From Variovorax boronicumulans (GTDB lineage: Bacteria > Pseudomonadota > Gammaproteobacteria > Burkholderiales > Burkholderiaceae_C), in the NCBI RefSeq assembly GCF_030812215.1, contig NZ_JAUSSG010000003.1, positions 62,001-126,000 of the forward strand: a stretch of 64,000 nt of DNA, written 5' to 3'. Positions 1 to 64,000 of the stretch are shown here, one piece after another (position 1 is the stretch's first letter; each line of letters begins with the position of its first letter). The position numbers and the translations under genes are program-made. A model generated the notes under the pieces. It saw only the letters and a list, made by a program, of their open reading frames with translations. It had not been told where the DNA came from and made no database searches.

Positions 1-110
1 TTGACGGCGGTCATGGAATGCCACCACTGGATCTCGGTCTGGGCCTGGGCCACGTTGAACAGCGTGGTCGCGGCCAACGCCGATGCCAGCGCGAGCGTCT
101 TGAATCGCAT
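1..110 (-). CDS. ugpB: Glycerol-3-phosphate ABC transporter substrate-binding protein, N-terminal fragment
   Basis: Only the first 36 codons lie in the window; the gene continues beyond position 1. The reading begins with a Sec signal peptide (Lys near the start, a hydrophobic Ala/Leu stretch, then VAQAQ) followed by TEIQWWHSMTAVN, which is characteristic of mature UgpB, the periplasmic binding protein for sn-glycerol-3-phosphate and its diesters. An AGGAGT ribosome-binding site precedes the ATG at a good distance. The gene is divergent from serA. The identification depends on a short but distinctive stretch; another family-1 sugar-binding protein is possible. Confidence 0.72.
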   Translation of the reverse strand, partial: MRFKTLALASALAATTLFNVAQAQTEIQWWHSMTAV

Positions 111-336
111 GAAGACTCCTGAAGGGAAAATGAAAGCGCGGATGCTAGGGCATGTGAATGACACAGCCGCGTCACATTGGCGCACGGACCGCTGTCATCT
201 TCCAATCGGGGAAACCCCTTTGGCATCAAGCTCGGCGCGGGTTGCGGGCCTGCATGCTGCGCCGCACCATGCTAGCATCGCCCTCCCTTTTTTGGCCCAG
301 CTTGTCGCCACGGCCGGGGCCCTTTGCGAGACCGTC

Positions 337-1569
337 ATGAGCAGCAAAACCTCCCTCGACAAAAGCAGGATCAAGTTCCTCTTGCTCGAGGGCATCCACC
401 CTTCGGCCGTGGAGGTGCTGCGCGCCGCCGGCTACACCAACATCGAGTCGCTGCCGGGTGCGCTGCCCGACGCCGAACTCAAGGCGAAGATCGCCGACGT
501 TCACTTCCTGGGCATCCGCTCGCGCACGCAACTGACGGCCGAGGTGTTCGCCGCGGCCCACAAGCTGGTGGCCGCCGGGTGCTTCTGCATCGGCACCAAC
601 CAGGTCGACCTGGAAGCCGCCCGCGAACATGGCGTGGCCGTGTTCAACGCCCCCTATTCGAATACGCGCTCGGTGGCCGAGCTGGTGCTGGCCGAAGCGA
701 TCCTGTTGCTGCGCGGCGTACCCGAGAAAAGCGCGGTGGCGCACCGCGGCGGCTGGCTCAAGTCGGCCGACAACGCATTCGAAATCCGCGGCAAGACGCT
801 GGGCATCGTGGGCTACGGCTCGATCGGCGCGCAGCTGTCGGTGCTGGCCGAGGCGCTGGGCATGCAGGTGGCATTCTTCGACGTGGTCACCAAGCTGCCG
901 CTGGGCAATGCGCGCCAGGTGCGCGACCTGCACCAGTTGCTGGGGCAGAGCGACATCGTCACGCTGCACGTGCCCGAGACGCAGGCCACGCAATGGATGA
1001 TCGGCGCCGCCGAGATCGCGGCCATGAAGCCGGGTTCGATCCTCATCAACGCCTCGCGCGGCACCGTGGTCGAGATCGACGCGCTCGCCGGCGCGCTGAA
1101 GGAAAAGAAGCTGCTGGGCGCTGCGATCGACGTGTTTCCGGTGGAGCCGCGCAGCAACAAGGACGAGTTCCAGTCGCCCCTGCGCGGCCTGGACAACGTG
1201 ATCCTGACCCCGCACATCGGCGGCTCGACGATGGAGGCGCAGGCCAACATCGGGCTCGAAGTGGCCGAGAAGCTGGTGAAGTACAGCGACAACGGCACGT
1301 CGACCTCCTCGGTCAATTTCCCCGAGGTCGCGCTGCCCGCGCACCCGGGCAAGCACCGGCTGCTGCACGTGCACCAGAACGTGCCGGGCGTACTGTCGGA
1401 GATCAACAAGATCTTTTCGGACAACCACATCAACATCTCCTCGCAGTTCCTGCAGACGAACGAGAAGATCGGCTACGTGGTGATGGACATCGATGCGGCT
1501 TCCTCCGACCTCGCGCTGGAGAAGCTGGCGAAGGTCGCCGGGACGATCCGCAGCCGCGTGCTGTTCTGA
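337..1569 (+). CDS. serA: D-3-phosphoglycerate dehydrogenase with C-terminal ACT domain
   Basis: Oxidises 3-phosphoglycerate to 3-phosphohydroxypyruvate with NAD, the committed step of serine synthesis, in the cytoplasm. The 410-residue product matches E. coli SerA in length and aligns almost without gaps: NAD-binding GYGSIG near residues 158-163, the catalytic Arg in NASRGTVV (about 241), the Glu about 30 residues later and the catalytic His in TPHIGGST (about 293). Residues 340-410 form an ACT domain (HQNVPGVLSEINKIF), which in the E. coli enzyme binds serine for feedback inhibition. I chose the ATG at 337 because the protein alignment starts there; the frame is open further upstream but that extension is not SerA-like. 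Confidence 0.96.
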   Translation: MSSKTSLDKSRIKFLLLEGIHPSAVEVLRAAGYTNIESLPGALPDAELKAKIADVHFLGIRSRTQLTAEVFAAAHKLVAAGCFCIGTNQVDLEAAREHGVAVFNAPYSNTRSVAELVLAEAILLLRGVPEKSAVAHRGGWLKSADNAFEIRGKTLGIVGYGSIGAQLSVLAEALGMQVAFFDVVTKLPLGNARQVRDLHQLLGQSDIVTLHVPETQATQWMIGAAEIAAMKPGSILINASRGTVVEIDALAGALKEKKLLGAAIDVFPVEPRSNKDEFQSPLRGLDNVILTPHIGGSTMEAQANIGLEVAEKLVKYSDNGTSTSSVNFPEVALPAHPGKHRLLHVHQNVPGVLSEINKIFSDNHINISSQFLQTNEKIGYVVMDIDAASSDLALEKLAKVAGTIRSRVLF

Positions 1570-1674
1570 ACTGAAGGGGCCGAGCGGAGTGGCTTGCAGG
1601 GCCCGCGGCCGTCGGGCCGACGCCTAGCACAAGGGCAACGGGCGCACCACGCGGCAAGACCCCAGGCCCTGTCC

Positions 1675-1680
1675 TAAAAT
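1675..1680 (+). promoter_or_regulatory. Possible -10 box (TAAAAT) before the FAD/Fe-S oxidoreductase
   Basis: An isolated AT-rich hexamer in an otherwise GC-rich gap between serA and the oxidoreductase, 50 nt before the start codon. No recognisable -35 sits at 16-18 bp, so this is a weak call. Confidence 0.25.
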
Positions 1681-1729
1681 CCCCAGCCCGGCTATGGGCG
1701 CGCAGCGCCCGGCCGAGGCGCCCCACCCG

Positions 1730-4700
1730 ATGAATGCTCCGACCGCGTTGAACACGCTGTTGGCACAGGCCGCAGAGCCTGTCCGACTGCGCGAGATCCC
1801 GTACAACTACACCAGCTTCTCCGATCGCGAGATCGTGATTCGCCTGCTGGGCGAACGCGGCTGGGAACTGCTGCAGACCTTGCGCGCCGAGCGCCGCACC
1901 GGCCGATCGGCGCGGATGCTCTACGAAGTGCTCGGCGACATCTGGGTGGTGCAGCGCAACCCCTACCTCGTCGACGACCTGCTGGACAACCCGCGCCGCC
2001 GCGGCCAACTGGTCGAGGCACTGCGGCACCGGCTGGCCGAAGTCCAGAAGCGCCGCACTCCCGACAGCGACATGCCGCGCGACCAGCTGGTCGGCGAGCT
2101 CACCGCGCTGGTCGGCGATGCGGTGGCAGCCTTCGACACCAAGTTCCGCGACGTCGCGGCGCTGCGCCGCAAGGCCACGCGCGTGCTGGGCCGGCTCACC
2201 GCCAAGGACAACATCAAGTTCGACGGGCTCTCCCGCGTATCGCACGTGACCGACGCGACCGACTGGCGCGTGGAGTACCCCTTCGTCGTGTTGTGCCCCG
2301 ACACCGAGGCCGAGATGGCGCTGCTGGTGAAGGGCTGCATCGAGCTGGGCCTGACCATCATTCCGCGCGGGGGCGGCACCGGTTACACCGGCGGCGCGAT
2401 TCCGCTGACCTGGAACAGCGTCGTCATCAACACCGAGAAGCTCGAGGCGATGACCGAGGTCGAGCACATGCCGCTACCCGGTCTCGACCAGCCCGTGCCC
2501 ACCATCTGGACCGAAGCGGGCGTCGTCACGCAGCGCGTGGCCGATGCGGCCGAGCGCGCGGGCTTCGTGTTCGCGGTCGACCCGACTTCCGCCGAAGCGT
2601 CGTGCGTCGGCGGCAACGTCGCGATGAACGCCGGCGGCAAGAAGGCCGTGCTCTGGGGCACGGCGCTCGACAACCTCGCTTCGTGGCGCATGGTCACGCC
2701 GCAGGCCGAATGGCTCGAGGTCACGCGCATCGGCCACAACCTGGGCAAGATCCACGACGCCGAGAGCGCCCTGTTCGAGCTGCAGTACTACGCGGCCGAC
2801 GGCAAGACCAAGCTGCGCACCGAGCGCCTGGACATCCCCGGCCGCACCTTCCGCAAGGAAGGCCTCGGCAAGGACGTGACCGACAAGTTCCTCTCGGGCC
2901 TGCCGGGCATCCAGAAAGAGGGCTGCGACGGCCTCATCACGAGCTGCCGCTGGGTGGTGCACAAGATGCCATCGCACACGCGCACCGTGTGCCTCGAATT
3001 CTTCGGCAACGCGAAGGACGCGGTGCCCAGCATCGTCGAGATCAAGGACTTCATGTTCGCCGAGCAGAAGCGCTCGGGCGTGCTGCTGGCCGGCCTGGAG
3101 CACCTGGACGACCGATACCTGAAGGCCGTGGGTTACGCCACCAAGTCGAAGAAGCACGGCGGCCTGCCGAAGATGGTGCTGTTCGGCGACATCGCGGGCG
3201 ACGACGCCGATGCGGTGGCGCGCGTCACCTCGGAAGTGGTGCGCATCGCCAACTCGCGCAGCGGCGAAGGCTTCATTGCCATCAGCCCCGAGGCGCGCAA
3301 GAAATTCTGGCTCGACCGCAAGCGCACGGCCGCCATCAGCAAGCACACCAACGCCTTCAAGATCAACGAAGACGTGGTGATCCCGCTGCCGCGCATGGCC
3401 GAGTACAGCGATGGCATCGAGCGCATCAACATCGAGCTGTCGCTGCAGAACAAGCTCGCGCTCACCGACGAGCTCGAGGCCTTCCTCGCGCGCGGCAACC
3501 TGCCGCTGGGCAAGACCGACGACGCGCACGAGATTCCGACCGCCGAGCTGCTCGAAGACCGCGTGGCGCAGGCCGTGGCGCTGGTGCACGAGGTGCGTGC
3601 GCTGTGGGCCAGCTGGCTGGAGAACGTCGATTCGCTGTTCCCGCAACTGCAGGACCACAGCCTGCGCGCGAGCTGGAAGACGCAGCTGCGCCAGCCGCTG
3701 CAGGAGATTTTCTCGGGTGCCGAGTTCGCGCCGATCCTGGCCGAATGCACGGCCATCCACAAGCGCGTGCTCAAGGGCCGCGTGTGGGTTGCGCTGCACA
3801 TGCATGCGGGCGACGGCAACGTGCACACCAACATCCCCGTGAACAGCGACAACTACGACATGCTGCAGACCGCGCATGCCGCGGTGGTGCGCATCATGGC
3901 GCTGGCGCGCAGCCTCGACGGGGTGATCTCGGGCGAGCATGGCATCGGCATCACGAAGCTCGAGTTCCTGAGCGATGAAGAGCTGCGCCCCTTCACCGAA
4001 TACAAGGCCCGCGTCGATCCCGAGGGCCGCTTCAACAAGGGCAAGCTGTTGCGCGCCCCGGCGGGCGAGGCGGTCACGCTGCACGCCGACCTGACCAACG
4101 CCTACACGCCGAGCTTCGGCCTCATGGGGCACGAATCGCTGATCATGCAGCAGAGCGATATCGGCGCCATTGCCGACAGCGTGAAGGACTGCCTGCGCTG
4201 CGGCAAGTGCAAGCCGGTGTGCGCCACGCACGTGCCGCGCGCCAACCTGCTCTACAGCCCGCGCAACAAGATCCTCGCGACCTCGCTGCTGGTCGAAGCC
4301 TTCCTCTACGAGGAGCAGACCCGGCGCGGCATCAGCATCAAGCACTGGGAAGAGTTCGAGGACGTGGCCGACCACTGCACCGTTTGCCACAAGTGCCTGA
4401 CGCCGTGCCCGGTGAAGATCGACTTCGGCGACGTGTCGATGAACATGCGCAACCTGCTGCGCAAGATGGGCCAGAAGAGCTTCCGTCCCGGCAACGCGGC
4501 CGCGATGTTCTTCCTGAACGCGACCAACCCGCAGACCATCAAGGCGGTGCGCGCGGGCATGGTGGGCATCGGCTTCAAGGCGCAGCGACTGGCCAACGAC
4601 CTGCTGCGCGGCCTCGCGAAGAAGCAGACCGCGGCGCCGCCAGCCACGCTGGGGCCGGCGCCGGTCAAGGAGCAGGTGATCCACTTCATCAACAAGAAGA

Positions 4701-5608
4701 TGCCGGGCAACCTGCCGAAGAAGACGGCGCGCGCGCTGCTCGACATCGAGGATGCGGACTACGTGCCGATCATCCGCAACCCGAAGGCGACCACGTCGGA
4801 AACCGAGGCGGTCTTCTACTTCCCTGGGTGCGGTTCCGAGCGCCTGTTCTCGCAGGTGGGCCTGGCCACGCAGGCCATGCTCTGGCATGCGGGCGTGCAG
4901 ACGGTGCTGCCGCCCGGGTATCTGTGCTGCGGCTATCCGCAGCGCGGCAGCGGCCAGTTCGACAAGGCCGAGAAGATGATCACGGACAACCGCGTGCTGT
5001 TCCACCGCGTGGCCAACACGCTCAACTACCTGGACATCAAGACGGTGGTGGTGAGCTGCGGCACCTGCTACGACCAGCTGCAGGGCTACCAATTCGACAA
5101 GATCTTCCCGGGCTGCCGGATCATCGACATCCACGAGTACCTGCTCGAGAAGGGCATCACGCTCGCCGATGCCGGCGGTGGCGGCTACCTGTACCACGAC
5201 CCCTGCCATTCGCCGATGAAGCTGCAGGACCCGATGAAGACGGTGAAGGCGCTGGTGGGCGACAACGTGCTCAAGAACGACCGCTGCTGCGGCGAATCGG
5301 GCACCCTGGGCGTGTCGCGGCCGGACATCTCCACGCAGATCCGCTTCCGCAAGGAAGAGGAACTGAAGAAGGGCGAAGCCGCGTTGCGCGACGCCGGCCA
5401 GGTCGGCGCGAAGGACAACGTGAAGATCCTCACCAGCTGCCCGAGCTGCCTGCAGGGCCTCTCGCGCTACGGCAACGACCTGAACAACGGCCTGCTCGAA
5501 GCCGACTACATCGTGGTCGAGATGGCCAACAAGATCCTGGGCGCCGACTGGATGCCCGAGTACGTGGCCGCGGCCAACCAGGGCGGCATCGAGCGAGTGC
5601 TGGTATGA
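1730..5608 (+). CDS. DUF3683-type FAD-linked oxidase / Fe-S oxidoreductase, about 1,290 aa
   Basis: A single-chain fusion of parts that are usually separate subunits in glycolate or D-lactate dehydrogenases. Order: N-terminal DUF3683 region (about 1-150), PCMH FAD-binding domain with [14 protein letters not shown] (about 210-225), FAD-linked oxidase C-terminal domain with [12 protein letters not shown] and SGEHGIG (to about 780), two 4Fe-4S motifs [11 protein letters not shown] (about 820) and [11 protein letters not shown] (about 885), and two CCG cysteine-rich domains ([10 protein letters not shown] about 1065, CCGESG about 1185). It probably oxidises a 2-hydroxyacid and passes electrons to the quinone pool; the substrate cannot be read from sequence. 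I preferred the ATG at 1730 to one 12 codons upstream because MNAPTALN looks like a natural start and the upstream codons are low-complexity. Confidence 0.93.
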
Positions 5609-6129
5609 GCATGGCCCCCACGCTCGGCACTGGCGTGTCCTCGCTGGCCCCCGAGGGGGCGCTCGCCGCCTCGGGGCGGCCCGGCGGCGGCTCGGCGCAA
5701 CAGGGCTGCCCGTTCTGCGAAGGCCCGGGCGGGCGCGTCGTGTTCGAGGGCGCGAAGCTGCGCGTGATTCATGCGGAGGAGGTGGGCTTTCCGGCCTTCT
5801 ACCGCGTGATCTGGCGCGAGCATGCGCCGGAGTTTTCGGACCTCGACGCCGCGGACCGCGTGCTGTGCATGGAGGCGGTGACGGTTGTCGAGCAATGCCT
5901 GCGCGAGCAACTGAAGCCCACAAAGATCAACCTCGCCGCACTCGGCAACATGGTGCCGCACCTGCATTGGCATGTGATCGCGCGCTTCGACTGGGACAGC
6001 CACTTTCCTTCGCCGTTCTGGGCGGCCGCGCAGCGCGCGGCGCCGGTCGATCGCGTGGCGGAACTGCAGGCACTGCTGCCGGAGCTTGAGGCCGAGATGG
6101 TCCGCCGGCTGGTGCTGCTGCAGGGCTGA
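5605..6129 (+). CDS. HIT-family hydrolase with repeat-derived N-terminus
   Basis: A 174-residue histidine-triad protein. The catalytic motif HLHWHV lies near residue 117, and a CPFC pair at about 36-39 marks the usual beginning of this HIT subfamily, whose members hydrolyse or transfer nucleotides from mononucleotide conjugates. The ATG overlaps the stop of the preceding gene (ATGA), so translation is probably coupled. The first 30 or so residues (Ala, Gly, Pro and Ser rich) are encoded by a hairpin-forming stretch that resembles a stop-adjacent intergenic repeat, and no alternative in-frame ATG occurs before the CPFC pair. The N-terminus is therefore either an exapted repeat or mis-started; the HIT domain itself is secure. 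Confidence 0.85.
5611..5697 (+). repeat. GC-rich hairpin element read through as the HIT N-terminus
   Basis: Begins 3 nt after the oxidoreductase stop. It contains GGCCCCCGAGGGGGC, a near-perfect hairpin, then GCCTCGGGGCGGC. The order CCCCCA..GCT..GCACT..GTGTC..CCCC..GGGGG parallels the three-hairpin repeat at 23,411, 36,239 and 61,364, so it may be a divergent relative. It is a single copy in the window, so the family assignment is tentative. Confidence 0.4.
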
Positions 6130-6148
6130 GCGGGAGGGCGATGGCGCC

Positions 6149-6931
6149 TCAGCGCGCGGCGGCCGTGCGCGTCGTCGCGAGCTTGCGGTTCGCGCAGGTC
6201 TCCTTGAATTCCGGCGTGGCACGCATTTCCTTCGAGAAGCGCTTCGATGCGACGCTGCCATCGCGGCACACACGGTCCAGTTCGGCCTGCGCGTCACGGT
6301 TGCCTGCGTGCGATGCGTGGGCCAGCACGCGCAGTGCGTGGATGGGCAATGCGGCCGGCATGCTCGTCGACGAGGTCGCTGCTTCGGTCTTGGGTGCGGA
6401 TGTGGCCGGCTTGCTTGGCTCGTTCACCGGCAGCGTGCGGCCTGTGCCCGCCGATGTGGGCAGTCGCTCGACCGCGGTGAAGTCGCCGCTCTTGCCTGCG
6501 CGTTCGACCATCTGGCGATAGCTGTCCATCATTCGCGAAGTGTCCTTGGGCGTCAGGTCTTTGGCGGGCTTTGCGAGGTAGGCGGCGACTTCGGGCGGCA
6601 GCGCGGCGTTCACTGCGCTGAATTCGGGCCCTGCGGTCCGCGTCCCGAACTGCGCGGCATGCGCCGCGTCGTCGCCCAGCGCCGCCGCACCTTTGCCCGC
6701 AACTCCCGCCACGCCGGTCGCGCTCTCCGCCGCGACGGCGCCCGCGCCGACCGCCGCGCCCTTGCCGGCCGTACCGGCCGCCTTGCCTGCGGTCGCAGCC
6801 TTGCCAGCTGCCTTGCCGAGCAGGCCCAGGAAGGCATGCGCCGGCACGGCGGCGCCGGCCGTCAGCGCGGCGCAGAGGACAAGTGCTGCCCAGCCCGGGC
6901 GCGACGATCGATGGCGTTGAGGTGTCTGCAT
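6149..6931 (-). CDS. Secreted Ala/Gly-rich protein of unknown function
   Basis: A 260-residue protein that I do not recognise. A basic N-terminus and hydrophobic core (15-29) end in PAHA-F, a good signal-peptidase I site, so export to the periplasm is expected. Residues 36-85 are almost entirely Ala, Gly, Lys, Thr and Val with repeated GKAAG units, reminiscent of a flexible or glycine-zipper segment. The C-terminal 60 residues (LRVLAHASHAGN to CANRKLA) carry two cysteines that could form a disulphide. It is convergent with the HIT gene and divergent from the DUF971 gene, with no operon partner. Codon use matches its neighbours. Confidence 0.7.
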   Translation of the reverse strand: MQTPQRHRSSRPGWAALVLCAALTAGAAVPAHAFLGLLGKAAGKAATAGKAAGTAGKGAAVGAGAVAAESATGVAGVAGKGAAALGDDAAHAAQFGTRTAGPEFSAVNAALPPEVAAYLAKPAKDLTPKDTSRMMDSYRQMVERAGKSGDFTAVERLPTSAGTGRTLPVNEPSKPATSAPKTEAATSSTSMPAALPIHALRVLAHASHAGNRDAQAELDRVCRDGSVASKRFSKEMRATPEFKETCANRKLATTRTAAAR

Positions 6932-7040
6932 GCCGCGATGCTAAGCGCTGGTCTTTGCGCGCCGGGTCGCATGCAGGCGCAACCGCGCGGCATACTGCGC
7001 GCCTCCGAGAATTTTTCCGAACGGAACACCCAATACCGCT

Positions 7041-7454
7041 ATGGCAGGCTTGAAACCGGGCGCACCGACGCCGCAATCGATCACCGTGCACGGCCAGTCG
7101 CGCGTGCTCGAAGTGGGCTTCTCGGACGGCGCGACCTTTCGCATTCCGTTCGAGCTGATGCGCATCTACTCGCCGTCGGCCGAAGTGCAGGGCCACGGCC
7201 CGGGCCAGGAAGTGCTGCAGACGGGCAAGCGCGATGTCGAGCTCGCCGGCCTCGCGCCCGTCGGCAACTACGCCGTGCAGCCGACCTTCAGCGATGGCCA
7301 CGACACCGGCATCTACTCGTGGGACCTGCTCTACGAACTCGGCGCGAACCAGGCCGACCTGTGGGCGCAGTACGAGCGCCGGCTCGCCGAGGCGGGCGTC
7401 GATCGCGATGCACCGATGATCGACAAGGGCGGGTCTTCGTGCAGCAGCCACTGA
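7041..7454 (+). CDS. DUF971 protein (GBBH-like N-terminal domain)
   Basis: A 137-residue protein made of one DUF971 domain, related to the N-terminal domain of gamma-butyrobetaine hydroxylase. Conserved features visible are the LEVGFSDG and FRIPFELMRIYSPSAEVQGHGPGQ-type strands (quoted in part) and the C-terminal GIYSWDLLYELG. Stand-alone DUF971 proteins occur beside ubiE in many betaproteobacteria and have been linked to Fe-S cluster handling, but the function is not settled. The gene precedes ubiE by 157 nt, with a dispersed repeat in the gap. Confidence 0.88.
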   Translation: MAGLKPGAPTPQSITVHGQSRVLEVGFSDGATFRIPFELMRIYSPSAEVQGHGPGQEVLQTGKRDVELAGLAPVGNYAVQPTFSDGHDTGIYSWDLLYELGANQADLWAQYERRLAEAGVDRDAPMIDKGGSSCSSH

Positions 7455-7473
7455 TGCTTTCAAATCTTGCGGT

Positions 7474-7522
7474 GCTACTGAAACGATAGCTCTGCAGGTA
7501 GCAAGGACGCGCGTTGCGGCGC
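7474..7522 (+). repeat. GCTAY-N6-RATAGC-N15-GACG dispersed repeat, copy A
   Basis: Contains GCTAC, 6 nt, GATAGC, 15 nt, GACG and then GCGTTG. The same elements at identical spacing occur at 17,180 and 41,231. GCTAC and GATAGC can pair to form a small hairpin. It lies 20 nt after the DUF971 stop. Confidence 0.6.
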
Positions 7523-7611
7523 CTCTTCGTTTGAAGAAAAAGCAACAAATGCCCGCCGTGGGTGCGGGGTCGTCGGCTTGATGTGTAGGCTTCCGGCCTA
7601 ACATCGGTTGC

Positions 7612-8343
7612 ATGAGTACAACCCACTTCGGCTTCGAGAAAGTCGACGAAAGCGAGAAGGCGCAACGTGTCCGCGGCGTCTTCGATTCGGTGGCCTCGCG
7701 CTACGACGTCATGAACGACCTGATGTCGGTGGGCTTGCATCGCGCGTGGAAGGCCTACACCGTGATGGTGGCGAACGTGGGCGAAGGCTCGCGCGTGCTC
7801 GACATCGCAGGTGGCACCGGCGACCTCGCGCTCGCGTTCTCGAAGAAGGTCGGTGCCACCGGCCAGGTGGTTCACACCGACATCAACGAAGCCATGCTGA
7901 GCACCGGCCGGGATCGCCTGCTCGATGCCGGCGTTGCACTGCCCACGCTGGTTTGCGATGCCGAGAAGCTGCCGTTTCCCGATGACCATTTCGACGTCGT
8001 GACCGTGGCTTTCGGCCTGCGCAACATGACACACAAGGACATCGCGCTCAAGGAAATGAACCGCGTGCTCAAGCCGCGCGGCAAGCTCCTGGTGCTCGAG
8101 TTCTCCAAGATCGCCAAGCCGCTCACCAAGGCCTACGACTGGTACTCCTTCAACGTGCTGCCGCGCCTTGGCAAGCTCGTGGCCGGCGACGACGCGAGCT
8201 ATCGCTACCTGGCCGAATCCATCCGCATGCATCCCTCGCAAGAGGAGCTCAAGACCCTCATGAAAGAGGGCGGTTTCGGACATGTGGACTATCACAACAT
8301 GACGGGTGGCATCGCTGCCCTGCATGTTGGAATCAAGTGTTGA
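7612..8343 (+). CDS. ubiE: Ubiquinone/menaquinone C-methyltransferase
   Basis: The 243-residue SAM-dependent enzyme carries out C-methylation in ubiquinone synthesis (2-polyprenyl-6-methoxy-1,4-benzoquinol to the 3-methyl product). Motifs: [20 protein letters not shown] (the UbiE signature, about 20-40), SAM-binding [13 protein letters not shown] (about 63-75), and a second signature in the C-terminal half ([27 protein letters not shown]). It heads a run with the Tim44-like gene, ubiJ and ubiB in the same orientation, equivalent to E. coli ubiE-ubiJ-ubiB with one extra gene. Confidence 0.97.
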
Positions 8344-8376
8344 TGAAGCGAAATTTTTCGCTCTAGAGGAGACGAC

Positions 8377-9402
8377 ATGAAAAGTTTGGGTTCTTTGTTT
8401 CTGGCAGCTGCGCTGGTGCTCGTGAGCGTGCAGGCCGACGCCGCCCGTGTGGGTGGTGGCAAGTCCATCGGCCGCCAATCGTCCAACGTGACGCAGCGCC
8501 AGTCCACGCCGCCCGCTGCACCTGCGCAGCAGAACGCGACCAACTCGGCTGCCAAGCCCGCAACGCCTGCGCCGGCAGCCGCTGCACCGAAGCGTCCCTG
8601 GGGCGCAATGCTCGGCGGTCTCGCCGCGGGCCTCGGCCTCGCATGGCTCGCGAGCTCGCTCGGCCTGGGCGCCGGCTTCGCCAACATCCTGCTGATCGGC
8701 CTGCTGATCTTCGCGGCGCTGGCCGTGTGGCGCATCTTCAAGGCGCGCTCGGCCGCTTCGGGTGGTGCCAATCGCCAGGGCGGATTCGCGTTCCAGGGCG
8801 CGGGCGCCAGTCCCTCCAACGCCAGCGCGCCGGCGCAGTACAGCCCGAACAACGTGGGCAACGATGCCTCGGCACGGCCATGGGAGCGTTCGGCCACGGC
8901 CTTCGACGCCACGCCGGCCGACGGTGATCGCCATGGCAGCAGCCTCTCTGCGGCAGGCGCCGCAGCTGGCGGCAGCATGATCGGCTCCGCGCTGGGCGGC
9001 TCGCAGTCCTGGGGCATTCCCGCGGGCTTCGATGTCGACGGTTTCCTCGGCGCCGCCAAGCGCAACTTCGTGACGCTGCAGGACGCATGGGACCGCGCCG
9101 ACGTGTCGATGCTGCGCTCGATGATGACCGACGAGATGGTCGAGGAAATCCGTACGCAGTTGGCCGACCGCGCAAGCCACACCGGTGGCGCGTCGAACAA
9201 GACCGAAGTGGTGATGCTCGACGCCAAGCTGCTCGGCATCGAAGAACTGCCCGACGCCTACATGGCGAGCGTGGAGTTCTCCGGCATGATCCGCGAGGAC
9301 GCCTCGGCGGGCCCGGGTCCGTTCCGCGAAGTGTGGAACATGACCAAGCCGACCAGTGGTGCCGGCGGCTGGCTGGTTGCCGGCGTGCAAGCGCTGCAGT
9401 AA
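8377..9402 (+). CDS. Tim44-like domain membrane protein
   Basis: The 341-residue protein has a signal peptide or N-terminal membrane anchor (about 1-22, ending ADA), a Pro/Ala/Gln-rich linker, two closely spaced hydrophobic helices (about 70-110) and a C-terminal Tim44-like domain (about 220-341: FLGAAKRNFVTLQDAWDRAD, SMMTDEMVEEI). Bacterial Tim44-like proteins are inner-membrane proteins of uncertain role. An AGAGGAG ribosome-binding site lies just before the ATG. It is inserted between ubiE and ubiJ, which suggests a link to quinone-biosynthesis membranes, but that is inference. Confidence 0.88.
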   Translation: MKSLGSLFLAAALVLVSVQADAARVGGGKSIGRQSSNVTQRQSTPPAAPAQQNATNSAAKPATPAPAAAAPKRPWGAMLGGLAAGLGLAWLASSLGLGAGFANILLIGLLIFAALAVWRIFKARSAASGGANRQGGFAFQGAGASPSNASAPAQYSPNNVGNDASARPWERSATAFDATPADGDRHGSSLSAAGAAAGGSMIGSALGGSQSWGIPAGFDVDGFLGAAKRNFVTLQDAWDRADVSMLRSMMTDEMVEEIRTQLADRASHTGGASNKTEVVMLDAKLLGIEELPDAYMASVEFSGMIREDASAGPGPFREVWNMTKPTSGAGGWLVAGVQALQ

Positions 9403-9456
9403 ACGGTCAGAGATGTTCGCGGCCGCCGCGCCGCGTACAGAAACGATAATGGGGAC

Positions 9457-10014
9457 ATGGCCACACCATCGTCCCCTTTTTCTTTTCTCGGCGACCTCTT
9501 CAACCGCATCGGCGAGCGTCTTCAGCCGCCGGACTGGGCGGTCCACGAGATCCAGCACCGCGCGGTCCTGTTCCTCAACCATGTGCTCCAGCAGGAGCCC
9601 GAGGCTCAGCAGCGGTTGCTGCGCCAACAGGGCAGGGTGGTGCGCTTCCAATGGCGCTTCGTGACGATGGAACTGGTCGCTACACCGGCCGGCCTGCTCG
9701 ACCTGGCGCCCGCAGGCTCCACGCCTGAACTCACGCTGACCGTCACCGACGATTCCCCCTTCGAGATCGCCCGCGCCACGCTGCGCGGCGACAAGCCCTC
9801 GGTGCAGATCGTCGGCGACGTGCAACTGGCCGCCGAGGTCAACTGGCTGGTCGACCACGTGCGCTGGGACGTCGAGGACGACCTCGCGCGCGTGATCGGC
9901 GATGTGCCCGCACACACCCTGGGCAATGGCGTGCGGCGCGTGGTGACGGCGCTGCGCCAGTTCGTCGGCGACCGCACGGCCAAGGCTGGCGGTTCGGCGG
10001 GCAACGCCGAATGA
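9457..10014 (+). CDS. ubiJ: SCP2-domain ubiquinone biosynthesis accessory factor
   Basis: The 185-residue protein lies between ubiE and ubiB, as UbiJ does in enterobacteria. E. coli UbiJ has an SCP2 lipid-binding domain and supports the Ubi enzyme complex. The N-terminal half ([22 protein letters not shown], quoted in part as [15 protein letters not shown]) and [27 protein letters not shown] helix (core [16 protein letters not shown]) fit the SCP2 accessory factor. The stop overlaps the ubiB ATG by 4 nt, so the two are probably co-translated. Confidence 0.86.
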
Positions 10015-11576
10015 GGCGCTTCTATCGCGGCCTGTTCATCGTCTGGGTCGCGCTGCGCTACGGCCTGGACGAGCTCGTGCTCACGAGCTTTCAGAAGCCC
10101 TGGCTGCGCGTGGTGGCACGCGTGGTTTCCATCGGACGCAACCTCGACGCGCCGCGCGGCCAGCGGCTTCGCGAGGCGCTCGAGCGCCTGGGGCCCATCT
10201 TCGTGAAGTTCGGCCAGGTGCTGTCGACACGGCGAGACCTGCTGCCGCCCGACATCGCCGACGAACTCGCCTTCTTGCAGGACCGCGTGCCGCCGTTCCC
10301 CTCGGCAGTGGCCATTGCCACCATCGAGCGCGCGTTCCGCCGGCCGGTCGGCGATGTGTTCGTGCAGTTCGACGAGACGCCGATCGCCAGCGCCTCGATC
10401 GCGCAGGTGCACTTCGCGACCATCCGCACCAACCAGGGCGAGATCCGCGACGTGGCGGTGAAGGTGCTGCGCCCGAGCATGCGCGGCGTGATCGAGAAGG
10501 ACCTGGCGCTCATGGCCATGATGGCCGGCTGGGTCGAGAAACTTTCGCCCGACGGCAAGCGCCTGAAGCCGCGCGAGGTGGTCGGCGAGTTCGACAAGTA
10601 CCTGCACGACGAGCTCGACCTGGTGCGCGAGGCTGCCAACGCGGCCCAGCTGCGCCGCAACATGACCGAGCTCGACCTGGTGCTGATCCCGGAGATGTTC
10701 TGGGACTTCTGCCACCCCGAGGTGATCGTGATGGAGCGCATGAATGGCGTGCCCATTGCCCAGCTCGACCGTCTGCGTGCCGCCGGCGTCGACATTCCCA
10801 AGCTTGCGCGCGACGGCGTCACGATCTTCTTCACCCAGGTGTTCCGCGACGGTTTCTTCCACGCCGACATGCACCCGGGCAACATCCAGGTGAGCCTGGC
10901 GCCCGAGACCTTCGGGCGCTACATCTCACTCGATTTCGGGATCATCGGCACGCTCACCGAGTCGGACAAGGAATACCTCGCGCAGAACTTCGTGGCCTTC
11001 TTCCGGCGCGACTACAAGCGCGTGGCCGAGCTGCACCTGGAAAGCGGCTGGGTGCCCGAGGGCACGCGCATCGACGAGCTGGAAGCGGCGATCCGCACCG
11101 TCTGCGAGCCGTACTTCGACCGGCCGCTGAAGGAAATCTCGTTGGGCATGGTGCTGATGCGCCTGTTCCAGACCTCGCGGCGCTTCCATGTGGAAATCCA
11201 GCCGCAGCTGGTGCTGCTGCAGAAGACGCTGCTCAACATCGAGGGTCTCGGCCGCCAGCTCGACCCCGAACTCGACCTCTGGCACACGGCCAAGCCCTTC
11301 CTCGAAAAGTGGATGGTTGACCAGATCGGGCCGAAGAAGCTGCTGCAGCAGCTGAAGGCCGAAGCGCCGCGCTACGCAAAATTGCTGCCGCAATTGCCTC
11401 GATTGCTGCACGATTTCCTGGAAAATCGGCCGCCCGATCACCGCCGCGAGCTGTTGGAGCTGCTGGCCGCGCAAAAGCGCACCAACAAGCTGCTCCAGAC
11501 CATCATCTACGGTGGCATAGGTTTTGTATTGGGGTTGCTCGCCATGCAGTTGCTGGTGCGTGTGAAGTTGTTCTAG
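10011..11576 (+). CDS. ubiB: ABC1/UbiB-family ubiquinone biosynthesis kinase-like protein
   Basis: The 521-residue membrane-associated atypical kinase/ATPase is needed for ubiquinone synthesis. It shows the KxGQ motif ([15 protein letters not shown], about 64-78), the Ala-rich loop region [17 protein letters not shown] (about 118-134), the invariant Lys in VAVKVLRP, the ADMHPGNI catalytic-loop equivalent (about 284-291) and LDFGIIG (DFG equivalent). The C-terminus has two hydrophobic helices ([16 protein letters not shown]), as in E. coli UbiB. It follows ubiJ with overlapping start and stop. Confidence 0.96.
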
Positions 11577-11587
11577 AGGAGATTCCC

Positions 11588-13036
11588 GTGCTGCTGACGT
11601 TGGTTGTCGTCTATCTGCTGGTCACCATCGCCATCGGGCTCTACGCCGCCAAGCGGGTGAAGAACACCACCGACTTCGCCATCGCGGGGCGGCACCTGCC
11701 GCTCTTCATGATCGTGACGACCACCTTCGCGACCTGGTTCGGGTCCGAAACGGTGCTCGGCATCCCGGCCAAGTTCATCGAGGGCGGGCTGAACGGCGTG
11801 GTCGAAGACCCGTTCGGCGCGGGCACCTGCCTGATCCTGGTGGGCCTGTTCTTCGCGGGCAAGCTGTACCGCATGACGCTGCTGACCATCAGCGACTACT
11901 ACCGCGAGCGCTACGGCCGCAGTGTCGAGGTGGCCTGCACGCTCATCATCATGCTGAGCTACCTGGGCTGGGTCTCGGCGCAGGTCACGGCGCTCGGGCT
12001 GGTGTTCAACGTGCTCTCGGGCAATGCCATCAGCATTCCGCTGGGCATGGTGATCGGGGTGGTCTCGATCCTGGCCTACACGCTCTTTGGCGGCATGTGG
12101 TCGGTGGCTGTGACCGACTTCATCCAGATGATCATCCTGGTTGCGGGCCTGGCGATCATCGCCATGTTCGCCGGCAACATGGCCGGCGGCGCCGACAAGG
12201 TGGTGGCTTTCGCGGTCAGCAAGGACCTCTTCAAGTTCTGGCCCGAGCCCAACTGGCACGACATGGTGTTCTTCTTCGCGGCCGCCATCACGATGATGCT
12301 GGGCTCCATTCCGCAGCAGGACGTGTTCCAGCGCGTGATGTCGGCCAACAGCGTCAAGGCCGCCCAGCGCGGCCCGGTGATCGGCGGAGTGGCCTACATC
12401 CTGTTCGCCTTCGTGCCGATGTTCCTGGTGGCCAGCGCGCTCCTGATCATGCCGGACGAGGTGGCCGTGCTGCTGAAGGAAGATCCGCAGAAGGTGCTGC
12501 CCACGCTGGTGCTGCAGAAGATGCCATTCGTGATGCAGGTGCTGTTCTTCGGCGCGCTGCTGTCGGCCATCAAGTCGACCGCCTCGGCCACGCTCTTGGC
12601 GCCCAGCGTCACCTTCACCGAGAACATCTGGCGCCAGTTCCGCCCCGCGGGCACCGACCGCCAGAATCTGATGACCATGCGCATCACGGTGCTGCTGTTC
12701 AGCGTTGCCGTGCTGGCCTACGCCATCCGCATGCAGGGCACGCCGATCTACGAACTGGTTTCGGGCGCCTACCAGGTGCCGCTGGTGGGCGCCTTCGTGC
12801 CGCTGGTGTGCGGCCTGTACTGGCGCCGCGCCACCACGCAGGGGGCGGTTGCGTCGATCCTGCTGGGCATCGGCACCTGGCTGCTGTTCCTGGCAATGCC
12901 CTGGGGCGCCGTTTTTCCGGCCCAACTGGCGGGTGTTCTGGCTTCGTTCACCGGCATGGTGGCCGGCTCGCTGCTGCCGCAGTGGGTAGCGAACACTCAC
13001 ACGCCACACCGGCCGCTGGCCACCGAAGCGGCCTGA
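11588..13036 (+). CDS. Sodium:solute symporter family permease
   Basis: A 482-residue integral membrane protein with about 12-13 hydrophobic helices. YAAKRVKNTTDFAIAGRHLP near residues 20-39 is the usual first loop of the SSS (PutP/PanF-like) family, and GSETVLGIPAKFIEGG and SDYYRERYGRS are further family motifs. The substrate is not identifiable; acetate, proline, pantothenate and choline carriers all belong here. It starts with GTG, preceded by GAGGAGA. It follows ubiB by 11 nt and may be co-transcribed with it. Confidence 0.9.
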   Translation: MLLTLVVVYLLVTIAIGLYAAKRVKNTTDFAIAGRHLPLFMIVTTTFATWFGSETVLGIPAKFIEGGLNGVVEDPFGAGTCLILVGLFFAGKLYRMTLLTISDYYRERYGRSVEVACTLIIMLSYLGWVSAQVTALGLVFNVLSGNAISIPLGMVIGVVSILAYTLFGGMWSVAVTDFIQMIILVAGLAIIAMFAGNMAGGADKVVAFAVSKDLFKFWPEPNWHDMVFFFAAAITMMLGSIPQQDVFQRVMSANSVKAAQRGPVIGGVAYILFAFVPMFLVASALLIMPDEVAVLLKEDPQKVLPTLVLQKMPFVMQVLFFGALLSAIKSTASATLLAPSVTFTENIWRQFRPAGTDRQNLMTMRITVLLFSVAVLAYAIRMQGTPIYELVSGAYQVPLVGAFVPLVCGLYWRRATTQGAVASILLGIGTWLLFLAMPWGAVFPAQLAGVLASFTGMVAGSLLPQWVANTHTPHRPLATEAA

Positions 13037-13064
13037 GAGCGCCCCCGGCAGCAGGGTGGGCCCT

Positions 13065-13070
13065 TATAAT
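13065..13070 (+). promoter_or_regulatory. Consensus -10 box TATAAT upstream of the fmdB-DUF502-aspS group
   Basis: A perfect sigma-70 -10 hexamer in a GC-rich background, 50 nt before the FmdB start and at a change of operon. No convincing -35 is present at 17 bp. Confidence 0.4.
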
Positions 13071-13119
13071 CGAGGGCTTTGCGAGCGGCAGCTGCGCCGC
13101 TTTTGGACCCTATTTCCCC

Positions 13120-13455
13120 ATGCCCATCTACGCCTACAAGTGCAGCGCCTGCGGCTTTGCCAAGGACGCTTTGCAGAAGATGTCCGACGCGCCCCTCACG
13201 GTGTGCCCGGCGTGCGGCGCCAGCGCCTTCGAAAAGCAGGTCACGGCCGCCGGTTTCCAGCTCAAGGGATCGGGCTGGTACGTGACCGATTTCCGCGAAG
13301 GCGGCGGCAAGAAGGCCGAGCCGGCCACCGCCCCCGTGGCGAGCGAAGGCGCCAAGCCCGCCGAGTCTTCCTCCTCCAGCGCCGCCGCGCCGAGCTCCGC
13401 GCCCGCCCCGGCGCCTGCTCCCGCCCCGGCCCCCGCCGCCAAGAGCGCCGACTGA
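13120..13455 (+). CDS. FmdB-family zinc-ribbon regulatory protein
   Basis: The 111-residue protein starts MPIYAYKCSACG and has two CxxC pairs (CSAC about 8-11, CPAC about 28-31), which form the FmdB-type zinc ribbon (about 1-42). The family is named after a protein linked to formamidase regulation, but most members are uncharacterised. Residues 60-111 are a low-complexity Ala, Pro and Ser tail with an (AP)n run, probably disordered. It lies 10 nt upstream of the DUF502 gene and before aspS, a common arrangement in Burkholderiales. Confidence 0.9.
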   Translation: MPIYAYKCSACGFAKDALQKMSDAPLTVCPACGASAFEKQVTAAGFQLKGSGWYVTDFREGGGKKAEPATAPVASEGAKPAESSSSSAAAPSSAPAPAPAPAPAPAAKSAD

Positions 13456-13465
13456 GACTCCGCCC

Positions 13466-14098
13466 ATGCTCGCCCTGCGCAAATGGTTGTTCTCCGGCTT
13501 GCTGGTGATCGTTCCGCTGTTCATCACCCTGGCGGTGCTGAAGTGGATCATCGACACGCTGGACCAGACGCTGTGGGTGCTCCCGGCCGTCTGGCAGAAA
13601 TGGCTGTTCGAGAACAACATCCGCGGCCTGGGCGTGCTGCTCACGCTGGCGATCCTGCTGGTGGTCGGCGCCATTGCGAGCAACTTCGTCGGCAAGCGCC
13701 TGCTGGGCTGGGGCGATGCGGTGGTGCGGCGCATTCCGGTCGTGCGCTCGATCTATTCGAGCGTCAAGCAGGTCTCGGATACGCTGTTCTCCGAGAACGG
13801 CAACGCCTTCCGCACCGCGGTGCTGATCCAGTGGCCGCGCGAGAACGTGTGGACCATCGCCTTCGTGACCGGCGCGCCCGGCAACGAGGTGGCCGAGCAC
13901 CTGGGCACCGAGGAATTCCTCAGCGTCTACGTGCCGACCACGCCCAATCCCACGGGCGGCTACTTCGTCATGCTCCGCCGCAGCGACTGCGTCGAACTGA
14001 AGATGAGCGTGGACGAAGCGCTCAAGTACATCGTCTCGATGGGGGTGGTCGTTCCAGGCGGCCCCTCCACGGTGGCGATCAAGCCATCCAACTCATAA
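13466..14098 (+). CDS. DUF502 inner-membrane protein
   Basis: The 210-residue DUF502 protein has two N-terminal transmembrane helices (about 7-28 and 53-75), separated by the short [16 protein letters not shown] segment, then a conserved soluble domain with [20 protein letters not shown] (about 85-104) and [14 protein letters not shown] (about 152-165). The function is unknown. It is sandwiched between fmdB and aspS; the tight 5' spacing suggests that all three are one transcript. Confidence 0.9.
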
Positions 14099-14135
14099 AA
14101 ACGAACGCGCCACGACGGCGCCGGAAGTCATCCCT

Positions 14136-15941
14136 ATGGCCATGCGTACTCACTATTGCGGTCTTGTGACCGAAGCCCTGTTGGGCCAGACCGTCACCCT
14201 GTGCGGGTGGGTCAACCGTCGCCGCGACCACGGCGGCGTGATCTTCATCGACGTGCGCGACCGCGAAGGCTACGTGCAGGTGGTGTGCGACCCCGATCGC
14301 GCCTCCACCTTCGCCGTGGCCGAGGGCCTGCGCAACGAGTTCTGCGTGCAGATCACCGGCCTCGTGCGCGCCCGTCCCGAAGGCACCGTGAACGACCAGC
14401 TCAAGAGCGGCAAGATCGAAGTGCTGTGCCACGAGCTCAAGGTGCTCAACCCGTCGGTCACGCCGCCGTTCCTGCTGGACGACGACAACCTCTCGGAAAC
14501 CACCCGCCTCACGCACCGCGTGCTCGACCTGCGCCGCCCGGCCATGCAGCGCAACATGATGCTTCGCTACAAGGTGACGATGGAGACGCGCAAGTTCCTC
14601 GATGCCAACGGCTTCATCGACATCGAGACGCCGATGCTGGGCAAGTCCACGCCCGAAGGCGCGCGCGACTACTTGGTGCCCAGCCGCGTGCACGACGGCA
14701 GCTTCTTCGCGCTGCCGCAGTCGCCCCAGCTCTTCAAGCAGCTGCTGATGGTGGCCGGCTACGACCGCTACTACCAGATCGTGAAGTGCTTCCGCGACGA
14801 AGACCTGCGTGCCGACCGCCAGCCCGAATTCACGCAGATCGACATCGAGACCTCGTTCCTCGCCGAAGAAGAAATCCGCGAGATGTTCGAAGGGATGATC
14901 CGCAACGTGTTCCGCAACGCCGCGGGCATCGACCTGCCGGTGTTCCCGACCATGACGTACGGCGACGCGATGTTCAAGTACGGCTCGGACAAGCCTGACC
15001 TGCGCGTGAAGCTTGAATTCACCGAACTCACCGAGCTCATGAAGCGCGTGGAATTCAAGGTGTTCTCGAACGCCGCCACCATGGCCGGCGGCCGTGTCGT
15101 GGCGCTGCGCGTGCCGGGCGGCGGTGCCGAGGGCGGCTTGTCGCGCGGCGAGATCGACGCGTATCAAGAGTTCGTCAAGATCTACGGCGCCAAGGGCCTG
15201 GCCTACATCAAGGTGAACGACGCGCAAGCCGGCCGCGAAGGCCTGCAGAGCCCGATCGTGAAGAACCTGGACGACAACACGCTGGCCGAGATCATCGCCC
15301 GCACGGGCGCGCGCAACGGCGACATCCTGTTCTTCGGCGCCGACAAGGAAAAGATCGTCAATGACGCCATCGGCGCGCTGCGCGTGAAGATCGGCCACAG
15401 CGCCTTCGGCAAGAAGAGCGGCCTGTTCGACGACCGCTGGGCGCCGCTCTGGGTGGTCGACTTCCCGATGTTCGAGTTCGACGAGGAAGGCCAGCGCTGG
15501 AGCGCCGTGCACCACCCGTTCACCGCACCGAAGGACGGCCACGAAGACCTCATGGACACCGCCCCCGAGAAGTGCATCGCCAAGGCCTACGACATGGTGC
15601 TCAACGGCATCGAGATGGGCGGCGGCTCGGTGCGTATCCACCGCGAGGAAGTGCAGAGCAAGGTGTTCCGCGCGCTGAAGATCAGTGCCGAGGACGCGCA
15701 GCTCAAGTTCGGCTTCCTGCTGGACGCGCTGCAGTACGGCGCCCCGCCGCACGGCGGCATCGCCATCGGCCTGGACCGCCTGGTCATGCTGATGACCGGC
15801 GCCGAGTCGATCCGCGACGTGATCGCCTTCCCCAAGACCCAGCGCGCGCAAGACCTGCTGACGCAGGCGCCGAGCCCGGTCGACGAGAAGCAGCTGCGCG
15901 AACTGCACATCAAGCTGCGCAACACGCCCCAAGCGGCCTGA
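14136..15941 (+). CDS. aspS: Aspartyl-tRNA synthetase
   Basis: The 601-residue class II synthetase of the bacterial type charges tRNA-Asp. An N-terminal OB-fold anticodon-binding domain begins [11 protein letters not shown] and contains [24 protein letters not shown] strands (core [15 protein letters not shown]). The flipping-loop motif [20 protein letters not shown] (about 165-185) and motif 2 ([18 protein letters not shown], about 215-232) follow. A bacterial GAD insertion domain occupies about 300-410, and motif 3 [16 protein letters not shown] lies near 540. Length and order are normal. Whether it is discriminating, or also charges tRNA-Asn, cannot be judged here. Confidence 0.97.
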
Positions 15942-15948
15942 TGCAGCC

Positions 15949-16425
15949 ATGACGACCAGCACCCGGCCCTGGAAAATCCCGGAGTCGGTGCTGGTCGTGA
16001 TCCACACGCCGGCACTCGATGTGCTGCTGATCCGGCGTGCGGATGCCGAGACCGACTTCTGGCAGTCGGTCACCGGCAGCAAGGACGCGGTCGACGAGCC
16101 GCTCGCGCTCACCGCCGCACGCGAGGTGGCCGAGGAAACCGGCATCGATTGCAGCGAGGGCACGCCGCTCGCCTCGCAACTGGTCGACTGGCAACTGCGC
16201 AACGTCTACGAGATCTACCCGCGCTGGCGTGCCCGCTACGAGCCCGGTGTCACGCACAACACCGAGCACCTGTTCAGCCTCTGCGTGCCCGATCGCCTGG
16301 CGCCCCGGCTCGATCCGCGCGAACACACCGATTGGAAATGGCTGCCGTACCACGAGGCCGCCGACCTGTGCTTTTCCCCGTCGAACGCCGAAGCCATTCT
16401 GTTGCTGCCAGAATTTGCGCGATGA
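15949..16425 (+). CDS. nudB: Dihydroneopterin triphosphate diphosphatase (Nudix)
   Basis: The 158-residue Nudix hydrolase removes pyrophosphate from dihydroneopterin triphosphate, the step after GTP cyclohydrolase I in folate synthesis. The Nudix box is visible as GSKDAVDEPLALTAAREVAE plus ETGI (about 40-63), close to GX5EX7REUXEEXGU. PESVLVVIHTPALDVLLI at the N-terminus and WKWLPYHEAADLCFSPSNAEAI at the end (core WKWLPYHEAADL) are NudB-like. It starts 7 nt after aspS, and its stop overlaps the next ATG (ATGA). Confidence 0.92.
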   Translation: MTTSTRPWKIPESVLVVIHTPALDVLLIRRADAETDFWQSVTGSKDAVDEPLALTAAREVAEETGIDCSEGTPLASQLVDWQLRNVYEIYPRWRARYEPGVTHNTEHLFSLCVPDRLAPRLDPREHTDWKWLPYHEAADLCFSPSNAEAILLLPEFAR

Positions 16426-17192
16426 ACCAGCCGGTAGCCGCAACAGCAGCCAACAACCTCCGGGTCGCGACCTACAACATCCACAAGGGTGTGCAGGGCA
16501 TCGGGCCCGCCCGGCGACTCGAGATCCACAACCTCGGCCACGCGATCGAGCAACTCGACGCCGACATCATTTGCCTGCAAGAGGTGCGCAAGATGAACCG
16601 GCAGGCCGCCGCCCGATTCGCGCGCTGGCCCGAGCTGCCGCAGGCCGACTTCCTCGCCCCCGAGGGCTACACCGCCGTCTATGAGACCAACGCCGTCACG
16701 CGCCATGGCGAGCATGGCAATGCGCTGCTCACGCGCTGGCCCGTGATCCGTACCGGCCACCAGGACATCTCCGACCACCGCTTCGAACAACGCGGGTTGC
16801 TGCACGTCGTGATGGAAGTCGAAGGGCAACCGGTGCATGCCATCGTGGTGCACCTGGGCCTCATCAAGGGCAGCCGTGTGCGGCAGATCGCGCGCCTGCG
16901 GGAATTCATCGACCGCGAAGTGCCGGCCGACGAGGCCGTGGTCGTGGCCGGCGATTTCAACGATTGGGGCGCGCGCATGCGCTATGCCATGAACGCGATG
17001 GGCCTGCGCGACGCCAGCGACCTGCGCGGCCCACGCACGCTCACCTACCCCTCGCGGCTGCCAGTGGCGCAGCTCGATTTCGTCTACGGCCGCAAGCTCG
17101 AGCCGCTGTCCTGCACCGTCCCGCGCGGCCCGATCTGGGCGCGGATGTCCGATCACCTCCCGCTGGTAGCTGACTTCACGCTACCTAATTGA
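16422..17192 (+). CDS. Endonuclease/exonuclease/phosphatase family protein
   Basis: The 256-residue EEP-fold metal-dependent hydrolase has motifs RVATYNIHKGVQG (about 13-25), the metal-binding Glu in CLQEVRKMN (about 52-60), HLGLIKGSRVRQI, AGDFNDWG (about 180-187) and a terminal SDHLPLVADF (about 243-252), the catalytic His-Asp pair. The substrate may be nucleic acid or a phospholipid or inositol phosphate. It is translationally coupled to nudB. Its last codons and stop (CTACCTAATTGA) fall inside a dispersed GCTAY/RATAGC repeat, so the native C-terminus may have been replaced by the repeat. Confidence 0.92.
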   Translation: MNQPVAATAANNLRVATYNIHKGVQGIGPARRLEIHNLGHAIEQLDADIICLQEVRKMNRQAAARFARWPELPQADFLAPEGYTAVYETNAVTRHGEHGNALLTRWPVIRTGHQDISDHRFEQRGLLHVVMEVEGQPVHAIVVHLGLIKGSRVRQIARLREFIDREVPADEAVVVAGDFNDWGARMRYAMNAMGLRDASDLRGPRTLTYPSRLPVAQLDFVYGRKLEPLSCTVPRGPIWARMSDHLPLVADFTLPN

Positions 17193-17229
17193 TAGCATTG
17201 TTCCGAGAAGGGACGGGCGTTGCAGCCCG
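17180..17229 (+). repeat. GCTAY-N6-RATAGC-N15-GACG dispersed repeat, copy B
   Basis: GCTAC, 6 nt, GATAGC, 15 nt, GACG and GCGTTG, with the same spacing as copies A and C. The TGA stop of the EEP gene overlaps GATAGC by two bases, so the element supplies the end of that gene. Confidence 0.6.
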
Positions 17230-17265
17230 AATGTCTTGGAGCCATTCACTGGTACGATCCCCGCC

Positions 17266-17997
17266 ATGCTGAGGAAAACCGACGTCGAACCGCTCCCCGA
17301 TCGAAAAGACGATGACGAGGGCACGCCCGTCTCCGTCAAGATCCGCGAGCGCCTGAATGCAGCGCGCAAGCGCTTCAATGCCAACGACAACATCGCCGAG
17401 TTCATCGAGCCCGGCGAACTGGAGTCGCTGCTCGACGAGGTCGAGGTCAAGATGAAGGCCGTGCTCGAGAGCCTCGTCATCGACGTGGAGAACGACCACA
17501 ACACCGACAACACCGCGCGCCGCGTGGCCAAGATGTACCTGAACGAGGTGTTCCGCGGCCGCTACGTACCGCCACCCGCGCTCACCGAATTCCCCAATGC
17601 CGAGCACCTGAACGAGCTGATGATCGTCGGCCCGATCACCGTGCGCAGCGCCTGCTCGCACCATTTCTGCCCGATCATCGGCAAGCTCTGGATCGGCGTG
17701 ATGCCCAACGAGCACACCAACGTGATCGGCCTGTCGAAATACGCGCGCCTGGCCGAATGGGTCATGGGCCGTCCGCAGATCCAGGAAGAGGCCGTGGTGC
17801 AGCTGGCCGACCTGATCCAGGAAAAGACGCAGCCCGACGGCCTTGCGCTCGTCATGGAAGCCGAGCACTTCTGCATGGCCTGGCGCGGCGTGAAGGAAAT
17901 GGACAGCAAGATGATCAATTCCGTCATGCGCGGCGTATTCCTGAAAGACCCGAGCCTGCGCCGCGAATTCCTTTCCCTCCTGCCGAGAAAGAGCTGA
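17266..17997 (+). CDS. folE: GTP cyclohydrolase I
   Basis: The 243-residue type I enzyme converts GTP to 7,8-dihydroneopterin triphosphate, the entry to tetrahydrofolate. Zinc and catalytic residues are visible in VRSACSHHFCPIIGK (about 125-139; Cys and His) and the second zinc Cys in EHFCMAWRGV (about 202-211). NTARRVAKMYLNEVFRG is the usual subunit-interface helix. The start at 17,266 gives MLRKTDVEPLPD; a longer in-frame start 10 codons upstream would be repeat-derived. It stands three genes after aspS and two after nudB, whose product uses FolE's product. The BLUF gene follows after 2 nt. Confidence 0.96.
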   Translation: MLRKTDVEPLPDRKDDDEGTPVSVKIRERLNAARKRFNANDNIAEFIEPGELESLLDEVEVKMKAVLESLVIDVENDHNTDNTARRVAKMYLNEVFRGRYVPPPALTEFPNAEHLNELMIVGPITVRSACSHHFCPIIGKLWIGVMPNEHTNVIGLSKYARLAEWVMGRPQIQEEAVVQLADLIQEKTQPDGLALVMEAEHFCMAWRGVKEMDSKMINSVMRGVFLKDPSLRREFLSLLPRKS

Positions 17998-17999
17998 AC

Positions 18000-18422
18000 A
18001 TGCTGGTCCGTCTTCTCTACGCGAGCCGCGCCGTCGACACCAGCCCCGCGGCCATCGAGGCGATCCTTGCGAAGTCGCGCACGCACAACCCGGCGTGCGG
18101 CATCACCGGCATCCTTTGCTACGGTGCCGGTACCTTCCTGCAAGCCATCGAGGGTGGGCGTGACGCCATCAGCGATCTGTACGGCCACATCCAGCGCGAT
18201 GCGCGCCACAAGGACGTGGTGCTGCTGCACTACGAAGAAATCTCCGAGCGCCGTTTCGGCGGCTGGACGATGGGGCAGGTCAACCTCTCGAAGCTCAATG
18301 CCTCGACGCTGCTCAAGTATTCCGAGAAGCCCGAGCTCGACCCGTACAAGGTCTCGGGCAAGGTCTCGCTGGCGCTGCTCGAAGAGCTGATGGCCACCGC
18401 CGCCATCGTCGGCCGCCACTGA
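18000..18422 (+). CDS. Stand-alone BLUF blue-light photoreceptor
   Basis: The 140-residue protein is almost entirely one BLUF domain, which binds FAD and senses blue light. The residues that define the photocycle are all present and spaced as in AppA: Tyr7 (RLLYASRA), Asn30 (THNPACGITGILCY), Gln48 (GTFLQAIEG), Trp89 and Met91 (GGWTMGQV). There is no attached EAL, GGDEF or other output domain, so signalling must go through a protein partner or the C-terminal helices (100-140). The ATG lies 2 nt after folE, so the two are almost certainly co-transcribed. Confidence 0.93.
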   Translation: MLVRLLYASRAVDTSPAAIEAILAKSRTHNPACGITGILCYGAGTFLQAIEGGRDAISDLYGHIQRDARHKDVVLLHYEEISERRFGGWTMGQVNLSKLNASTLLKYSEKPELDPYKVSGKVSLALLEELMATAAIVGRH

Positions 18423-18438
18423 TCCCGGTTCCGCCGGG

Positions 18439-19320
18439 GTGCCGCTTTCCGCCTTTGCGCTGATCCTGCTGGCCGGGGTCATTCACGCCAGCTGGAACAT
18501 CGCCGCCAAGAAGGCGAACGGCGACGCGCGCTTCGCGTTCCAGAGCGGCGTCTTCATGGCCGTGGTGTGGGCGCCCGTGGGCATCGTGCTGGGTTGGAGC
18601 GTCGTGCCGACCTGGGGCACGAAGGAGTGGGGCTTCATCGTGCTGAGCGGCGTGCTGCATGTCTTCTATTACGTCATTCTTCTGCGCGGCTACCGCAAGT
18701 CGGACCTCACCGTGGTCTATCCGCTCGCACGCGGCTCGGGGCCGCTGCTGTCGTCGCTGGTGGCGATCCTGTTCCTTGGCGAGAAGATCAGCCTGGTTGG
18801 CGTGGCCGGCATCTTCGGCGTGGTGCTCGGCGTGTTCCTCGTGGCCGGCGGCCCGCGCCTCTTTCACAGGAAGCATGACCCGGTCCAGCGCGAGCGCGTG
18901 CAGAAGGGCATCCGCTACGGCGTGCTGACGGGCGCGTTCATCGCGGCCTACACGGTGGCCGACAGCTATGCGGTCAAGTTCCTCGCGATGTCGCCGATCC
19001 TGCTCGACTACATGAGCAACTTCGTGCGCCTCGCGCTGCTGCTCCCCGCCGCGCTGCAGGACCGCGCGACGACCGCGCGCATGTGGCGCGAGCAGTGGAA
19101 GTACGCGCTGCTGGTGGCGGCGATCAGCCCGGTTTCGTATGTGCTCGTGCTCTATGCGGTGCAGCAGGCGCCGATCTCGCACGTCGCGCCGGCACGCGAG
19201 GTGTCGATGCTGTTCGCTGCGCTGATCGGCGGGCATCTGCTGCGCGAAGGCGATCGGCTGTTGCGGCTGCTGGGCGCGCTCTTCATCGCCGCGGGCGTCG
19301 TGGCGCTCGCGCTGGGCTGA
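18439..19320 (+). CDS. EamA/DMT-superfamily permease
   Basis: The 293-residue membrane protein has ten predicted helices in two five-helix EamA halves (about 4-135 and 155-293), typical of drug/metabolite exporters. The first half opens with VIHASWNIAAKKANGD and ends each repeat with a Gly-rich helix (LVAILFLGEKISLVGVAGI). The substrate is unknown. The start is GTG, 17 nt after the BLUF stop, and it may be read from the folE transcript. Confidence 0.88.
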   Translation: MPLSAFALILLAGVIHASWNIAAKKANGDARFAFQSGVFMAVVWAPVGIVLGWSVVPTWGTKEWGFIVLSGVLHVFYYVILLRGYRKSDLTVVYPLARGSGPLLSSLVAILFLGEKISLVGVAGIFGVVLGVFLVAGGPRLFHRKHDPVQRERVQKGIRYGVLTGAFIAAYTVADSYAVKFLAMSPILLDYMSNFVRLALLLPAALQDRATTARMWREQWKYALLVAAISPVSYVLVLYAVQQAPISHVAPAREVSMLFAALIGGHLLREGDRLLRLLGALFIAAGVVALALG

Positions 19321-19333
19321 ACGAAGGCGGGCC

Positions 19334-20155
19334 ATGCTGTTCGGTTGCGATTTCTCGAGCGCACCGACAACCCGCAAGCCGATCGTGGTGGCCGTCGGCG
19401 AGATGGCCGGCACGGACGGCGTCAGGCTGGCCAGCCTTCAACGCTTCGCAACGCTCGAGGCCTGGGGCCGAGGGCTGCGCGAGACGCCCGCGTGGGTCGG
19501 CGGTTTCGACTTTCCATTCAGCCTGCCGCGCGAACTGGTCGAGCACCTGAAATGGCCGCTCGAATGGGCACCGCTGATGGCGCACTATGCGAGCCTCGGC
19601 CGCGCGGAGATCCGCGACACCTTCGCCGCCTTCTGCGCCGCGCGCCCTGCCGGTGGCAAGTTCGCGCACCGGGCCGCCGATGCACCCGCGGGGTCGAGCC
19701 CGTCTATGAAGTGGGTCAATCCGCCGGTCGCCTTCATGCTGCACGCCGGCGTGCCTCTGTTGCTGGCGGCCGGTGCCAGCCTGCCGGGCCTGCACGCAGG
19801 CATTCACGAGGACCGCATCGCGCTGGAGGCCTACCCGGGCCTGCTCGCGCGCGAACTGATCGGCCGCCGCAGCTACAAGAGCGACGACCTCGCGAAGCAG
19901 ACGCCCGAACGCCTCGCGGCCCGCACCGATCTGCTCGCCGGGCTCGAGGCGGGCACGACGCGGCTCGGCCTGCGCCTTCAGCTCAATGCCGATCAGCGCG
20001 CCGAACTGCTGGCCGACGCGCGCGGCGACCACATCGACGCGGTGCTGTGCCTCCTGCAGGCCGCATGGGGCCTGCAGCGCGCCGCGAGCCCCGGACCGGG
20101 CTACGGATTGCCCGTGCAGTTCGATCCGCTTGAAGGATGGATCGTCACGGCTTGA
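19334..20155 (+). CDS. DUF429 protein
   Basis: The 273-residue protein belongs to DUF429, an RNase-H-like fold family predicted to act on nucleic acid. Acidic residues that could bind metal are in FGCDFSSAPT (about 3-12), GGFDFPFSLP (about 56-65), HEDRIALEAYPG (about 156-167) and GDHIDAVLCLLQA (about 232-244). It starts 13 nt after the DMT permease. The role is not established. Confidence 0.85.
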   Translation: MLFGCDFSSAPTTRKPIVVAVGEMAGTDGVRLASLQRFATLEAWGRGLRETPAWVGGFDFPFSLPRELVEHLKWPLEWAPLMAHYASLGRAEIRDTFAAFCAARPAGGKFAHRAADAPAGSSPSMKWVNPPVAFMLHAGVPLLLAAGASLPGLHAGIHEDRIALEAYPGLLARELIGRRSYKSDDLAKQTPERLAARTDLLAGLEAGTTRLGLRLQLNADQRAELLADARGDHIDAVLCLLQAAWGLQRAASPGPGYGLPVQFDPLEGWIVTA

Positions 20156-20224
20156 GCCTTGTTGTCCTACACCGCTTCGGGGTGCCGGCGATACCCCGGG
20201 ACGGCGGGTGGCGACTAGATTGAA

Positions 20225-20257
20225 ATGAGTGGGCCATCTCGGTTCCACCCATCTCAT
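20225..20257 (+). promoter_or_regulatory. Hairpin in the csbD leader
   Basis: ATGAGTGGG (20,225-20,233) can pair with CCCATCTCAT (20,248-20,257), nine pairs with one bulged T and a 14-nt loop, 20 nt before the csbD start. It may affect message stability or translation. Function is inferred only. Confidence 0.35.
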
Positions 20258-20277
20258 CTACTCAGGAAGGAAGCGAC

Positions 20278-20475
20278 ATGAACAAGGATCAAGTGGCAGG
20301 CCGCGTCGAAGAAGCCAAGGGCAAGCTCAAGGAAGTGGCCGGCAAGGTTGTCGGCAACGAGAAGCTCGAAGGCGAAGGCATCGCCGACCAGGCCGCCGGC
20401 AAGGTTCAGAAGACCTACGGCGATGTGAAGGAAAAGGCCAAGGACGCCATCAAGTCGGGTGCCGACAAGCTTTGA
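20278..20475 (+). CDS. CsbD-family stress protein
   Basis: The 65-residue, highly charged CsbD-like protein has the family start MNKDQVAGRVEEAKGKLKE and the repeat-like ADQAAGKVQKTYGDVKEKAK. CsbD proteins accumulate under general stress and are probably unstructured; the molecular role is unknown. A strong AGGAAGGAA ribosome-binding site suggests high expression. It stands next to a BON lipoprotein and opposite an envelope-stress operon. Confidence 0.93.
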   Translation: MNKDQVAGRVEEAKGKLKEVAGKVVGNEKLEGEGIADQAAGKVQKTYGDVKEKAKDAIKSGADKL

Positions 20476-20524
20476 CCGGCCAGGGTTGCGCCATCGGGGC
20501 GCGACTCATTTCTGGAGGATTCCC

Positions 20525-21043
20525 ATGAACAAACCCCAACAACCCATCGCCGTGACGTCTTCGCGCGCGTGGCTCGCCGTGCTCCTGGCCGGCGCCGCGC
20601 TGACGCTGGCGGCTTGCGACAAGTCCGACAACCGCACCGCTGGCGAAAAGCTCGACAGCGCGGTGGCCAAGACCGAGCAGGCGGCTGAAACTGCCGCCGC
20701 CAAGACCGGAGAAGCCGTGAAGGACGCCAAGGCGAAGGTCGATGCCTCCGGCACCACTTCCGAGGTCAGGGAAGGCATGGCCAACGTGAAGGAGGCCGCC
20801 AAGCACGCCGGCGCCGCCGTGAGCGCGACGGTGGACGATGCCGCCATCACAGCGTCGGTGTCCGCGGGCCTTGCGAAGGACCCGGACCTGAGCGCGATCA
20901 AGATCAACGTCGACACCAAGGGTGGCGCGGTGAGCTTGAAGGGCCCGGCACCGACGGCAGCCGCGAAGGCGCGTGCCGAGGAAATCGCCAAGGGCGTGCA
21001 GGGCGTGACTTCGGTGAGCAACGAGCTGGAAGTGAAGAGCTGA
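20525..21043 (+). CDS. BON-domain lipoprotein
   Basis: The 172-residue protein has a hydrophobic signal sequence ending in a lipobox (LAAC, Cys31), so it should be lipidated. Residues 40-100 are Ala/Lys/Glu-rich and probably helical. A BON domain, the OsmY-type phospholipid-binding fold, covers about 105-172 (DDAAITASVSAGLAKDPDLS, AVSLKGPAP, VSNELEVKS). Such proteins respond to osmotic and envelope stress. An in-frame start 22 codons upstream was rejected because it precedes the signal sequence; TGGAGGATTCCC before 20,525 gives a good ribosome-binding site. Confidence 0.9.
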   Translation: MNKPQQPIAVTSSRAWLAVLLAGAALTLAACDKSDNRTAGEKLDSAVAKTEQAAETAAAKTGEAVKDAKAKVDASGTTSEVREGMANVKEAAKHAGAAVSATVDDAAITASVSAGLAKDPDLSAIKINVDTKGGAVSLKGPAPTAAAKARAEEIAKGVQGVTSVSNELEVKS

Positions 21044-21065
21044 TCGCGCTTCTCCGCTCCCAATG

Positions 21066-21093
21066 AAAAAGCCCGGTTCGACCGGGCTTTTTT
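21066..21093. terminator. Bidirectional intrinsic terminator
   Basis: AAAAA, then stem GCCCGGT, loop TCG, stem ACCGGGC and TTTTTT. It lies between the convergent BON and ferritin-like genes and is flanked by A and T runs, so it should stop transcription in both directions. Confidence 0.93.
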
Positions 21094-21138
21094 CATGGGC
21101 GGGCCGCTCGGGCCCGGTCGAGTCGATCGGGCGGTAGG

Positions 21139-21702
21139 TCAGTGGCCGAGCCAATCCTTGAGCTCGTCGGCGTGCTCTTCCTCGTCGGAAAGAATGTCTT
21201 CGAGCATGCGGCGGGTGGTCGGGTCCTTGTCGCCGATCAGCACGATCATCTGCCGGTACGACTCCACCGCGATGCGTTCGGCCACGAGGTTGGCGCGCAC
21301 CATGGCTTGGAGGTCGGTCGATTCGTCATAGCCGGCATGGCTGCGCTCCAGCAGGTGCGTCGGGGCGAAATCGGGTTCGCCGCCCAGTTGCACGATGCGC
21401 TCGGCAATGCGATCGGCGTGGGCCGATTCTTCGTTGGCGTGCACCAGGAATTCTTCGGCGATCTTGGGCGACTCGACACCGTTGGCGGTGAAGTAGTGCC
21501 GCTTGTAGCGCAGCACGCACACGAGTTCGGTGGCGAGCGCGTCGTTCAGGAGCTTGACGACGTCATCGCGCCATGGCCCGTAGCTGGGCGTCACGGCACC
21601 TTCGTCGAGGCTCTTGCCGGCAGCGTCGATGGCGTTCTGGTCGAGCACCAGGTGCTTGTAGGGCTGCGCAGCTTTGCCAGAGGAGGAAGCATCTGCATTC
21701 AT
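21139..21702 (-). CDS. Ferritin-like di-iron protein (bacterioferritin type)
   Basis: The 187-residue four-helix ferritin-like protein has di-iron ligands at expected positions: Glu59 (ALATELVCVLRYKRHYF), Glu92 and His95 (NEESAH), Glu142 (NLVAERIAVESY), and Glu174 and His177 (DEEEHADEL). It probably stores or detoxifies iron, or protects against oxidative stress. The N-terminal 35 residues are an extension. The ATG overlaps the stop of the upstream membrane gene, and it is the last gene of a minus-strand stress operon. Confidence 0.9.
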   Translation of the reverse strand: MNADASSSGKAAQPYKHLVLDQNAIDAAGKSLDEGAVTPSYGPWRDDVVKLLNDALATELVCVLRYKRHYFTANGVESPKIAEEFLVHANEESAHADRIAERIVQLGGEPDFAPTHLLERSHAGYDESTDLQAMVRANLVAERIAVESYRQMIVLIGDKDPTTRRMLEDILSDEEEHADELKDWLGH

Positions 21703-22208
21703 GGAGAGTCCTTTCGTGGGGGGCTTGGGGTCTTCTGCATCAACGTGTTGACGACGTCAGCCACGTCGGATGTCTTCAGGACCGCTGCCAGCACGGCAGT
21801 GACCGACAGCAGTCGCCACGGCTTCACGAGCACAAGCAATGCACCGGTGGCCGCGGCGGCGGCCATGAGCTTGGCCGGCTCCTTGCGCGCGTAGTGCTCC
21901 AGCACCGGGCGAGCGAGTTGGCCCACCGCATGGGCCGGGTGGCGGCGCCACCAGCGCTGCACGACGCTGCGGGCCACGCCGCCCCAGATGTTGTTGCCGT
22001 TGCGGGAGGCGCGCCGTTCATGCGCCGGCTCGCCCGAGGTGTCGTGGTGCGCGTATTCGAGTTCGTCGTCGGCATCGCCATCGCCATCGAGCGCCGGACG
22101 ATCGTGGCCGCGAGCCTCGCCGCCATGGAGTTGCCGCACCAGCGCGCGGCGCGAAATGGCCAGGCGCTGCTGCGGGGTCAACGAGGGACGTTCGGTATCA
22201 CTGGTCAT
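21699..22208 (-). CDS. Membrane-associated protein of unknown function
   Basis: The 169-residue protein has a polar, charged N-terminal half (Asp/Glu/His-rich, 30-65) and hydrophobic C-terminal segments (about 113-128 and 133-147), which suggests a membrane-anchored protein. I do not recognise a named domain. It overlaps the holin-like gene by 11 nt and the ferritin-like gene by 4 nt, so it is translated as part of that operon. The ATG at 22,208 was chosen because it starts inside the preceding gene's end, typical of coupled genes, and the longer reading upstream is antisense-like. Confidence 0.7.
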   Translation of the reverse strand: MTSDTERPSLTPQQRLAISRRALVRQLHGGEARGHDRPALDGDGDADDELEYAHHDTSGEPAHERRASRNGNNIWGGVARSVVQRWWRRHPAHAVGQLARPVLEHYARKEPAKLMAAAAATGALLVLVKPWRLLSVTAVLAAVLKTSDVADVVNTLMQKTPSPPRKDSP

Positions 22209-22578
22209 GGTCGGCTCCGGCTGCGCGCAAGGCCTGCAGGTCGGCATCCAGTTGCGAGCGAAGGTCGTCGAAACCGTAGCTCGGGCTGGGGCGCGTCGCA
22301 TACCAGCCGCAGACGGCCGCGATCACCACGGCGACGGCCGGCACGGCCACCAGTACCCAGTGAAAGCTGCCGTGGAGCACGCCGAGCAGCACGGCCACAC
22401 CGATCAGCCCGAGGGCCAGCATGACGCTGGCTGCTGCCAGCACGCCCGCGACGATGCGGGCGACGAGGCCACGCCCTGCTTCAGCAGATTCCTGGCGGAC
22501 GAGGGCGGCGTAGTTGGCGAGGTGTTCAGCAACGAGTTCCGGATGCCCGAGCACCGTGGAGAAAATCGGATGAAGCAT
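22198..22578 (-). CDS. Phage-holin-family (Holin-X/DUF1469) membrane protein
   Basis: The 126-residue protein has an amphipathic N-terminus (about 1-40) and two adjacent transmembrane helices (about 41-63 and 70-92), followed by a polar tail. This is the architecture of the Holin-X superfamily (DUF1469, YqjE-like). Despite the name it is a chromosomal envelope gene; the YqjD/ElaB-type gene just upstream reproduces the yqjD-yqjE pairing. The role is unknown, possibly membrane-associated stress physiology. Confidence 0.85.
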   Translation of the reverse strand: MLHPIFSTVLGHPELVAEHLANYAALVRQESAEAGRGLVARIVAGVLAAASVMLALGLIGVAVLLGVLHGSFHWVLVAVPAVAVVIAAVCGWYATRPSPSYGFDDLRSQLDADLQALRAAGADHDQ

Positions 22579-22619
22579 GGTGCCGGGGAGCGAGGGAACG
22601 AAGAAAAAAGCTCAAGCGA

Positions 22620-22997
22620 TCAGTAGTCGTCCCGGCTGCGGCGGCTGGCCAGAACGATGAGGGCCGTGATGGCGGCACCGGCAGCGGCGGCGAGCAGCAC
22701 CGAGCGAACGGGCTGGTCGGAAATGTAGCGGCCGGTGACGTCGGCAGCCTGCTCCAGGCGGCGCTGCGCACGTGCGCTGGTGGTCGATGCGGCGTCCAGG
22801 CCGCGCTGAACGGCTTGCTGCACGCGGGCTGCGAGTTGCTCGACGGCAGGCTCGGTATCGCGGCGCAATTCGCGGACCTTTTCGCCCGCCGCATTCACCG
22901 CGTTCTGCGCGTAGGCGCGGGTCGTCTCGACCGCGTCGTTGGCGGTCTGGCGCGCCTCGTCGGCAAGTTGCGAAGGGGTCTTGGTCGTCGTGTTCAT
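22620..22997 (-). CDS. DUF883 (YqjD/ElaB-type) tail-anchored protein
   Basis: The 125-residue protein has a long helical, Ala/Glu/Arg-rich domain (about 5-95) and one C-terminal membrane helix (SVLLAAAAGAAITALIVLAS, about 98-117) with a short basic tail. In E. coli the paralogues ElaB and YqjD are stationary-phase inner-membrane proteins that bind ribosomes; the same is inferred here. It is second in the minus-strand stress operon, with an AAGGACT ribosome-binding site. Confidence 0.9.
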   Translation of the reverse strand: MNTTTKTPSQLADEARQTANDAVETTRAYAQNAVNAAGEKVRELRRDTEPAVEQLAARVQQAVQRGLDAASTTSARAQRRLEQAADVTGRYISDQPVRSVLLAAAAGAAITALIVLASRRSRDDY

Positions 22998-23051
22998 GTG
23001 AGAGTCCTTTCCGGGAAGATGAAATGCGGGAGCCTGTTGATCGTAACTACG

Positions 23052-23216
23052 CTACTTGCGTCGTAGCAAGCCGGCCAGGAAGCTCGCGATGGCGAGCACA
23101 GCGAAGATCACGAAAAGAATCTTGGCGATCCCGACTGCGCTGGCTGCAATCCCACCGAAGCCGAACAGGGCGGCAATGAGTGCGATGACCAGAAACACCA
23201 CGGCGTAATGCAACAT
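23052..23216 (-). CDS. DUF1328 small membrane protein
   Basis: A 54-residue gene shorter than usual ORF cut-offs. It starts [20 protein letters not shown] and ends LAGLLRRK, which is the DUF1328 (YtjA-like) signature: two hydrophobic helices joined by [12 protein letters not shown] and a basic C-terminus. A strong AAGGAGT ribosome-binding site lies 6 nt before the ATG. It is the first gene of the five-gene stress operon. The function is unknown; relatives are linked to stress and the cell envelope. Confidence 0.92.
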
Positions 23217-23410
23217 GTGGAACTCCTTCGAGGCTTCCCTCGTTGTTTTTGAGAACGGCGCATCCGGTCTTCGTGAGAGGAATCGGATGGCACAGGAGCA
23301 ACCTTAAGCGGGGCCCCCTTTGCACCCTGTCAGCGACCGGGGGCGGGGAGCGTAGGAGACGACCGAGTCAGCCCGCGCCGAGGCGTGAAGGAGTGCCGCT
23401 TTGGTTGGTG

Positions 23411-23502
23411 AACACCGTGGAACCGGCTTCGCCGGGCCACCGGTGTTGCCCCCGGTAAGGGGTTGGCGAAGCGACACGAAGTGCGCGCAGCCTGGGGGCG
23501 AG
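23411..23502 (-). repeat. Stop-proximal three-hairpin repeat, copy 1
   Basis: About 92 bp, beginning 5 nt after the histidine-kinase stop when read in that gene's sense. It contains three potential hairpins: GCGCAC..GTGTCGC, CCCC..GGGGG, and a long one with arms AACACCG/CGGTGTT around CCGGC-TTC-GCCGG. It is nearly identical to 36,239-36,333 and to 61,364-61,457. The rest of the 291-nt gap up to the DUF1328 start shows only leader sequence. Confidence 0.85.
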
Positions 23503-23507
23503 TCCCG

Positions 23508-24851
23508 TCATGCCGGCTTGACCACGGGCAGCATCGCGCTCAGGCGCGTGCCCCGGCCGGGCGTCGATGAAATCGTGAGCTTGCCGCGCGCCGCTTCCAC
23601 CCGGTGGCGCATGCCCGCCAGGCCGTGCGTGGACGGGCGCATGCGCTGCGTGTCGAAGCCCTTGCCGTTGTCCGAGACCTCCACGATCACATGGTTCTCG
23701 TAGTTCTTCATCACGATCGTCGCTTCGCCGGCCTCGGCGTACTTGCCGATGTTGGTCAGGCTCTCCTGCACCATGCGGTAGATCGTGAGCTGACGCGATT
23801 CGTCCAGCGTCACCGGCTCCAGCGCCATCTCGACCTGGAGCCCCGAGCGCTCGGCAAACTCGCGCCCCAGGATCTCCAGCGACGCAACCAGCCCGAGGTT
23901 CGACAGCGACGAGGGCCGCAGGTCTTCGATGATCCGGCGCTTGAGCGCGATGCCGCTGTTGAGCAGCTCGGTCAGATGCTGCAGGCGCGTGGTGGCATCG
24001 GGCGACTCCGCCAGGCGCGACTTGAGCCGCGCGACGTCCAGCTTGGCGGCGGTGAGCAGCGAGCCGAGCTCGTCGTGCAGTTCGCGTGCGAGGTAGCCGC
24101 GCTCGGTTTCCCGGACGTCCTGCAGGTGGGTGGCCAGCTCGGCCAGCGAGGCGGTGCGCTCGCGCACCTCGTCCTCGAGCGCGTTGCGCTCGCGCTGCAG
24201 CGCTTCCTGCTGGCGCTCGCCGATGGAGCGCAGGGCGTGCGTCTGCCGAAGGTAGAGAAAGAAGGCGATCAGCGCCGCGAGCGCCACCACGGCCGTGCCG
24301 ATGCGCGCGAGCTGCAGCGACCGCAGCACCTGCACCTGACCATCGTGCAGGGTCTTGTTGCTCACATTGACCAGCTGGAGGGCGGTGGCGCGGATGGCGT
24401 CCATCTCCTCCCGTCCCACGTCGGTCGTGATGACGAATTTCCAGGCGTCTTCCTTGCCGTCCTGGCGCAGCCGCACGCTCATGTCCATCTCTGCGATCTT
24501 GCGCAGGACGTGCTTCGAGAGCTCGGCGATCTGGGCCATCTCGGCCGGCCGCCCGGCGTACAGCTGCCGCAGGGTCGCGAGGTTGCCGTCGACCTCCTTG
24601 ATCGCCGTGTCGTAGGGCTGCCGGTAGCTGGCCTCGCCCGTCAGCAGATAGCCCCGCTGGCCGGTTTCGGCGTCCAGCATGTTCTGCAGGATCTGGTTGA
24701 CCACGCCGCGGCCCCTCTGCGCCTCGTCGATGTCCGCCAGGGCGCGGGTGGACTGGCGAAACCCGGCCTCGTTGATGCCGACGAGGGCCAGCGCGGCCAG
24801 TGCCGCGAGCAGCAGGCTCAAGGCCATTCTTGGAGGGGCTAGCCAGTGCAT
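23508..24851 (-). CDS. CHASE3-domain sensor histidine kinase (NarX/DegS-type HisKA_3)
   Basis: The 447-residue membrane kinase has TM1 (about 9-27), a periplasmic CHASE3 sensor (about 32-175, with the motif LDAETGQRGYLLTGE), TM2 (about 184-200), a coiled coil (about 205-245) and a HisKA_3 dimerisation domain with the phospho-acceptor His259 in ARELHDELGSLL. A HATPase domain follows (N box with Asn367 in ESLTNIGKYA, G box DNGKGFD about 394-400). The stimulus is unknown. It is divergent from a NarL-type regulator gene 106 nt away, which is presumably its partner. Confidence 0.95.
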   Translation of the reverse strand: MHWLAPPRMALSLLLAALAALALVGINEAGFRQSTRALADIDEAQRGRGVVNQILQNMLDAETGQRGYLLTGEASYRQPYDTAIKEVDGNLATLRQLYAGRPAEMAQIAELSKHVLRKIAEMDMSVRLRQDGKEDAWKFVITTDVGREEMDAIRATALQLVNVSNKTLHDGQVQVLRSLQLARIGTAVVALAALIAFFLYLRQTHALRSIGERQQEALQRERNALEDEVRERTASLAELATHLQDVRETERGYLARELHDELGSLLTAAKLDVARLKSRLAESPDATTRLQHLTELLNSGIALKRRIIEDLRPSSLSNLGLVASLEILGREFAERSGLQVEMALEPVTLDESRQLTIYRMVQESLTNIGKYAEAGEATIVMKNYENHVIVEVSDNGKGFDTQRMRPSTHGLAGMRHRVEAARGKLTISSTPGRGTRLSAMLPVVKPA

Positions 24852-24866
24852 GAAACTTTCAAAGCT

Positions 24867-24896
24867 GCGTTCAACGCAAGTTCGTCAATAATTGAC
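24867..24896. promoter_or_regulatory. Twin palindromes in the kinase/regulator divergent region
   Basis: GCGTTCAACGC (24,867-24,877) and GTCAATAATTGAC (24,884-24,896) are both perfect odd palindromes, 6 nt apart, in the 106-nt region between the two divergent starts. They are candidate binding sites for the NarL-type regulator, or promoter elements (the second ends in TTGAC). Inference only. Confidence 0.4.
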
Positions 24897-24957
24897 AACA
24901 TTCAGGGACCGGCATGTTGCGGCCGAGATGCGCGCAACACAACGACGAAAGTAACAG

Positions 24958-25590
24958 ATGATCAAAATTGGAATTGTGGACGACCACGCCATCGTGCGAT
25001 CTGGGCTCCGGCAGTTCTTCTCCGAGCACGTGGACCTGCGCGTGGCGGGCGAGGCAGCCAGCGGGCGCGAAGCCATCGAGCTCGTACGCACCACCGAGCT
25101 CGACGTGCTGGTAATGGACCTTTCCATGCCCGGGCAGAGCGGCATCGACGCGCTCGCCATGATCCGCGCCAAGGCGCCGGATGTCGGCATCCTGATCCTG
25201 AGCGGCTACCCCGAAGAGCACTACGCGATGAACCTGATCCGCCAAGGCGCGAGCGGCTACCTGAACAAGGAATGCGATCCGATCGAGATCGTGAACGCCA
25301 TTCGCACCATCTCGCTGGGCCGGCGCTACATCACGCCCGCCGTGGCCGAACTGCTCGCACGCCAGCTCGACCGCAAGGACGACGCCGCGCCGCACGAACA
25401 GCTCTCGGAGCGCGAGTTCCAGGTGTTCCTGAAGCTGGCCAAGGGCGAGACCGCTGGCGACATCGCCAAGACACTGTCGCTGTCGGTGAAGACGGTGAGC
25501 ACCTACCGCACGCGCCTGATGGAGAAGATGAACCTCTCCTCCAACAGCGACCTCACGTATTACGCGCTGAAGAACAAGCTCATCGATTGA
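24958..25590 (+). CDS. NarL/FixJ-family response regulator
   Basis: The 210-residue regulator has a receiver domain (about 1-120) with phospho-acceptor Asp54 (VLVMDLSMPG), acidic pocket Asp8/Asp9 and Lys in YLNKECD, and a LuxR-type helix-turn-helix (about 143-205: LSEREFQVFLKLAKGE, SVKTVSTYRTRLMEKM). It is divergent from the CHASE3 kinase and probably its cognate partner. Targets are unknown; the twin palindromes upstream could be an autoregulatory site. Confidence 0.95.
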   Translation: MIKIGIVDDHAIVRSGLRQFFSEHVDLRVAGEAASGREAIELVRTTELDVLVMDLSMPGQSGIDALAMIRAKAPDVGILILSGYPEEHYAMNLIRQGASGYLNKECDPIEIVNAIRTISLGRRYITPAVAELLARQLDRKDDAAPHEQLSEREFQVFLKLAKGETAGDIAKTLSLSVKTVSTYRTRLMEKMNLSSNSDLTYYALKNKLID

Positions 25591-25606
25591 ACTGCGAGCC
25601 CCCGGG

Positions 25607-26008
25607 CTAGGTTCCGGGCGAAGCGCGCAATGCCTTCGCCTGTTCGATGCAGAAATCGACCAGTGCGTCGATCTCGTTCGATTTGTCGAACACCGCGTCC
25701 ACACCGAATTCGGCGCAGCGCCGCCGGATGTCGGGTGTCGCATAGTTGCTGAGCACGACCACCCTCTGGGTCGGCTTGCGTGACTGGCAGGCCTGAAGGA
25801 CGCCCAGCCCGCTTCCCTGCTTGAGAAAGAGATCGACGATGGCAAGGTCCCACTCGTTGTCGGCGTGCAGCAGCCATGCGCGTGCATGGTCTTCGGTCTC
25901 GGCGAATCCGACGACCGTGGTGCAAGTGAGTTCTTCCAGAGTGCCAATGAGGTTTTCACGGATCGTGAGGTTGTCTTCGACGACGTATGTCTGCAATCTG
26001 GAGTCCAT
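25607..26008 (-). CDS. Single-domain response regulator (receiver only)
   Basis: The 133-residue protein is one receiver domain: Glu11/Asp12 (VVEDN), phospho-acceptor Asp59 (LAIVDLFLKQGSGLGV), Ser87 (VVLSN) and Lys109 (VFDKSNEID). There is no output domain, so it would act through protein contact or as a phosphate sink. It is convergent with the NarL-type gene, 16 nt away, which suggests a three-component system with the CHASE3 kinase. An AGGAAGCGCGG stretch precedes the start. Confidence 0.92.
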   Translation of the reverse strand: MDSRLQTYVVEDNLTIRENLIGTLEELTCTTVVGFAETEDHARAWLLHADNEWDLAIVDLFLKQGSGLGVLQACQSRKPTQRVVVLSNYATPDIRRRCAEFGVDAVFDKSNEIDALVDFCIEQAKALRASPGT

Positions 26009-26244
26009 GCCGAACCGCGCTTCCTCTCACGTTGGCGGGTGCATCCCTAGCGTCCCGCTGACGGGAATGCCTCTGCACGGAGCTTGAGGCTTCGCCGAAG
26101 CGCATCATGCAGGGTTCATGGACCGGGCGCTGTAGGCGTGTTCCGACGAGGCAGTTCGCCGTGGGCTGCTCGTAGGCAATACCGCACGGTTGTTGCGGTT
26201 GGTTGCCGACCCGGCGGCAGACACAAGAAGGTTATTCAGACGAT

Positions 26245-28257
26245 ATGGCTACGAACATCCTTCGCACTCGCCCGCTGTGGCAAAAACTGCTGGCTTCGAT
26301 CGTGCTGCTGTTCGTCGCCCTGCTGGTTGTCCTCATGTTCTTTCCGTGGGACGTGCTGCGAGAACCGGTCAATCGCTACGTGAGCGAGAAGACCGGGCGC
26401 AAGTTCGAGATCACGCGGCGGCTGGACGTCGATCTGGGTTGGCGCGCGGCGACGGTGAAATTCGACGGCATCGAATTCGCCAATCCCTCGTGGGCGCGCG
26501 ACCCCTATCTCGTGAAGGCGGACCGCGCCGAGTTCGACATTCGCATCTGGCCGCTGGTCACCAGCAAGATCGTCATTCCGCGCCTCGCGCTTTTCTCGCC
26601 CACGCTCGGGCTGCAGATGGAGCAGGACGGGCGCCGCACCTGGGCGTTCGGCAAGGACACCTCCGACGGCGGCACGGTGCCGAGCATCGGCCTCATGCAG
26701 ATCGACAGCGGGGCCATCGATTTCCTCGCCAAGCACCTGGGCGTCGACCTGCACGCCGACGTGAAATACGACACGAGCCTGGGAGCGATGCCTCTCAGCT
26801 ACCGCATCAAGGGCCGCTACAAGGGACAGCCGCTGACGGCCGACGGGCGCACGGGCAACGTGCTGCAGATCAATGCGGCCGGCGCGCCGCCATTCCCGCT
26901 GGAGATCAACGCGGCGGCCGGCCAGACCAAGCTCAAGGCCTCCGGCACCGTGGCAGAACTGGCGGGGCTCGACGGCATCGACGCCAAGTTCCAGCTCAAG
27001 GGCCAGACGCTGGGCGCACTGTTCCCCCTGCTGGGCATCGCGCTGCCGCAGACCTCGCCCTATGCCCTGAGCGGTGACCTGACCAAGCGCGGCACCCTCT
27101 GGCAGGTAGCCGGGCTCAAGGGCAGGCTGGGCCTGTCCGACATCGCCGGCGACATGCGCTTCGACCAGGCCACCCAGGTGCCGTACCTGGCCGGCGACCT
27201 GCGCTCCAAGGTGATGGACATGGACGACCTCGGCCCGCTCATCGGCTTGCCGCCCACGGCGCGATCGGCCAGCGCGGTCGAAGGCGTGGCGCCGCCACCG
27301 AGCATCACCCAGGTCAAACGCCCGGCCGGCGCCAAGGTGCTGCCGACGGCGCCACTGGACTTCGAGCGTCTGCGCGCCATGAACGCCGACGTCAAGTACA
27401 CGGCTGACCGCATCAAGAACGTGCGCGAGATTCCCCTCGACCGCGGCAGCGTGCAGGTAAAGCTGAAAGACGGTGTGCTGACGCTCGATCCGCTCGACCT
27501 GGGCGTGGGCGGCGGCAAGCTGGCCGGCGCGATCCGCATCGATGCGGCGAAGAATCCGGCGGACATCCGCGCCTCGCTCGAGCTGCGCGGCATGCAGCTC
27601 GCGCGCCTGTTCCCCAAGCTGGAAACCACGGGCAACAGCGTCGGCCGGCTCGACGGACGACTCAACCTCTCTGGCTCGGGCAACTCGGTGGCCTCTTGGC
27701 TGGGCGGGTCGTCAGGCGACGTGGCGGTGTTGGCGGGTCGGGGTCAGTTCGGCAACCTGCTGCCCGTGTTCGCGACGCTGGTGGGTGGGGACATCATCAA
27801 GTTCCTGCTGCGCGGCGACCGCAATGTCGAACTGCGCTGCGCGGCCGTGGCGTTCGACGTCAACAAGGGCCTGATGACCGGGCGCACGCTCGTGGTGGAC
27901 ACGACCAATGCGCTCTTCACCGCCACCGGTCAGGCCAGCCTGGCCAATGAAACGCTGGACTTCGTCGTGCGGCCGGAGCCCAAGTCGAAGAACATCCTGT
28001 CGCTGCGCACGCCGCTGGTGGTGGGCGGCACTTTCGGCGCGCCCTCGGGTGGGGTCGAAATCGGGCCGCTGGCCGGACGCGGTCTGGCGGCGCTTGCGCT
28101 GGGCGCCGTTAATCCGCTGCTGGCGCTGGCCGCGACCATCGAGACCGGGCCGGGAGAGGATGCCAATTGCAAGGACGTGGTGGCGGAGGCCAACAAGCCC
28201 ACCGCTGGCGCCGCGGCCAATGGCGCGGCCAGGGCCAAGGGCGCGAAGCAGCCCTGA
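26245..28257 (+). CDS. AsmA-family envelope protein
   Basis: The 670-residue protein has one N-terminal membrane helix (about 14-33) followed by a long periplasmic AsmA-like region. The N-terminal AsmA domain is seen in FPWDVLREPVNRYVSEKTGR and FEITRRLDVDLGW (about 33-70), and the AsmA C-terminal domain near 430-610 (LDLGVGGGKLAGAIRI, GRLDGRLNLSGSGNS). AsmA-like proteins form beta-rich bridges thought to carry phospholipids between membranes. The upstream 236-nt gap holds small hairpins but no clear promoter. It is convergent with the moeB-like gene. Confidence 0.9.
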   Translation: MATNILRTRPLWQKLLASIVLLFVALLVVLMFFPWDVLREPVNRYVSEKTGRKFEITRRLDVDLGWRAATVKFDGIEFANPSWARDPYLVKADRAEFDIRIWPLVTSKIVIPRLALFSPTLGLQMEQDGRRTWAFGKDTSDGGTVPSIGLMQIDSGAIDFLAKHLGVDLHADVKYDTSLGAMPLSYRIKGRYKGQPLTADGRTGNVLQINAAGAPPFPLEINAAAGQTKLKASGTVAELAGLDGIDAKFQLKGQTLGALFPLLGIALPQTSPYALSGDLTKRGTLWQVAGLKGRLGLSDIAGDMRFDQATQVPYLAGDLRSKVMDMDDLGPLIGLPPTARSASAVEGVAPPPSITQVKRPAGAKVLPTAPLDFERLRAMNADVKYTADRIKNVREIPLDRGSVQVKLKDGVLTLDPLDLGVGGGKLAGAIRIDAAKNPADIRASLELRGMQLARLFPKLETTGNSVGRLDGRLNLSGSGNSVASWLGGSSGDVAVLAGRGQFGNLLPVFATLVGGDIIKFLLRGDRNVELRCAAVAFDVNKGLMTGRTLVVDTTNALFTATGQASLANETLDFVVRPEPKSKNILSLRTPLVVGGTFGAPSGGVEIGPLAGRGLAALALGAVNPLLALAATIETGPGEDANCKDVVAEANKPTAGAAANGAARAKGAKQP

Positions 28258-28263
28258 GCAACT

Positions 28264-29028
28264 CTAAGGGTTGGAAGAAGGTCGCTGCCCGCAGACGCTG
28301 CAGTGCGGATCGCGCGCCACGCGCAGGGTGTCGAAGCTCGTGCTACGCCCGTCGAACATCAAGAGCTTGCCCGCGAGCGAAGGGCCGATGCCGGCGAGCA
28401 GTTTCAGCGCCTCGCTGGCCTGCAGCGTGCCGATGGTGCCGACCACGGGGCCGAACACACCCAGCACCGCACAGCGCGTTTCCTCGAAGGCCGCATCGGG
28501 CGGGAACAGGCAGGCGTAGCAAGGGGAGGCCGCGTCGCGGGTGTCGTACACGCTCAGCTGGCCGTCGAAGCGGATGGCAGCGCCTGCCACCAATGGCTTG
28601 CAGTGCGCCACGCAGGCGCGGTTCACGGCCTGGCGGGTCGCGAAGTTGTCGCAGCAGTCGACCACCACGTCCGCAGCCGCGACGAGGCGCGAAAGCAGGG
28701 CCTCGTCGGCGCGCAGGGCATGCGTCTCGATGGCGATGTCGGGGTTGATGTCGCGCATCGCCTGCGCGGCGGATTCGACCTTGGGGTGGCCCACGCGGGC
28801 GTTGGTATGGGCGACCTGGCGCTGGAGGTTGGTGAGGTCGACTTCGTCGTCGTCCACCAGCGCGATGTGGCCGACGCCGGCGGCTGCCAGGTAAAGGGCG
28901 ACGGGAGAACCCAATCCGCCCGCGCCGATGACCAAGGCGCGGCCGGCACTGACGCGCGCCTGGCCGTCGATGCCGAACTCTTCAAGCAGGATGTGCCGCG
29001 AGTAGCGCAGCAGGTCGTGATCGTCCAT
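28264..29028 (-). CDS. MoeB/ThiF-family adenylyltransferase
   Basis: The 254-residue E1-like enzyme has an ATP-binding IGAGGLGSPVALYLAAAGVG motif (about 34-53), the Asp in LVDDDEVDLTNLQRQ (about 57-71), VDCCDNFATRQAVN and a CYAC/CSVC zinc pair (about 173 and 246). It would adenylate the C-terminal Gly-Gly of MoaD (molybdopterin synthesis) or ThiS (thiamine synthesis). MoeB is likely, but HesA/ThiF cannot be excluded without its partner. The gene ends 6 nt from the AsmA stop. A Mo cofactor role would fit the FdhF and mod genes at the right end of the window. Confidence 0.9.
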   Translation of the reverse strand: MDDHDLLRYSRHILLEEFGIDGQARVSAGRALVIGAGGLGSPVALYLAAAGVGHIALVDDDEVDLTNLQRQVAHTNARVGHPKVESAAQAMRDINPDIAIETHALRADEALLSRLVAAADVVVDCCDNFATRQAVNRACVAHCKPLVAGAAIRFDGQLSVYDTRDAASPCYACLFPPDAAFEETRCAVLGVFGPVVGTIGTLQASEALKLLAGIGPSLAGKLLMFDGRSTSFDTLRVARDPHCSVCGQRPSSNP

Positions 29029-29105
29029 GCGCGCCCCGTTCCTTCGCGAATGAAGAAGCCGCTACCGGCGCGAGCCGCACGTTGCGTGCGGCCCGGTCAC
29101 CGGCT

Positions 29106-30548
29106 TCAGTTTTCCTTCTTCTCGTCCTTGTTCTCGACAATGACCTGCGTCTTGCTCACGAGCACAGGCTGGCCCTTGAGGCGGTTGAGCGCCTGCACGA
29201 GCGGGAAGTCCTTGTCGGTGCCGAACTCGGGCGCCTTGCGATCCTGCGGCGGCTTCTTGGCTTCTTCCTCGAGGCGCTTGCGGGCTTCGTCGCGGGCCTT
29301 CTCGCGTTCCGGGTCCTTGGTTTCCGGACCTTGGCCGCTGGCCAGATGCTTCTCGAGGTCGGCCTCGCGCATGCGCAGGGCGGCGAACGGGCTGCCCTCG
29401 GCGCTTTCATCGACCAGCACATTGGGCACGATGCCCTTGGCCTGGATCGAGGTGCCGCTCGGCGTGTAGTAGCGCGCCGTGGTGATCTTGAGGCCGGTGT
29501 CCGGGCCGAGCGGGCGCACGGTCTGCACCGAGCCCTTGCCGAAGGTCTGGCTGCCCATGACGATCGCGCGCTTGTGGTCCTGCAGCGCGCCGGCCACGAT
29601 TTCGCTGGCGGAGGCCGAGCCTTCGTTGACCAGCACCACCAGTGGCACGCTTTTGAGCGCGGCCGGCAGGTTGCGCAGCGGGTCGCTGCCGGAGCGGCGC
29701 TGGTAGAACTCGGGCGCCGCCTTGTAGACCGACTTGCTTTCGGCCAGCTGGCCGTCGGTGGTCACTACCGTCACGTTCTCGGGCAGGAAGGCCGACGACA
29801 CCGCCACCGCCGCGTCGAGCAGGCCGCCCGGGTCGTTGCGAAGGTCGAGCACCAGGCCCTTGAGGTTCGGGTCTTCCTTGTAGAGGTCTTCGACCTTCTT
29901 CACGAAGTCGTCGACCGTGCGTTCCTGGAACTGGGACAAGCGGATCCAGCCGTAGCCCGGCTCCATGATCTTGCCGCGCACCGACTGGGTACGGATTTCC
30001 TCGCGCGTGATCGTGACCGGGAAGGTGCGGCTCTCGTCCTTGCGGAAGATGGTCAGCAGCACCTTGGTGTTGGCCTCGCCGCGCATGCGCTTGACGGCTT
30101 CGTTGAGAGAGAGGCCGCGCACGGCGGTGTCGTCGATCTTGGTGATGAGGTCATTGGGCTTGAGGCCCGCACGGAAGGCTGGCGAGCCTTCGATGGGCGA
30201 CACCACCTTGATGAGCCCGTCTTCCTGGGAAATCTCGATGCCGACACCGACGAAGCGGCCGGTCGTGCCTTCCCTGAATTCCTTGAAGGACTTCTTGTCG
30301 AAGTACTGGGAGTGCGGGTCCAGCCCGGCGACCATGCCGGAAATGGCGTCGGAGATGAGCTTCTTTTCGTCGACCGGCTCGACATAGTCACTCTTGACCA
30401 TGCCGAACACGGCAGCGAGCTGCTGCAATTCCTCGAGCGGGAGCGGCGCAAGCGATCCGCGTGCGACCGTCTGCAGGGAGACGGTGGTCAGGACGCCAGC
30501 TACGGCGCCGGCGGCGACCCAGCCGGTGATCTTCAGTTTCTGGCCCAT
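29106..30548 (-). CDS. C-terminal processing protease (S41, CtpA/Prc type)
   Basis: The 480-residue periplasmic serine protease has an N-terminal signal anchor (KLKITGWVAAGAVAGVLTTV), a PDZ domain (about 85-165: FVGVGIEISQEDGLIKVVSP) and the S41 peptidase core (about 190-380) with catalytic Ser in NEGSASASEIVAGAL and Lys in TFGKGSVQT. A charged C-terminal tail (Glu, Lys and Arg rich) ends the protein. It degrades or trims misfolded periplasmic proteins. Tandem ATGs (30,551 and 30,548) follow an AAGGA site; either may be used. Confidence 0.94.
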   Translation of the reverse strand: MGQKLKITGWVAAGAVAGVLTTVSLQTVARGSLAPLPLEELQQLAAVFGMVKSDYVEPVDEKKLISDAISGMVAGLDPHSQYFDKKSFKEFREGTTGRFVGVGIEISQEDGLIKVVSPIEGSPAFRAGLKPNDLITKIDDTAVRGLSLNEAVKRMRGEANTKVLLTIFRKDESRTFPVTITREEIRTQSVRGKIMEPGYGWIRLSQFQERTVDDFVKKVEDLYKEDPNLKGLVLDLRNDPGGLLDAAVAVSSAFLPENVTVVTTDGQLAESKSVYKAAPEFYQRRSGSDPLRNLPAALKSVPLVVLVNEGSASASEIVAGALQDHKRAIVMGSQTFGKGSVQTVRPLGPDTGLKITTARYYTPSGTSIQAKGIVPNVLVDESAEGSPFAALRMREADLEKHLASGQGPETKDPEREKARDEARKRLEEEAKKPPQDRKAPEFGTDKDFPLVQALNRLKGQPVLVSKTQVIVENKDEKKEN

Positions 30549-30654
30549 CATGAGTGGTTGTCCTTGTCGGCGGCTGTCGAACCAATATACACAGCTTGGA
30601 AGCAATTTGTTTGCCGGGGTTCCACGGGGGACCGGCACGCGGGGTTTTCTTTTT

Positions 30655-31398
30655 TCAGCCCTTGCCTTGCGAAGCCACCGCGGCGGCGGCCTTCTCGGCA
30701 GCGGCGGCATCGCCGAGGTAGTAGTGGCGCAGGGGCTTCAGATCGTCGTCGAGCTCGTAGACCAGCGGAATGCCGTTCGGGATGTTCAGTCCGACGATGG
30801 CGTCGTCCGAGATGCCGTCCAGGTACTTCACCAGCGCCCGGATCGAGTTGCCGTGGGCCGCCACGACCAGGCGGCGCCCGGTGCGGATGGCCGGCGCCAT
30901 CGATTCGTTCCAGAACGGCAGCACGCGCGCCACCGTGTCCTTGAGGCACTCGGTCGGCGGGATCTGCTCGGGCGAAAGCTTGGCGTAGCGCACGTCGCTG
31001 CGTTCGCTGCGCGGGTCGTCCGCTTCCAGCGGCGGCGGCGGGGTGCTGTAGCTGCGGCGCCAGACCAGCACCTGCTCGTCGCCGTACTTCTTGGCGGTTT
31101 CGGCCTTGTTCAGACCCTGCAGGCCGCCGTAGTGGCGCTCGTTCAGGCGCCAGGAATGCACCACGGGCAGCCAGGTGCGGTCGAGTTCGTCCAGCGTGTG
31201 CCAGAGGGTGCGGGTGGCGCGCTTGAGCACGCTGGTGTAGGCCACGTCGAAGTCGTAGCCCTCGGCCTTGAGCAGCCGGCCGGCCTGCTTGGCCTGCTCC
31301 ACGCCGGTTTCGGTCAGATCGACGTCGGTCCAACCGGTGAAGCGGTTTTCGAGATTCCAGGTCGATTCGCCGTGGCGGATCAGTACCAGTTTGTGCAT
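30655..31398 (-). CDS. gpmA: 2,3-bisphosphoglycerate-dependent phosphoglycerate mutase
   Basis: The 247-residue glycolytic enzyme interconverts 3- and 2-phosphoglycerate. The phospho-histidine motif [10 protein letters not shown] (His9), [12 protein letters not shown], the [11 protein letters not shown] signature and the second catalytic His in AAHGNS (about 183) are all present, and length is normal. It is divergent from the rhodanese gene and is followed downstream by the S41 protease gene after about 100 nt. Confidence 0.97.
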
Positions 31399-31470
31399 GT
31401 CGGAGGCCTTTGGATGCGCTTGGGAAAACCAGCATTCTAAAATCCCGGGTTTGCCATCCAAGGAACCCCC

Positions 31471-31887
31471 GTGAAATTGATCGAATTCGTCACCGCGAAC
31501 TGGATGCTGATCCTGATCGCACTCAGCTCGGGCGGCATGCTGGCCTGGCCGCTGATCCGGGGTTCTGGCGGCGGGACGCTCACGGCCCAGGGCGCCGTGC
31601 AGCTCATCAACCGCGAGCGCGCCGTGCTGGTCGACGTGCGCGAGCCCGAAGAATTCGCCACCGGCCACATGATCGGCGCCAAGAACGTGCCCCTGAACCA
31701 GCTCGACGAAAAGCTGGCCAGCACGGTCAAGAACAAGAACGTGCCGCTTTTGCTGGTGTGCGCCACCGGCGCCCGCGCTCAGCGCGCCGTGGCCATGGCC
31801 AAGAAACTCGGCTACGAGCAGGCCCAAGCGGTCGCCGGCGGGCTCAAGGCGTGGAAAGAAGCTAATCTGCCTGTTGAAAAGGCCTGA
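31471..31887 (+). CDS. Membrane-anchored rhodanese-like sulfurtransferase
   Basis: The 138-residue protein has one N-terminal membrane helix (about 10-28) and a rhodanese domain (about 38-135). The active-site Cys97 lies in [13 protein letters not shown] and [16 protein letters not shown] is the CH2-type signature. It is predicted to face the cytoplasm and move sulfur from thiosulfate or persulfide donors. It heads a rhodanese-grxC-secB-gpsA group found in many proteobacteria. The start is GTG, after an AAGGA site. Confidence 0.93.
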
Positions 31888-31908
31888 AACTTCCCCGAGA
31901 TACAGCGT

Positions 31909-32169
31909 ATGCAAGCCGTCAAGATGTACACCACCGCCGTTTGCCCCTACTGCATACGCGCCAAGCAGATCCTCAAGTCCAAGGGCGTCGAGCAGATCGA
32001 AGAGATCCGCATCGACACCGACCCACAGGCCCGCAACACCATGATGGAGATCACCCAGCGCCGCACGGTGCCGCAGATCTTCATTGGCGACACCCACGTG
32101 GGCGGCTGCGACGACCTGATGGCCCTGGACAGCCGCGGCGGCCTGGTTCCGCTGCTCCAGGCAGCCTGA
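31909..32169 (+). CDS. grxC: Glutaredoxin 3
   Basis: The 86-residue dithiol glutaredoxin has the active site CPYC (Cys12, Cys15) in [13 protein letters not shown], the cis-Pro in [20 protein letters not shown] and the GSH-binding GGCDD motif. It reduces disulfides using glutathione in the cytoplasm. It follows the rhodanese gene by 21 nt. A hairpin with a T-rich tail lies after the stop. Confidence 0.96.
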
Positions 32170-32230
32170 AACAGGGCTTAGCCGGAACCGTCTTGTGGGC
32201 GGGCGATAATCGCCTGCTCATCCATCTGCA

Positions 32231-32268
32231 GCCCGCTGCGGGAACCTCTCCCCGGCGGGCATTGTTTT
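32231..32268 (+). terminator. Intrinsic terminator or attenuator between grxC and secB
   Basis: Stem GCCCGC/GCGGGC with an inner CGGG/CCCG stem and an 8-nt loop, followed by ATTGTTTTG. It ends 20 nt before the secB start. A GATAAT hexamer (32,205-32,210) upstream could start a transcript that passes through it, making it an attenuator for secB. Confidence 0.6.
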
Positions 32269-32287
32269 GATCCTCGAAAGTTCAGCC

Positions 32288-32752
32288 ATGGCCGACCAGC
32301 AAGCCCAAGATCCCATCTTCCAGATCCAGCGCGTCTACCTCAAGGACCTGTCGCTCGAACAACCCAATTCGCCCGCGATCCTGCTGGAGCAGGAGCAGCC
32401 CACCGTCGACATCCAGCTCGGCGTGGACGCCCAGCCCGTGGCCGAAGGCATCTTCGAGATCACCGTCTCGGCCACCGTGCAGACCAAGATCCAGGACAAG
32501 ACCGTGTTCCTGGTCGAAGCCAAGCAAGCCGGCATCTTCGAGATCCGCAACCTGCCCGAAGACCAGATGGGCGCCATCCTGGGCATCGCCTGCCCGCAGA
32601 TCGTCTACCCGTACCTGCGCGGCAACGTGGCCGACGTGATCCAGCGCGGCGGCTTCCCGCCCGTGCACCTGGCCGAAATCAACTTCCAGGCGATGTACGA
32701 GCAGCAGCAGGCACAGGCCGCCGGCCAGCCCGCGCCGACCCTCGCGCAGTAA
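32288..32752 (+). CDS. secB: Protein-export chaperone SecB
   Basis: The 154-residue homotetrameric chaperone keeps preproteins unfolded for Sec[20 protein letters not shown] (about 11-29) is the SecB signature; [20 protein letters not shown] and [20 protein letters not shown] (about 101-120) are also typical, and the tail is Gln/Ala-rich. The ATG at 32,288 was chosen over a TTG 7 codons upstream because SecB begins here and the TTG lies in the terminator tail. Confidence 0.96.
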
Positions 32753-32777
32753 GCCTGCACAACTGCCGCCAACGCCG

Positions 32778-33818
32778 ATGAAGATCTGCGTTCATGGCGC
32801 CGGTGCCTGGGGCACGGCAGTGGCCGTCAATGCCGCTGCCCGCCATGAGGTCACGCTCTGGGCGCGCGATGCCGCCCAGGCCGATGCCATCTCCAAGGCC
32901 CGCGAAAACACCCGCTACCTGCCGGGGCTGGCGCTGCCGGCCTCGCTGGCCGTGCGGGCGGGCGATATCGGCCAGGCGCACGCCGGCGCCGATCTCGTCA
33001 TCGTCGCCACCCCGATGGCCGCCCTGCGCGAACAGCTCATCGCGCTGCGCGGCTGCACCGCGCCGGTCGCATGGCTGTGCAAGGGCGTCGAGCCTGCGCG
33101 CGATGCATCCCCCACATCCTTTGGCCTGCTCGCCCACGAAATATGGGCGCAGGTTGCTCCCGATTTGATAGCTGGTGTGCTCAGCGGCCCGAGCTTCGCG
33201 CAGGAAGTCGCCGAAGGCCGCCCGACCGCGCTGGTCGCCGCGAGCCCGCATGCGGTGGTGCGCGACACGCTGGTCGATGCTTTCCACGGACCGGCCCTGC
33301 GCGTCTACGCCAACGAGGACATCGTCGGCGTCGAGGTCGGCGGCGCGGTCAAGAACGTGCTCGCCATCGCCACGGGCCTGTGCGATGGCCTCGCGCTCGG
33401 GCTCAACGCCCGCGCGGCGCTCATCACCCGGGGCCTGGCCGAAATGACGCGCTTCGGCCTCGCGCTCGGCGCCCGCGCCGAAACCTTCATGGGCCTCTCG
33501 GGCTTGGGCGATCTCGTGCTGACCTCCACCGGCGATCTGTCGCGCAACCGCAAGGTCGGTTTGCTGCTGGCCCAGGGCCGCACGCTGGCGCAGGCCGTCG
33601 ATTCGCTCGGCCACGTCGCCGAAGGCGTGTACTGCGCGCGTACCGTGGTGCAGCGCGCCCGCGGCCTGGGGCTCGAAATGCCGATCGCCGAGGGCGTGGT
33701 CGCGTTGCTCGACGGCCGTGTGAGCCCCAAGGATGCCGTCGCCGCCCTGACCGGCCGCGACCCGGTGCCGGAATCGCTTCCGTCCGGCGCCGCGGCCTCC
33801 TCTCGCCAATCCTCTTAA
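32778..33818 (+). CDS. gpsA: NAD(P)-dependent glycerol-3-phosphate dehydrogenase
   Basis: The 346-residue enzyme reduces dihydroxyacetone phosphate to sn-glycerol-3-phosphate for phospholipid synthesis. The Rossmann motif [12 protein letters not shown] is at the start (about 6-17), [15 protein letters not shown] near 133-147, and the catalytic Lys in [14 protein letters not shown] (about 190) with [11 protein letters not shown] following. A short stretch around codons 115-132 uses AT-rich codons (ATA twice, TTG) and matches part of the GCTAY/RATAGC repeat. It lies 25 nt after secB. Confidence 0.96.
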
Positions 33819-33839
33819 AAAACGCAGAGACAAAGAGCC

Positions 33840-34718
33840 ATGAGCCTTCGCTTTGATTTTTCAGCGTCGGCCGTGGCCGCGCTGGCCCTCGCCGACGCCA
33901 CCCGGGCGCTGCAGGAAGACGTCGCCGATGGCGACCTGACCGCCTCGCTGGTCGATCCAGCCCGCAAGGCCCGCGCCCGCGTGCTGGCACGCGAATCCGC
34001 CGTGGTCTGCGGCGCGCCGTGGGTTGAAGCCACGCTGCGGCAACTCGACCCCGAGGTGCGCATCACCTGGCTCTGCGCCGAAGGCGAGCGCTGTGCGGCC
34101 GACCAGACCGTGCTGGAGATCGAAGGCGCCGCCCGCGCGCTGCTGACGGCCGAGCGTACGTCGCTCAATTTCCTGCAATTGCTGAGCGCGGTCGCCACCA
34201 AGACCGCCCTGTACGCCGATGCCGTCAAGGGCACGCGCGCCCGCATCGTCGACACCCGCAAGACGCTGCCGGGCCTGCGCCTCGCGCAGAAGTACGCGGT
34301 GCGCACCGGTGGCGGGCTGAACCACCGCATCGGCCTCTACGACGCGGTGCTCATCAAGGAAAACCACATCGCCGCAGCCGGCGGTGTCGCCGCCGCTCTG
34401 CGCGCGGTAGCACCGGTGGCTTCGCAGGCTGCCTTCGTCGAAGTCGAGGTCGAAACGCTGGCCCAGTTGCGCGAGGCGCTCGGCGCCGGCGCGCGCATGG
34501 TGCTGCTCGACAACATGGACCTGCCCACGCTGCGCGAGGCGGTCCGCATCAACGACGAGGCCGGCGAAGACCGCAAGGCCGTGCTGGAGATTTCGGGTGG
34601 CGTCACGCTCGAGGGCCTCCGCGCCCTGGCCGAGACCGGTGTCGACCGCATCTCGGTTGGCGCGTTGACCAAAGATGTCAAAGCCATCGACTACTCGATG
34701 CGTTTCCAGGAAAGCTGA
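33840..34718 (+). CDS. nadC: Nicotinate-nucleotide pyrophosphorylase (quinolinate phosphoribosyltransferase)
   Basis: The 292-residue enzyme converts quinolinate and PRPP to nicotinate mononucleotide, the last committed step of de novo NAD synthesis. [15 protein letters not shown] (about 24-38), [20 protein letters not shown] (about 139-158), [16 protein letters not shown] (about 161-176) and [19 protein letters not shown] near 245 are diagnostic. It is followed 7 nt later by nadA, whose product makes quinolinate. Confidence 0.97.
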
Positions 34719-34725
34719 TCCGCCC

Positions 34726-35844
34726 ATGTCGTCCCCGGTCATCGATGTCGACTACGAGCAACCCACGGCAAAGGCAGGCGCCGTCTGCGACACGCGCCAC
34801 GCCTGGGCGCGCGTGCCCGCCGAGCCCTCGCCGGACCAGCGCGTCGCGCTGAAGGAACGCATCCGCCGCCTGCTGCGCGAGCGCAACGCGGTGATGGTGT
34901 CGCACTTCTACGTGCATCCCGACCTGCAGGACCTGGCCGAAGAAACCGGCGGTATCGTGAGCGATTCGCTCGAGATGGCGCGCTTCGGCCGCGACCACGC
35001 CGCCACCACGCTGGTGGTGTCGGGCGTGCGCTTCATGGGCGAGACCTCCAAGATCCTCTCGCCCGAGAAGCGCGTGCTGATGCCCGACCTCGACGCGAAC
35101 TGCTCGCTCGACCTGGGCTGCCCGGTCGATGAATTCAGCGCGTTCTGCGACGAGCATCCCGACCGCACCGTGGTCGTCTACGCCAACACCAGCGCGGCCG
35201 TGAAGGCGCGCGCCGACTGGCTCGTCACCTCGAGCTGCGCGCTGGACGTGGTGAGCGCGCTGCACGCGCAGGGCCGCAAGATCCTCTGGGGCCCCGACCG
35301 CCACCTGGGCGACTACATCCAGCGCCAGACCGGCGCGGACATGGTGAGCTGGAACGGTGCCTGCATCGTGCACGACGAGTTCAAGGCACTGGAGCTCGAA
35401 CTGCTCATCAAGGAACACCCGTCGGCGAAGGTGCTGGTGCATCCGGAGTCGCCGGCCGACGTGATCGCGCTGGCCCATGCGGTCGGCTCGACCTCGGCGA
35501 TCCTGAATGCCGCGCAGCGCATGGACGCCAAGGAATTCATCGTCGCCACCGACACCGGCATGCTGCACAAGCTGCGCACGCTGAACCCCGGCAAGACCTT
35601 CATCGAGGCGCCCACGGCCGGCAACGGCGGCACCTGCAAGAGCTGCGCGCACTGCCCGTGGATGGCGATGAACGGGCTGGCGGAGCTGGCGAACGCGCTC
35701 GAAACGGGCGCGGGAGAAATCCACGTCGATCCCACGCTGGGCCTGCGCGCCCGCCTGCCGATCGACCGGATGCTGGCGTTCACCGCCGGCCTCAAGAACG
35801 GTCAGGCGCCCGGCAGCCTCGTTGCCGGCATCGGCGCGGCCTGA
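34726..35844 (+). CDS. nadA: Quinolinate synthase
   Basis: The 372-residue [4Fe-4S] enzyme condenses iminoaspartate with dihydroxyacetone phosphate to quinolinate. The three cluster cysteines appear in [28 protein letters not shown] and the C-terminal [29 protein letters not shown] and [10 protein letters not shown] are substrate-site motifs. The start was set at the ATG of [12 protein letters not shown], 7 nt after nadC. Its partner NadB is encoded nearby on the other strand. Confidence 0.97.
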
Positions 35845-36210
35845 CTAGAACTCCAGGGTGCAGCTGTCGCCCAACGCTTCGCGCCACACACGCACCCGTG
35901 CGAGCGAAGAAGAGCGGAACTCCGGCAGCGCGTCCGCAATGAAGAGGCAGAGGTTTTCGAGCGTCGGCGGATGCAGCCCCGCCACGTCGTCCAGCAGGTG
36001 ATGGTCCAGCAGTTCGCGCACGTCTTCCAGCCGCCGGCGCAGCAGTCCCAGGTCGATGACCATGCCCGTGACGGGATCGCGCTGGCCTTCGAGCCAGACT
36101 TCGGCGTGGTACGTGTGGCCGTGGATACGGCGGCTGCCTTCCACTTCGATCTCGCGCTTGAGCGTGTGGGCGGCGTCGAAGAAAAAGCGTTGGCTGATGG
36201 TGAAGCGCAT
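35845..36210 (-). CDS. queD: 6-carboxytetrahydropterin synthase
   Basis: The 121-residue QueD/PTPS-family enzyme acts in queuosine synthesis, converting dihydroneopterin triphosphate (the FolE product) to 6-carboxytetrahydropterin. Zinc-binding histidines are in FDAAHTL (His15) and RIHGHTYHAEVWLEG, and the catalytic region includes HHLLDDVAGLHPPTLENL. The ATG at 36,210 gives MRFTISQRFFF, the family start. It lies downstream of queE on the same strand, with a dispersed hairpin repeat between them. Confidence 0.94.
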   Translation of the reverse strand: MRFTISQRFFFDAAHTLKREIEVEGSRRIHGHTYHAEVWLEGQRDPVTGMVIDLGLLRRRLEDVRELLDHHLLDDVAGLHPPTLENLCLFIADALPEFRSSSLARVRVWREALGDSCTLEF

Positions 36211-36238
36211 GACGGGTCGAATTGACGTGACTTTTAGG

Positions 36239-36333
36239 GAAACACCGTGGAACCGGCTTTGCCGGGCCACCGGTGTTGCCCCCGGTAGGGGGTGGGAGGA
36301 GCGACACGAAGTGCGCGAAGCCCTGGGGGCGAG
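36239..36333 (-). repeat. Stop-proximal three-hairpin repeat, copy 2
   Basis: In the sense of queE it starts directly after the TAG stop (TAG then CTCGCCCCCAG). It shows the same three hairpins as the copies at 23,411 and 61,364. It separates queE from queD and could stop or slow transcription, or protect the queE message. Confidence 0.85.
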
Positions 36334-37820
<1,487 letters not shown>

Positions 37821-38717
37821 TTACCAGGCGTGGAGTTGATCGTCGGGAAAGCTGCCGTCCTTGACGGCCTGAACGTAGGCCTTGAGCGCGGGCAGCACGC
37901 CCGGCGCGTCGGCCATGAAGTTGCGCACGAACTTCGGCATCTTCCCGAGGTTGATGCCCAGCATGTCGTGCAACACCAGCACCTGGCCGGCGGTGGCCTT
38001 GCCCGCGCCGATGCCGATGGTGGCGCAGTGCTTCAGTTCGGCGGTGAGATCGGCGGCGAGCGCGGCCGGCACCATTTCGAGCACCAGCATCGTGGCGCCC
38101 GCATCCTGCAGCGCATGCGCGTGCTGCTTGAGGAGCGCGCCCGCGTCGCCCTTGCCCTGCAGGCGGTAGCCGCCGAGCGCGTGCACGGTCTGCGGCGTGA
38201 GGCCCAGGTGCGCGCACACCGGAATGCCGCGCTCGACCAGGAAGCGCACCGTCTCGGTCGTCCAGCCGCCGCCTTCGAGCTTGACCATGTGCGCGCCGGC
38301 CTGCATCAGCACGGTGGCGCTGCGCAGGGCCTGCTCCCGCGATTCCTGGTAGCTGCCGAAGGGCAGGTCGGCGATCAGCCAGGCCGTGCCCTGCACGCGG
38401 CGCAGGCCCCGCGAGACGCTGTCGGTGTGATAGCGCATGGTCTCCAGGCTCACGCCCACGGTGCTGTTCAGACCCTGGCAGACCATGCCGAGCGAATCAC
38501 CGACCAGGAGGCAATCGACGCCCGCCGCATCGGCCATGGCCGCGAAGGTGGCGTCGTAGGCGGTGAGCATCGAGATCTTCTCGCCGCGCGCGTGCATGTC
38601 GGCCAGGCGCGGCAGGCTCACGGGCTTGCGGGAAGCCGGCGTCGAGGCCGGAGGCAGCGTCCCGTAGGGGGACGCCGGCGTGGTTTCTTGCGATGGGGTG
38701 TGGGTGGTGTTCGACAT
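37821..38717 (-). CDS. panB: 3-methyl-2-oxobutanoate hydroxymethyltransferase
   Basis: The 298-residue first enzyme of pantothenate synthesis transfers a hydroxymethyl from methylene-tetrahydrofolate to alpha-ketoisovalerate. Typical motifs include [32 protein letters not shown], the metal site residues in [10 protein letters not shown] and VKLEGGG, and [10 protein letters not shown] near the C-terminus. The N-terminal 40 residues (Ser, Thr and Pro rich) are an extension before [20 protein letters not shown]. The start at MSNTTHTP was chosen; a longer frame upstream is not family-like. Confidence 0.96.
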
Positions 38718-38790
38718 GGTTGGGTTTCTCCCTGCGGGCGTCGGTGGCCGGGCATCCTTGAGTGAAGAAAAACGCGAAACGGGTGGGTCG

Positions 38791-40362
38791 TCAGTCCGCC
38801 CGCGGCACCAGTACGGTGGGGCCAGTCGGTTCGGCAAGCGAAGGATAGTCGCGGCTGAAATGCAGCCCGCGGCTTTCGTGGCGGGCCTGGGCCGATCGCA
38901 CGATCAGCTCGGCCACCTGGACCAGGTTGCGCAACTCCAGCAGGTCGCGCGAGACGTGGAAGTTCGCATAGAACTCCTGGATCTCGGCCTGCAGCAGCGC
39001 GATGCGGTGGCTCGCGCGCTCCAGGCGCTTGTTGGTGCGCACGATGCCCACGTAGTCCCACATGAAGCGGCGCAGCTCGTCCCAGTTGTGCGAGATGACG
39101 ACGGCCTCGTCGGCATCGGTGACGCGGCTTTCGTCCCACGCGGGGAGGGCGATGCCGTCATGCACCGGCGCGCCGGCAATGGCGCCCGCTGCGGCGCGCG
39201 CGAACACCATGCACTCGACCAGCGAATTGCTGGCGAGCCGGTTGGCGCCGTGCAGGCCCGTGCAGGCGGTCTCTCCGATGGCGTAGAGGCCCGGCACGTC
39301 GGTGCGGCCGGCAAGGTCGCTGAGCACGCCGCCGCAGGTGTAGTGCGCGGCCGGCACCACGGGAATCGGCTCGCGCGTGATATCGATGCCCAGCTCGGCG
39401 CAGCGCGCGAGGATGTTGGGGAAATGCTCTTTCAGGAAGGCGGCGGGCTGGTGCGAGATGTCCAGGTACACGCAGTCGAGGCCGTGCTTCTTCATCTCGA
39501 AGTCGATGGCGCGGGCCACCACGTCGCGCGGCGCGAGTTCGGCGCGCTCGTCGTGCCTGGGCATGAAGCGCGTGCCGTCGGGCAACTTCAGCAGGCCGCC
39601 TTCGCCGCGCACCGCCTCGCTGATCAGGAACGACTTGGCATGCGGGTGGTACAGGCAGGTCGGGTGAAACTGGATGAACTCCATGTTCGACACCCGGCAG
39701 CCCGCGCGCCACGCGGCGGCAATGCCGTCGCCCGTGGCCGTGTCGGGATTCGTCGTGTACAGGTAGACCTTGCCCGCGCCACCTGTCGCCAGGATGGTGT
39801 GCGGCGCGCGGAAGGCGAGCACCTCGTCGGTGGCGTCGTCCAGCGCGTAGAGGCCCACGCAGGACGGGTCTTTCAGCCCGAGCTTGGTGCCGGTGACCAG
39901 GTCGACCAGCGTGTGGTGCTCGAAGAGCGTGATGTTCGGCGTGCGGCGCACCCGCTCGATCAGCACCTGCTGCACGGCCGCGCCGGTGGCGTCGGTCACG
40001 TGGACGATGCGGCGCTGGCTGTGACCGCCTTCGCGCGTCAGGTGCAAGTCGCCGCCTTCTTCCGAGAACGGCACGCCCAGCTCGCGCAGCCAGCCGATGG
40101 CCTCGGGCGCGTGCTCGACGACGAAGCGCGTCGCCTCGGGGTCGCACAGGCCCGCGCCGGCAACGAGCGTGTCTTCCACGTGCGCATCGAAGCTGTCGCC
40201 CGCGGCCAGCACCGCCGCGATGCCGCCCTGCGCCCAGGCGCTGGAGCCGTCGTTCAGCGCGCGCTTGGTGAGCACGGCCACGCGGTGCGTGGGCGCCAGG
40301 TGCAGCGCGGCGGAGAGGCCGGCGAGGCCGCTGCCGACGATGAGGACGTCGAAATCGAGCAC
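38791..40362 (-). CDS. nadB: L-aspartate oxidase
   Basis: The 523-residue flavoenzyme oxidises L-aspartate to iminoaspartate, the substrate of NadA. The FAD-binding [15 protein letters not shown] motif is at about 10-24, [20 protein letters not shown] at about 34-53, the catalytic [15 protein letters not shown] region near 270, and [17 protein letters not shown] (about 370-386) is a succinate-dehydrogenase/NadB signature. It is on the opposite strand from nadC-nadA, 3 kb away. Confidence 0.96.
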
Positions 40363-40384
40363 GGCGAAATCTTCGGTGGTGGGG

Positions 40385-41221
40385 TCAGGCTGGCGAATAG
40401 GCCAGGCGCACGTAGATCGGCGCGAAGGCTTCGGCCTGCGTGATGTCGATCAGCGTTTCCTTCGCGAGCTCGAGCATCGCGATGAAGGTGACGATCAGCA
40501 CGGGCGCGCCGCGCGACACGTCGAAGAGTTTCTCGAACTCCACGAAGCGCTGGCCCTGCAGGTGGCGCAGCACGATGCTCATGTGCTCGCGCACGTTGAG
40601 CTCCTCGCGCGAGATCTTGTGGTGCTGCACGAGCTTGGCGCGCTTCATGATGTCGGCCCACGCATCGCGCAGGTCGATCACGTTCACGTCGGGGAAACGG
40701 GGCTTGAGCGACTGCTCGATGTAGACCTGCCCCTTCCAGAAGTCGCGCCCGTAGGTCGGCATGGCGCTGATGGCGGCGGCCTGCAGCTTGGTCTGCTCGT
40801 ATTCGAGCAGGCGGCGAACGAGCTCGGCGCGCGGGTCTTCGGCCTCTTCGCCGTCGGCCACCTTCTTGGGCGGCAGCAGCATGCGCGACTTGATCTCGAT
40901 CAGCATCGCGGCCATCAGCAGGTACTCGGCCGCGAGTTCGAGGTTCGTCTGGCGAATCTCGTCGACGTAGCTGAGGTACTGCCGCGTGAGGCCCGCCATC
41001 GGGATGTCGAGGATGTTGAAGTTCTGCTTCCTGATGAGGTAGAGCAGCAGGTCCAGCGGACCTTCGAAGGCTTCGAGAAAGACCTGCAGCGCCTCGGGCG
41101 GGATGTACAGGTCCTTGGGCATCGCGAACAACGGCTCGCCATAGAGCCTGGCGAGCGCGACCTGGTCGACCACCTCGGGCATCGCCATCACCGGCGTGTC
41201 GTTGTCCTCGTCTCTGCTCAT
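40385..41221 (-). CDS. scpA: Segregation and condensation protein A
   Basis: The 278-residue kleisin subunit of the SMC-ScpAB condensin complex compacts and segregates chromosomes. The N-terminal SMC-binding motif is [15 protein letters not shown] (about 50-65) with the adjacent [20 protein letters not shown] helices (about 85-104); the C-terminal winged-helix region covers about 200-270. The scpB gene is not adjacent. It lies upstream of nadB, 22 nt apart, on the same strand. Confidence 0.94.
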
Positions 41222-41230
41222 TGGGCGAGC

Positions 41231-41280
41231 GCTATCAATTCAATAGCTGTCGGCGCAATGCAGACGAGGGCTGGATGCCA
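41231..41280 (+). repeat. GCTAY-N6-RATAGC-N15-GACG dispersed repeat, copy C
   Basis: GCTAT, 6 nt, AATAGC, 15 nt and GACG, identical in spacing to copies A and B. GCTAT and ATAGC pair exactly. It fills most of the gap between the DUF3460 gene and scpA, so it sits in the scpA leader on the minus strand. Confidence 0.6.
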
Positions 41281-41292
41281 AACTGGCACCAT

Positions 41293-41499
41293 TTACTTGG
41301 ATTGGGTCTGGTAGACGTACGGCTGCATCGGCACGCGGGCTTCGCTGTACTCCTCGAGCAGGCTGCGGTCGAGGTGCTTGTCCCAGAGGAGGGCGCGGCC
41401 GGCGCGCTGTTCGGCTTCCAGCGTCGGCTTCTTTTCTTTCATCTCCTCGATGAAATTGGTGATCTCGGAAGAGTAGTGGGGGCGGCGGAAGATGGACAT
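41293..41499 (-). CDS. DUF3460 protein
   Basis: The 68-residue small soluble protein has the DUF3460 pattern: it starts MSIFRRPHYSSEITNFIEEM and contains KPTLEAEQRAGRALLWDK. This family is nearly confined to betaproteobacteria and its function is unknown. It stands directly upstream of scpA, as in many Burkholderiales. The longer frame upstream was rejected because this ATG is where the family starts. Confidence 0.9.
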   Translation of the reverse strand: MSIFRRPHYSSEITNFIEEMKEKKPTLEAEQRAGRALLWDKHLDRSLLEEYSEARVPMQPYVYQTQSK

Positions 41500-41538
41500 A
41501 GACTGGACCTTTGTAGCCTGAATTTTACCGGGGACGGC

Positions 41539-42045
41539 ATGGAACATCGGCAACAGTGGCAGATCGGCATGGCAACGGCGTTGCTGGCGGTGGTGATTGG
41601 CCTGGCGGGCTGCGACAACCAGCGCATCGCCGAACTCGAAGAAGGCGTCGCCACCGAGGCCGACGTCCGCACCAAATTCGGCCAGCCCGAGAACATCTGG
41701 GACGCCCCCGATGGCGGCCGCGTCTTCGAATACAACCGCCAGCCCCAGGGCCAGAAGAACTACATGATCACCATCGGCCGTGACGGCAAGATGAGCGCGC
41801 TGCGCCAAGTGCTCACGCCCGAGAACTTCGCCAAGGTGCAGCCCGGGATGATGATGGAAGACCTGCGCAAGCTGCTCGGCAAGCCCGCCAAGGTCACGCC
41901 CTATGCGCTCAAGCGCGAGACCGAATGGGAGTGGCGCTGGGTGCAGCCGCCGAACTCGCCGATGGTGTTCACCGCGACGCTCAACGACGACCAGCGCGTG
42001 GTGCGCAGCGGCTCGTCGCCCGACCGCGCGACCGAAGCCAACTAG
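41539..42045 (+). CDS. Lipoprotein with two BamE/SmpA-like repeats
   Basis: The 168-residue predicted outer-membrane lipoprotein has lipobox LAGC (Cys25) after a hydrophobic signal. Two consecutive SmpA/OmlA/BamE-like units follow: EEGVATEADVRTKFGQPENI (about 33-52) and KVQPGMMMEDLRKLLGKPAK (about 105-124). BamE proper has one such unit and is about 110 residues, so this is a tandem relative whose exact role is unknown. Its stop overlaps the SulP stop on the other strand by 4 nt. Confidence 0.85.
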   Translation: MEHRQQWQIGMATALLAVVIGLAGCDNQRIAELEEGVATEADVRTKFGQPENIWDAPDGGRVFEYNRQPQGQKNYMITIGRDGKMSALRQVLTPENFAKVQPGMMMEDLRKLLGKPAKVTPYALKRETEWEWRWVQPPNSPMVFTATLNDDQRVVRSGSSPDRATEAN

Positions 42046-43685
42046 CCTTCAGCCGTGTGCGGCCTTCCGGCCGCCAGCTCTTCCGCAAAGCCCGAGCGCT
42101 CGATCACCTCGCGCGGCTGCGGCTGCAGCGATTCGATCCGCAGCACCCCATCGCGCGCCAGCACCGCGCGGTGCAACTGCCGCAGCGCATCGATGCCGGT
42201 GGCGTCGAGGTAGATCAGGTGCGTGGCGTCGAGCACCACCGTCATGCCGCGCGGCGAGCGCTCGGCCGCATTCACCGCCTCGTCGAGCTTGGCCGCGGCA
42301 CCGAAGAACAGCGCGCCGTAGATGCGGTAAGTGAGCACCGGCGGCTGCAGTGTCTCGAGTTCGACGCTGAAGAGCCCGCTCATGCGCCGGATGAAAAGCG
42401 CGCACGCGAGCACGATGCCCACCTGCACCGCCACCGTCAGGTCGAACACGACGGTGAGAAAGAACGTGCCGAGCATCAACAGCCGGTAATGCCGGCTGAA
42501 GTGCCGCAACTGGCCCGGCGTGAATTCGCGCCACTCGCCCATGTTCAGGCCCACGAACACCAGGATGCCCGCCAGCACCGCAAGCGGCACATGGCGCGCG
42601 AGCGGCGCGGCCAGCAGCACCACGACCATCAGCGTTACCGCATGCACGATGCCCGCAATGGGCGAACTGCCGCCCGAGCGGATGTTCGTCACCGTGCGTG
42701 CGATGGTGCCGGTGGCCGGCATGCCGCCGAAGAAGGGCGTGACGATGTTCGCGATGCCCTGCGCCATCAGTTCCTGGTTCGGGTCGTGGCGGGGCTGACC
42801 GCTCAGCTGGTCGGCCACGCGCGCGCACAGCAGCGATTCGATGGCGCCCAGCAGGGCGATGGTGAGCGTCGGCGTCACCAGTTGCTTGACCGTCTCCCAC
42901 GAGAAGTCGGGCAGCGCGAAATCGGGCACGCCCTCGGGAATGCCGCCGAAGCGCGTGCCGATGGTTTCCACCGGCAGCGCAAAGCCCCACGACAGCAGCG
43001 TGAGCGTGACGAGCGCAACGATCGGCCCTGGCACGCGCATGCCCATCTGCGCCGCACGTGTCTGCAAAAGCGGGATATCCATGCGAGGCAGCCGCCGCCA
43101 CAGCACCAGCCCGGCCAGGCAGGCCACGCCGAGCGCGAAGGCATAGGGGTTGAAGGTCCCGATCTGCAGCGCCATCGCATGCAGCTGCGAGAACGCGTCG
43201 GCGGGCATCTTCCCGACCGAGAGCCCGAGCAGGTCCTTCAACTGCGACAGCAGGATCAGCACCGCGATGCCGTTGGTGAAGCCCACCACGATCGACAGCG
43301 GCACGAAGCGCACCAGCCGCCCGAGGCCGAAGAGCCCCGCCGCGAACAGCAGCACGCCGGCGCAGGCGGTGGCGATCAGCAGGTTCGCTACGCCGTAGCG
43401 CTCGACGATGCCGTAGACGATCACGATGAACGCGCCAGCCGGCCCGCCGATCTGCACCGCCGAGCCGCCCAGCAGCGAGATCAGAAAGCCCGCGATGATC
43501 GCCGTCCAGATGCCGGCCTCGGGCTTGAGCCCCGAGGCAATGGCGAAGGCCATGGCCAGCGGCAGCGCCACGATGCCGACCGTCGCGCCCGCGCCCAGGT
43601 CCCTGAAGAAACGCTCCCGGTCGTAGTCCGCCAACGCGTCCAGCAGGCGGGGGCGAAAGCGGGTGAGGTTCAGCGGCGATTGCAT
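42042..43685 (-). CDS. SulP-family anion transporter with STAS domain
   Basis: The 547-residue permease has about 10-14 membrane helices with SulP motifs GATVGIVALPLAMAFAIASG (about 34-53), a Gly-rich GGPAGAFIVIVYGI segment and PATGTIARTVTNIRSGGSSP (about 330-349), then a C-terminal STAS domain (about 440-540: VVLDATHLIYLDATGIDALR). SulP proteins carry sulfate, bicarbonate or dicarboxylates; the substrate is unknown. I used MQSPLNL as the start; upstream ATGs in frame are possible. Confidence 0.93.
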   Translation of the reverse strand: MQSPLNLTRFRPRLLDALADYDRERFFRDLGAGATVGIVALPLAMAFAIASGLKPEAGIWTAIIAGFLISLLGGSAVQIGGPAGAFIVIVYGIVERYGVANLLIATACAGVLLFAAGLFGLGRLVRFVPLSIVVGFTNGIAVLILLSQLKDLLGLSVGKMPADAFSQLHAMALQIGTFNPYAFALGVACLAGLVLWRRLPRMDIPLLQTRAAQMGMRVPGPIVALVTLTLLSWGFALPVETIGTRFGGIPEGVPDFALPDFSWETVKQLVTPTLTIALLGAIESLLCARVADQLSGQPRHDPNQELMAQGIANIVTPFFGGMPATGTIARTVTNIRSGGSSPIAGIVHAVTLMVVVLLAAPLARHVPLAVLAGILVFVGLNMGEWREFTPGQLRHFSRHYRLLMLGTFFLTVVFDLTVAVQVGIVLACALFIRRMSGLFSVELETLQPPVLTYRIYGALFFGAAAKLDEAVNAAERSPRGMTVVLDATHLIYLDATGIDALRQLHRAVLARDGVLRIESLQPQPREVIERSGFAEELAAGRPHTAEG

Positions 43686-43791
43686 GGATGGCCGATTGTG
43701 GCCTGCAGGCCCTGCGAGCAGCGCCATCGAGGGGGCCATCCGCCTCGATGCGTACTTTCGATCAACTTATCCAAAACGGAGGATGCAGATA

Positions 43792-43823
43792 CAGTTTTCA
43801 CATTAATTGACAATTTGAAACTG
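43792..43823. promoter_or_regulatory. Inverted repeat upstream of hypX
   Basis: CAGTTTTCACATT (43,792-43,804) and AATTTGAAACTG (43,812-43,823) pair at 11 of 12 positions with one bulged T, around a 7-nt spacer. It sits 23 nt before the hypX ATG in an AT-rich stretch, as a regulator-binding site would. The protein that binds it is unknown. Confidence 0.45.
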
Positions 43824-43846
43824 ACATTACAGAGGGAGCCGGGTCC

Positions 43847-45559
43847 ATGCACATCCTGCTTGTCGCAAGCGCGTTCAACAGCCTGACGCAGAGGGTTCTC
43901 GCCGAACTCCAGGACCATGGCCACACCGTCGGCGTCGCGCTGGCCCTCGGCAACGACGACGCCTTGCGCGAAGCGGTGCGAACGCATGCGCCGGCGCTCA
44001 TCGTGGCGCCGATGCTCACCACCGCGATCCCCGAGGACATCTGGAGCGCCCACACCTGCCTGATCGTCCACCCCGGTCCGCCGGGCGACCGCGGCCCGTC
44101 CTCCCTCGATTGGACGCTGCGGGAAGGCGCGCAAAGCTGGGGTGTCACCGTGCTCGCGGCCGTGGCGGAGATGGACGCGGGCGATGTCTGGGCATGGTCG
44201 CCGCTGAAGGTGCCGCCGCTGGCCGGCAAGAGCGATCTCTACCGCGGCGAGGTGGCCGACGCGGCCATCGACGCGGTGCTGCTGGCGGTCGAGCGCTTCG
44301 CCTCGGGCAAGTACAAGCCGAAGCGGCAGAAGGCGGCCGATCTCGCGGCGGGCTGGCGTCCGTTCCTGAAGCAGGCGGAGCGCCGCATCGACTGGACCCG
44401 CGAATCGACCGAATCGGTGCTGCGCCAGCTGCGCGCCGCCGATTCGCAGCCCGGCGTGCTCGACGAACTGCTCGGCGCGCAGTGGTACCTGCACGGCGCG
44501 TACCCCGAAGACGAGCTGCGCGGCACGCCCGGCGAGCTGATCGCCACGCGCGCCGGTGCCGTCTGCCGCGCCACGATCGACGGCGCGGTCTGGATCGTGC
44601 AAATGCGCCCCTGGCGCGCGCCGGGCTCGGGGCTTGCCAGCTTCAAGCTGCCGGCCGCCGACGCGCTCGGCGATCTGCTTCCCGCCGGCCTGCCCGAAGT
44701 GCCCGCGCCGCTGCAACTGCCGGCCGGCCGCCGCACCTGGACCGACATGCGCTACAGCGAGCATGGCGGGGTCGGCGTGCTGAACTTCTCGTTCCCCGGC
44801 GGCGCGATGAGCCGCGTGCAATGCCGCCGCCTGCTGGAGGCCTACCGCTTCGCCCGCACCCGGCCGACCTCGGTGCTCGTGCTCGGCGGCCTGCGCGACT
44901 TTTTCTCGAACGGCATCCACCTCAACGTGATCGAGGCCGCGCCCGATCCGGCCGAGGAATCCTGGGCCAACATCCATGCGATGAACGACCTGGTCGAGGC
45001 GGTGATCACCACCACCGACCGGCTCACCGTCGCGGCGCTGGGCGGCAACGCCGCGGCCGGCGGCGTGATGCTCGCGCTCGCGGCGGATGAGGTGTGGTGC
45101 AGGGACGGCGCCATCCTCAATCCGCACTACAAGCTCATGGGCCTCTACGGCTCCGAATACTGGACCTACACGCTGCCGCGCCGCGTGGGCGAAGCCGAGG
45201 CCCAGCGGCTCACGCAATCGGCGCTGCCGGTGAGCGCGAAGCGCGCGGTCGAGCTCGGCATGGCCGAGCGCGTGCTGCAGGCCGCGCCGGAAGAACTGGG
45301 CGATGAAGTGATGCGGCTGGCCACGCAACTTGCGGCCTCGCCCGACCTGGCCGCCCGCATCGCGAAAAAGCAGGCGAAACGCGCGGAAGACGAATCGGTG
45401 AAACCGCTGCAGCAGTACCGCGATGAAGAACTGACGCACATGCGCCGCAATTTCTTCGACCGCAGCGAGCCGCATGCGGCCTTGCGCTCGGCCTTCGTGC
45501 GCAAGGAAAAAGCGCAGCACACGCCCGCGCACGTCGCGCAGCTGGGCCTGCCGCGCTGA
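43847..45559 (+). CDS. hypX: Hydrogenase maturation factor HypX/HoxX (CO-ligand synthesis)
   Basis: The 570-residue cytoplasmic enzyme makes the CO ligand of [NiFe]-hydrogenase from formyl-tetrahydrofolate under aerobic conditions. The N-terminal formyltransferase-like domain (about 1-270) contains HPGPPGDRGPSSLDW (about 75-89); the C-terminal crotonase-like domain (about 300-545) contains LGGLRDFFSNGIHLNVIEA and GSEYWTYTLPRRVGEAEAQR. Both are HypX signatures. No hydrogenase or other hyp gene is in the window, so it is an orphan here. HypX does not replace HypA-F, which should lie elsewhere. An inverted repeat precedes it. Confidence 0.94.
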   Translation: MHILLVASAFNSLTQRVLAELQDHGHTVGVALALGNDDALREAVRTHAPALIVAPMLTTAIPEDIWSAHTCLIVHPGPPGDRGPSSLDWTLREGAQSWGVTVLAAVAEMDAGDVWAWSPLKVPPLAGKSDLYRGEVADAAIDAVLLAVERFASGKYKPKRQKAADLAAGWRPFLKQAERRIDWTRESTESVLRQLRAADSQPGVLDELLGAQWYLHGAYPEDELRGTPGELIATRAGAVCRATIDGAVWIVQMRPWRAPGSGLASFKLPAADALGDLLPAGLPEVPAPLQLPAGRRTWTDMRYSEHGGVGVLNFSFPGGAMSRVQCRRLLEAYRFARTRPTSVLVLGGLRDFFSNGIHLNVIEAAPDPAEESWANIHAMNDLVEAVITTTDRLTVAALGGNAAAGGVMLALAADEVWCRDGAILNPHYKLMGLYGSEYWTYTLPRRVGEAEAQRLTQSALPVSAKRAVELGMAERVLQAAPEELGDEVMRLATQLAASPDLAARIAKKQAKRAEDESVKPLQQYRDEELTHMRRNFFDRSEPHAALRSAFVRKEKAQHTPAHVAQLGLPR

Positions 45560-45570
45560 ATTCCAGTGGC

Positions 45571-45768
45571 TTACTTACTGTCCGGAATGACCGCGTCGGC
45601 TGCCGCGCCCACGGCCTTGCCGGTGATGCGCGCGGTGCCGATGGCCGCGTCGGCGGCCAGGCCGACTGCGCCGGCCCCCACGCTCACGGCGGTGCCTGCG
45701 ACGGTGACCACCGCGCAGCCGCTCAGCGCGGCGACGAGCGAAAGAAGCAGGAAGGCGCGCAGCAACAT
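45571..45768 (-). CDS. Small lipoprotein
   Basis: The 65-residue protein begins with a hydrophobic signal ending in a lipobox (LSGC, Cys18), followed by a Gly/Ala/Val-rich zipper-like region (VSVGAGAVGLAADAAIG, GKAVGAAADAV). The pattern resembles small conserved outer-membrane lipoproteins of unknown function. A GGAGATC ribosome-binding site lies before the ATG. It is convergent with hypX and lies 16 nt downstream of metG on the same strand. Confidence 0.82.
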   Translation of the reverse strand: MLLRAFLLLSLVAALSGCAVVTVAGTAVSVGAGAVGLAADAAIGTARITGKAVGAAADAVIPDSK

Positions 45769-45784
45769 GGTGTGATCTCCTCGA

Positions 45785-47881
45785 TCAACGGACCCGCATG
45801 CCCGGCGTTGCGCCCGGCCAGGGTTCGAGCACATGGATGCCCGGGTTGGCTTTCTCGTCGCCGTGGCTCGCGGCCAGCACCATGCCTTCGCTGATGCCGA
45901 ACTTCATCTTGCGCGGCGCGAGGTTCGCGACCAGCACCGTGAGCTTGCCCACGAGCTGCTCGGGCTGGTAGGCCGAGGCGATGCCGCTGAAGACGTTGCG
46001 GGTCTTTCCCTCACCGGCGTCGAGCGTCAGGCGCAGCAGCTTGGTCGAGCCTTCGACCTTCTCGCACGCCACGATCTTGGCGATGCGCAGGTCGATCTTC
46101 ACGAAGTCGTCGATGGTGATCGTGGGCGCGATGGCTTCGCCGCCGGGCAGCGCATCCGCCGCCGCTTCCACGGCTGCGGCAGCCACGGGCTCGGGCGCAT
46201 CGAACAGCTTGTCGACCACCTTCGCATCGGCACGCTGCATCAGGTGCTTGTATTCGCCGATGGCGTGGCCCGCGGGCAGCGGCTGCGCGGCGTCCGGCCA
46301 GGCCAGCGGCGAAATCTTGAGGAAGGCCTCGACGTTCACGGCCAGCGCCGGCAGCACCGGCTTCAGGTACAGCGTGAGCAGGCGGAAGGCCTCGATGCAC
46401 ACCGTGCACACGTCGTGCAGGCGGGCCTCGGCGCCTTCCTTCTTGGCCAGCTCCCAGGGCTTGTTCTGGTCGACGTATTCGTTCACCTTGTCGGCCAGCG
46501 CCATCACTTCGCGCAGCGCACGGGCGTAGTCGCGTCCGTCGTAGAGCGAATGGATCTGGCCGGCCGCGTCGCGCAGCGCGAACAACAGCGCATCGCCATC
46601 GGCCGACACCTCGCCCAGCTTGCCGCCGAAGCGCTTGCCGATGAAGCCCGCCGCACGGCTCGCGATGTTGATGTACTTGCCCACGAGGTCGCTGTTGACG
46701 CGGGCGACGAAGTCCTCGGGGTTGAAGTCGATGTCTTCGTTGCGGCCATTGAGCTTGGCGGCGATGTAGTAGCGCAGCCATTCGGGATCGAGCCCGATCG
46801 ACAGGTACTTGAGCGGGTCGATGCCGGTGCCGCGGCTCTTGCTCATCTTCTCGCCGCTCACCGTGAGGTGGCCGTGCACGTACACCGCATCGGGCGCCTT
46901 GCGGCCGCTAAAGTGCAGCATCGCGGGCCAGAAGAGCGTGTGGAAGGTGATGATGTCCTTGCCGATGAAGTGCACCTGCTCCAGGTCCGGGTCGGCCATG
47001 TACTCGGTGTACGAGATGCCGTCGCCGCCCAGCTCGATGCAGCGTTTATCGAGCAGGTTCTTGAGCGAGGCCAAGTAGCCCACGGGCGCGTCGAGCCACA
47101 CGTAGAAGTACTTGCCGGGCGCATCGGGGATCTCGATGCCGAAGTAGGGCGCGTCGCGGCTGATGTCCCAGTCGCCCAGGCCCCCCTTGCCTTCGTCGTC
47201 CTTGTAGAGCCACTCGCGAATCTTGTTCTGCACTTCGGACTGCACATGGCCCGGGGCCGCGGTCCATTCCTTCAGGTAGGCCTCGCAGCGCGGGTCCGAG
47301 AGCTTGAAGAAAAAGTGGTCCGAGCTGCGCAGCTCGGGCTTGGCGCCCGAGAGGGCCGAGTAGGGGTTGATCAGCTCGGTGGGGGCGTACACGGCGCCGC
47401 ACACCTCGCAGTTGTCGCCGTACTGGTCCTTCGAGTGGCAGTTCGGGCACTCGCCCTTGATGAAGCGGTCGGCCAGGAACATGCCCTTTTCGGGGTCGTA
47501 GAACTGCTCGACGCTCTTGGTCTCGATGAGGCCGTTGGCGCGCAGGTCGCGGTAGATGTCTTGTGCGAGCTGGTGGTTCTCGGGCGCGTCGGTCGAGTGC
47601 CAGTTGTCGAACGAGATGTAGTAGCCGTCCAGGTAGGGCTTGCGGCCCGCGGCGATCTCGGCCACGAAGGCCTGCGGTGTCACGCCGGCCTTGTCGGCCG
47701 CGATGGTGATGGCCGCGCCGTGCGCGTCGTCGGCGCAGACGAAGTTGACCTCGGCGCCGTTCATTCGCTGGTTCCGCACCCAGATGTCGGCCTGGATGTA
47801 CTCCATCATGTGGCCGATGTGGAACTTGCCGTTGGCATACGGCAGGGCGGTGGTGACGAAGAGCTTGCGCGGGGCGGACAT
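45785..47881 (-). CDS. metG: Methionyl-tRNA synthetase
   Basis: The 698-residue class I synthetase charges tRNA-Met. It has the HIGH motif (residues 21-24, [17 protein letters not shown]), a zinc-knuckle region with [18 protein letters not shown] (about 144-161), KMSKS (about 344-348, [13 protein letters not shown]), an anticodon-binding helical domain and a C-terminal EMAP/tRNA-binding domain (about 595-698: [20 protein letters not shown]) used for dimerisation. Length fits the E. coli-type long form. Confidence 0.97.
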
Positions 47882-48091
47882 CGGGGAGGGCGCTTTCGGG
47901 AGTGACGGGCGGGGGAACCGGGCATTTTAGGTGGCCGCGTCCGTCCCGCGCCCGGCCCGGTGTTTGGAGTCACGGGTGATCCATGAAATCACACGAAGGC
48001 GCTGTAATACTCGGTCGGGCCCACCATGGCATCCAACCCTTCGAGGCCGTAGCGCTGCCATCCCCATCTGTAGCAATCACTCTCGAAAACC

Positions 48092-48409
48092 GTGGACACC
48101 TTCTTCCTCATGATGTTCGGGCCCGTCGCGGCTGCGGTGGTGGCGTTGGTCTGGCTGGCCTTCGGCGGCTCGCGGTTCGCGCTGGGCGTCACGCTGCTGC
48201 TGTCGCTGGGCACGCTGCTGTTCCGGGGCTGGATCGCCTGGACTTTGCGCGACGGTCTGTTCGACTTCTTCACGCCGGAATCGACCGGCCTGCCGGCGTG
48301 GCAAAAATTCTGGGCCCGCTTCTGGCTCGAACCACTGATCTGGTGTGCCTTTGCTCTGGCAACGCTGGGGCTGTTTCGCTGGCGCCGTCGCCGGGCCGGC
48401 GCCGCCTGA
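48092..48409 (+). CDS. Small integral membrane protein, unknown
   Basis: The 105-residue protein has three hydrophobic segments (about 3-24, 29-47 and 80-98) and a basic C-terminus (RWRRRRAG). I do not recognise a family. The start is a GTG with a weak ribosome-binding site; an ATG seven codons later (48,110) is an alternative. It lies in a 600-nt interval between metG and the dehydrogenase gene and could be a spurious reading, though its composition looks membrane-like. Confidence 0.5.
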   Translation: MDTFFLMMFGPVAAAVVALVWLAFGGSRFALGVTLLLSLGTLLFRGWIAWTLRDGLFDFFTPESTGLPAWQKFWARFWLEPLIWCAFALATLGLFRWRRRRAGAA

Positions 48410-48480
48410 TCCGCGCCGCTATGCTTCAAGCCCATGCCGTGCCCGCGGTGCCCCCGATTTGACGTGAGAGAGAACTGCCC

Positions 48481-49512
48481 ATGACCACCCCCATTCCCGC
48501 AACCCTCATCCCCGGCGATGGCATCGGCCCCGAAATCGTCGACGCCACCCTCGCCGCGCTCGATGCGCTGAAGGCGCCCTTCACCTGGGACACGCAGATC
48601 GCAGGCCTCGGCGGCGTCAAGGCCTCGGGCGATCCGCTGCCCAAGGCCACGCTGGACAGCATCCGCACCACCCGTCTCGCGCTCAAGGGCCCGCTTGAAA
48701 CACCTTCGGGCGGCGGCTACCGCTCGTCGAACGTGCGGCTGCGGGAAGAATTCCAGCTCTACGCCAACCTGCGCCCCGCGCGCACCATCATTCCGGGCGG
48801 CCGCTTCGAGAAGATCGACCTGATGATCGTGCGCGAGAACCTCGAGGGCCTGTACATCGGCCACGAGCACTACGTGCGCATCGACGGCGACCCGCATGCC
48901 GTGGGCATGGCCACCGGCATCAACACGCGGCAGGGCTGCCGCCGGGTGCTCGAGTACGCGTTCGAGACCGCCATCGCCACCGGCCGCAAGAAGGTCACGC
49001 TGGTGCACAAGGCGAACATCATGAAGGTGCTGACCGGCCTGTTCCTGGAGACCGGCGAGCAGCTCTACGCGGAAAAGTACAAGGGCAAGTTCGAGCTCGA
49101 CTCGATCATCGTGGACGCCTGCGCGATGAAGCTGGTGCTCAACCCCTGGCAGTTCGACATGCTGGTGACGACCAACCTGTTCGGCGACATCCTCTCGGAC
49201 CTCGTGGCCGGCCTCGTCGGCGGCCTGGGCATGGCGCCGGGCGCCAACATCGGCACCGACGCGGCGATCTTCGAAGCGGTGCACGGCTCGGCGCCCGACA
49301 TCGCCGGCAAGGGCATCGCCAACCCCACCGCGCTGTTGTTGGCCGCCGCCATGATGCTCGACCACACGAAGATGCCCGAGCTGGCCACGCGCCTGCGCAC
49401 GGCCATCGACCAGACGTTGAACATCGACAACGTGCGCACCGGGGACCTGGGTGGCACGGCGAACACCGCTGCGTTCACGAAGGCGCTGGTCAGCCGCATC
49501 AACGGCGGTTGA
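48481..49512 (+). CDS. Isocitrate/isopropylmalate-family dehydrogenase (NAD-dependent isocitrate dehydrogenase type)
   Basis: The 343-residue protein contains IPGDGIGPEIV (about 10-20), the substrate-binding Arg residues in LYANLRPART and VRENLEGLYIGHEH (about 116-129), the catalytic Lys in LVHKANIMKVLTG and the signature MLVTTNLFGDILSDLVAGLV (about 222-241). FEAVHGSAPDIAGKGIANP follows. GLYIGHEH with short length resembles homoisocitrate/NAD-isocitrate dehydrogenases more than the long NADP Icd. Substrate choice (isocitrate versus a related 2-hydroxyacid) is not certain. Confidence 0.9.
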   Translation: MTTPIPATLIPGDGIGPEIVDATLAALDALKAPFTWDTQIAGLGGVKASGDPLPKATLDSIRTTRLALKGPLETPSGGGYRSSNVRLREEFQLYANLRPARTIIPGGRFEKIDLMIVRENLEGLYIGHEHYVRIDGDPHAVGMATGINTRQGCRRVLEYAFETAIATGRKKVTLVHKANIMKVLTGLFLETGEQLYAEKYKGKFELDSIIVDACAMKLVLNPWQFDMLVTTNLFGDILSDLVAGLVGGLGMAPGANIGTDAAIFEAVHGSAPDIAGKGIANPTALLLAAAMMLDHTKMPELATRLRTAIDQTLNIDNVRTGDLGGTANTAAFTKALVSRINGG

Positions 49513-49538
49513 TCCGACCGCAGGCGCAAGGCGTGGCC

Positions 49539-50246
49539 GTGAGAAAGCTTCTGCTTCTGTTGGCCGTCGTCCTTGCGAGCTGCGCGTCCGTGGCGGCGGA
49601 CCCGCGCTATACGGTCGTGAAGGTCGACCTTCGCGCCGAGAAGCTCGCGCTGTTCCTGAATGACGAAACCGGCGTCGCGTTCAAGCGTTTCGACCGGCTG
49701 GATGCCTGGCTGAAGGCGCACGGCAGGCAGCTTCTCTTCGCGGTCAACGCCGGCATGTACCACGCGGATTTCTCTCCAGTCGGGCTCTTCGTGCGCGATG
49801 GCCGCGAAGAGGCGCCGCTCAACCTCGCGAGCGGCACCGGCAACTTCTTCCTGAAGCCGAATGGCGTGTTCCTCGTCACCGACGACGGGCCCCGCGTGAT
49901 CGAGTCTTCGGAGTACCCGGCATTCGCCAGGCGCAGCGGCGTGCGCCTTGCCACGCAATCCGGCCCGCTGCTGCTGCGCCATGGCGCGCTGCACCCGGCG
50001 CTCATCCCGAATTCGGACTCGCGCAAGATCCGCAACGGCGTCTGCGCGTCGGGCCACACGGCGATCTTCGTGATGAGCGAGACGCCTGTGAACTTCCACG
50101 ATTTCGCGCTCTACTTCCGCGACGTGCTGCACTGTCGGGATGCCCTCTACCTGGACGGCACCGTCTCTGCGCTGTATTCGAAGGCATTGGGGCGCAGCGA
50201 TTTCGTGCGCGAGTTGGGGCCGATACTCGGCGTGGTGTCGCCATGA
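49539..50246 (+). CDS. NAGPA-domain (phosphodiester glycosidase-like) lipoprotein
   Basis: The 235-residue exported protein has an N-terminal signal MRKLLLLLAVVLASC with a possible lipobox LASC (Cys15) and an NAGPA/DUF2233 domain related to N-acetylglucosamine-1-phosphodiester alpha-N-acetylglucosaminidase. Motifs are FAVNAGMYHADFSPVGLFV (about 67-85), RSGVRLATQSGPLLL, IRNGVCASG and YLDGTVSALYSK (about 203-214). The GTG at 49,539 was chosen because the signal peptide starts there; an upstream TTG would precede it. It follows the dehydrogenase gene closely. Confidence 0.85.
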   Translation: MRKLLLLLAVVLASCASVAADPRYTVVKVDLRAEKLALFLNDETGVAFKRFDRLDAWLKAHGRQLLFAVNAGMYHADFSPVGLFVRDGREEAPLNLASGTGNFFLKPNGVFLVTDDGPRVIESSEYPAFARRSGVRLATQSGPLLLRHGALHPALIPNSDSRKIRNGVCASGHTAIFVMSETPVNFHDFALYFRDVLHCRDALYLDGTVSALYSKALGRSDFVRELGPILGVVSP

Positions 50247-50296
50247 ACCCGTCGGCGGCCCCTTGTGTTTTCACTTTCGAATCCTGCCTCTGAGCC

Positions 50297-50983
50297 ATGT
50301 CCACACCGCTGCCCATCCTGTCCCTTCTTGAAACCCGCGTGCTCGGCGTGCTCGCCGAAAAGCAGCGCACCGTGCCCGACAGCTATCCGCTCACGCTCAA
50401 TTCGCTGGTCTCGGGCTGCAACCAGAAGACCAGCCGCAACCCGGTGCTCGAACTCACCGAGTCGCAGATCCAGTCGGCCATCGACAGCCTGAAGGGCTAC
50501 AGCCTCGTCGCGGAAAGCAGCGGTGGACGCGCGTTCCGCTACGAGCACAACATCGACCGCGTGCTGCGCATTCCCTCGCAGTCGGTGATCCTGCTCACCG
50601 TGCTGATGCTGCGCGGCCCGCAAACGGCCGGCGAACTGCGCATTGCCTGCGACCGCATGCACAACTTCGCGGACATCTCCTCGGTGGAAGGCTTTCTCGA
50701 GGAGCTCGCCGAACGGCCGGCTGGTGCGCTGGTGGTGAAGCTGGCGCGGCTGCCCGGCGCGCGCGAAAGCCGTTGGGCGCATCTATTGAGCGGCCAGCCG
50801 GCGGAAGAGGCAGCGGGCCCGGCCGGTGCATCGGGCGACGGGGCGTATGCCTCGCACGACGCATCGCTCGGCGAAGTCGCGGCGCTGAAGGCCAACGTGG
50901 CGCGGCTCGAAGCCGAGCTGGCGTCGCTGAAGGCGCTGGTGGGGCGGGTGTGTTCGGAGCTTGGGATTTCCGACGCGGGTTGA
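50297..50983 (+). CDS. YceH-family (DUF480/UPF0502) protein
   Basis: The 228-residue protein consists of two winged-helix DUF480 units. LSLLETRVLGVLAEKQRTVP (about 9-28), SYPLTLNSLVSGCNQKTSRN (about 30-49) and VILLTVLMLRGPQTAGELR (about 96-114) are the family signatures. The C-terminal 60 residues include a coiled-coil stretch (VAALKANVARLEAELASLKA). A role in gene regulation is suggested by the fold but not shown. Confidence 0.92.
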   Translation: MSTPLPILSLLETRVLGVLAEKQRTVPDSYPLTLNSLVSGCNQKTSRNPVLELTESQIQSAIDSLKGYSLVAESSGGRAFRYEHNIDRVLRIPSQSVILLTVLMLRGPQTAGELRIACDRMHNFADISSVEGFLEELAERPAGALVVKLARLPGARESRWAHLLSGQPAEEAAGPAGASGDGAYASHDASLGEVAALKANVARLEAELASLKALVGRVCSELGISDAG

Positions 50984-51032
50984 CTGTGACGGTTTTGCGT
51001 TTGCGTCTGACCTGCGTTATCTTGCCTCGCAC

Positions 51033-51275
51033 ATGAAGCCTCCGGTTTCTCTCATCCTCACCTGCCTGGCGGTTTTCCTTGCCATGGGCGTCGGGCTCAT
51101 CGTGATCTCACTGGCCATTGCGGCCGTGCTGCCCCGCGGTCACCGAATGGGCGACCACCTGCGCGAATTTGCGGGACGAGTGCCGCTGTTCATGCTCGGC
51201 GGCTTCTCGCGGCTGAGTGGCCTCATTCCGCTGGCCATCATCCTGACCGTGATCGTGGCTTGGATCTTCCTGTGA
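51033..51275 (+). CDS. Small two-helix membrane protein
   Basis: The 80-residue protein has two hydrophobic helices (about 6-32 and 61-80) joined by a basic, polar loop (PRGHRMGDHLREFAGRVP). No family was recognised. It overlaps the next gene by 4 nt (GTGA), so the two are probably co-translated. The ATG at 51,033 was chosen because the upstream 24 codons lack membrane character. Confidence 0.65.
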   Translation: MKPPVSLILTCLAVFLAMGVGLIVISLAIAAVLPRGHRMGDHLREFAGRVPLFMLGGFSRLSGLIPLAIILTVIVAWIFL

Positions 51276-51628
51276 AGTCCGACTGCCCGCATTGCAAGAA
51301 GCCCGGTATCACCGGTTTCGCCAAGCGCTGGTCCAACCGCGCCGCGCCCGCGACGTGCGAAGCCTGCGGTGGTCTTTGCCATGTGCTGGCAAGCACGTCC
51401 AGCGGCATCTGGGCGGCAGGCGTCCTGATCGTCCTGGTAGCGCTGATCGCCGCCATCGGCCTGCATTCGGCCTGGCTCTTCTCGAGCGGGCTGGTGCTTG
51501 CCATCGCCTGCAACCTGCGCGCATGGAAGCGCGCGAGGCTGTGGCCGATTTCCAAGGAGAGCGCGGCCCATGCAACGACCGCGAACTGGTTCGTCACGGG
51601 CATCGCGGTGCTTCTCGGGCTTTCCTGA
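51272..51628 (+). CDS. Zinc-ribbon membrane protein, unknown
   Basis: The 118-residue protein has an N-terminal zinc ribbon with two CxxC pairs (CPHCKK about 5-8, CEACGG about 29-32), followed by two closely spaced membrane helices (about 45-65 and 67-82), a basic segment and a C-terminal hydrophobic helix. The family was not recognised. It starts GTG, coupled to the upstream small membrane protein. Confidence 0.72.
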   Translation: MKSDCPHCKKPGITGFAKRWSNRAAPATCEACGGLCHVLASTSSGIWAAGVLIVLVALIAAIGLHSAWLFSSGLVLAIACNLRAWKRARLWPISKESAAHATTANWFVTGIAVLLGLS

Positions 51629-51629
51629 C

Positions 51630-51645
51630 GCGCGCGTCTGCGCGC
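51630..51645. terminator. Short GC hairpin between convergent genes
   Basis: A perfect GCGCGC-GTCT-GCGCGC stem-loop lies directly between the zinc-ribbon gene stop and the Lrp gene stop. It has no U tract, so it may be a weak or Rho-assisted terminator. Confidence 0.45.
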
Positions 51646-51648
51646 TGC

Positions 51649-52134
51649 CTATCCCATCGGTTCCGACCGCACCGGCACATCCAGGCTGACCTTCACCGGG
51701 TCCATCGTCACCAGCGTGCGAAAGCGCTTCACGTTGTTGCTCTGGAAGAAAAGCTGCCGGCTCAGCGCGGTGTACTGGGCCATGTCCTGCACCACGAGGA
51801 TGAGGATGAAGTCCCACTCGCCTGTCACGTAGTAGCACTGCTGCACCTGCGGGCAGGCCCTGAAGCTTTGTTTCATCGCATCGAGCAGGTCGATGCGCTC
51901 GCTCTCGACTTCCACCTCGGCCACGATGGACAGCGGGTGGCCCAGCGCGGCGGGAGCCAGCACCGCGCCGTAGCGTCGGATCACGCCGTCGTCGCGCATG
52001 CGCTTGAGCCGCCGGTTCACGGCGGCCGTCGACAGGTGGATGCGTTCGCCCAGCTCGCTTTGCGACATGCGGCTGTCGACCTGGATCAGCTCCAGCAGGC
52101 GAAGGTCGATGGCATCGAGAGGGGAGGAGGTCAT
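51649..52134 (-). CDS. Lrp/AsnC-family transcriptional regulator
   Basis: The 161-residue regulator has an N-terminal helix-turn-helix (about 7-55: DLRLLELIQVDSRMSQSELG, STAAVNRRLKRMRDDGVI) and an RAM effector-binding domain (about 75-155: YYVTGEWDFILILVVQDMAQ). Effectors in this family are usually amino acids. It is divergent from an M20 amidohydrolase and the diaminopropionate lyase genes, which it probably controls through the inverted ACGCAA/TTGCGT repeats in between. Confidence 0.95.
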   Translation of the reverse strand: MTSSPLDAIDLRLLELIQVDSRMSQSELGERIHLSTAAVNRRLKRMRDDGVIRRYGAVLAPAALGHPLSIVAEVEVESERIDLLDAMKQSFRACPQVQQCYYVTGEWDFILILVVQDMAQYTALSRQLFFQSNNVKRFRTLVTMDPVKVSLDVPVRSEPMG

Positions 52135-52145
52135 GCAGGCCGTGT

Positions 52146-52182
52146 ACGCAAAAACGTTGCGTCGAAGGGCCCGATTTTGCGT
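52146..52182. promoter_or_regulatory. Candidate Lrp-type operator (ACGCAA / TTGCGT inverted repeats)
   Basis: Three half-sites lie in the 82-nt divergent region: ACGCAAAA (52,146-52,153), TTGCGT (52,157-52,162) and TTTTGCGT (52,175-52,182). The outer pair is a perfect 8-bp inverted repeat, and ACGCAA with the inner TTGCGT makes a 17-bp dyad. They are placed where an Lrp-family autoregulator would bind. Inference. Confidence 0.55.
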
Positions 52183-52216
52183 GCCTGTATCGCGGCATTG
52201 TCAATAGCATCTCGCC

Positions 52217-53386
52217 ATGAAATTCCCCGACGAACCCTTGCGCGACCAGCTCTCGGGCTGGCGCCGCCAGTTGCATGCGATGCCCGAGACCGGCTTCGAG
52301 GAGGCGAAGACCTCGGCCTTCGTCGCCAGCGTGCTGAAGGCGCTGGGCCTGGAGGTGCATGAGGGCATCGGCGGCACCGGGCTCGTCGCGAACCTGAAGG
52401 TGGGCAATGGCAAGGGCGTGATCGGCCTGCGCGCCGAGATGGACGCGCTGAACATCGCCGAGGTGCCGGCCGACCGCGCCTACGCCTCGGCCACGCCCGG
52501 AAAGATGCACGCCTGCGGCCATGACGGCCACATGTCGATCGTGCTGGGTGCGGCGCGCCTGCTGCGGGAAAGGCAGGATTTCGACGGCACCGTGCGCTTC
52601 ATCTTCCAGCCGGCCGAAGAACACGGCCGGGGTGCGAAAGCCATGATGGACGACGGCCTCTTCGCGCGCTTTCCGGTCGATGAGATCTACGGCCTGCACA
52701 ACATGCCCGGCATGCGAGCGGGCACGATTTCGACGCGCACGGGCGGCCTCATGGCGAGCGAGGACAACTTCGTCATCCACGTGAAGGGCCGTGGCACGCA
52801 CGCCGCGCGGCCGCACATGGGCGTCGATCCGATCGTCATCGGCGCGCAGATCGTGCTCGCGCTGCAGACCATCGTCTCGCGCACGCTGGACCCGGGTGCG
52901 CAGGCGGTGGTCTCGTGCACCGAGTTCATCACCGACGGCATCCGCAACGCGATTCCCTCGAACGTGGTCATCAAAGGCGACACGCGCAGCTACGACCCCG
53001 AGGTGCAGAAGATGCTGGCGGCGCGCATGCGCGAGATCAGCGAGGGCATCTGCCGCATGCACGGCGCCGGATGCGACTTCAGCTACACGCACGAGTTCGC
53101 GCCCACGGTGAACTGGGCCGAATGCATGCCTGTCGCGGTGGCGGCGGCCACGGCCGTGGTGGGGGCGGAGAACGTCGATGCCAACGTGGCGCCGATGATG
53201 ATTTCGGAGGACTTCGGCGCGTTCCTCAAGGTGGTGCCGGGCGCCTTCGTGTTCCTGGGCAACGGCGCCGAGGGCGCACCCGGCAGCACGCCGCTGCACA
53301 ACGGCAGCTACGACTTCAACGACGAGGTGCTCGCGACGGGCGCCCGCTATTTCGCGGAAATCGTCCGCCTGCGCCTTCCGCGCTGA
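52217..53386 (+). CDS. M20-family amidohydrolase (hippurate/N-acyl amino acid hydrolase type)
   Basis: The 389-residue metallohydrolase has metal-binding residues in MHACGHDGHMSIVLGAA (about 96-112), EEHGRGAKAMMDDG (about 135-148) and LHNMPG (about 160), the dimerisation/insertion domain at about 185-290, and a C-terminal His in PLHNGSYDFND. Such enzymes release free amino acids from N-acyl or N-aroyl amides. It lies 34 nt upstream of diaminopropionate ammonia-lyase and opposite an Lrp regulator, so its substrate may be an N-acylated diamino acid. This is inference. Confidence 0.93.
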   Translation: MKFPDEPLRDQLSGWRRQLHAMPETGFEEAKTSAFVASVLKALGLEVHEGIGGTGLVANLKVGNGKGVIGLRAEMDALNIAEVPADRAYASATPGKMHACGHDGHMSIVLGAARLLRERQDFDGTVRFIFQPAEEHGRGAKAMMDDGLFARFPVDEIYGLHNMPGMRAGTISTRTGGLMASEDNFVIHVKGRGTHAARPHMGVDPIVIGAQIVLALQTIVSRTLDPGAQAVVSCTEFITDGIRNAIPSNVVIKGDTRSYDPEVQKMLAARMREISEGICRMHGAGCDFSYTHEFAPTVNWAECMPVAVAAATAVVGAENVDANVAPMMISEDFGAFLKVVPGAFVFLGNGAEGAPGSTPLHNGSYDFNDEVLATGARYFAEIVRLRLPR

Positions 53387-53420
53387 CCGACAAGACAACC
53401 CACTTTTTTCTTTCTGCCCC

Positions 53421-54626
53421 ATGCTGGTCATCAACAAGAACGCCACCCGCGGCGCCTACCCCGGCGAGCTTCGCGACATCCTCAGCATTGCCGAGGCGAG
53501 GCGCACGCGCGCCTGGCTCTCGCGCTGGTCGCAGCTCGCGCCCGAACCCACGCCGCTCTGGCACCTGCCCGATTTGGCGGAAGAACTGGGCGTGGCCGGC
53601 ATCTTCGTGAAGGACGAATCGAAGCGCTCGTCGCTCGGCAGCTTCAAGGCACTCGGCGCGCCGGCTGCGCTGGTGCGGCTCGTCCTGCGGGCCCACGCCG
53701 CATGGGACCCGGTGGCGGTGCTGCGCGGCGCGCATGCGGCGGAACTGCAGTCGCTGGTCGTCATCAGCGCCACCGACGGCAACCACGGGCGCGCGCTTGC
53801 GGCCGCGGCGCAAAGCATCGGCGTGCGCTGCGTGATCGTGTTGCACAGGCATGTGAGCGTGGAGCGCGAAGCCGCCATCGCGGCTTTGGGCGCGGAGATC
53901 GTGCGCATCGAGGGCAACTACGACGCCTCGGTCGCGCACGCGGCCGCGCTGGCGCAGGAGAACGGCTGGCAGGTGGTTTCGGACACCTCCTATGCCGGCT
54001 ACGAAGACATTCCGCGCGATGTGATGCAGGGCTACGCCATCCTGGCCGACGAGGTGATGGCGCAGCAGGAGGGCACGGCGATGTTCTCGCACGTGATCCT
54101 GCAGGGCGGCGTCGGCGGGCTGGCTGCAGGCGTCGCGAGCTACCTGTGGGAGCAGTACGGCGAGCAGCGGCCGACCCTCATCGTCGTCGAGCCGCGCCAG
54201 GCCGATTGCCTGCTGCAGAGCGCGATCAACGGCCATGCATCGAATGCCACCGGCAGTGTCGATTCGGTGATGGCCGGCCTCGCTTGCGGGGAAACATCGC
54301 CGCTGGCCTGGCGTTTCCTCGCGCCATCGGTCGATGCCTTCCTCACCATCGAGGACGGCGATGCGGTCGAGGCGATGCGCCTGCTGGCGCGAGGCTCGGC
54401 GCACGACAGCCCCATCGTGAGCGGCGAATCGGGCGCGGCGGGTATCGCGGCGCTGCGTGTGCTTACGCTGTCGGACGACCTCTGGCGAAAGGTGCGCCTC
54501 GACGTGCGCTCGAAGGTGCTGCTGATCAGCACCGAAGGTGCGACCGCACCCTCGGTGTACCGCGATCTCGTCGGAATGGACGCGGACGAAGTCCTGCGCA
54601 GGCAGGGCGCGACGGCGCGGCTCTAG
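53421..54626 (+). CDS. dpaL: Diaminopropionate ammonia-lyase
   Basis: The 401-residue PLP enzyme splits 2,3-diaminopropionate to pyruvate and ammonia. The Schiff-base Lys76 lies in KDESKRSSLGSFKALGAPAA (about 65-84), and SATDGNHGRALAAAAQSIG (about 116-134), VSDTSYAGYEDIP and GGVGGLAAGVASY (about 232-244) are the family motifs. SGESGAAGIAALR near 333 matches the C-terminal PLP-phosphate region. It is downstream of the M20 amidohydrolase and probably on the same transcript. Confidence 0.93.
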   Translation: MLVINKNATRGAYPGELRDILSIAEARRTRAWLSRWSQLAPEPTPLWHLPDLAEELGVAGIFVKDESKRSSLGSFKALGAPAALVRLVLRAHAAWDPVAVLRGAHAAELQSLVVISATDGNHGRALAAAAQSIGVRCVIVLHRHVSVEREAAIAALGAEIVRIEGNYDASVAHAAALAQENGWQVVSDTSYAGYEDIPRDVMQGYAILADEVMAQQEGTAMFSHVILQGGVGGLAAGVASYLWEQYGEQRPTLIVVEPRQADCLLQSAINGHASNATGSVDSVMAGLACGETSPLAWRFLAPSVDAFLTIEDGDAVEAMRLLARGSAHDSPIVSGESGAAGIAALRVLTLSDDLWRKVRLDVRSKVLLISTEGATAPSVYRDLVGMDADEVLRRQGATARL

Positions 54627-54627
54627 T

Positions 54628-55821
54628 TCAGGCCGCGTCCCACCCGAAGAAACGCAGCACCTCGTCGCGCTGCTTCATCGCATCGGCCCGACCGAGCGCC
54701 ATCAGCTCGCGCGTGTAGCCCGACTCGAACAGCAGGTAGCTCGCGAGCGCGCCGCCCTTCACGTCGGCCGCGGCCTTCGAGCCGCCCAAGAGGTGCCGCA
54801 CCGCGCCGGGCAGCGAATCGACATGGCGCGCAGCGATCACGTCCAGGCGCTCCGAAGGCGAGATCACCAGCAGGTCGAGCGGGCGCAGCGAGCTCGACGC
54901 GCGCGCCTCCTCGGGAATCAGCCCCAGCGTGTGGTTGATGCGGCGCAGCCGTTCGATGTCCACCGCCAGCGCATCGAGAAAGATGCTCGAGAGCGCGTGG
55001 CCCGCGATCTGCGCCATCGTCGGATAGCCGCTGTGCGTGTTGGGCGCGGTGGTCTCGCGCGGCTCGTGCATGCGGCCCGCGCCGATCACCAGGATGCGCT
55101 GCGCACCGAGGTGGATGGCCGCCGCGATGGGCGCCGACTGGCGCATCGAGCCGTCGCCGAAGTACTCGGTGTGCCCCTGCATCGGCAGCGCGGTCGCCGG
55201 AAACACGAACGGAATCGCCGACGATGCGAGCAGGTGGTGGTGCGTGATGCGGTCGCGCACCGACAGGCGTTGCGAGCGCACCCACGGCTCCATCGGCACC
55301 GCGGCCTCGAAGAAGGTGACGTGCTCGCCCGAGCTGTAGCTCGATGCGGTCACTGCCAGCGCCTGCACGTGGCCCTCTTGCATGAGCTGCGGCAGGCGAT
55401 CGAGCGGCACCATGCGCTGCAGCAGGTCGGCCAGCGGCGCGTTGTCGAGCAGCGACTTGGGCTTGACCCGCATCCAGTTGGCCGCAAAGCGCCCGAAGCC
55501 CAGCAGCATGCGCCAGCGCGCGCCGCTGCCGATGACAGAGAGCGAATCGGCGCGGTACACCTGTTCGGCGCGAAAGCTGCGCCACACCTCGGCGATGTGC
55601 GCCACCACATGGTCGAAGTCGTCCGCGCCGCAGGCCAGCGCCGCGGCATTGATGGCACCGGCCGAGGTGCCGGTGATGACGGGAAAGGGGTTGCCGGTGC
55701 CGGCGGCCGGCCCGGCGGCGCGGCGCATTTCGGCAATGGCTTCGAGTACGCCGACCTGGTAGGCCGCCCGTGCGCCGCCTCCGGTGAGCAGAAGGCCGGT
55801 GGCGGGGCTTGTCTCTGTCAT
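54628..55821 (-). CDS. Patatin-like phospholipase
   Basis: The 397-residue protein has a patatin fold with oxyanion-hole GGGARAAYQVGVLEAI (about 14-29), the nucleophile Ser in GTSAGAIN (about 51-58) and the catalytic Asp in GDGSMRQSAPIAAAI (about 221-235). It probably hydrolyses phospholipid or other lipid esters; there is no signal peptide, so it may act at the inner face of the membrane. A C-terminal domain (about 280-397) lacks a clear name. It is convergent with dpaL. Confidence 0.94.
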   Translation of the reverse strand: MTETSPATGLLLTGGGARAAYQVGVLEAIAEMRRAAGPAAGTGNPFPVITGTSAGAINAAALACGADDFDHVVAHIAEVWRSFRAEQVYRADSLSVIGSGARWRMLLGFGRFAANWMRVKPKSLLDNAPLADLLQRMVPLDRLPQLMQEGHVQALAVTASSYSSGEHVTFFEAAVPMEPWVRSQRLSVRDRITHHHLLASSAIPFVFPATALPMQGHTEYFGDGSMRQSAPIAAAIHLGAQRILVIGAGRMHEPRETTAPNTHSGYPTMAQIAGHALSSIFLDALAVDIERLRRINHTLGLIPEEARASSSLRPLDLLVISPSERLDVIAARHVDSLPGAVRHLLGGSKAAADVKGGALASYLLFESGYTRELMALGRADAMKQRDEVLRFFGWDAA

Positions 55822-55895
55822 CTTGGTTATTGGCAGGCTGGTCGGTGAGGGCTTGGGGAGCGCCTTAGACTACCCGCCATTCAGGAGTTTGATCA

Positions 55896-56987
55896 ATGGC
55901 ACTCACCCCCGAAGGTCTCATGGACGCGCTCAAGAGCGTCACGGACCCCAACACCCACAAAGAATTCGCGGCGACCCGTTCGCTCAAGAACCTCCAGGTT
56001 GCCGATGGCGACGTGTCGTTCGACCTCGAACTCGGCTATCCCGCGAAGAGCCAGCACGCGGCGATCCGCAAGGCGCTGGTGGCGGCGGCCAAGACCGTGC
56101 CGGGCGTGGAGAACGTGTCGGTCAACATCGTCACCAAGGTCATCAGCCATGCGGTGCAGCGCGGCGTGCAGCTGATGCCCAACGTCAAGAACATCATCGC
56201 GGTGGCCTCCGGCAAGGGCGGCGTGGGCAAGAGCACCACGGCGGCCAACCTCGCGCTCGCGCTGGCGGCCGAAGGCGCCACGGTGGGCCTGCTCGACGCC
56301 GACATCTACGGCCCGAGCCAGCCCATGATGATGGGCATCGAGGGCCGGCCCGAGAGCGACGACGGCAAGACCATGGAACCCCTGGAGCGCCACGGCGTGC
56401 AGGTGATGTCCATCGGCTTCCTGGTCGATGCCGACCAGGCCATGATCTGGCGCGGCCCGATGGCCACGCAGGCGCTGGAGCAGCTGCTGCGCCAGACCAA
56501 CTGGAAGGACCTCGACTACCTGATCGTCGACATGCCCCCCGGCACCGGCGACATCCAGCTCACGCTGAGCCAGCGCGTGCCGATGACAGGCGCGGTGATC
56601 GTCACCACGCCGCAGGACATCGCGCTGCTCGACGCCAAGAAGGGCATCAAGATGTTCGAGAAGGTCGGCGTGCCGATCCTGGGCATCGTGGAGAACATGG
56701 CGGTGCACATCTGCTCGAACTGCGGCCATGCCGAGCACATCTTCGGCACCGACGGCGGCAAGAAGATGGCGGCCGAGTACCAGATGGAATACCTCGGCGC
56801 GCTGCCGCTGGACATCAAGATCCGCCTGCAGGCCGACAGCGGTTCGCCCACCGTGGTGGCCGACCCCGACGGCGAGGTGGCCGGCATCTACAAGGCGGTG
56901 GCGCGCCAGGTGGCCGTGGGCATCTCGGAGAAGGCGAAGGACTTTTCGTCGAAATTCCCAACCATCTCGATCAGCAAGAACACCTAG
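55896..56987 (+). CDS. apbC: Fe-S cluster carrier ATPase (Mrp/ApbC)
   Basis: The 363-residue P-loop ATPase carries Fe-S clusters to target proteins. It has an N-terminal MIP18/DUF59 domain (about 1-85), Walker A in ASGKGGVGKSTTAANLALAL (about 104-123), DADIYGPSQP, VDMPPGTGDIQLTLSQ (about 209-224) and the CxxC cluster site in HICSNCGHAEHIFG (about 270-283). It is divergent from the patatin-like gene and followed by the LysR gene. Confidence 0.95.
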   Translation: MALTPEGLMDALKSVTDPNTHKEFAATRSLKNLQVADGDVSFDLELGYPAKSQHAAIRKALVAAAKTVPGVENVSVNIVTKVISHAVQRGVQLMPNVKNIIAVASGKGGVGKSTTAANLALALAAEGATVGLLDADIYGPSQPMMMGIEGRPESDDGKTMEPLERHGVQVMSIGFLVDADQAMIWRGPMATQALEQLLRQTNWKDLDYLIVDMPPGTGDIQLTLSQRVPMTGAVIVTTPQDIALLDAKKGIKMFEKVGVPILGIVENMAVHICSNCGHAEHIFGTDGGKKMAAEYQMEYLGALPLDIKIRLQADSGSPTVVADPDGEVAGIYKAVARQVAVGISEKAKDFSSKFPTISISKNT

Positions 56988-57053
56988 GCGTGGGAGCTCG
57001 CGTTTGATTCGTCGCGTTGCCGTGCCTGACGTTCGCCGTCCGGAGCGCCAGGC

Positions 57054-58001
57054 ATGAACCTGCTCGCCTCGATGCGCTACCTGGTGGCGCTCAACGAACA
57101 CAAGCATTTCGGGCGCGCCGCGCAGGCCTGCCACATCACCCAGCCCGCGTTGTCGAACGCCCTTCGGGCGCTGGAGACCGAGTTCGGCGTCGTCATCGTC
57201 AAGCGCGCCCGCGTCTACGTCGGGCTCACGCACGAGGGCGAGCGCGTGCTGGCCACGGCGCAGCGCATGCTGCGCGACAACGAGGTGCTGCTCCAGGAAC
57301 TGCGCAGCGACGTGGACAATCCCCACGGCCGACTGCGGATGGCCGCGGTGCCCACCGCCATCCCGATACTTTCGCGCTTCGCGGCCATGCTGCACCAGCG
57401 CCACCCGGGCATCCTGCCGGCCGTGCTTTCCATGAGTTCGCAGGACCTGGAGACCGGACTCGAGAGCCTCTCGATCGACCTGGCCCTCGGCTACACCGAG
57501 CGCATGCACATGCCCGGTATCAAGCTCAAGGCCTGGCCGCAAAGCATCGAGCACTACTTCCTGCTGCGGCGCGCCCAGACGCCTTCCGAAGACGAATTGC
57601 GCATCGGCCAGCCCATCACCTGGGCCGAGGCCGGCAAGCTGCCACTGTGCCTGCTCACCACCGACATGCACAACCGGTCCATCATGGACCAGTCCCTGCG
57701 CGAGGCCGGCGTGCCCGTGTCGCCGGCCATCGAGACCAACTCGGTGCTCACGCTCACGCTCGCGGTGAGCGCCGGCACCGTCAGCAGCGTGCTGCCGGGG
57801 GCGATGGTCGCGGCCGTGCGCAGCCACCGCGAGCTGGAGGCGCTGCCGCTGGTGGCGCCCGAGGTGCGCACGCCCATCGGCTTCATGACGCAGGACGGCG
57901 TGCGCTCTTCGCGCGCGCTCGATGCGGCACTGGCCTTCCTGCAGACGCCCGAATGGGCCGAGCAGGTGCGCCTGCACAGCGGAACGCTCGGCAGCGACTG
58001 A
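57054..58001 (+). CDS. LysR-family transcriptional regulator
   Basis: The 315-residue regulator has an N-terminal helix-turn-helix (about 1-62: MRYLVALNEHKHFGRAAQAC, ITQPALSNALRALE) and a LysR substrate-binding domain (about 90-300). It is encoded immediately upstream of the OFA transporter in the same direction. The 33-bp element shared by the OFA gene and the right-end FdhF-like gene is a natural candidate for its binding site, so it could control formate/oxalate functions, as LysR proteins do in related bacteria. The effector is unknown. Confidence 0.94.
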   Translation: MNLLASMRYLVALNEHKHFGRAAQACHITQPALSNALRALETEFGVVIVKRARVYVGLTHEGERVLATAQRMLRDNEVLLQELRSDVDNPHGRLRMAAVPTAIPILSRFAAMLHQRHPGILPAVLSMSSQDLETGLESLSIDLALGYTERMHMPGIKLKAWPQSIEHYFLLRRAQTPSEDELRIGQPITWAEAGKLPLCLLTTDMHNRSIMDQSLREAGVPVSPAIETNSVLTLTLAVSAGTVSSVLPGAMVAAVRSHRELEALPLVAPEVRTPIGFMTQDGVRSSRALDAALAFLQTPEWAEQVRLHSGTLGSD

Positions 58002-58034
58002 GTGAGCCCAGCCCGGGCAGGGGGCATTTAATTA

Positions 58035-58067
58035 TTGAATCGGCCCATGCGCCGATCGAATTTGACG
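58035..58067 (+). promoter_or_regulatory. 33-bp shared regulatory element, copy 1 (upstream of OFA transporter)
   Basis: Begins TTGAATCGGC, contains CATG and GCCGATCGAA, and ends TTTGACG. It matches 28 of 33 positions with 63,742-63,774, upstream of the FdhF-like gene. The imperfect inverted repeat TTGAATCGG...CCGATCGAA is the likely core. It ends 76 nt before the OFA start. Confidence 0.7.
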
Positions 58068-58143
58068 GCGTGTAAAACGTTCAGACACACTCCGCGGCCC
58101 GGATACAACACAAAAGTTACTCGTCCGGCGAACTAGGAGAAAT

Positions 58144-59841
58144 ATGGCAGGCTCAACTGCGGGCGTTCTCGATGGAGAACGCCTGGCTGGAGACGGGGTG
58201 CAAGCGCAGCCCGGCTTCCTCGATAAAGAACGCATCATCGCGGGCCCCGGTTTCAACCGTTGGCTGGTCCCCCCGGCCGCATTGGCCATCCACCTGTGCA
58301 TCGGCATGGCCTATGGCTTCTCGGTGTTCTGGCTGCCGCTGTCGAAGGCGCTGGGCACCGCGGGCACCGGCATCCAGGCCTGTGGCAAGGACGTGAGCTT
58401 CTTCACCGAACTCTTCACCACCACCTGCGACTGGCGCGTGGCCACGCTGGGCTGGATGTACACCCTGTTCTTCGTCTTCCTCGGCTGCTCCGCGGCGCTG
58501 TGGGGCGGCTGGCTCGAACGGGTCGGCCCACGCAAGGCCGGCGTGGTCTCGGCGATCTGCTGGTGCGGCGGCATGCTGCTCTCGGCGCTGGGCATTCATC
58601 TGCACCAGTTCTGGCTGATGATCCTCGGCTCGGGCGTGATCGGCGGCATCGGCCTCGGCCTGGGCTACATCTCGCCCGTGAGTACGCTGATCAAGTGGTT
58701 CCCCGACCGCCGTGGCATGGCCACAGGCATGGCCATCATGGGCTTCGGCGGTGGCGCGCTGATCGGTTCGCCGCTCGCGGCCGAGCTGATGAAGCACTTC
58801 TCCACTGCCACTGACGTGGGCGTGGCGCAGACCTTCGTGGTGATGGCGCTCGGCTACTTCGTCTTCATGCTGGCCGGCGCGCTCGGCTACCGCGTGCCGG
58901 CTTCGGGCTGGAAGCCCGCAGGCTGGACGCCGCCGCCGGTCCAGACCAGCAACGCCATGATCACGCAGCGCCACGTGCACGTGAAGAAGATCTGGGGAAT
59001 TCCGCAGTTCTGGCTGGTGTGGCTCGTGCTGTGCATGAATGTGAGCGCCGGTATCGGCGTGCTCGGCATTTCCGCGCTGATGCTGCAAGAGGTGTTCGGC
59101 GGCGCGCTGATCGGCGTGCCGGCCAAGATGGCCCAGCTCGACAAGGTGCAGCTCGCTTCCATCGCGGTGGTGGCGGCCGGTTTCACGGCGTTGCTGTCGC
59201 TGTTCAACATCGGCGGGCGCTTCATCTGGGCGAGCCTGTCGGACAAGCTGGGTCGCAAGCTCACCTACACCGTGTTCTTCGTGCTCGGCGGCATCCTCTA
59301 CGCGAGCATTCCCTCGTCGGCCGGCGCTGGCAGCAAGCTGCTGTTCGTGGGCGCGGCGTGCATCATCATCTCGATGTACGGCGGCGGCTTCGCCACGGTG
59401 CCGGCCTACCTGGCCGACCTGTTCGGCACGCAGTTCGTGGGCGCCATCCATGGCCGCCTGCTGACGGCCTGGGCCACGGCCGGGATCCTTGGGCCGATCG
59501 TCGTGAACTACATGCGCGAGTACCAGCTGGGCCTGAAGATACCGGCCGCGCAGGTCTACAACCAGACCATGTACATCCTCGTGGGCATGCTGGTGATCGG
59601 CTTCATTGCCAACCTGCTGGTGCGGCCCGTGGCGAGCCATCATTTCATGAGCGATGAGGAGCTGGCGGTCGAGAAGAAGCTCGCGCACGAAAAGGCCGTG
59701 GCCGCCGAAGTGGGCACGGGGTCGGGCGTGGCCGATAACGTGAGCCCCGTGGTGGTGGCCCTGGCCTGGATCGCCGTGGGCATTCCGTTGGGCTGGGGTG
59801 TCTACAAGACGCTGGTCAGCGCGGCCAACTTCTTCCACTGA
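58144..59841 (+). CDS. OFA-family MFS transporter (oxalate/formate antiporter-like)
   Basis: The 565-residue major-facilitator permease has about 12 helices. The family pattern is clear from NRWLVPPAALAIHLCIGMAY near 38-57, GLGYISPVSTLIKWFPDRRG (about 174-193, motif A-like) and GGRFIWASLSDKLGRKL (about 358-374). OFA members exchange oxalate for formate or carry other carboxylates. The N-terminal 35 residues and the C-terminal tail are longer than in OxlT. An AGGAGAAAT ribosome-binding site precedes the ATG. A strong hairpin follows the stop. Confidence 0.92.
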   Translation: MAGSTAGVLDGERLAGDGVQAQPGFLDKERIIAGPGFNRWLVPPAALAIHLCIGMAYGFSVFWLPLSKALGTAGTGIQACGKDVSFFTELFTTTCDWRVATLGWMYTLFFVFLGCSAALWGGWLERVGPRKAGVVSAICWCGGMLLSALGIHLHQFWLMILGSGVIGGIGLGLGYISPVSTLIKWFPDRRGMATGMAIMGFGGGALIGSPLAAELMKHFSTATDVGVAQTFVVMALGYFVFMLAGALGYRVPASGWKPAGWTPPPVQTSNAMITQRHVHVKKIWGIPQFWLVWLVLCMNVSAGIGVLGISALMLQEVFGGALIGVPAKMAQLDKVQLASIAVVAAGFTALLSLFNIGGRFIWASLSDKLGRKLTYTVFFVLGGILYASIPSSAGAGSKLLFVGAACIIISMYGGGFATVPAYLADLFGTQFVGAIHGRLLTAWATAGILGPIVVNYMREYQLGLKIPAAQVYNQTMYILVGMLVIGFIANLLVRPVASHHFMSDEELAVEKKLAHEKAVAAEVGTGSGVADNVSPVVVALAWIAVGIPLGWGVYKTLVSAANFFH

Positions 59842-59868
59842 ATCGCCGGCGCACGGCGTTTTCGATGA

Positions 59869-59907
59869 CGATGCGGCCGGCCGGGTTCACACCCGCCGGC
59901 CGCATCG
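59869..59907 (+). terminator. Strong hairpin after the OFA transporter
   Basis: Perfect 13-bp arms (CGATGCGGCCGGC at 59,869-59,881 and its complement at 59,895-59,907), with a possible inner GGGT/ACCC stem. The T tract is weak (GCCGTTTCC), so termination may need Rho. It separates the OFA gene from the ModE-like gene. Confidence 0.65.
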
Positions 59908-59964
59908 CCGTTTCCGGCCCGACATAGCGCTGGTGGCCGCGGATGGTTTACCCTTCGCGCCAAG

Positions 59965-60312
59965 ATGAAATCCAAAGTCCAGTTCCGCCTTCGCGTCTAT
60001 CGGGACGACACCATCGCCATCGGCCCCGGCAAGATCGCCGTGCTCGAAGCGGTGGCCGAGACGGGTTCGATTTCCGCGGCCGCCCGCCTGCTGGGCATGT
60101 CGTACCGCAGGGCCTGGATGCTGGTCGACGAGATGAACAAGGCCCTGATATCGCCCGCGGTGAACACCGCCGCCGGCGGCTCGCGCGGCGGCGGCACGGC
60201 GCTCACGCCGGTGGGCGAGGAAATCGTCAAGCACTACCGGGCCATCGAGAACGCCGCCAAGCTGGCCACGTCCGCCGACATTCGCGCCCTCACGCGGCTG
60301 CTGGCACCGTAG
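59965..60312 (+). CDS. ModE-like winged-helix regulator lacking molybdate-binding domain
   Basis: The 115-residue protein corresponds to the N-terminal DNA-binding domain of ModE: IGPGKIAVLEAVAETGSISA (about 19-38), ARLLGMSYRRAWMLVDEMN (about 40-58) and GGSRGGGTALTPVGEEIVKHYR. The two C-terminal Mop domains that bind molybdate in E. coli ModE (262 aa) are absent; the protein ends after the helix that leads into them. It precedes modBAC in the same direction and probably regulates it. How it senses molybdate is unclear. Confidence 0.9.
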   Translation: MKSKVQFRLRVYRDDTIAIGPGKIAVLEAVAETGSISAAARLLGMSYRRAWMLVDEMNKALISPAVNTAAGGSRGGGTALTPVGEEIVKHYRAIENAAKLATSADIRALTRLLAP

Positions 60313-60325
60313 CCAGGCACAGGCG

Positions 60326-60565
60326 CTAACGCTCGCCGGGTTCCGTCCACACCGCCCTGCGGCGCAGGACTTCGCCGATGTCATGCGCATCGGCCTGCGC
60401 CACCAGGAAAGACTGGCTCTCGCCGTCGGGGGCGACGATGGAAATCACGACGCCGTCGGAATCGATGGTCCGCTCGATGCGCCACTCGTGCACCTGTGTC
60501 ACATGGCGAAGCTCCGGCCTGCCGGAGGTCGATCGGACGACGGTGTCGTGGGCGGGTGGACGCAT
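60326..60565 (-). CDS. Small hypothetical protein
   Basis: A 79-residue reading with no recognised domain. It is rich in charged residues with alternating beta-type pattern (EWRIERTIDSDGVVISIV, ESQSFLVAQADA), which could be a small soluble domain. It lies opposite to the mod genes, between the ModE-like gene and modB. The start at MRPPAHDTVV was chosen; a longer frame upstream would run over the candidate ModE box. It may be spurious. Confidence 0.45.
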   Translation of the reverse strand: MRPPAHDTVVRSTSGRPELRHVTQVHEWRIERTIDSDGVVISIVAPDGESQSFLVAQADAHDIGEVLRRRAVWTEPGER

Positions 60566-60586
60566 GGGACTTTGCGGTCGGGACAA

Positions 60587-60610
60587 CGCTATGTTGGCCA
60601 GTATATGGAG
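60587..60610. promoter_or_regulatory. Candidate ModE box upstream of modB
   Basis: CGCTATGT, 7 nt, GTATATGGAG: half-sites with the 24-bp spacing that I recall for the E. coli modA operator (CGTTATAT...ACATAACG). The left half matches at 6 of 8 positions and the right half keeps the TAtAT core. It lies 68 nt before the modB start in an AT-rich pocket. The comparison is from memory. Confidence 0.45.
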
Positions 60611-60678
60611 ACTGGGCGCCTTGCGCACCTCCCGAAAGGAGGAATCCGCCTGTCGTGCAACAATCTCGCCGTATTCAA

Positions 60679-61362
60679 ATGAACACGACGCGCGCACTCA
60701 TCGCCTCGACCGACTGGTCGCCCCTGGTCCTGTCGCTCAAGGTCGCGGCGGTCGCGACCGTGCTGGCGCTGATCGTGGGCGTGGCGTTGGGCTGGGTGTT
60801 CGCGCGCAAGCGATTTTTCGGTCGCACCGTGCTGGAGGCCGTGTTCATGCTGCCGCTGGTGCTGCCGCCCACGGTGATCGGCTACGCGATCCTGGTGGCG
60901 GCCGGCCGCCGCAGCCCGTTGGGCGCGTGGCTGCGCGAGCACCTGGACTACACCATCATCTTCAGCTGGCACGGCGCCGTGGTGGCCTCGGCCGTGGTGG
61001 CGTTGCCGCTGGTGCTCAAGTCGGCGAGCGCCGCCTTCGAGAACGTCGACCGCTCGCTCGAAGCCGCGGCCAGCACGCTGCGCCAGTCGCCGTTCTCGGT
61101 GTTCCTGCGCGTGACGCTGCCGCTCGCCTGGCCCGGCATCCTGGCCGGCACGCTGCTGGCGTTCGCGCGGGCCATGGGCGAGTTCGGTGCTTCGCTGATG
61201 GTGGCGGGCTCGATCCCCAAGCAGACCCAGACGCTCTCGATGGCCATCTACGACGCGGTGCAGGCCGGGCACGACGACCTCGCGCTGCTGTTGGTGATCG
61301 TGACTTCGGTGCTGTCGATCGTCGTGCTCGTGCTGTCCAACCGCTTCTTCTCGCTGAGATGA
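60679..61362 (+). CDS. modB: Molybdate ABC transporter permease
   Basis: The 227-residue inner-membrane permease has five to six helices and the ABC-permease EAA loop (LEAASTLRQSPFSVFLRVTL with the Gly of LPLAWPGILAGTLL, about 131-160). VEAVFMLPLVLPPTVIGYA-like segment (core FMLPLVLPPTVIGYA, about 57-71) is typical of ModB. It is separated from modA by 156 nt holding a dispersed repeat rather than forming the usual tight modABC order. The order here is modB-modA-modC. Confidence 0.94.
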   Translation: MNTTRALIASTDWSPLVLSLKVAAVATVLALIVGVALGWVFARKRFFGRTVLEAVFMLPLVLPPTVIGYAILVAAGRRSPLGAWLREHLDYTIIFSWHGAVVASAVVALPLVLKSASAAFENVDRSLEAAASTLRQSPFSVFLRVTLPLAWPGILAGTLLAFARAMGEFGASLMVAGSIPKQTQTLSMAIYDAVQAGHDDLALLLVIVTSVLSIVVLVLSNRFFSLR

Positions 61363-61363
61363 C

Positions 61364-61457
61364 GCTCACCCCCAGTCTTCGCGCACTTCGTGTCGCTTCG
61401 CCAACCCCCTTTCAGGGGGCAACACCAGCGGCCCGGCAAAGCCGGTTCCGCGGTGTT
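61364..61457 (+). repeat. Stop-proximal three-hairpin repeat, copy 3
   Basis: In the sense of modB it starts right after the TGA stop (TGACGCTCACCCCCAG). It is nearly identical to the reverse of the 23,411 and 36,239 copies. It separates modB from modA in an otherwise continuous operon; a transcript reading through would contain three hairpins. Confidence 0.85.
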
Positions 61458-61518
61458 CCCCGAAGGGATCGCCGCCGCTTTGGGTTATCAGTCCTTCAAT
61501 AATCCCCAGGAGATTTCC

Positions 61519-62268
61519 ATGCGCCCGTTCCGCCTCTTGTCCCTTGTTGTTGCACTGGCCCTGCCGCTGGCCGCCGCCGCGCAGCAGATCACCATGTCCG
61601 CGGCCGCCAGCCTGACCGACGCGTTCAAGGAAATCGGCCCCAAGTTCGAGGCCGCCAGGCCCGGCGCCACGGTGCGCTTCAACTTCGCCGCCTCGGGCGT
61701 GCTGCTGCAGCAGATCGGGCAGGGCGCCCCGGTCGACGTGTTCGCGAGCGCCGACCAGGAAACCATGAACCGCGGCGCCGAGCAGAAGCTCATCGACGTT
61801 GCCACCCGCAAGAACTTCGTGAGCAACAGCCTCGTGCTGGTCGAGCCCGCGAAAGACGGCGTCGGCGTCAAGTCGCTGCAGGACCTCACCGGTGCCAGTG
61901 TCAAGAAAATCGCCGTCGGCAAGACCGCCACCGTGCCGGTCGGCCGCTACACCAAGCAGGTGCTCGACAACGCCAATCTCTGGACCGTGCTCGAACCCAA
62001 GTTCGTGCAGGCCGACAGCGTGCGCCAGGTGCTCGACTACGTGAGCCGCGGCGAGGTCGAGGCCGGCTTCGTCTACCGCACCGACGCAGCGGTGGCTGGC
62101 GACAAGGTCAGGATCGCCCTCTCGCCTTCGAGCAGCAGCCCCGTGACGTACCCGATCGCGGTGGTGGCCGAGAGCAGGCAGAAGTCGCTGGCCGGCGACT
62201 TCCTCAACTTCCTCTCGACCGACGCCGCGCAGGAAGTGCTCGCCCGCTACGGATTCGGCAAGCCATGA
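61519..62268 (+). CDS. modA: Molybdate ABC transporter substrate-binding protein
   Basis: The 249-residue periplasmic protein has a signal peptide (about 1-21, ending AAA-Q) and ModA motifs: TMSAAASLTDAFKEIGPKFE (about 25-44), FNFAASGVLLQQIGQGAPVD (about 53-72), VFASADQETMN and YPIAVVAESRQKSLAGDFLN near 213-232. It binds molybdate or tungstate. AGGAGAT is its ribosome-binding site. The stop overlaps the modC start by 4 nt. Confidence 0.95.
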   Translation: MRPFRLLSLVVALALPLAAAAQQITMSAAASLTDAFKEIGPKFEAARPGATVRFNFAASGVLLQQIGQGAPVDVFASADQETMNRGAEQKLIDVATRKNFVSNSLVLVEPAKDGVGVKSLQDLTGASVKKIAVGKTATVPVGRYTKQVLDNANLWTVLEPKFVQADSVRQVLDYVSRGEVEAGFVYRTDAAVAGDKVRIALSPSSSSPVTYPIAVVAESRQKSLAGDFLNFLSTDAAQEVLARYGFGKP

Positions 62269-63053
62269 TCGACGTCGATCTGAAGCTCACGGTCCGGGAC
62301 GGGGCGCGCCGCTTCGACCTGGCCGCGCGCTTTCAGACCGATGTTCCCTTCGCCGCGCTCTACGGCCCGTCGGGCGCGGGCAAGTCGCTCACGCTGCAAG
62401 CCATCGCGGGGTTGCTGCATCCGTCGTCGGGGCATGTGCGCCTGGATGGCCGCACGCTCTACGACGCGGCGCAGCGCATCGACGTGCCGGCGCCCGAGCG
62501 GCGCATCGGCTACCTGTTCCAGAACTACGCGCTGTTCCCGCACCTCACGGTGCGCGAGAACGTGTCCTTCGGCCTCACCTCGTGGCGCCGTCGCCGGTTG
62601 CCGCCGAAAGAGGCGGAGACGGTGCAGGCCCTGCTCGAAGGTTTCGGCCTCGCCGCGCTCGCCGACAGCCGGCCGCAAAAACTCTCGGGCGGCCAGCAGC
62701 AGCGCGTGGCGCTCGCGCGTGCGCTGGCCTGCCAGCCGCAGGTGCTGCTGCTCGACGAACCCTTCGCTGCCCTCAACCCGATGCTGCGCAGCGAACTGCG
62801 CAACGAGCTTGCACAGGTGCGCCGCCAGTGGGGCATTCCGGTGCTGATGATCACGCACGACATCGAGGACGTGCTCGCGCTTGCCGACGTGGCGTTTGTC
62901 TACAAGGACGGCCAGGTGGTGCGCGAGATCGACCTGCACACCGCCGAGAGCCGCGACATCGCACTGCGCGAAGTGGCGGGCGCGCCGTTGGTCGAGGAGA
63001 CGCCGCTGCGCAGCAAGTTGCGTGGTCTGCTGACCCAGGATGTGCGGGGTTGA
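62265..63053 (+). CDS. modC: Molybdate ABC transporter ATP-binding protein (short form)
   Basis: The 262-residue ATPase has Walker A GPSGAGKS (about 34-41), Q-loop in GYLFQNYALFPHLTVRENV (about 82-100), signature LSGGQQQRVALARALA (about 139-154), Walker B VLLLDEPFAAL (about 159-169) and switch His in ITHDIEDV. The C-terminal TOBE/Mop domain of the E. coli protein (352 aa) is absent, so the usual molybdate-dependent trans-inhibition should not operate. Translation is coupled to modA. Confidence 0.93.
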   Translation: MIDVDLKLTVRDGARRFDLAARFQTDVPFAALYGPSGAGKSLTLQAIAGLLHPSSGHVRLDGRTLYDAAQRIDVPAPERRIGYLFQNYALFPHLTVRENVSFGLTSWRRRRLPPKEAETVQALLEGFGLAALADSRPQKLSGGQQQRVALARALACQPQVLLLDEPFAALNPMLRSELRNELAQVRRQWGIPVLMITHDIEDVLALADVAFVYKDGQVVREIDLHTAESRDIALREVAGAPLVEETPLRSKLRGLLTQDVRG

Positions 63054-63058
63054 TGTTT

Positions 63059-63080
63059 GTGTATTGCATATGCGATACAC
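63059..63080. promoter_or_regulatory. 22-bp palindrome, likely toxin-antitoxin operator
   Basis: Eleven-bp arms meet at TGCATATGCG with one G:T mismatch (10 of 11 pairs). It is 5 nt after the modC stop and 8 nt before the antitoxin ATG, and lies in an AT-rich pocket. RHH antitoxins autoregulate by binding such sites. Confidence 0.65.
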
Positions 63081-63087
63081 TTTTTCG

Positions 63088-63366
63088 ATGAAATCCGCCA
63101 CCATCCCTTCCGTGCGTGTCGAGCCCGAGTTCCGGGCTGAAGTCGAGCAGGTTCTCGGTGAGGGCGAGTCCATGTCCCAATTCGTCGAAGCAGCCGTTCG
63201 TGCATGCGTTTCGCAGCGGAAGAGCCAGGCAGAGTTTGTTGCTCGCGGTATGAAATCCCTGACCAGCGCGCGTCGCAGTGGCGATTACGTCGATGCGAGT
63301 GAAGTGATGCAGCGCCTTAAGACAAGACTGGCCACGGCGAAGCGACAGAGCACTGCGCGCAGGTGA
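63088..63366 (+). CDS. RHH-type antitoxin (YlcI/YnfO or ParD-like)
   Basis: The 92-residue protein has an N-terminal ribbon-helix-helix pattern (IPSVRVEPEFRAEVEQVL, SMSQFVEAAVRACV, about 6-45) and a basic C-terminal tail expected to wrap the toxin. The start MKSATIPSVRV is preferred over an upstream ATG inside the palindrome. It overlaps the toxin GTG start by 4 nt. Composition is less GC-rich than its neighbours, consistent with horizontal gain. Confidence 0.85.
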   Translation: MKSATIPSVRVEPEFRAEVEQVLGEGESMSQFVEAAVRACVSQRKSQAEFVARGMKSLTSARRSGDYVDASEVMQRLKTRLATAKRQSTARR

Positions 63367-63677
63367 GTTACACGGTCCGATTCACGCGCCAGGCGGCTGA
63401 AGACCTGCAGCGGTTGTATGACTTCGTGGTCGACCGGGAACTCGAAAGAGGCGGAGACTTGGAGTTGGCCTCGCGGGCTCTCGAAGCGATAGAGCACGGC
63501 ATTGCCACCCTCGCTTTCTCACCCTTTACTTGCCGCAAGGCGAGCGGCAGCCCTTTCATTCGCGAACTCGTGATTCCGTTTGGCGCCAGTGGCTATGTCG
63601 CCCTGTTCGAGATAGAGGCGAGCGACTTGATCGTCGTGGCTGCTGTCAGGCATCAGCGGGAAGACGACTACCACTGA
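63363..63677 (+). CDS. ParE/RelE-family toxin
   Basis: The 104-residue protein belongs to the plasmid-stabilisation ParE/RelE fold: VRFTRQAAEDLQRLYDFVVD (about 5-24), FTCRKASGSPFIRELVIPF (about 56-74) and VVAAVRHQREDDYH at the C-terminus (about 91-104) match the family. ParE toxins inhibit DNA gyrase; RelE cleaves mRNA; which applies is not clear. It starts GTG, coupled to the antitoxin. Confidence 0.88.
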   Translation: MSYTVRFTRQAAEDLQRLYDFVVDRELERGGDLELASRALEAIEHGIATLAFSPFTCRKASGSPFIRELVIPFGASGYVALFEIEASDLIVVAAVRHQREDDYH

Positions 63678-63741
63678 ATCCGGTGCGCTCCCGCGCAGCG
63701 GCGTGCGCTGCCCAGCTTGGCGCCGCCTCTTCATTTCCTTT

Positions 63742-63774
63742 TTGAATCGGCGCATGTCCCGATTCAATTTGACG
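63742..63774 (+). promoter_or_regulatory. 33-bp shared regulatory element, copy 2 (upstream of FdhF-like gene)
   Basis: Perfect 9-bp inverted repeat TTGAATCGG / CCGATTCAA around 8 nt, followed by TTTGACG. It matches 28 of 33 positions with 58,035-58,067 and ends 31 nt before the FdhF-like ATG. It is a candidate operator for the LysR regulator of this locus. Confidence 0.72.
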
Positions 63775-63805
63775 CTCCCTGTGCCCACGGCGAACACTCG
63801 CCCGC

Positions 63806-64000
63806 ATGAGCAGTGAGCAGAAGATCGAGTTTTACAAGGGCCCCGCGGGCGGTTGGGGCGCACTTCGCAGCGTGACGAATGCGCTGCTGCGGCAGGACAT
63901 TCCCCTCAAGGGCGCGAAGACGCTGCTCTCGGCCAACCAGCCCGACGGTTTCGACTGCCCCGGCTGCGCCTGGCCCGACCGCAACCACGCCTCGACCTTC
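63806..64000 (+). CDS. FdhF/YdeP-family molybdopterin oxidoreductase, N-terminal fragment
   Basis: The first 65 codons of a longer gene that leaves the window. IEFYKGPAGGWGALRSV (about 7-23), QPDGFDCPGCAWPDRNHA near 46-63 and the preceding KTLLSAN match the start of the TIGR01701 FdhF/YdeP group of molybdopterin oxidoreductases, which are formate-dehydrogenase-like but of uncertain substrate. It would need molybdenum cofactor, which fits the adjacent mod genes, and it shares an upstream element with the OFA transporter. Confidence 0.85.
   Translation, partial: MSSEQKIEFYKGPAGGWGALRSVTNALLRQDIPLKGAKTLLSANQPDGFDCPGCAWPDRNHASTF

Follow-up and report, generated by a model that had tools for sequence, protein, structure and literature searches.

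Why should nearly the same short sequence stand upstream of two genes 5.7 kb apart? In a 64,000-nucleotide stretch of the Variovorax boronicumulans genome (the window), an initial annotation had placed a shared 33-bp element before an OFA-family transporter gene and an FdhF-like oxidoreductase gene, and had read the pair as one regulon for the transport and oxidation of formate or oxalate under a single regulator. Comparison with related genomes makes it likely, in our judgement, that both elements serve as operator-promoters in a single small formate regulon, controlled by the LysR-family protein encoded directly before the first copy.

The two copies (58035-58067 and 63742-63774) are identical at 28 of 33 bases. 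This was the best 33-base match between both 300-bp upstream regions, where 12 mononucleotide shuffles gave 18 to 21. The window holds two copies of the pattern and 100 dinucleotide shuffles held none; only the same number was found in the whole 6.75-Mb genome with up to three mismatches allowed, and a pattern extended to 42 bases returned the same two. As annotated, the second copy, 31 nt from the FdhF start codon, forms a perfect inverted repeat (9-bp arms, 8-nt spacer), and the first, 76 nt from the OFA start codon, is imperfect. The imperfection is itself conserved (TCGAA for TTCAA in 16 of the 20 above-threshold OFA sites, manual count) and is thus not decay. The intervening genes (ModE, the mod genes and a toxin-antitoxin pair) were also correctly described as lacking the element in this genome, and across the genus loci no site above threshold was found before ModE, ModB, ModA or ModC (30 starts each), the antitoxin (8) or the toxin (7).

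A pair of similar sequences separated by 5.7 kb could be a dispersed repeat, the end of a mobile element or a recent duplication copied before both genes. This origin is scarcely conceivable given that, across species, the elements occupy orthologous positions, keep a nearly fixed spacing and come in variants specific to each promoter, and given that the reversed pattern had no match in 250 genomes. The annotation had named in advance two findings that would speak against a regulon, namely many scattered copies and a lack of conservation before orthologous genes. We found two copies here and one or two per related genome with a match, and orthologues of OFA and FdhF keep the element upstream. 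A plain repeat or a chance match is ruled out by the genome copy count, the shuffles and the reversed-pattern search.

Table 1. Positions in the window of the regulator, the putative operator-promoters and the genes around them.
Feature	Position	Strand	Basis or remark
LysR-family regulator, 315 aa, proposed binder of both elements, FdsR-like by neighbourhood	57054..58001	+	
Putative operator copy 1 (OFA): CATTT box, LysR half-sites, -35	58025..58067	+	footprint over 77 sites
T-N11-A box 1, copy 1, presumed recognition site, centre ~-65 from predicted start	58027..58039	+	
T-N11-A box 2, copy 1, presumed activation site, centre ~-44, 21 bp from box 1	58048..58060	+	
Predicted OFA promoter -35 hexamer TTGACG, end of 33-base element	58062..58067	+	TTGAC/TGGAC conserved
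OFA -10-like hexamer CACACT, 18-nt spacer	58086..58091	+	
OFA-family MFS transporter with fused C-terminal tail domain, 565 aa	58144..59841	+	Pfam MFS_1
ModE-like regulator, modB, modA, modC, between the sites	59965..63053	+	NCBIfam; without own element
Putative operator copy 2 (FdhF), layout as copy 1	63732..63774	+	footprint over sites
T-N11-A box 1, copy 2	63734..63746	+	
T-N11-A box 2, copy 2	63755..63767	+	
Predicted FdhF promoter -35 hexamer TTGACG	63769..63774	+	
FdhF -10-like hexamer AACACT, 18-nt spacer, 7 nt before ATG	63793..63798	+	
FdhF/YdeP-family molybdopterin oxidoreductase, 784 aa	63806..64000, runs past window	+	whole gene: L003:8807-11161

Conservation runs upstream of the 33 bases to a CATTT box, which gives the full copies in Table 1 (35 of 43 bases identical); the farthest conserved position lies 37 bases before the -35 hexamer. 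In box 1, T(-7) and A(5) are both kept in 72 of 73 sites (77 footprint rows minus 4 reversed palindrome reads), and the same proportion keeps both T14 and A26 of box 2, whose centre lies 21 bp downstream, directly before TTGAC. In 69 of the 73, A.A[CG]T stands at the -10 spacing or one base closer. The inverted repeat is present as first described, and the putative functional element is longer: from its conservation, the repeat is part of a unit of CATTT, two T-N11-A boxes 21 bp apart, a -35 and a weak -10, and the TTTGACG tail is better read as a -35 region. The predicted layout is a normal one for a LysR operator, and we replaced the 9-bp repeat as the whole operator with the two boxes and CATTT. 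This re-reading was made because of conservation and LysR spacing, not symmetry; box 2 has little inner symmetry, and a symmetry scan ranked the 26-bp repeat first (centre 13.5, score 7.39), centre 3.0 second (5.63) and the centre of box 1 (-1.0) third (5.47). Of 27 FdhF promoters in the genus, 25 have 6-7 nt between the -10 and the ATG, and since this gap is only 7 nt here, the FdhF mRNA is predicted to be leaderless.

A genus-trained matrix was applied to 80 named LysR loci, and the element was found 33-420 bp before OFA, fdsGB or FdhF (60 matches; none in reversed sequences) and before a formate-type gene in 55 of the 56 target-bearing loci. By start in the genus loci, it was present at 20/24 for OFA, 26/28 for FdhF, 21/26 for fdsGB and 0/276 for other starts, figures from a matrix trained on sites from these very loci and with species counts that are not independent of ancestry. 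OFA precedes all five fdsGB starts without a match, and also one of the two such FdhF starts. The first target is fdsGB, with the site upstream, in 29 named loci, and three genomes with LysR and no OFA (G062, G072, G032) have a single site, before FdhF. The element goes with the target and not with the LysR gene: besides the 5.7 kb between the copies here, L151, L164, L169, L174, L180, L190 and L222 have it before targets at a distance of 1.3-3.2 kb from LysR, and in G019 and G021 it is on another contig.

Exceptions were also seen. LysR and an OFA-fds unit are present without the element in G021, G023 and G024, and G026 and G080 keep LysR, followed by fdhD, likewise without it. At a matrix score of at least 12, no element was detected at the OFA gene of G028, which shows 76% identity and is not beside the LysR gene there, or at distant FdhF relatives in the genus (47-62% identity; G023, G026 and G081, the stretch examined in G081 being a gene fragment with its surroundings). 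The strict pattern is missing in 41 of 71 LysR-bearing family genomes, several of which, among those fetched, have diverged versions. The window genome's own second fds operon (contig C1) has no element, so the regulon does not cover all formate oxidation.

The LysR protein scored over the cut-offs for Pfam HTH_1 and LysR_substrate, and its best NCBIfam match was CynR (130 bits, under the cut-off of 277). Of the 61 genus genomes 56 have an orthologue, as do 71 of the 250 genomes of the family; one frame with an internal stop (L087, from G071) was counted as it stands. The strict element is present in 31 family genomes, 30 of which have the LysR gene, versus 71/250 overall. In three LysR-less genomes a target directly follows apbC and the element is absent. 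G079 and G087 among these retain -35/-10 sequences, with TTGACC or TTGACG in the OFA and fds promoters; in the third, G078, one deletion could have removed both site and LysR gene.

These genomes bear on two other explanations. The TTGACG tail and the ACACT box resemble -35 and -10 hexamers and remain in two genomes without LysR, as would be expected if what is shared were just a core promoter or sigma-factor site on which no regulator acts. We rejected this very improbable account, since the conserved positions reach well upstream of the -35, and G079 and G087 keep -35/-10 and not the operator part. Alternatively, another, unlinked regulator may bind the element and the neighbouring LysR be a bystander, as would fit G086, which has a site and no LysR match at the cut-off, and three LysR-bearing genomes without the element before OFA. 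The co-occurrence of site and LysR, the T-N11-A layout at LysR spacing and the absence of the site from the three LysR-less genomes (allowing for a single deletion in G078) make such a regulator improbable. From co-occurrence, conserved neighbourhood and fit to a LysR operator layout, the adjacent LysR is the best candidate regulator. The one-regulon reading gains support because the element is conserved, near-fixed in spacing, confined to formate-type starts among the starts tested, and co-occurs with the LysR gene.

The OFA protein scored 285 bits against the NCBIfam L-lactate MFS transporter model (cut-off 320), 134 bits against the oxalate/formate antiport family (below the cut-off of 375) and 41.5 bits against MFS_OXA_tail, over its cut-off of 24. 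FdhF matched TIGR01701 at 970 bits (cut-off 582), with Pfam Molybdopterin and Molydop_binding. A Cys/Sec-His pair and an Arg are Mo-site residues of formate dehydrogenase; when FdhF is aligned to formate dehydrogenases of solved structure (7qv7 and 6tg9 chains), Cys184-His185 and Arg405 match them.

Between formate and oxalate, both named at the outset, formate is now favoured and oxalate lowered, because fds takes the place of OFA directly behind LysR in 22 of 56 genus loci and the oxalyl-CoA decarboxylase gene has no site nearby. The same operator and LysR could still respond to oxalate or another small carboxylate, in a regulon for oxalate use with formate oxidation as the last step. The OFA family is named for oxalate/formate antiport, though the score here is below that model's cut-off, and a single oxalyl-CoA decarboxylase is clearly encoded in the genome (1003 bits versus a cut-off of 739). 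Such an inducer is unlikely: neither the 33-base nor the 42-base pattern matches near that gene, matrix scores are at most 3.9 throughout its 16-kb region, and in other species the site is followed by OFA and by formate dehydrogenases of differing types.

For the formate regulon we propose the following mechanism. The LysR protein would bind as a tetramer to the two T-N11-A boxes, whose centres are two helical turns apart, with box 1 as the recognition site and box 2 as the activation site directly before a good -35 and weak -10. Formate-bound regulator would then activate RNA polymerase at both promoters from the predicted starts. The mRNA of the OFA transporter would have a leader that carries a ribosome site; that of the FdhF/YdeP-type formate dehydrogenase, which has FdhD downstream, would be leaderless.

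The formate-response circuit is very probably of a known general type. FdsR of Cupriavidus necator is a LysR-type protein, and Oh and Bowien in 1999 reportedly treated control of the NAD-linked formate dehydrogenase operon (fds) in this organism (Ralstonia eutropha). The present LysR resembles it by neighbourhood, being directly followed by fdsGB in those 22 of 56 genus loci; unlike in that system, OFA and a YdeP-type FdhF would be the targets here, the latter at a second site some distance away, and the resident fds operon has no site. A plasmid search for a named FdsR locus gave 31 records, with the best place in each below 60% identity. FdsR of C. necator is listed as a formate-inducible regulator-promoter pair in PMC7057948. 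In Pseudomonas putida, according to PMC10308882, the FdhF/YdeP enzymes PP_0256-0257 and PP_4596 are formate-induced and support formate tolerance; PP_0256 has fdhD (PP_0257) beside it, as FdhD lies downstream of FdhF here. The word LysR occurs 0 times in the main text of that paper, and in comparison with it what the present locus adds is the regulatory site. Classical LysR operators, as described in PMC12609908, have RBS and ABS sites with T-N11-A motifs. The two boxes upstream of the promoter are like these and consistent with tetramer binding, whereas the most visible symmetry here, the 9-bp inverted repeat with its 8-nt spacer, differs in joining half-sites of the two boxes and not making up a single box. 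Among the matches listed from open-licence PubMed Central, none described the operator.

More broadly, and tentatively, these loci may represent a family-wide, exchangeable formate module in Comamonadaceae and kin, in which the LysR operator is kept, the enzyme behind it is swapped (fused FdsGB-FdsA, YdeP-type FdhF or a more distant FdsGB-like formate dehydrogenase) and OFA is added, the FdhF version also fixing a leaderless transcript from AUG. If so, transport and oxidation would answer one signal and be translated by different routes, and YdeP-type FdhF would be a working formate dehydrogenase interchangeable with Fds. The element is a precise, testable candidate for the operator through which LysR would control formate genes across a bacterial family. 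It would tie the poorly understood FdhF/YdeP oxidoreductases to control common with NAD-linked formate dehydrogenases, and its two compact promoters, one apparently leaderless, are candidate formate sensors.

The two 33-base copies of the element, which the initial annotation had placed before the OFA transporter and FdhF oxidoreductase genes, were confirmed in position and in their 28/33 identity. As a control, the two 300-bp upstream regions were compared after each of 12 shuffles, and at best 18-21 bases then agreed over a 33-base stretch. When up to 3 mismatches were allowed, the 33-base pattern was found at two places only in the 6.75-Mb genome, both of them the window copies, and an extended 42-base pattern recovered the identical two places. 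The inverted repeat is also real, as a symmetry scan put the 26-bp repeat of the initial annotation first.

Coordinates of the features (window positions unless a fetched locus, L, is named; G000:C1 is another contig of the window's own genome)
Feature	Coordinates	Remarks
LysR regulator gene	57054-58001
Site before OFA	58035-58067	Extended to 58025-58067
OFA transporter gene	58144-59841
Fused MFS_OXA_tail "small subunit" domain	59746-59838	C-terminal end of OFA, residues 535-565
ModE-like gene	59965-60312	Only 115 aa; ModE domain at 88.9 bits against a required 98.5; LysR-type helix-turn-helix the sole Pfam match, molybdate-binding domain not found in Pfam
Toxin-antitoxin pair	63088-63677	Just upstream of the FdhF promoter; YlcI/YnfO-type antitoxin, ParE-type toxin (Pfam 47 bits); varies among 61 tabulated loci (both genes 7, antitoxin alone 1)
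Site before FdhF	63742-63774	Extended to 63732-63774
-10 box to ATG of FdhF (mRNA predicted leaderless)	63793-63808 region
FdhF/YdeP-type oxidoreductase gene	from 63806
Reading frame between FdhF and FdhD	L003:11158-11440	94 aa; no match in NCBIfam or Pfam
FdsG-FdsB fusion, genus fds operon	L126:2392-4218	Single reading frame; also in relatives
Second fds operon, window genome	L292, G000:C1:378000-393000	Opposite-strand genes beside it, ferredoxin-like by eye

The alignment held 77 de-duplicated sites, or 73 once four reversed palindrome reads were removed, and its positions 1-33 are those of the 33-base element. The conserved blocks are, in order, CATTT (-9 to -5), TTGAAT (1-6), CATGT (12-16), GATTCAA (20-26) and TTTGAC (27-32). 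Two T-N11-A frames, T(-7)-A(5) and T14-A26, were each retained in 72/73 sites with a centre-to-centre distance of 21 bp, and the 26-bp inverted repeat links half-sites from the two T-N11-A boxes. An A.A[CG]T box lies 18 or 19 nt past position 33 in 69/73 sites, giving a spacer of 17-18 nt. With the transcript start taken as 7 nt past the -10 box, the window copies would have the centre of box 1 at about -65 and that of box 2 at about -44 from the predicted start. RBS/ABS usage and the T-N11-A motif of LysR-type operators are treated in PMC12609908.

Among LysR relatives with a named source, the nearest came from Variovorax (98% identity), which places the window in Variovorax or very close to it. 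The first sample of 61 genomes combined 37 same-genus members (including the window's own) with 24 from other families of the order; the strict pattern was present in 24, every one same-genus, and in none of the 24 from other families. It was found in 14 of a further 24 same-genus genomes, for a genus total of 38/61. The LysR gene was present in 56 of these 61, and none of the five without it carried a strict site. By script count, the next recognised gene after LysR in the 56 loci was OFA (24), fdsGB (22), modE (3), FdhF (2), fdhD (2) or, 1.0-2.2 kb downstream, a more distant FdsGB-like formate dehydrogenase (3). In most loci apbC lay upstream of LysR, and one LysR frame had an internal stop (L087). 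As a first gene, FdhF usually had its own site, even on a separate contig in genomes G019 and G021; G062, G072 and G032, where modE follows LysR, each had one site, upstream of FdhF.

The 250 bp upstream of every gene start in the genus loci were then scored, counting matrix scores of at least 20. Sites preceded 20/24 OFA, 26/28 FdhF and 21/26 fdsGB starts, counts that are partly circular because the matrix was trained on the same genus, and 0/276 starts of apbC, LysR, modE, modB, modA, modC, fdhD, fdsA, antitoxin and toxin. All five fdsGB starts lacking a site were downstream of OFA, as was the FdhF of G006; the FdhF of G022 (17.4) and the OFA of G081 (16.7) scored below threshold. In G021, G023 and G024, LysR was present and no element was found by matrix within 250 bp of OFA, and these promoters retained TTGACG and the ACACT box. 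In genomes outside this tally, no element was found at OFA of G079 and G028 or at FdhF of G078 and G012 (both admitted at ≥80% identity). LysR is missing from G079, G078 and G012, the last just 62% complete, and G028 has a 56%-identity LysR at another place than its OFA.

The test on named genomes was free of this circularity. In it, 80 named loci picked by the LysR gene alone were scanned with a matrix built on 33 genus sites, yielding 60 matches forward versus 0 in reversed sequences. Matches to OFA, fdsGB or FdhF counted as targets when they had >50% identity, lay on the same strand and started inside the locus. A site stood 33-420 bp upstream of a target in 55/56 target-bearing loci (by first target, fdsGB 29/29, OFA 24/25 and FdhF 2/2), the sole exception being L213 (score 16.9). 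In L172 the site was upstream of fdsGB and the preceding OFA had none. Of 24 loci with no recognised target, some shortened by contig ends, 20 lacked a site and 4 had one. Excluding Variovorax-titled loci left 39/40 target-bearing loci with a site, although some remaining titles could be the same genus. Where the target lay 1.3-3.2 kb from LysR (L151, L164, L169, L174, L180, L190, L222), the site adjoined the target.

Across 250 family genomes, a looser pattern was found in 31 and its reverse in 0, and a LysR profile (E ≤ 1e-70) matched 71. Sites occurred in 30/71 genomes with LysR versus 1/179 others (Fisher p 5e-18, shared ancestry ignored); thus 30/31 site genomes had LysR. In the exception, G086, the site stands before an fdhD-like gene. 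Downstream of the first 27 fetched site loci were fdsGB or a distant version (14), OFA (10), FdhF (1), an fdhD-like gene (1) and nothing recognised (1). The strict pattern was absent from 41/71 LysR-bearing genomes, and among 29 newly fetched LysR loci several had diverged site versions and a few had none. Three genomes without LysR have a target straight after apbC, namely G078 (FdhF), G079 (OFA-fds) and G087 (fds), and the element was found in 0/3. In G078 a 40-bp gap suggests that LysR and site were lost together in one deletion; G079 and G087 retain TTGACC or TTGACG, followed 18 nt downstream by a CACACT box.

In the genus, the FdhF ATG lies 6-7 nt past the -10 box in 25/27 promoters and a Shine-Dalgarno-like motif is missing in 26/27; on these two features the FdhF mRNA is predicted to be leaderless, its 5' end being the AUG. 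The corresponding distances were 44-88 nt for OFA (motif in 20/21) and 10-123 nt for fdsGB (motif in 11/21).

A TIGR01701 match at 970 bits puts FdhF in the FdhF/YdeP family; the gene is followed by fdhD, and Cys184-His185 and Arg405 of the protein align with solved formate dehydrogenases. PMC10308882 describes P. putida FdhF/YdeP members as formate-induced, with formate tolerance dropping on deletion, and Table 1 of PMC7057948 gives C. necator FdsR as a formate-inducible system. The OFA protein scored under the curated cut-offs of named transporter models. The window genome has an oxalyl-CoA decarboxylase gene and, on a different contig, a second fds operon; the element was absent from both regions. 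The initial annotation had proposed one regulon for formate or oxalate; the regulon reading is upheld, the operator is redefined, and formate is favoured over oxalate.

For the proposed regulon, we infer regulator binding, the effector and the transcript starts. Formate dehydrogenase under LysR control is of an already known kind; what is new in detail is the operator, the way the family uses it with different enzymes, and the predicted leaderless FdhF.
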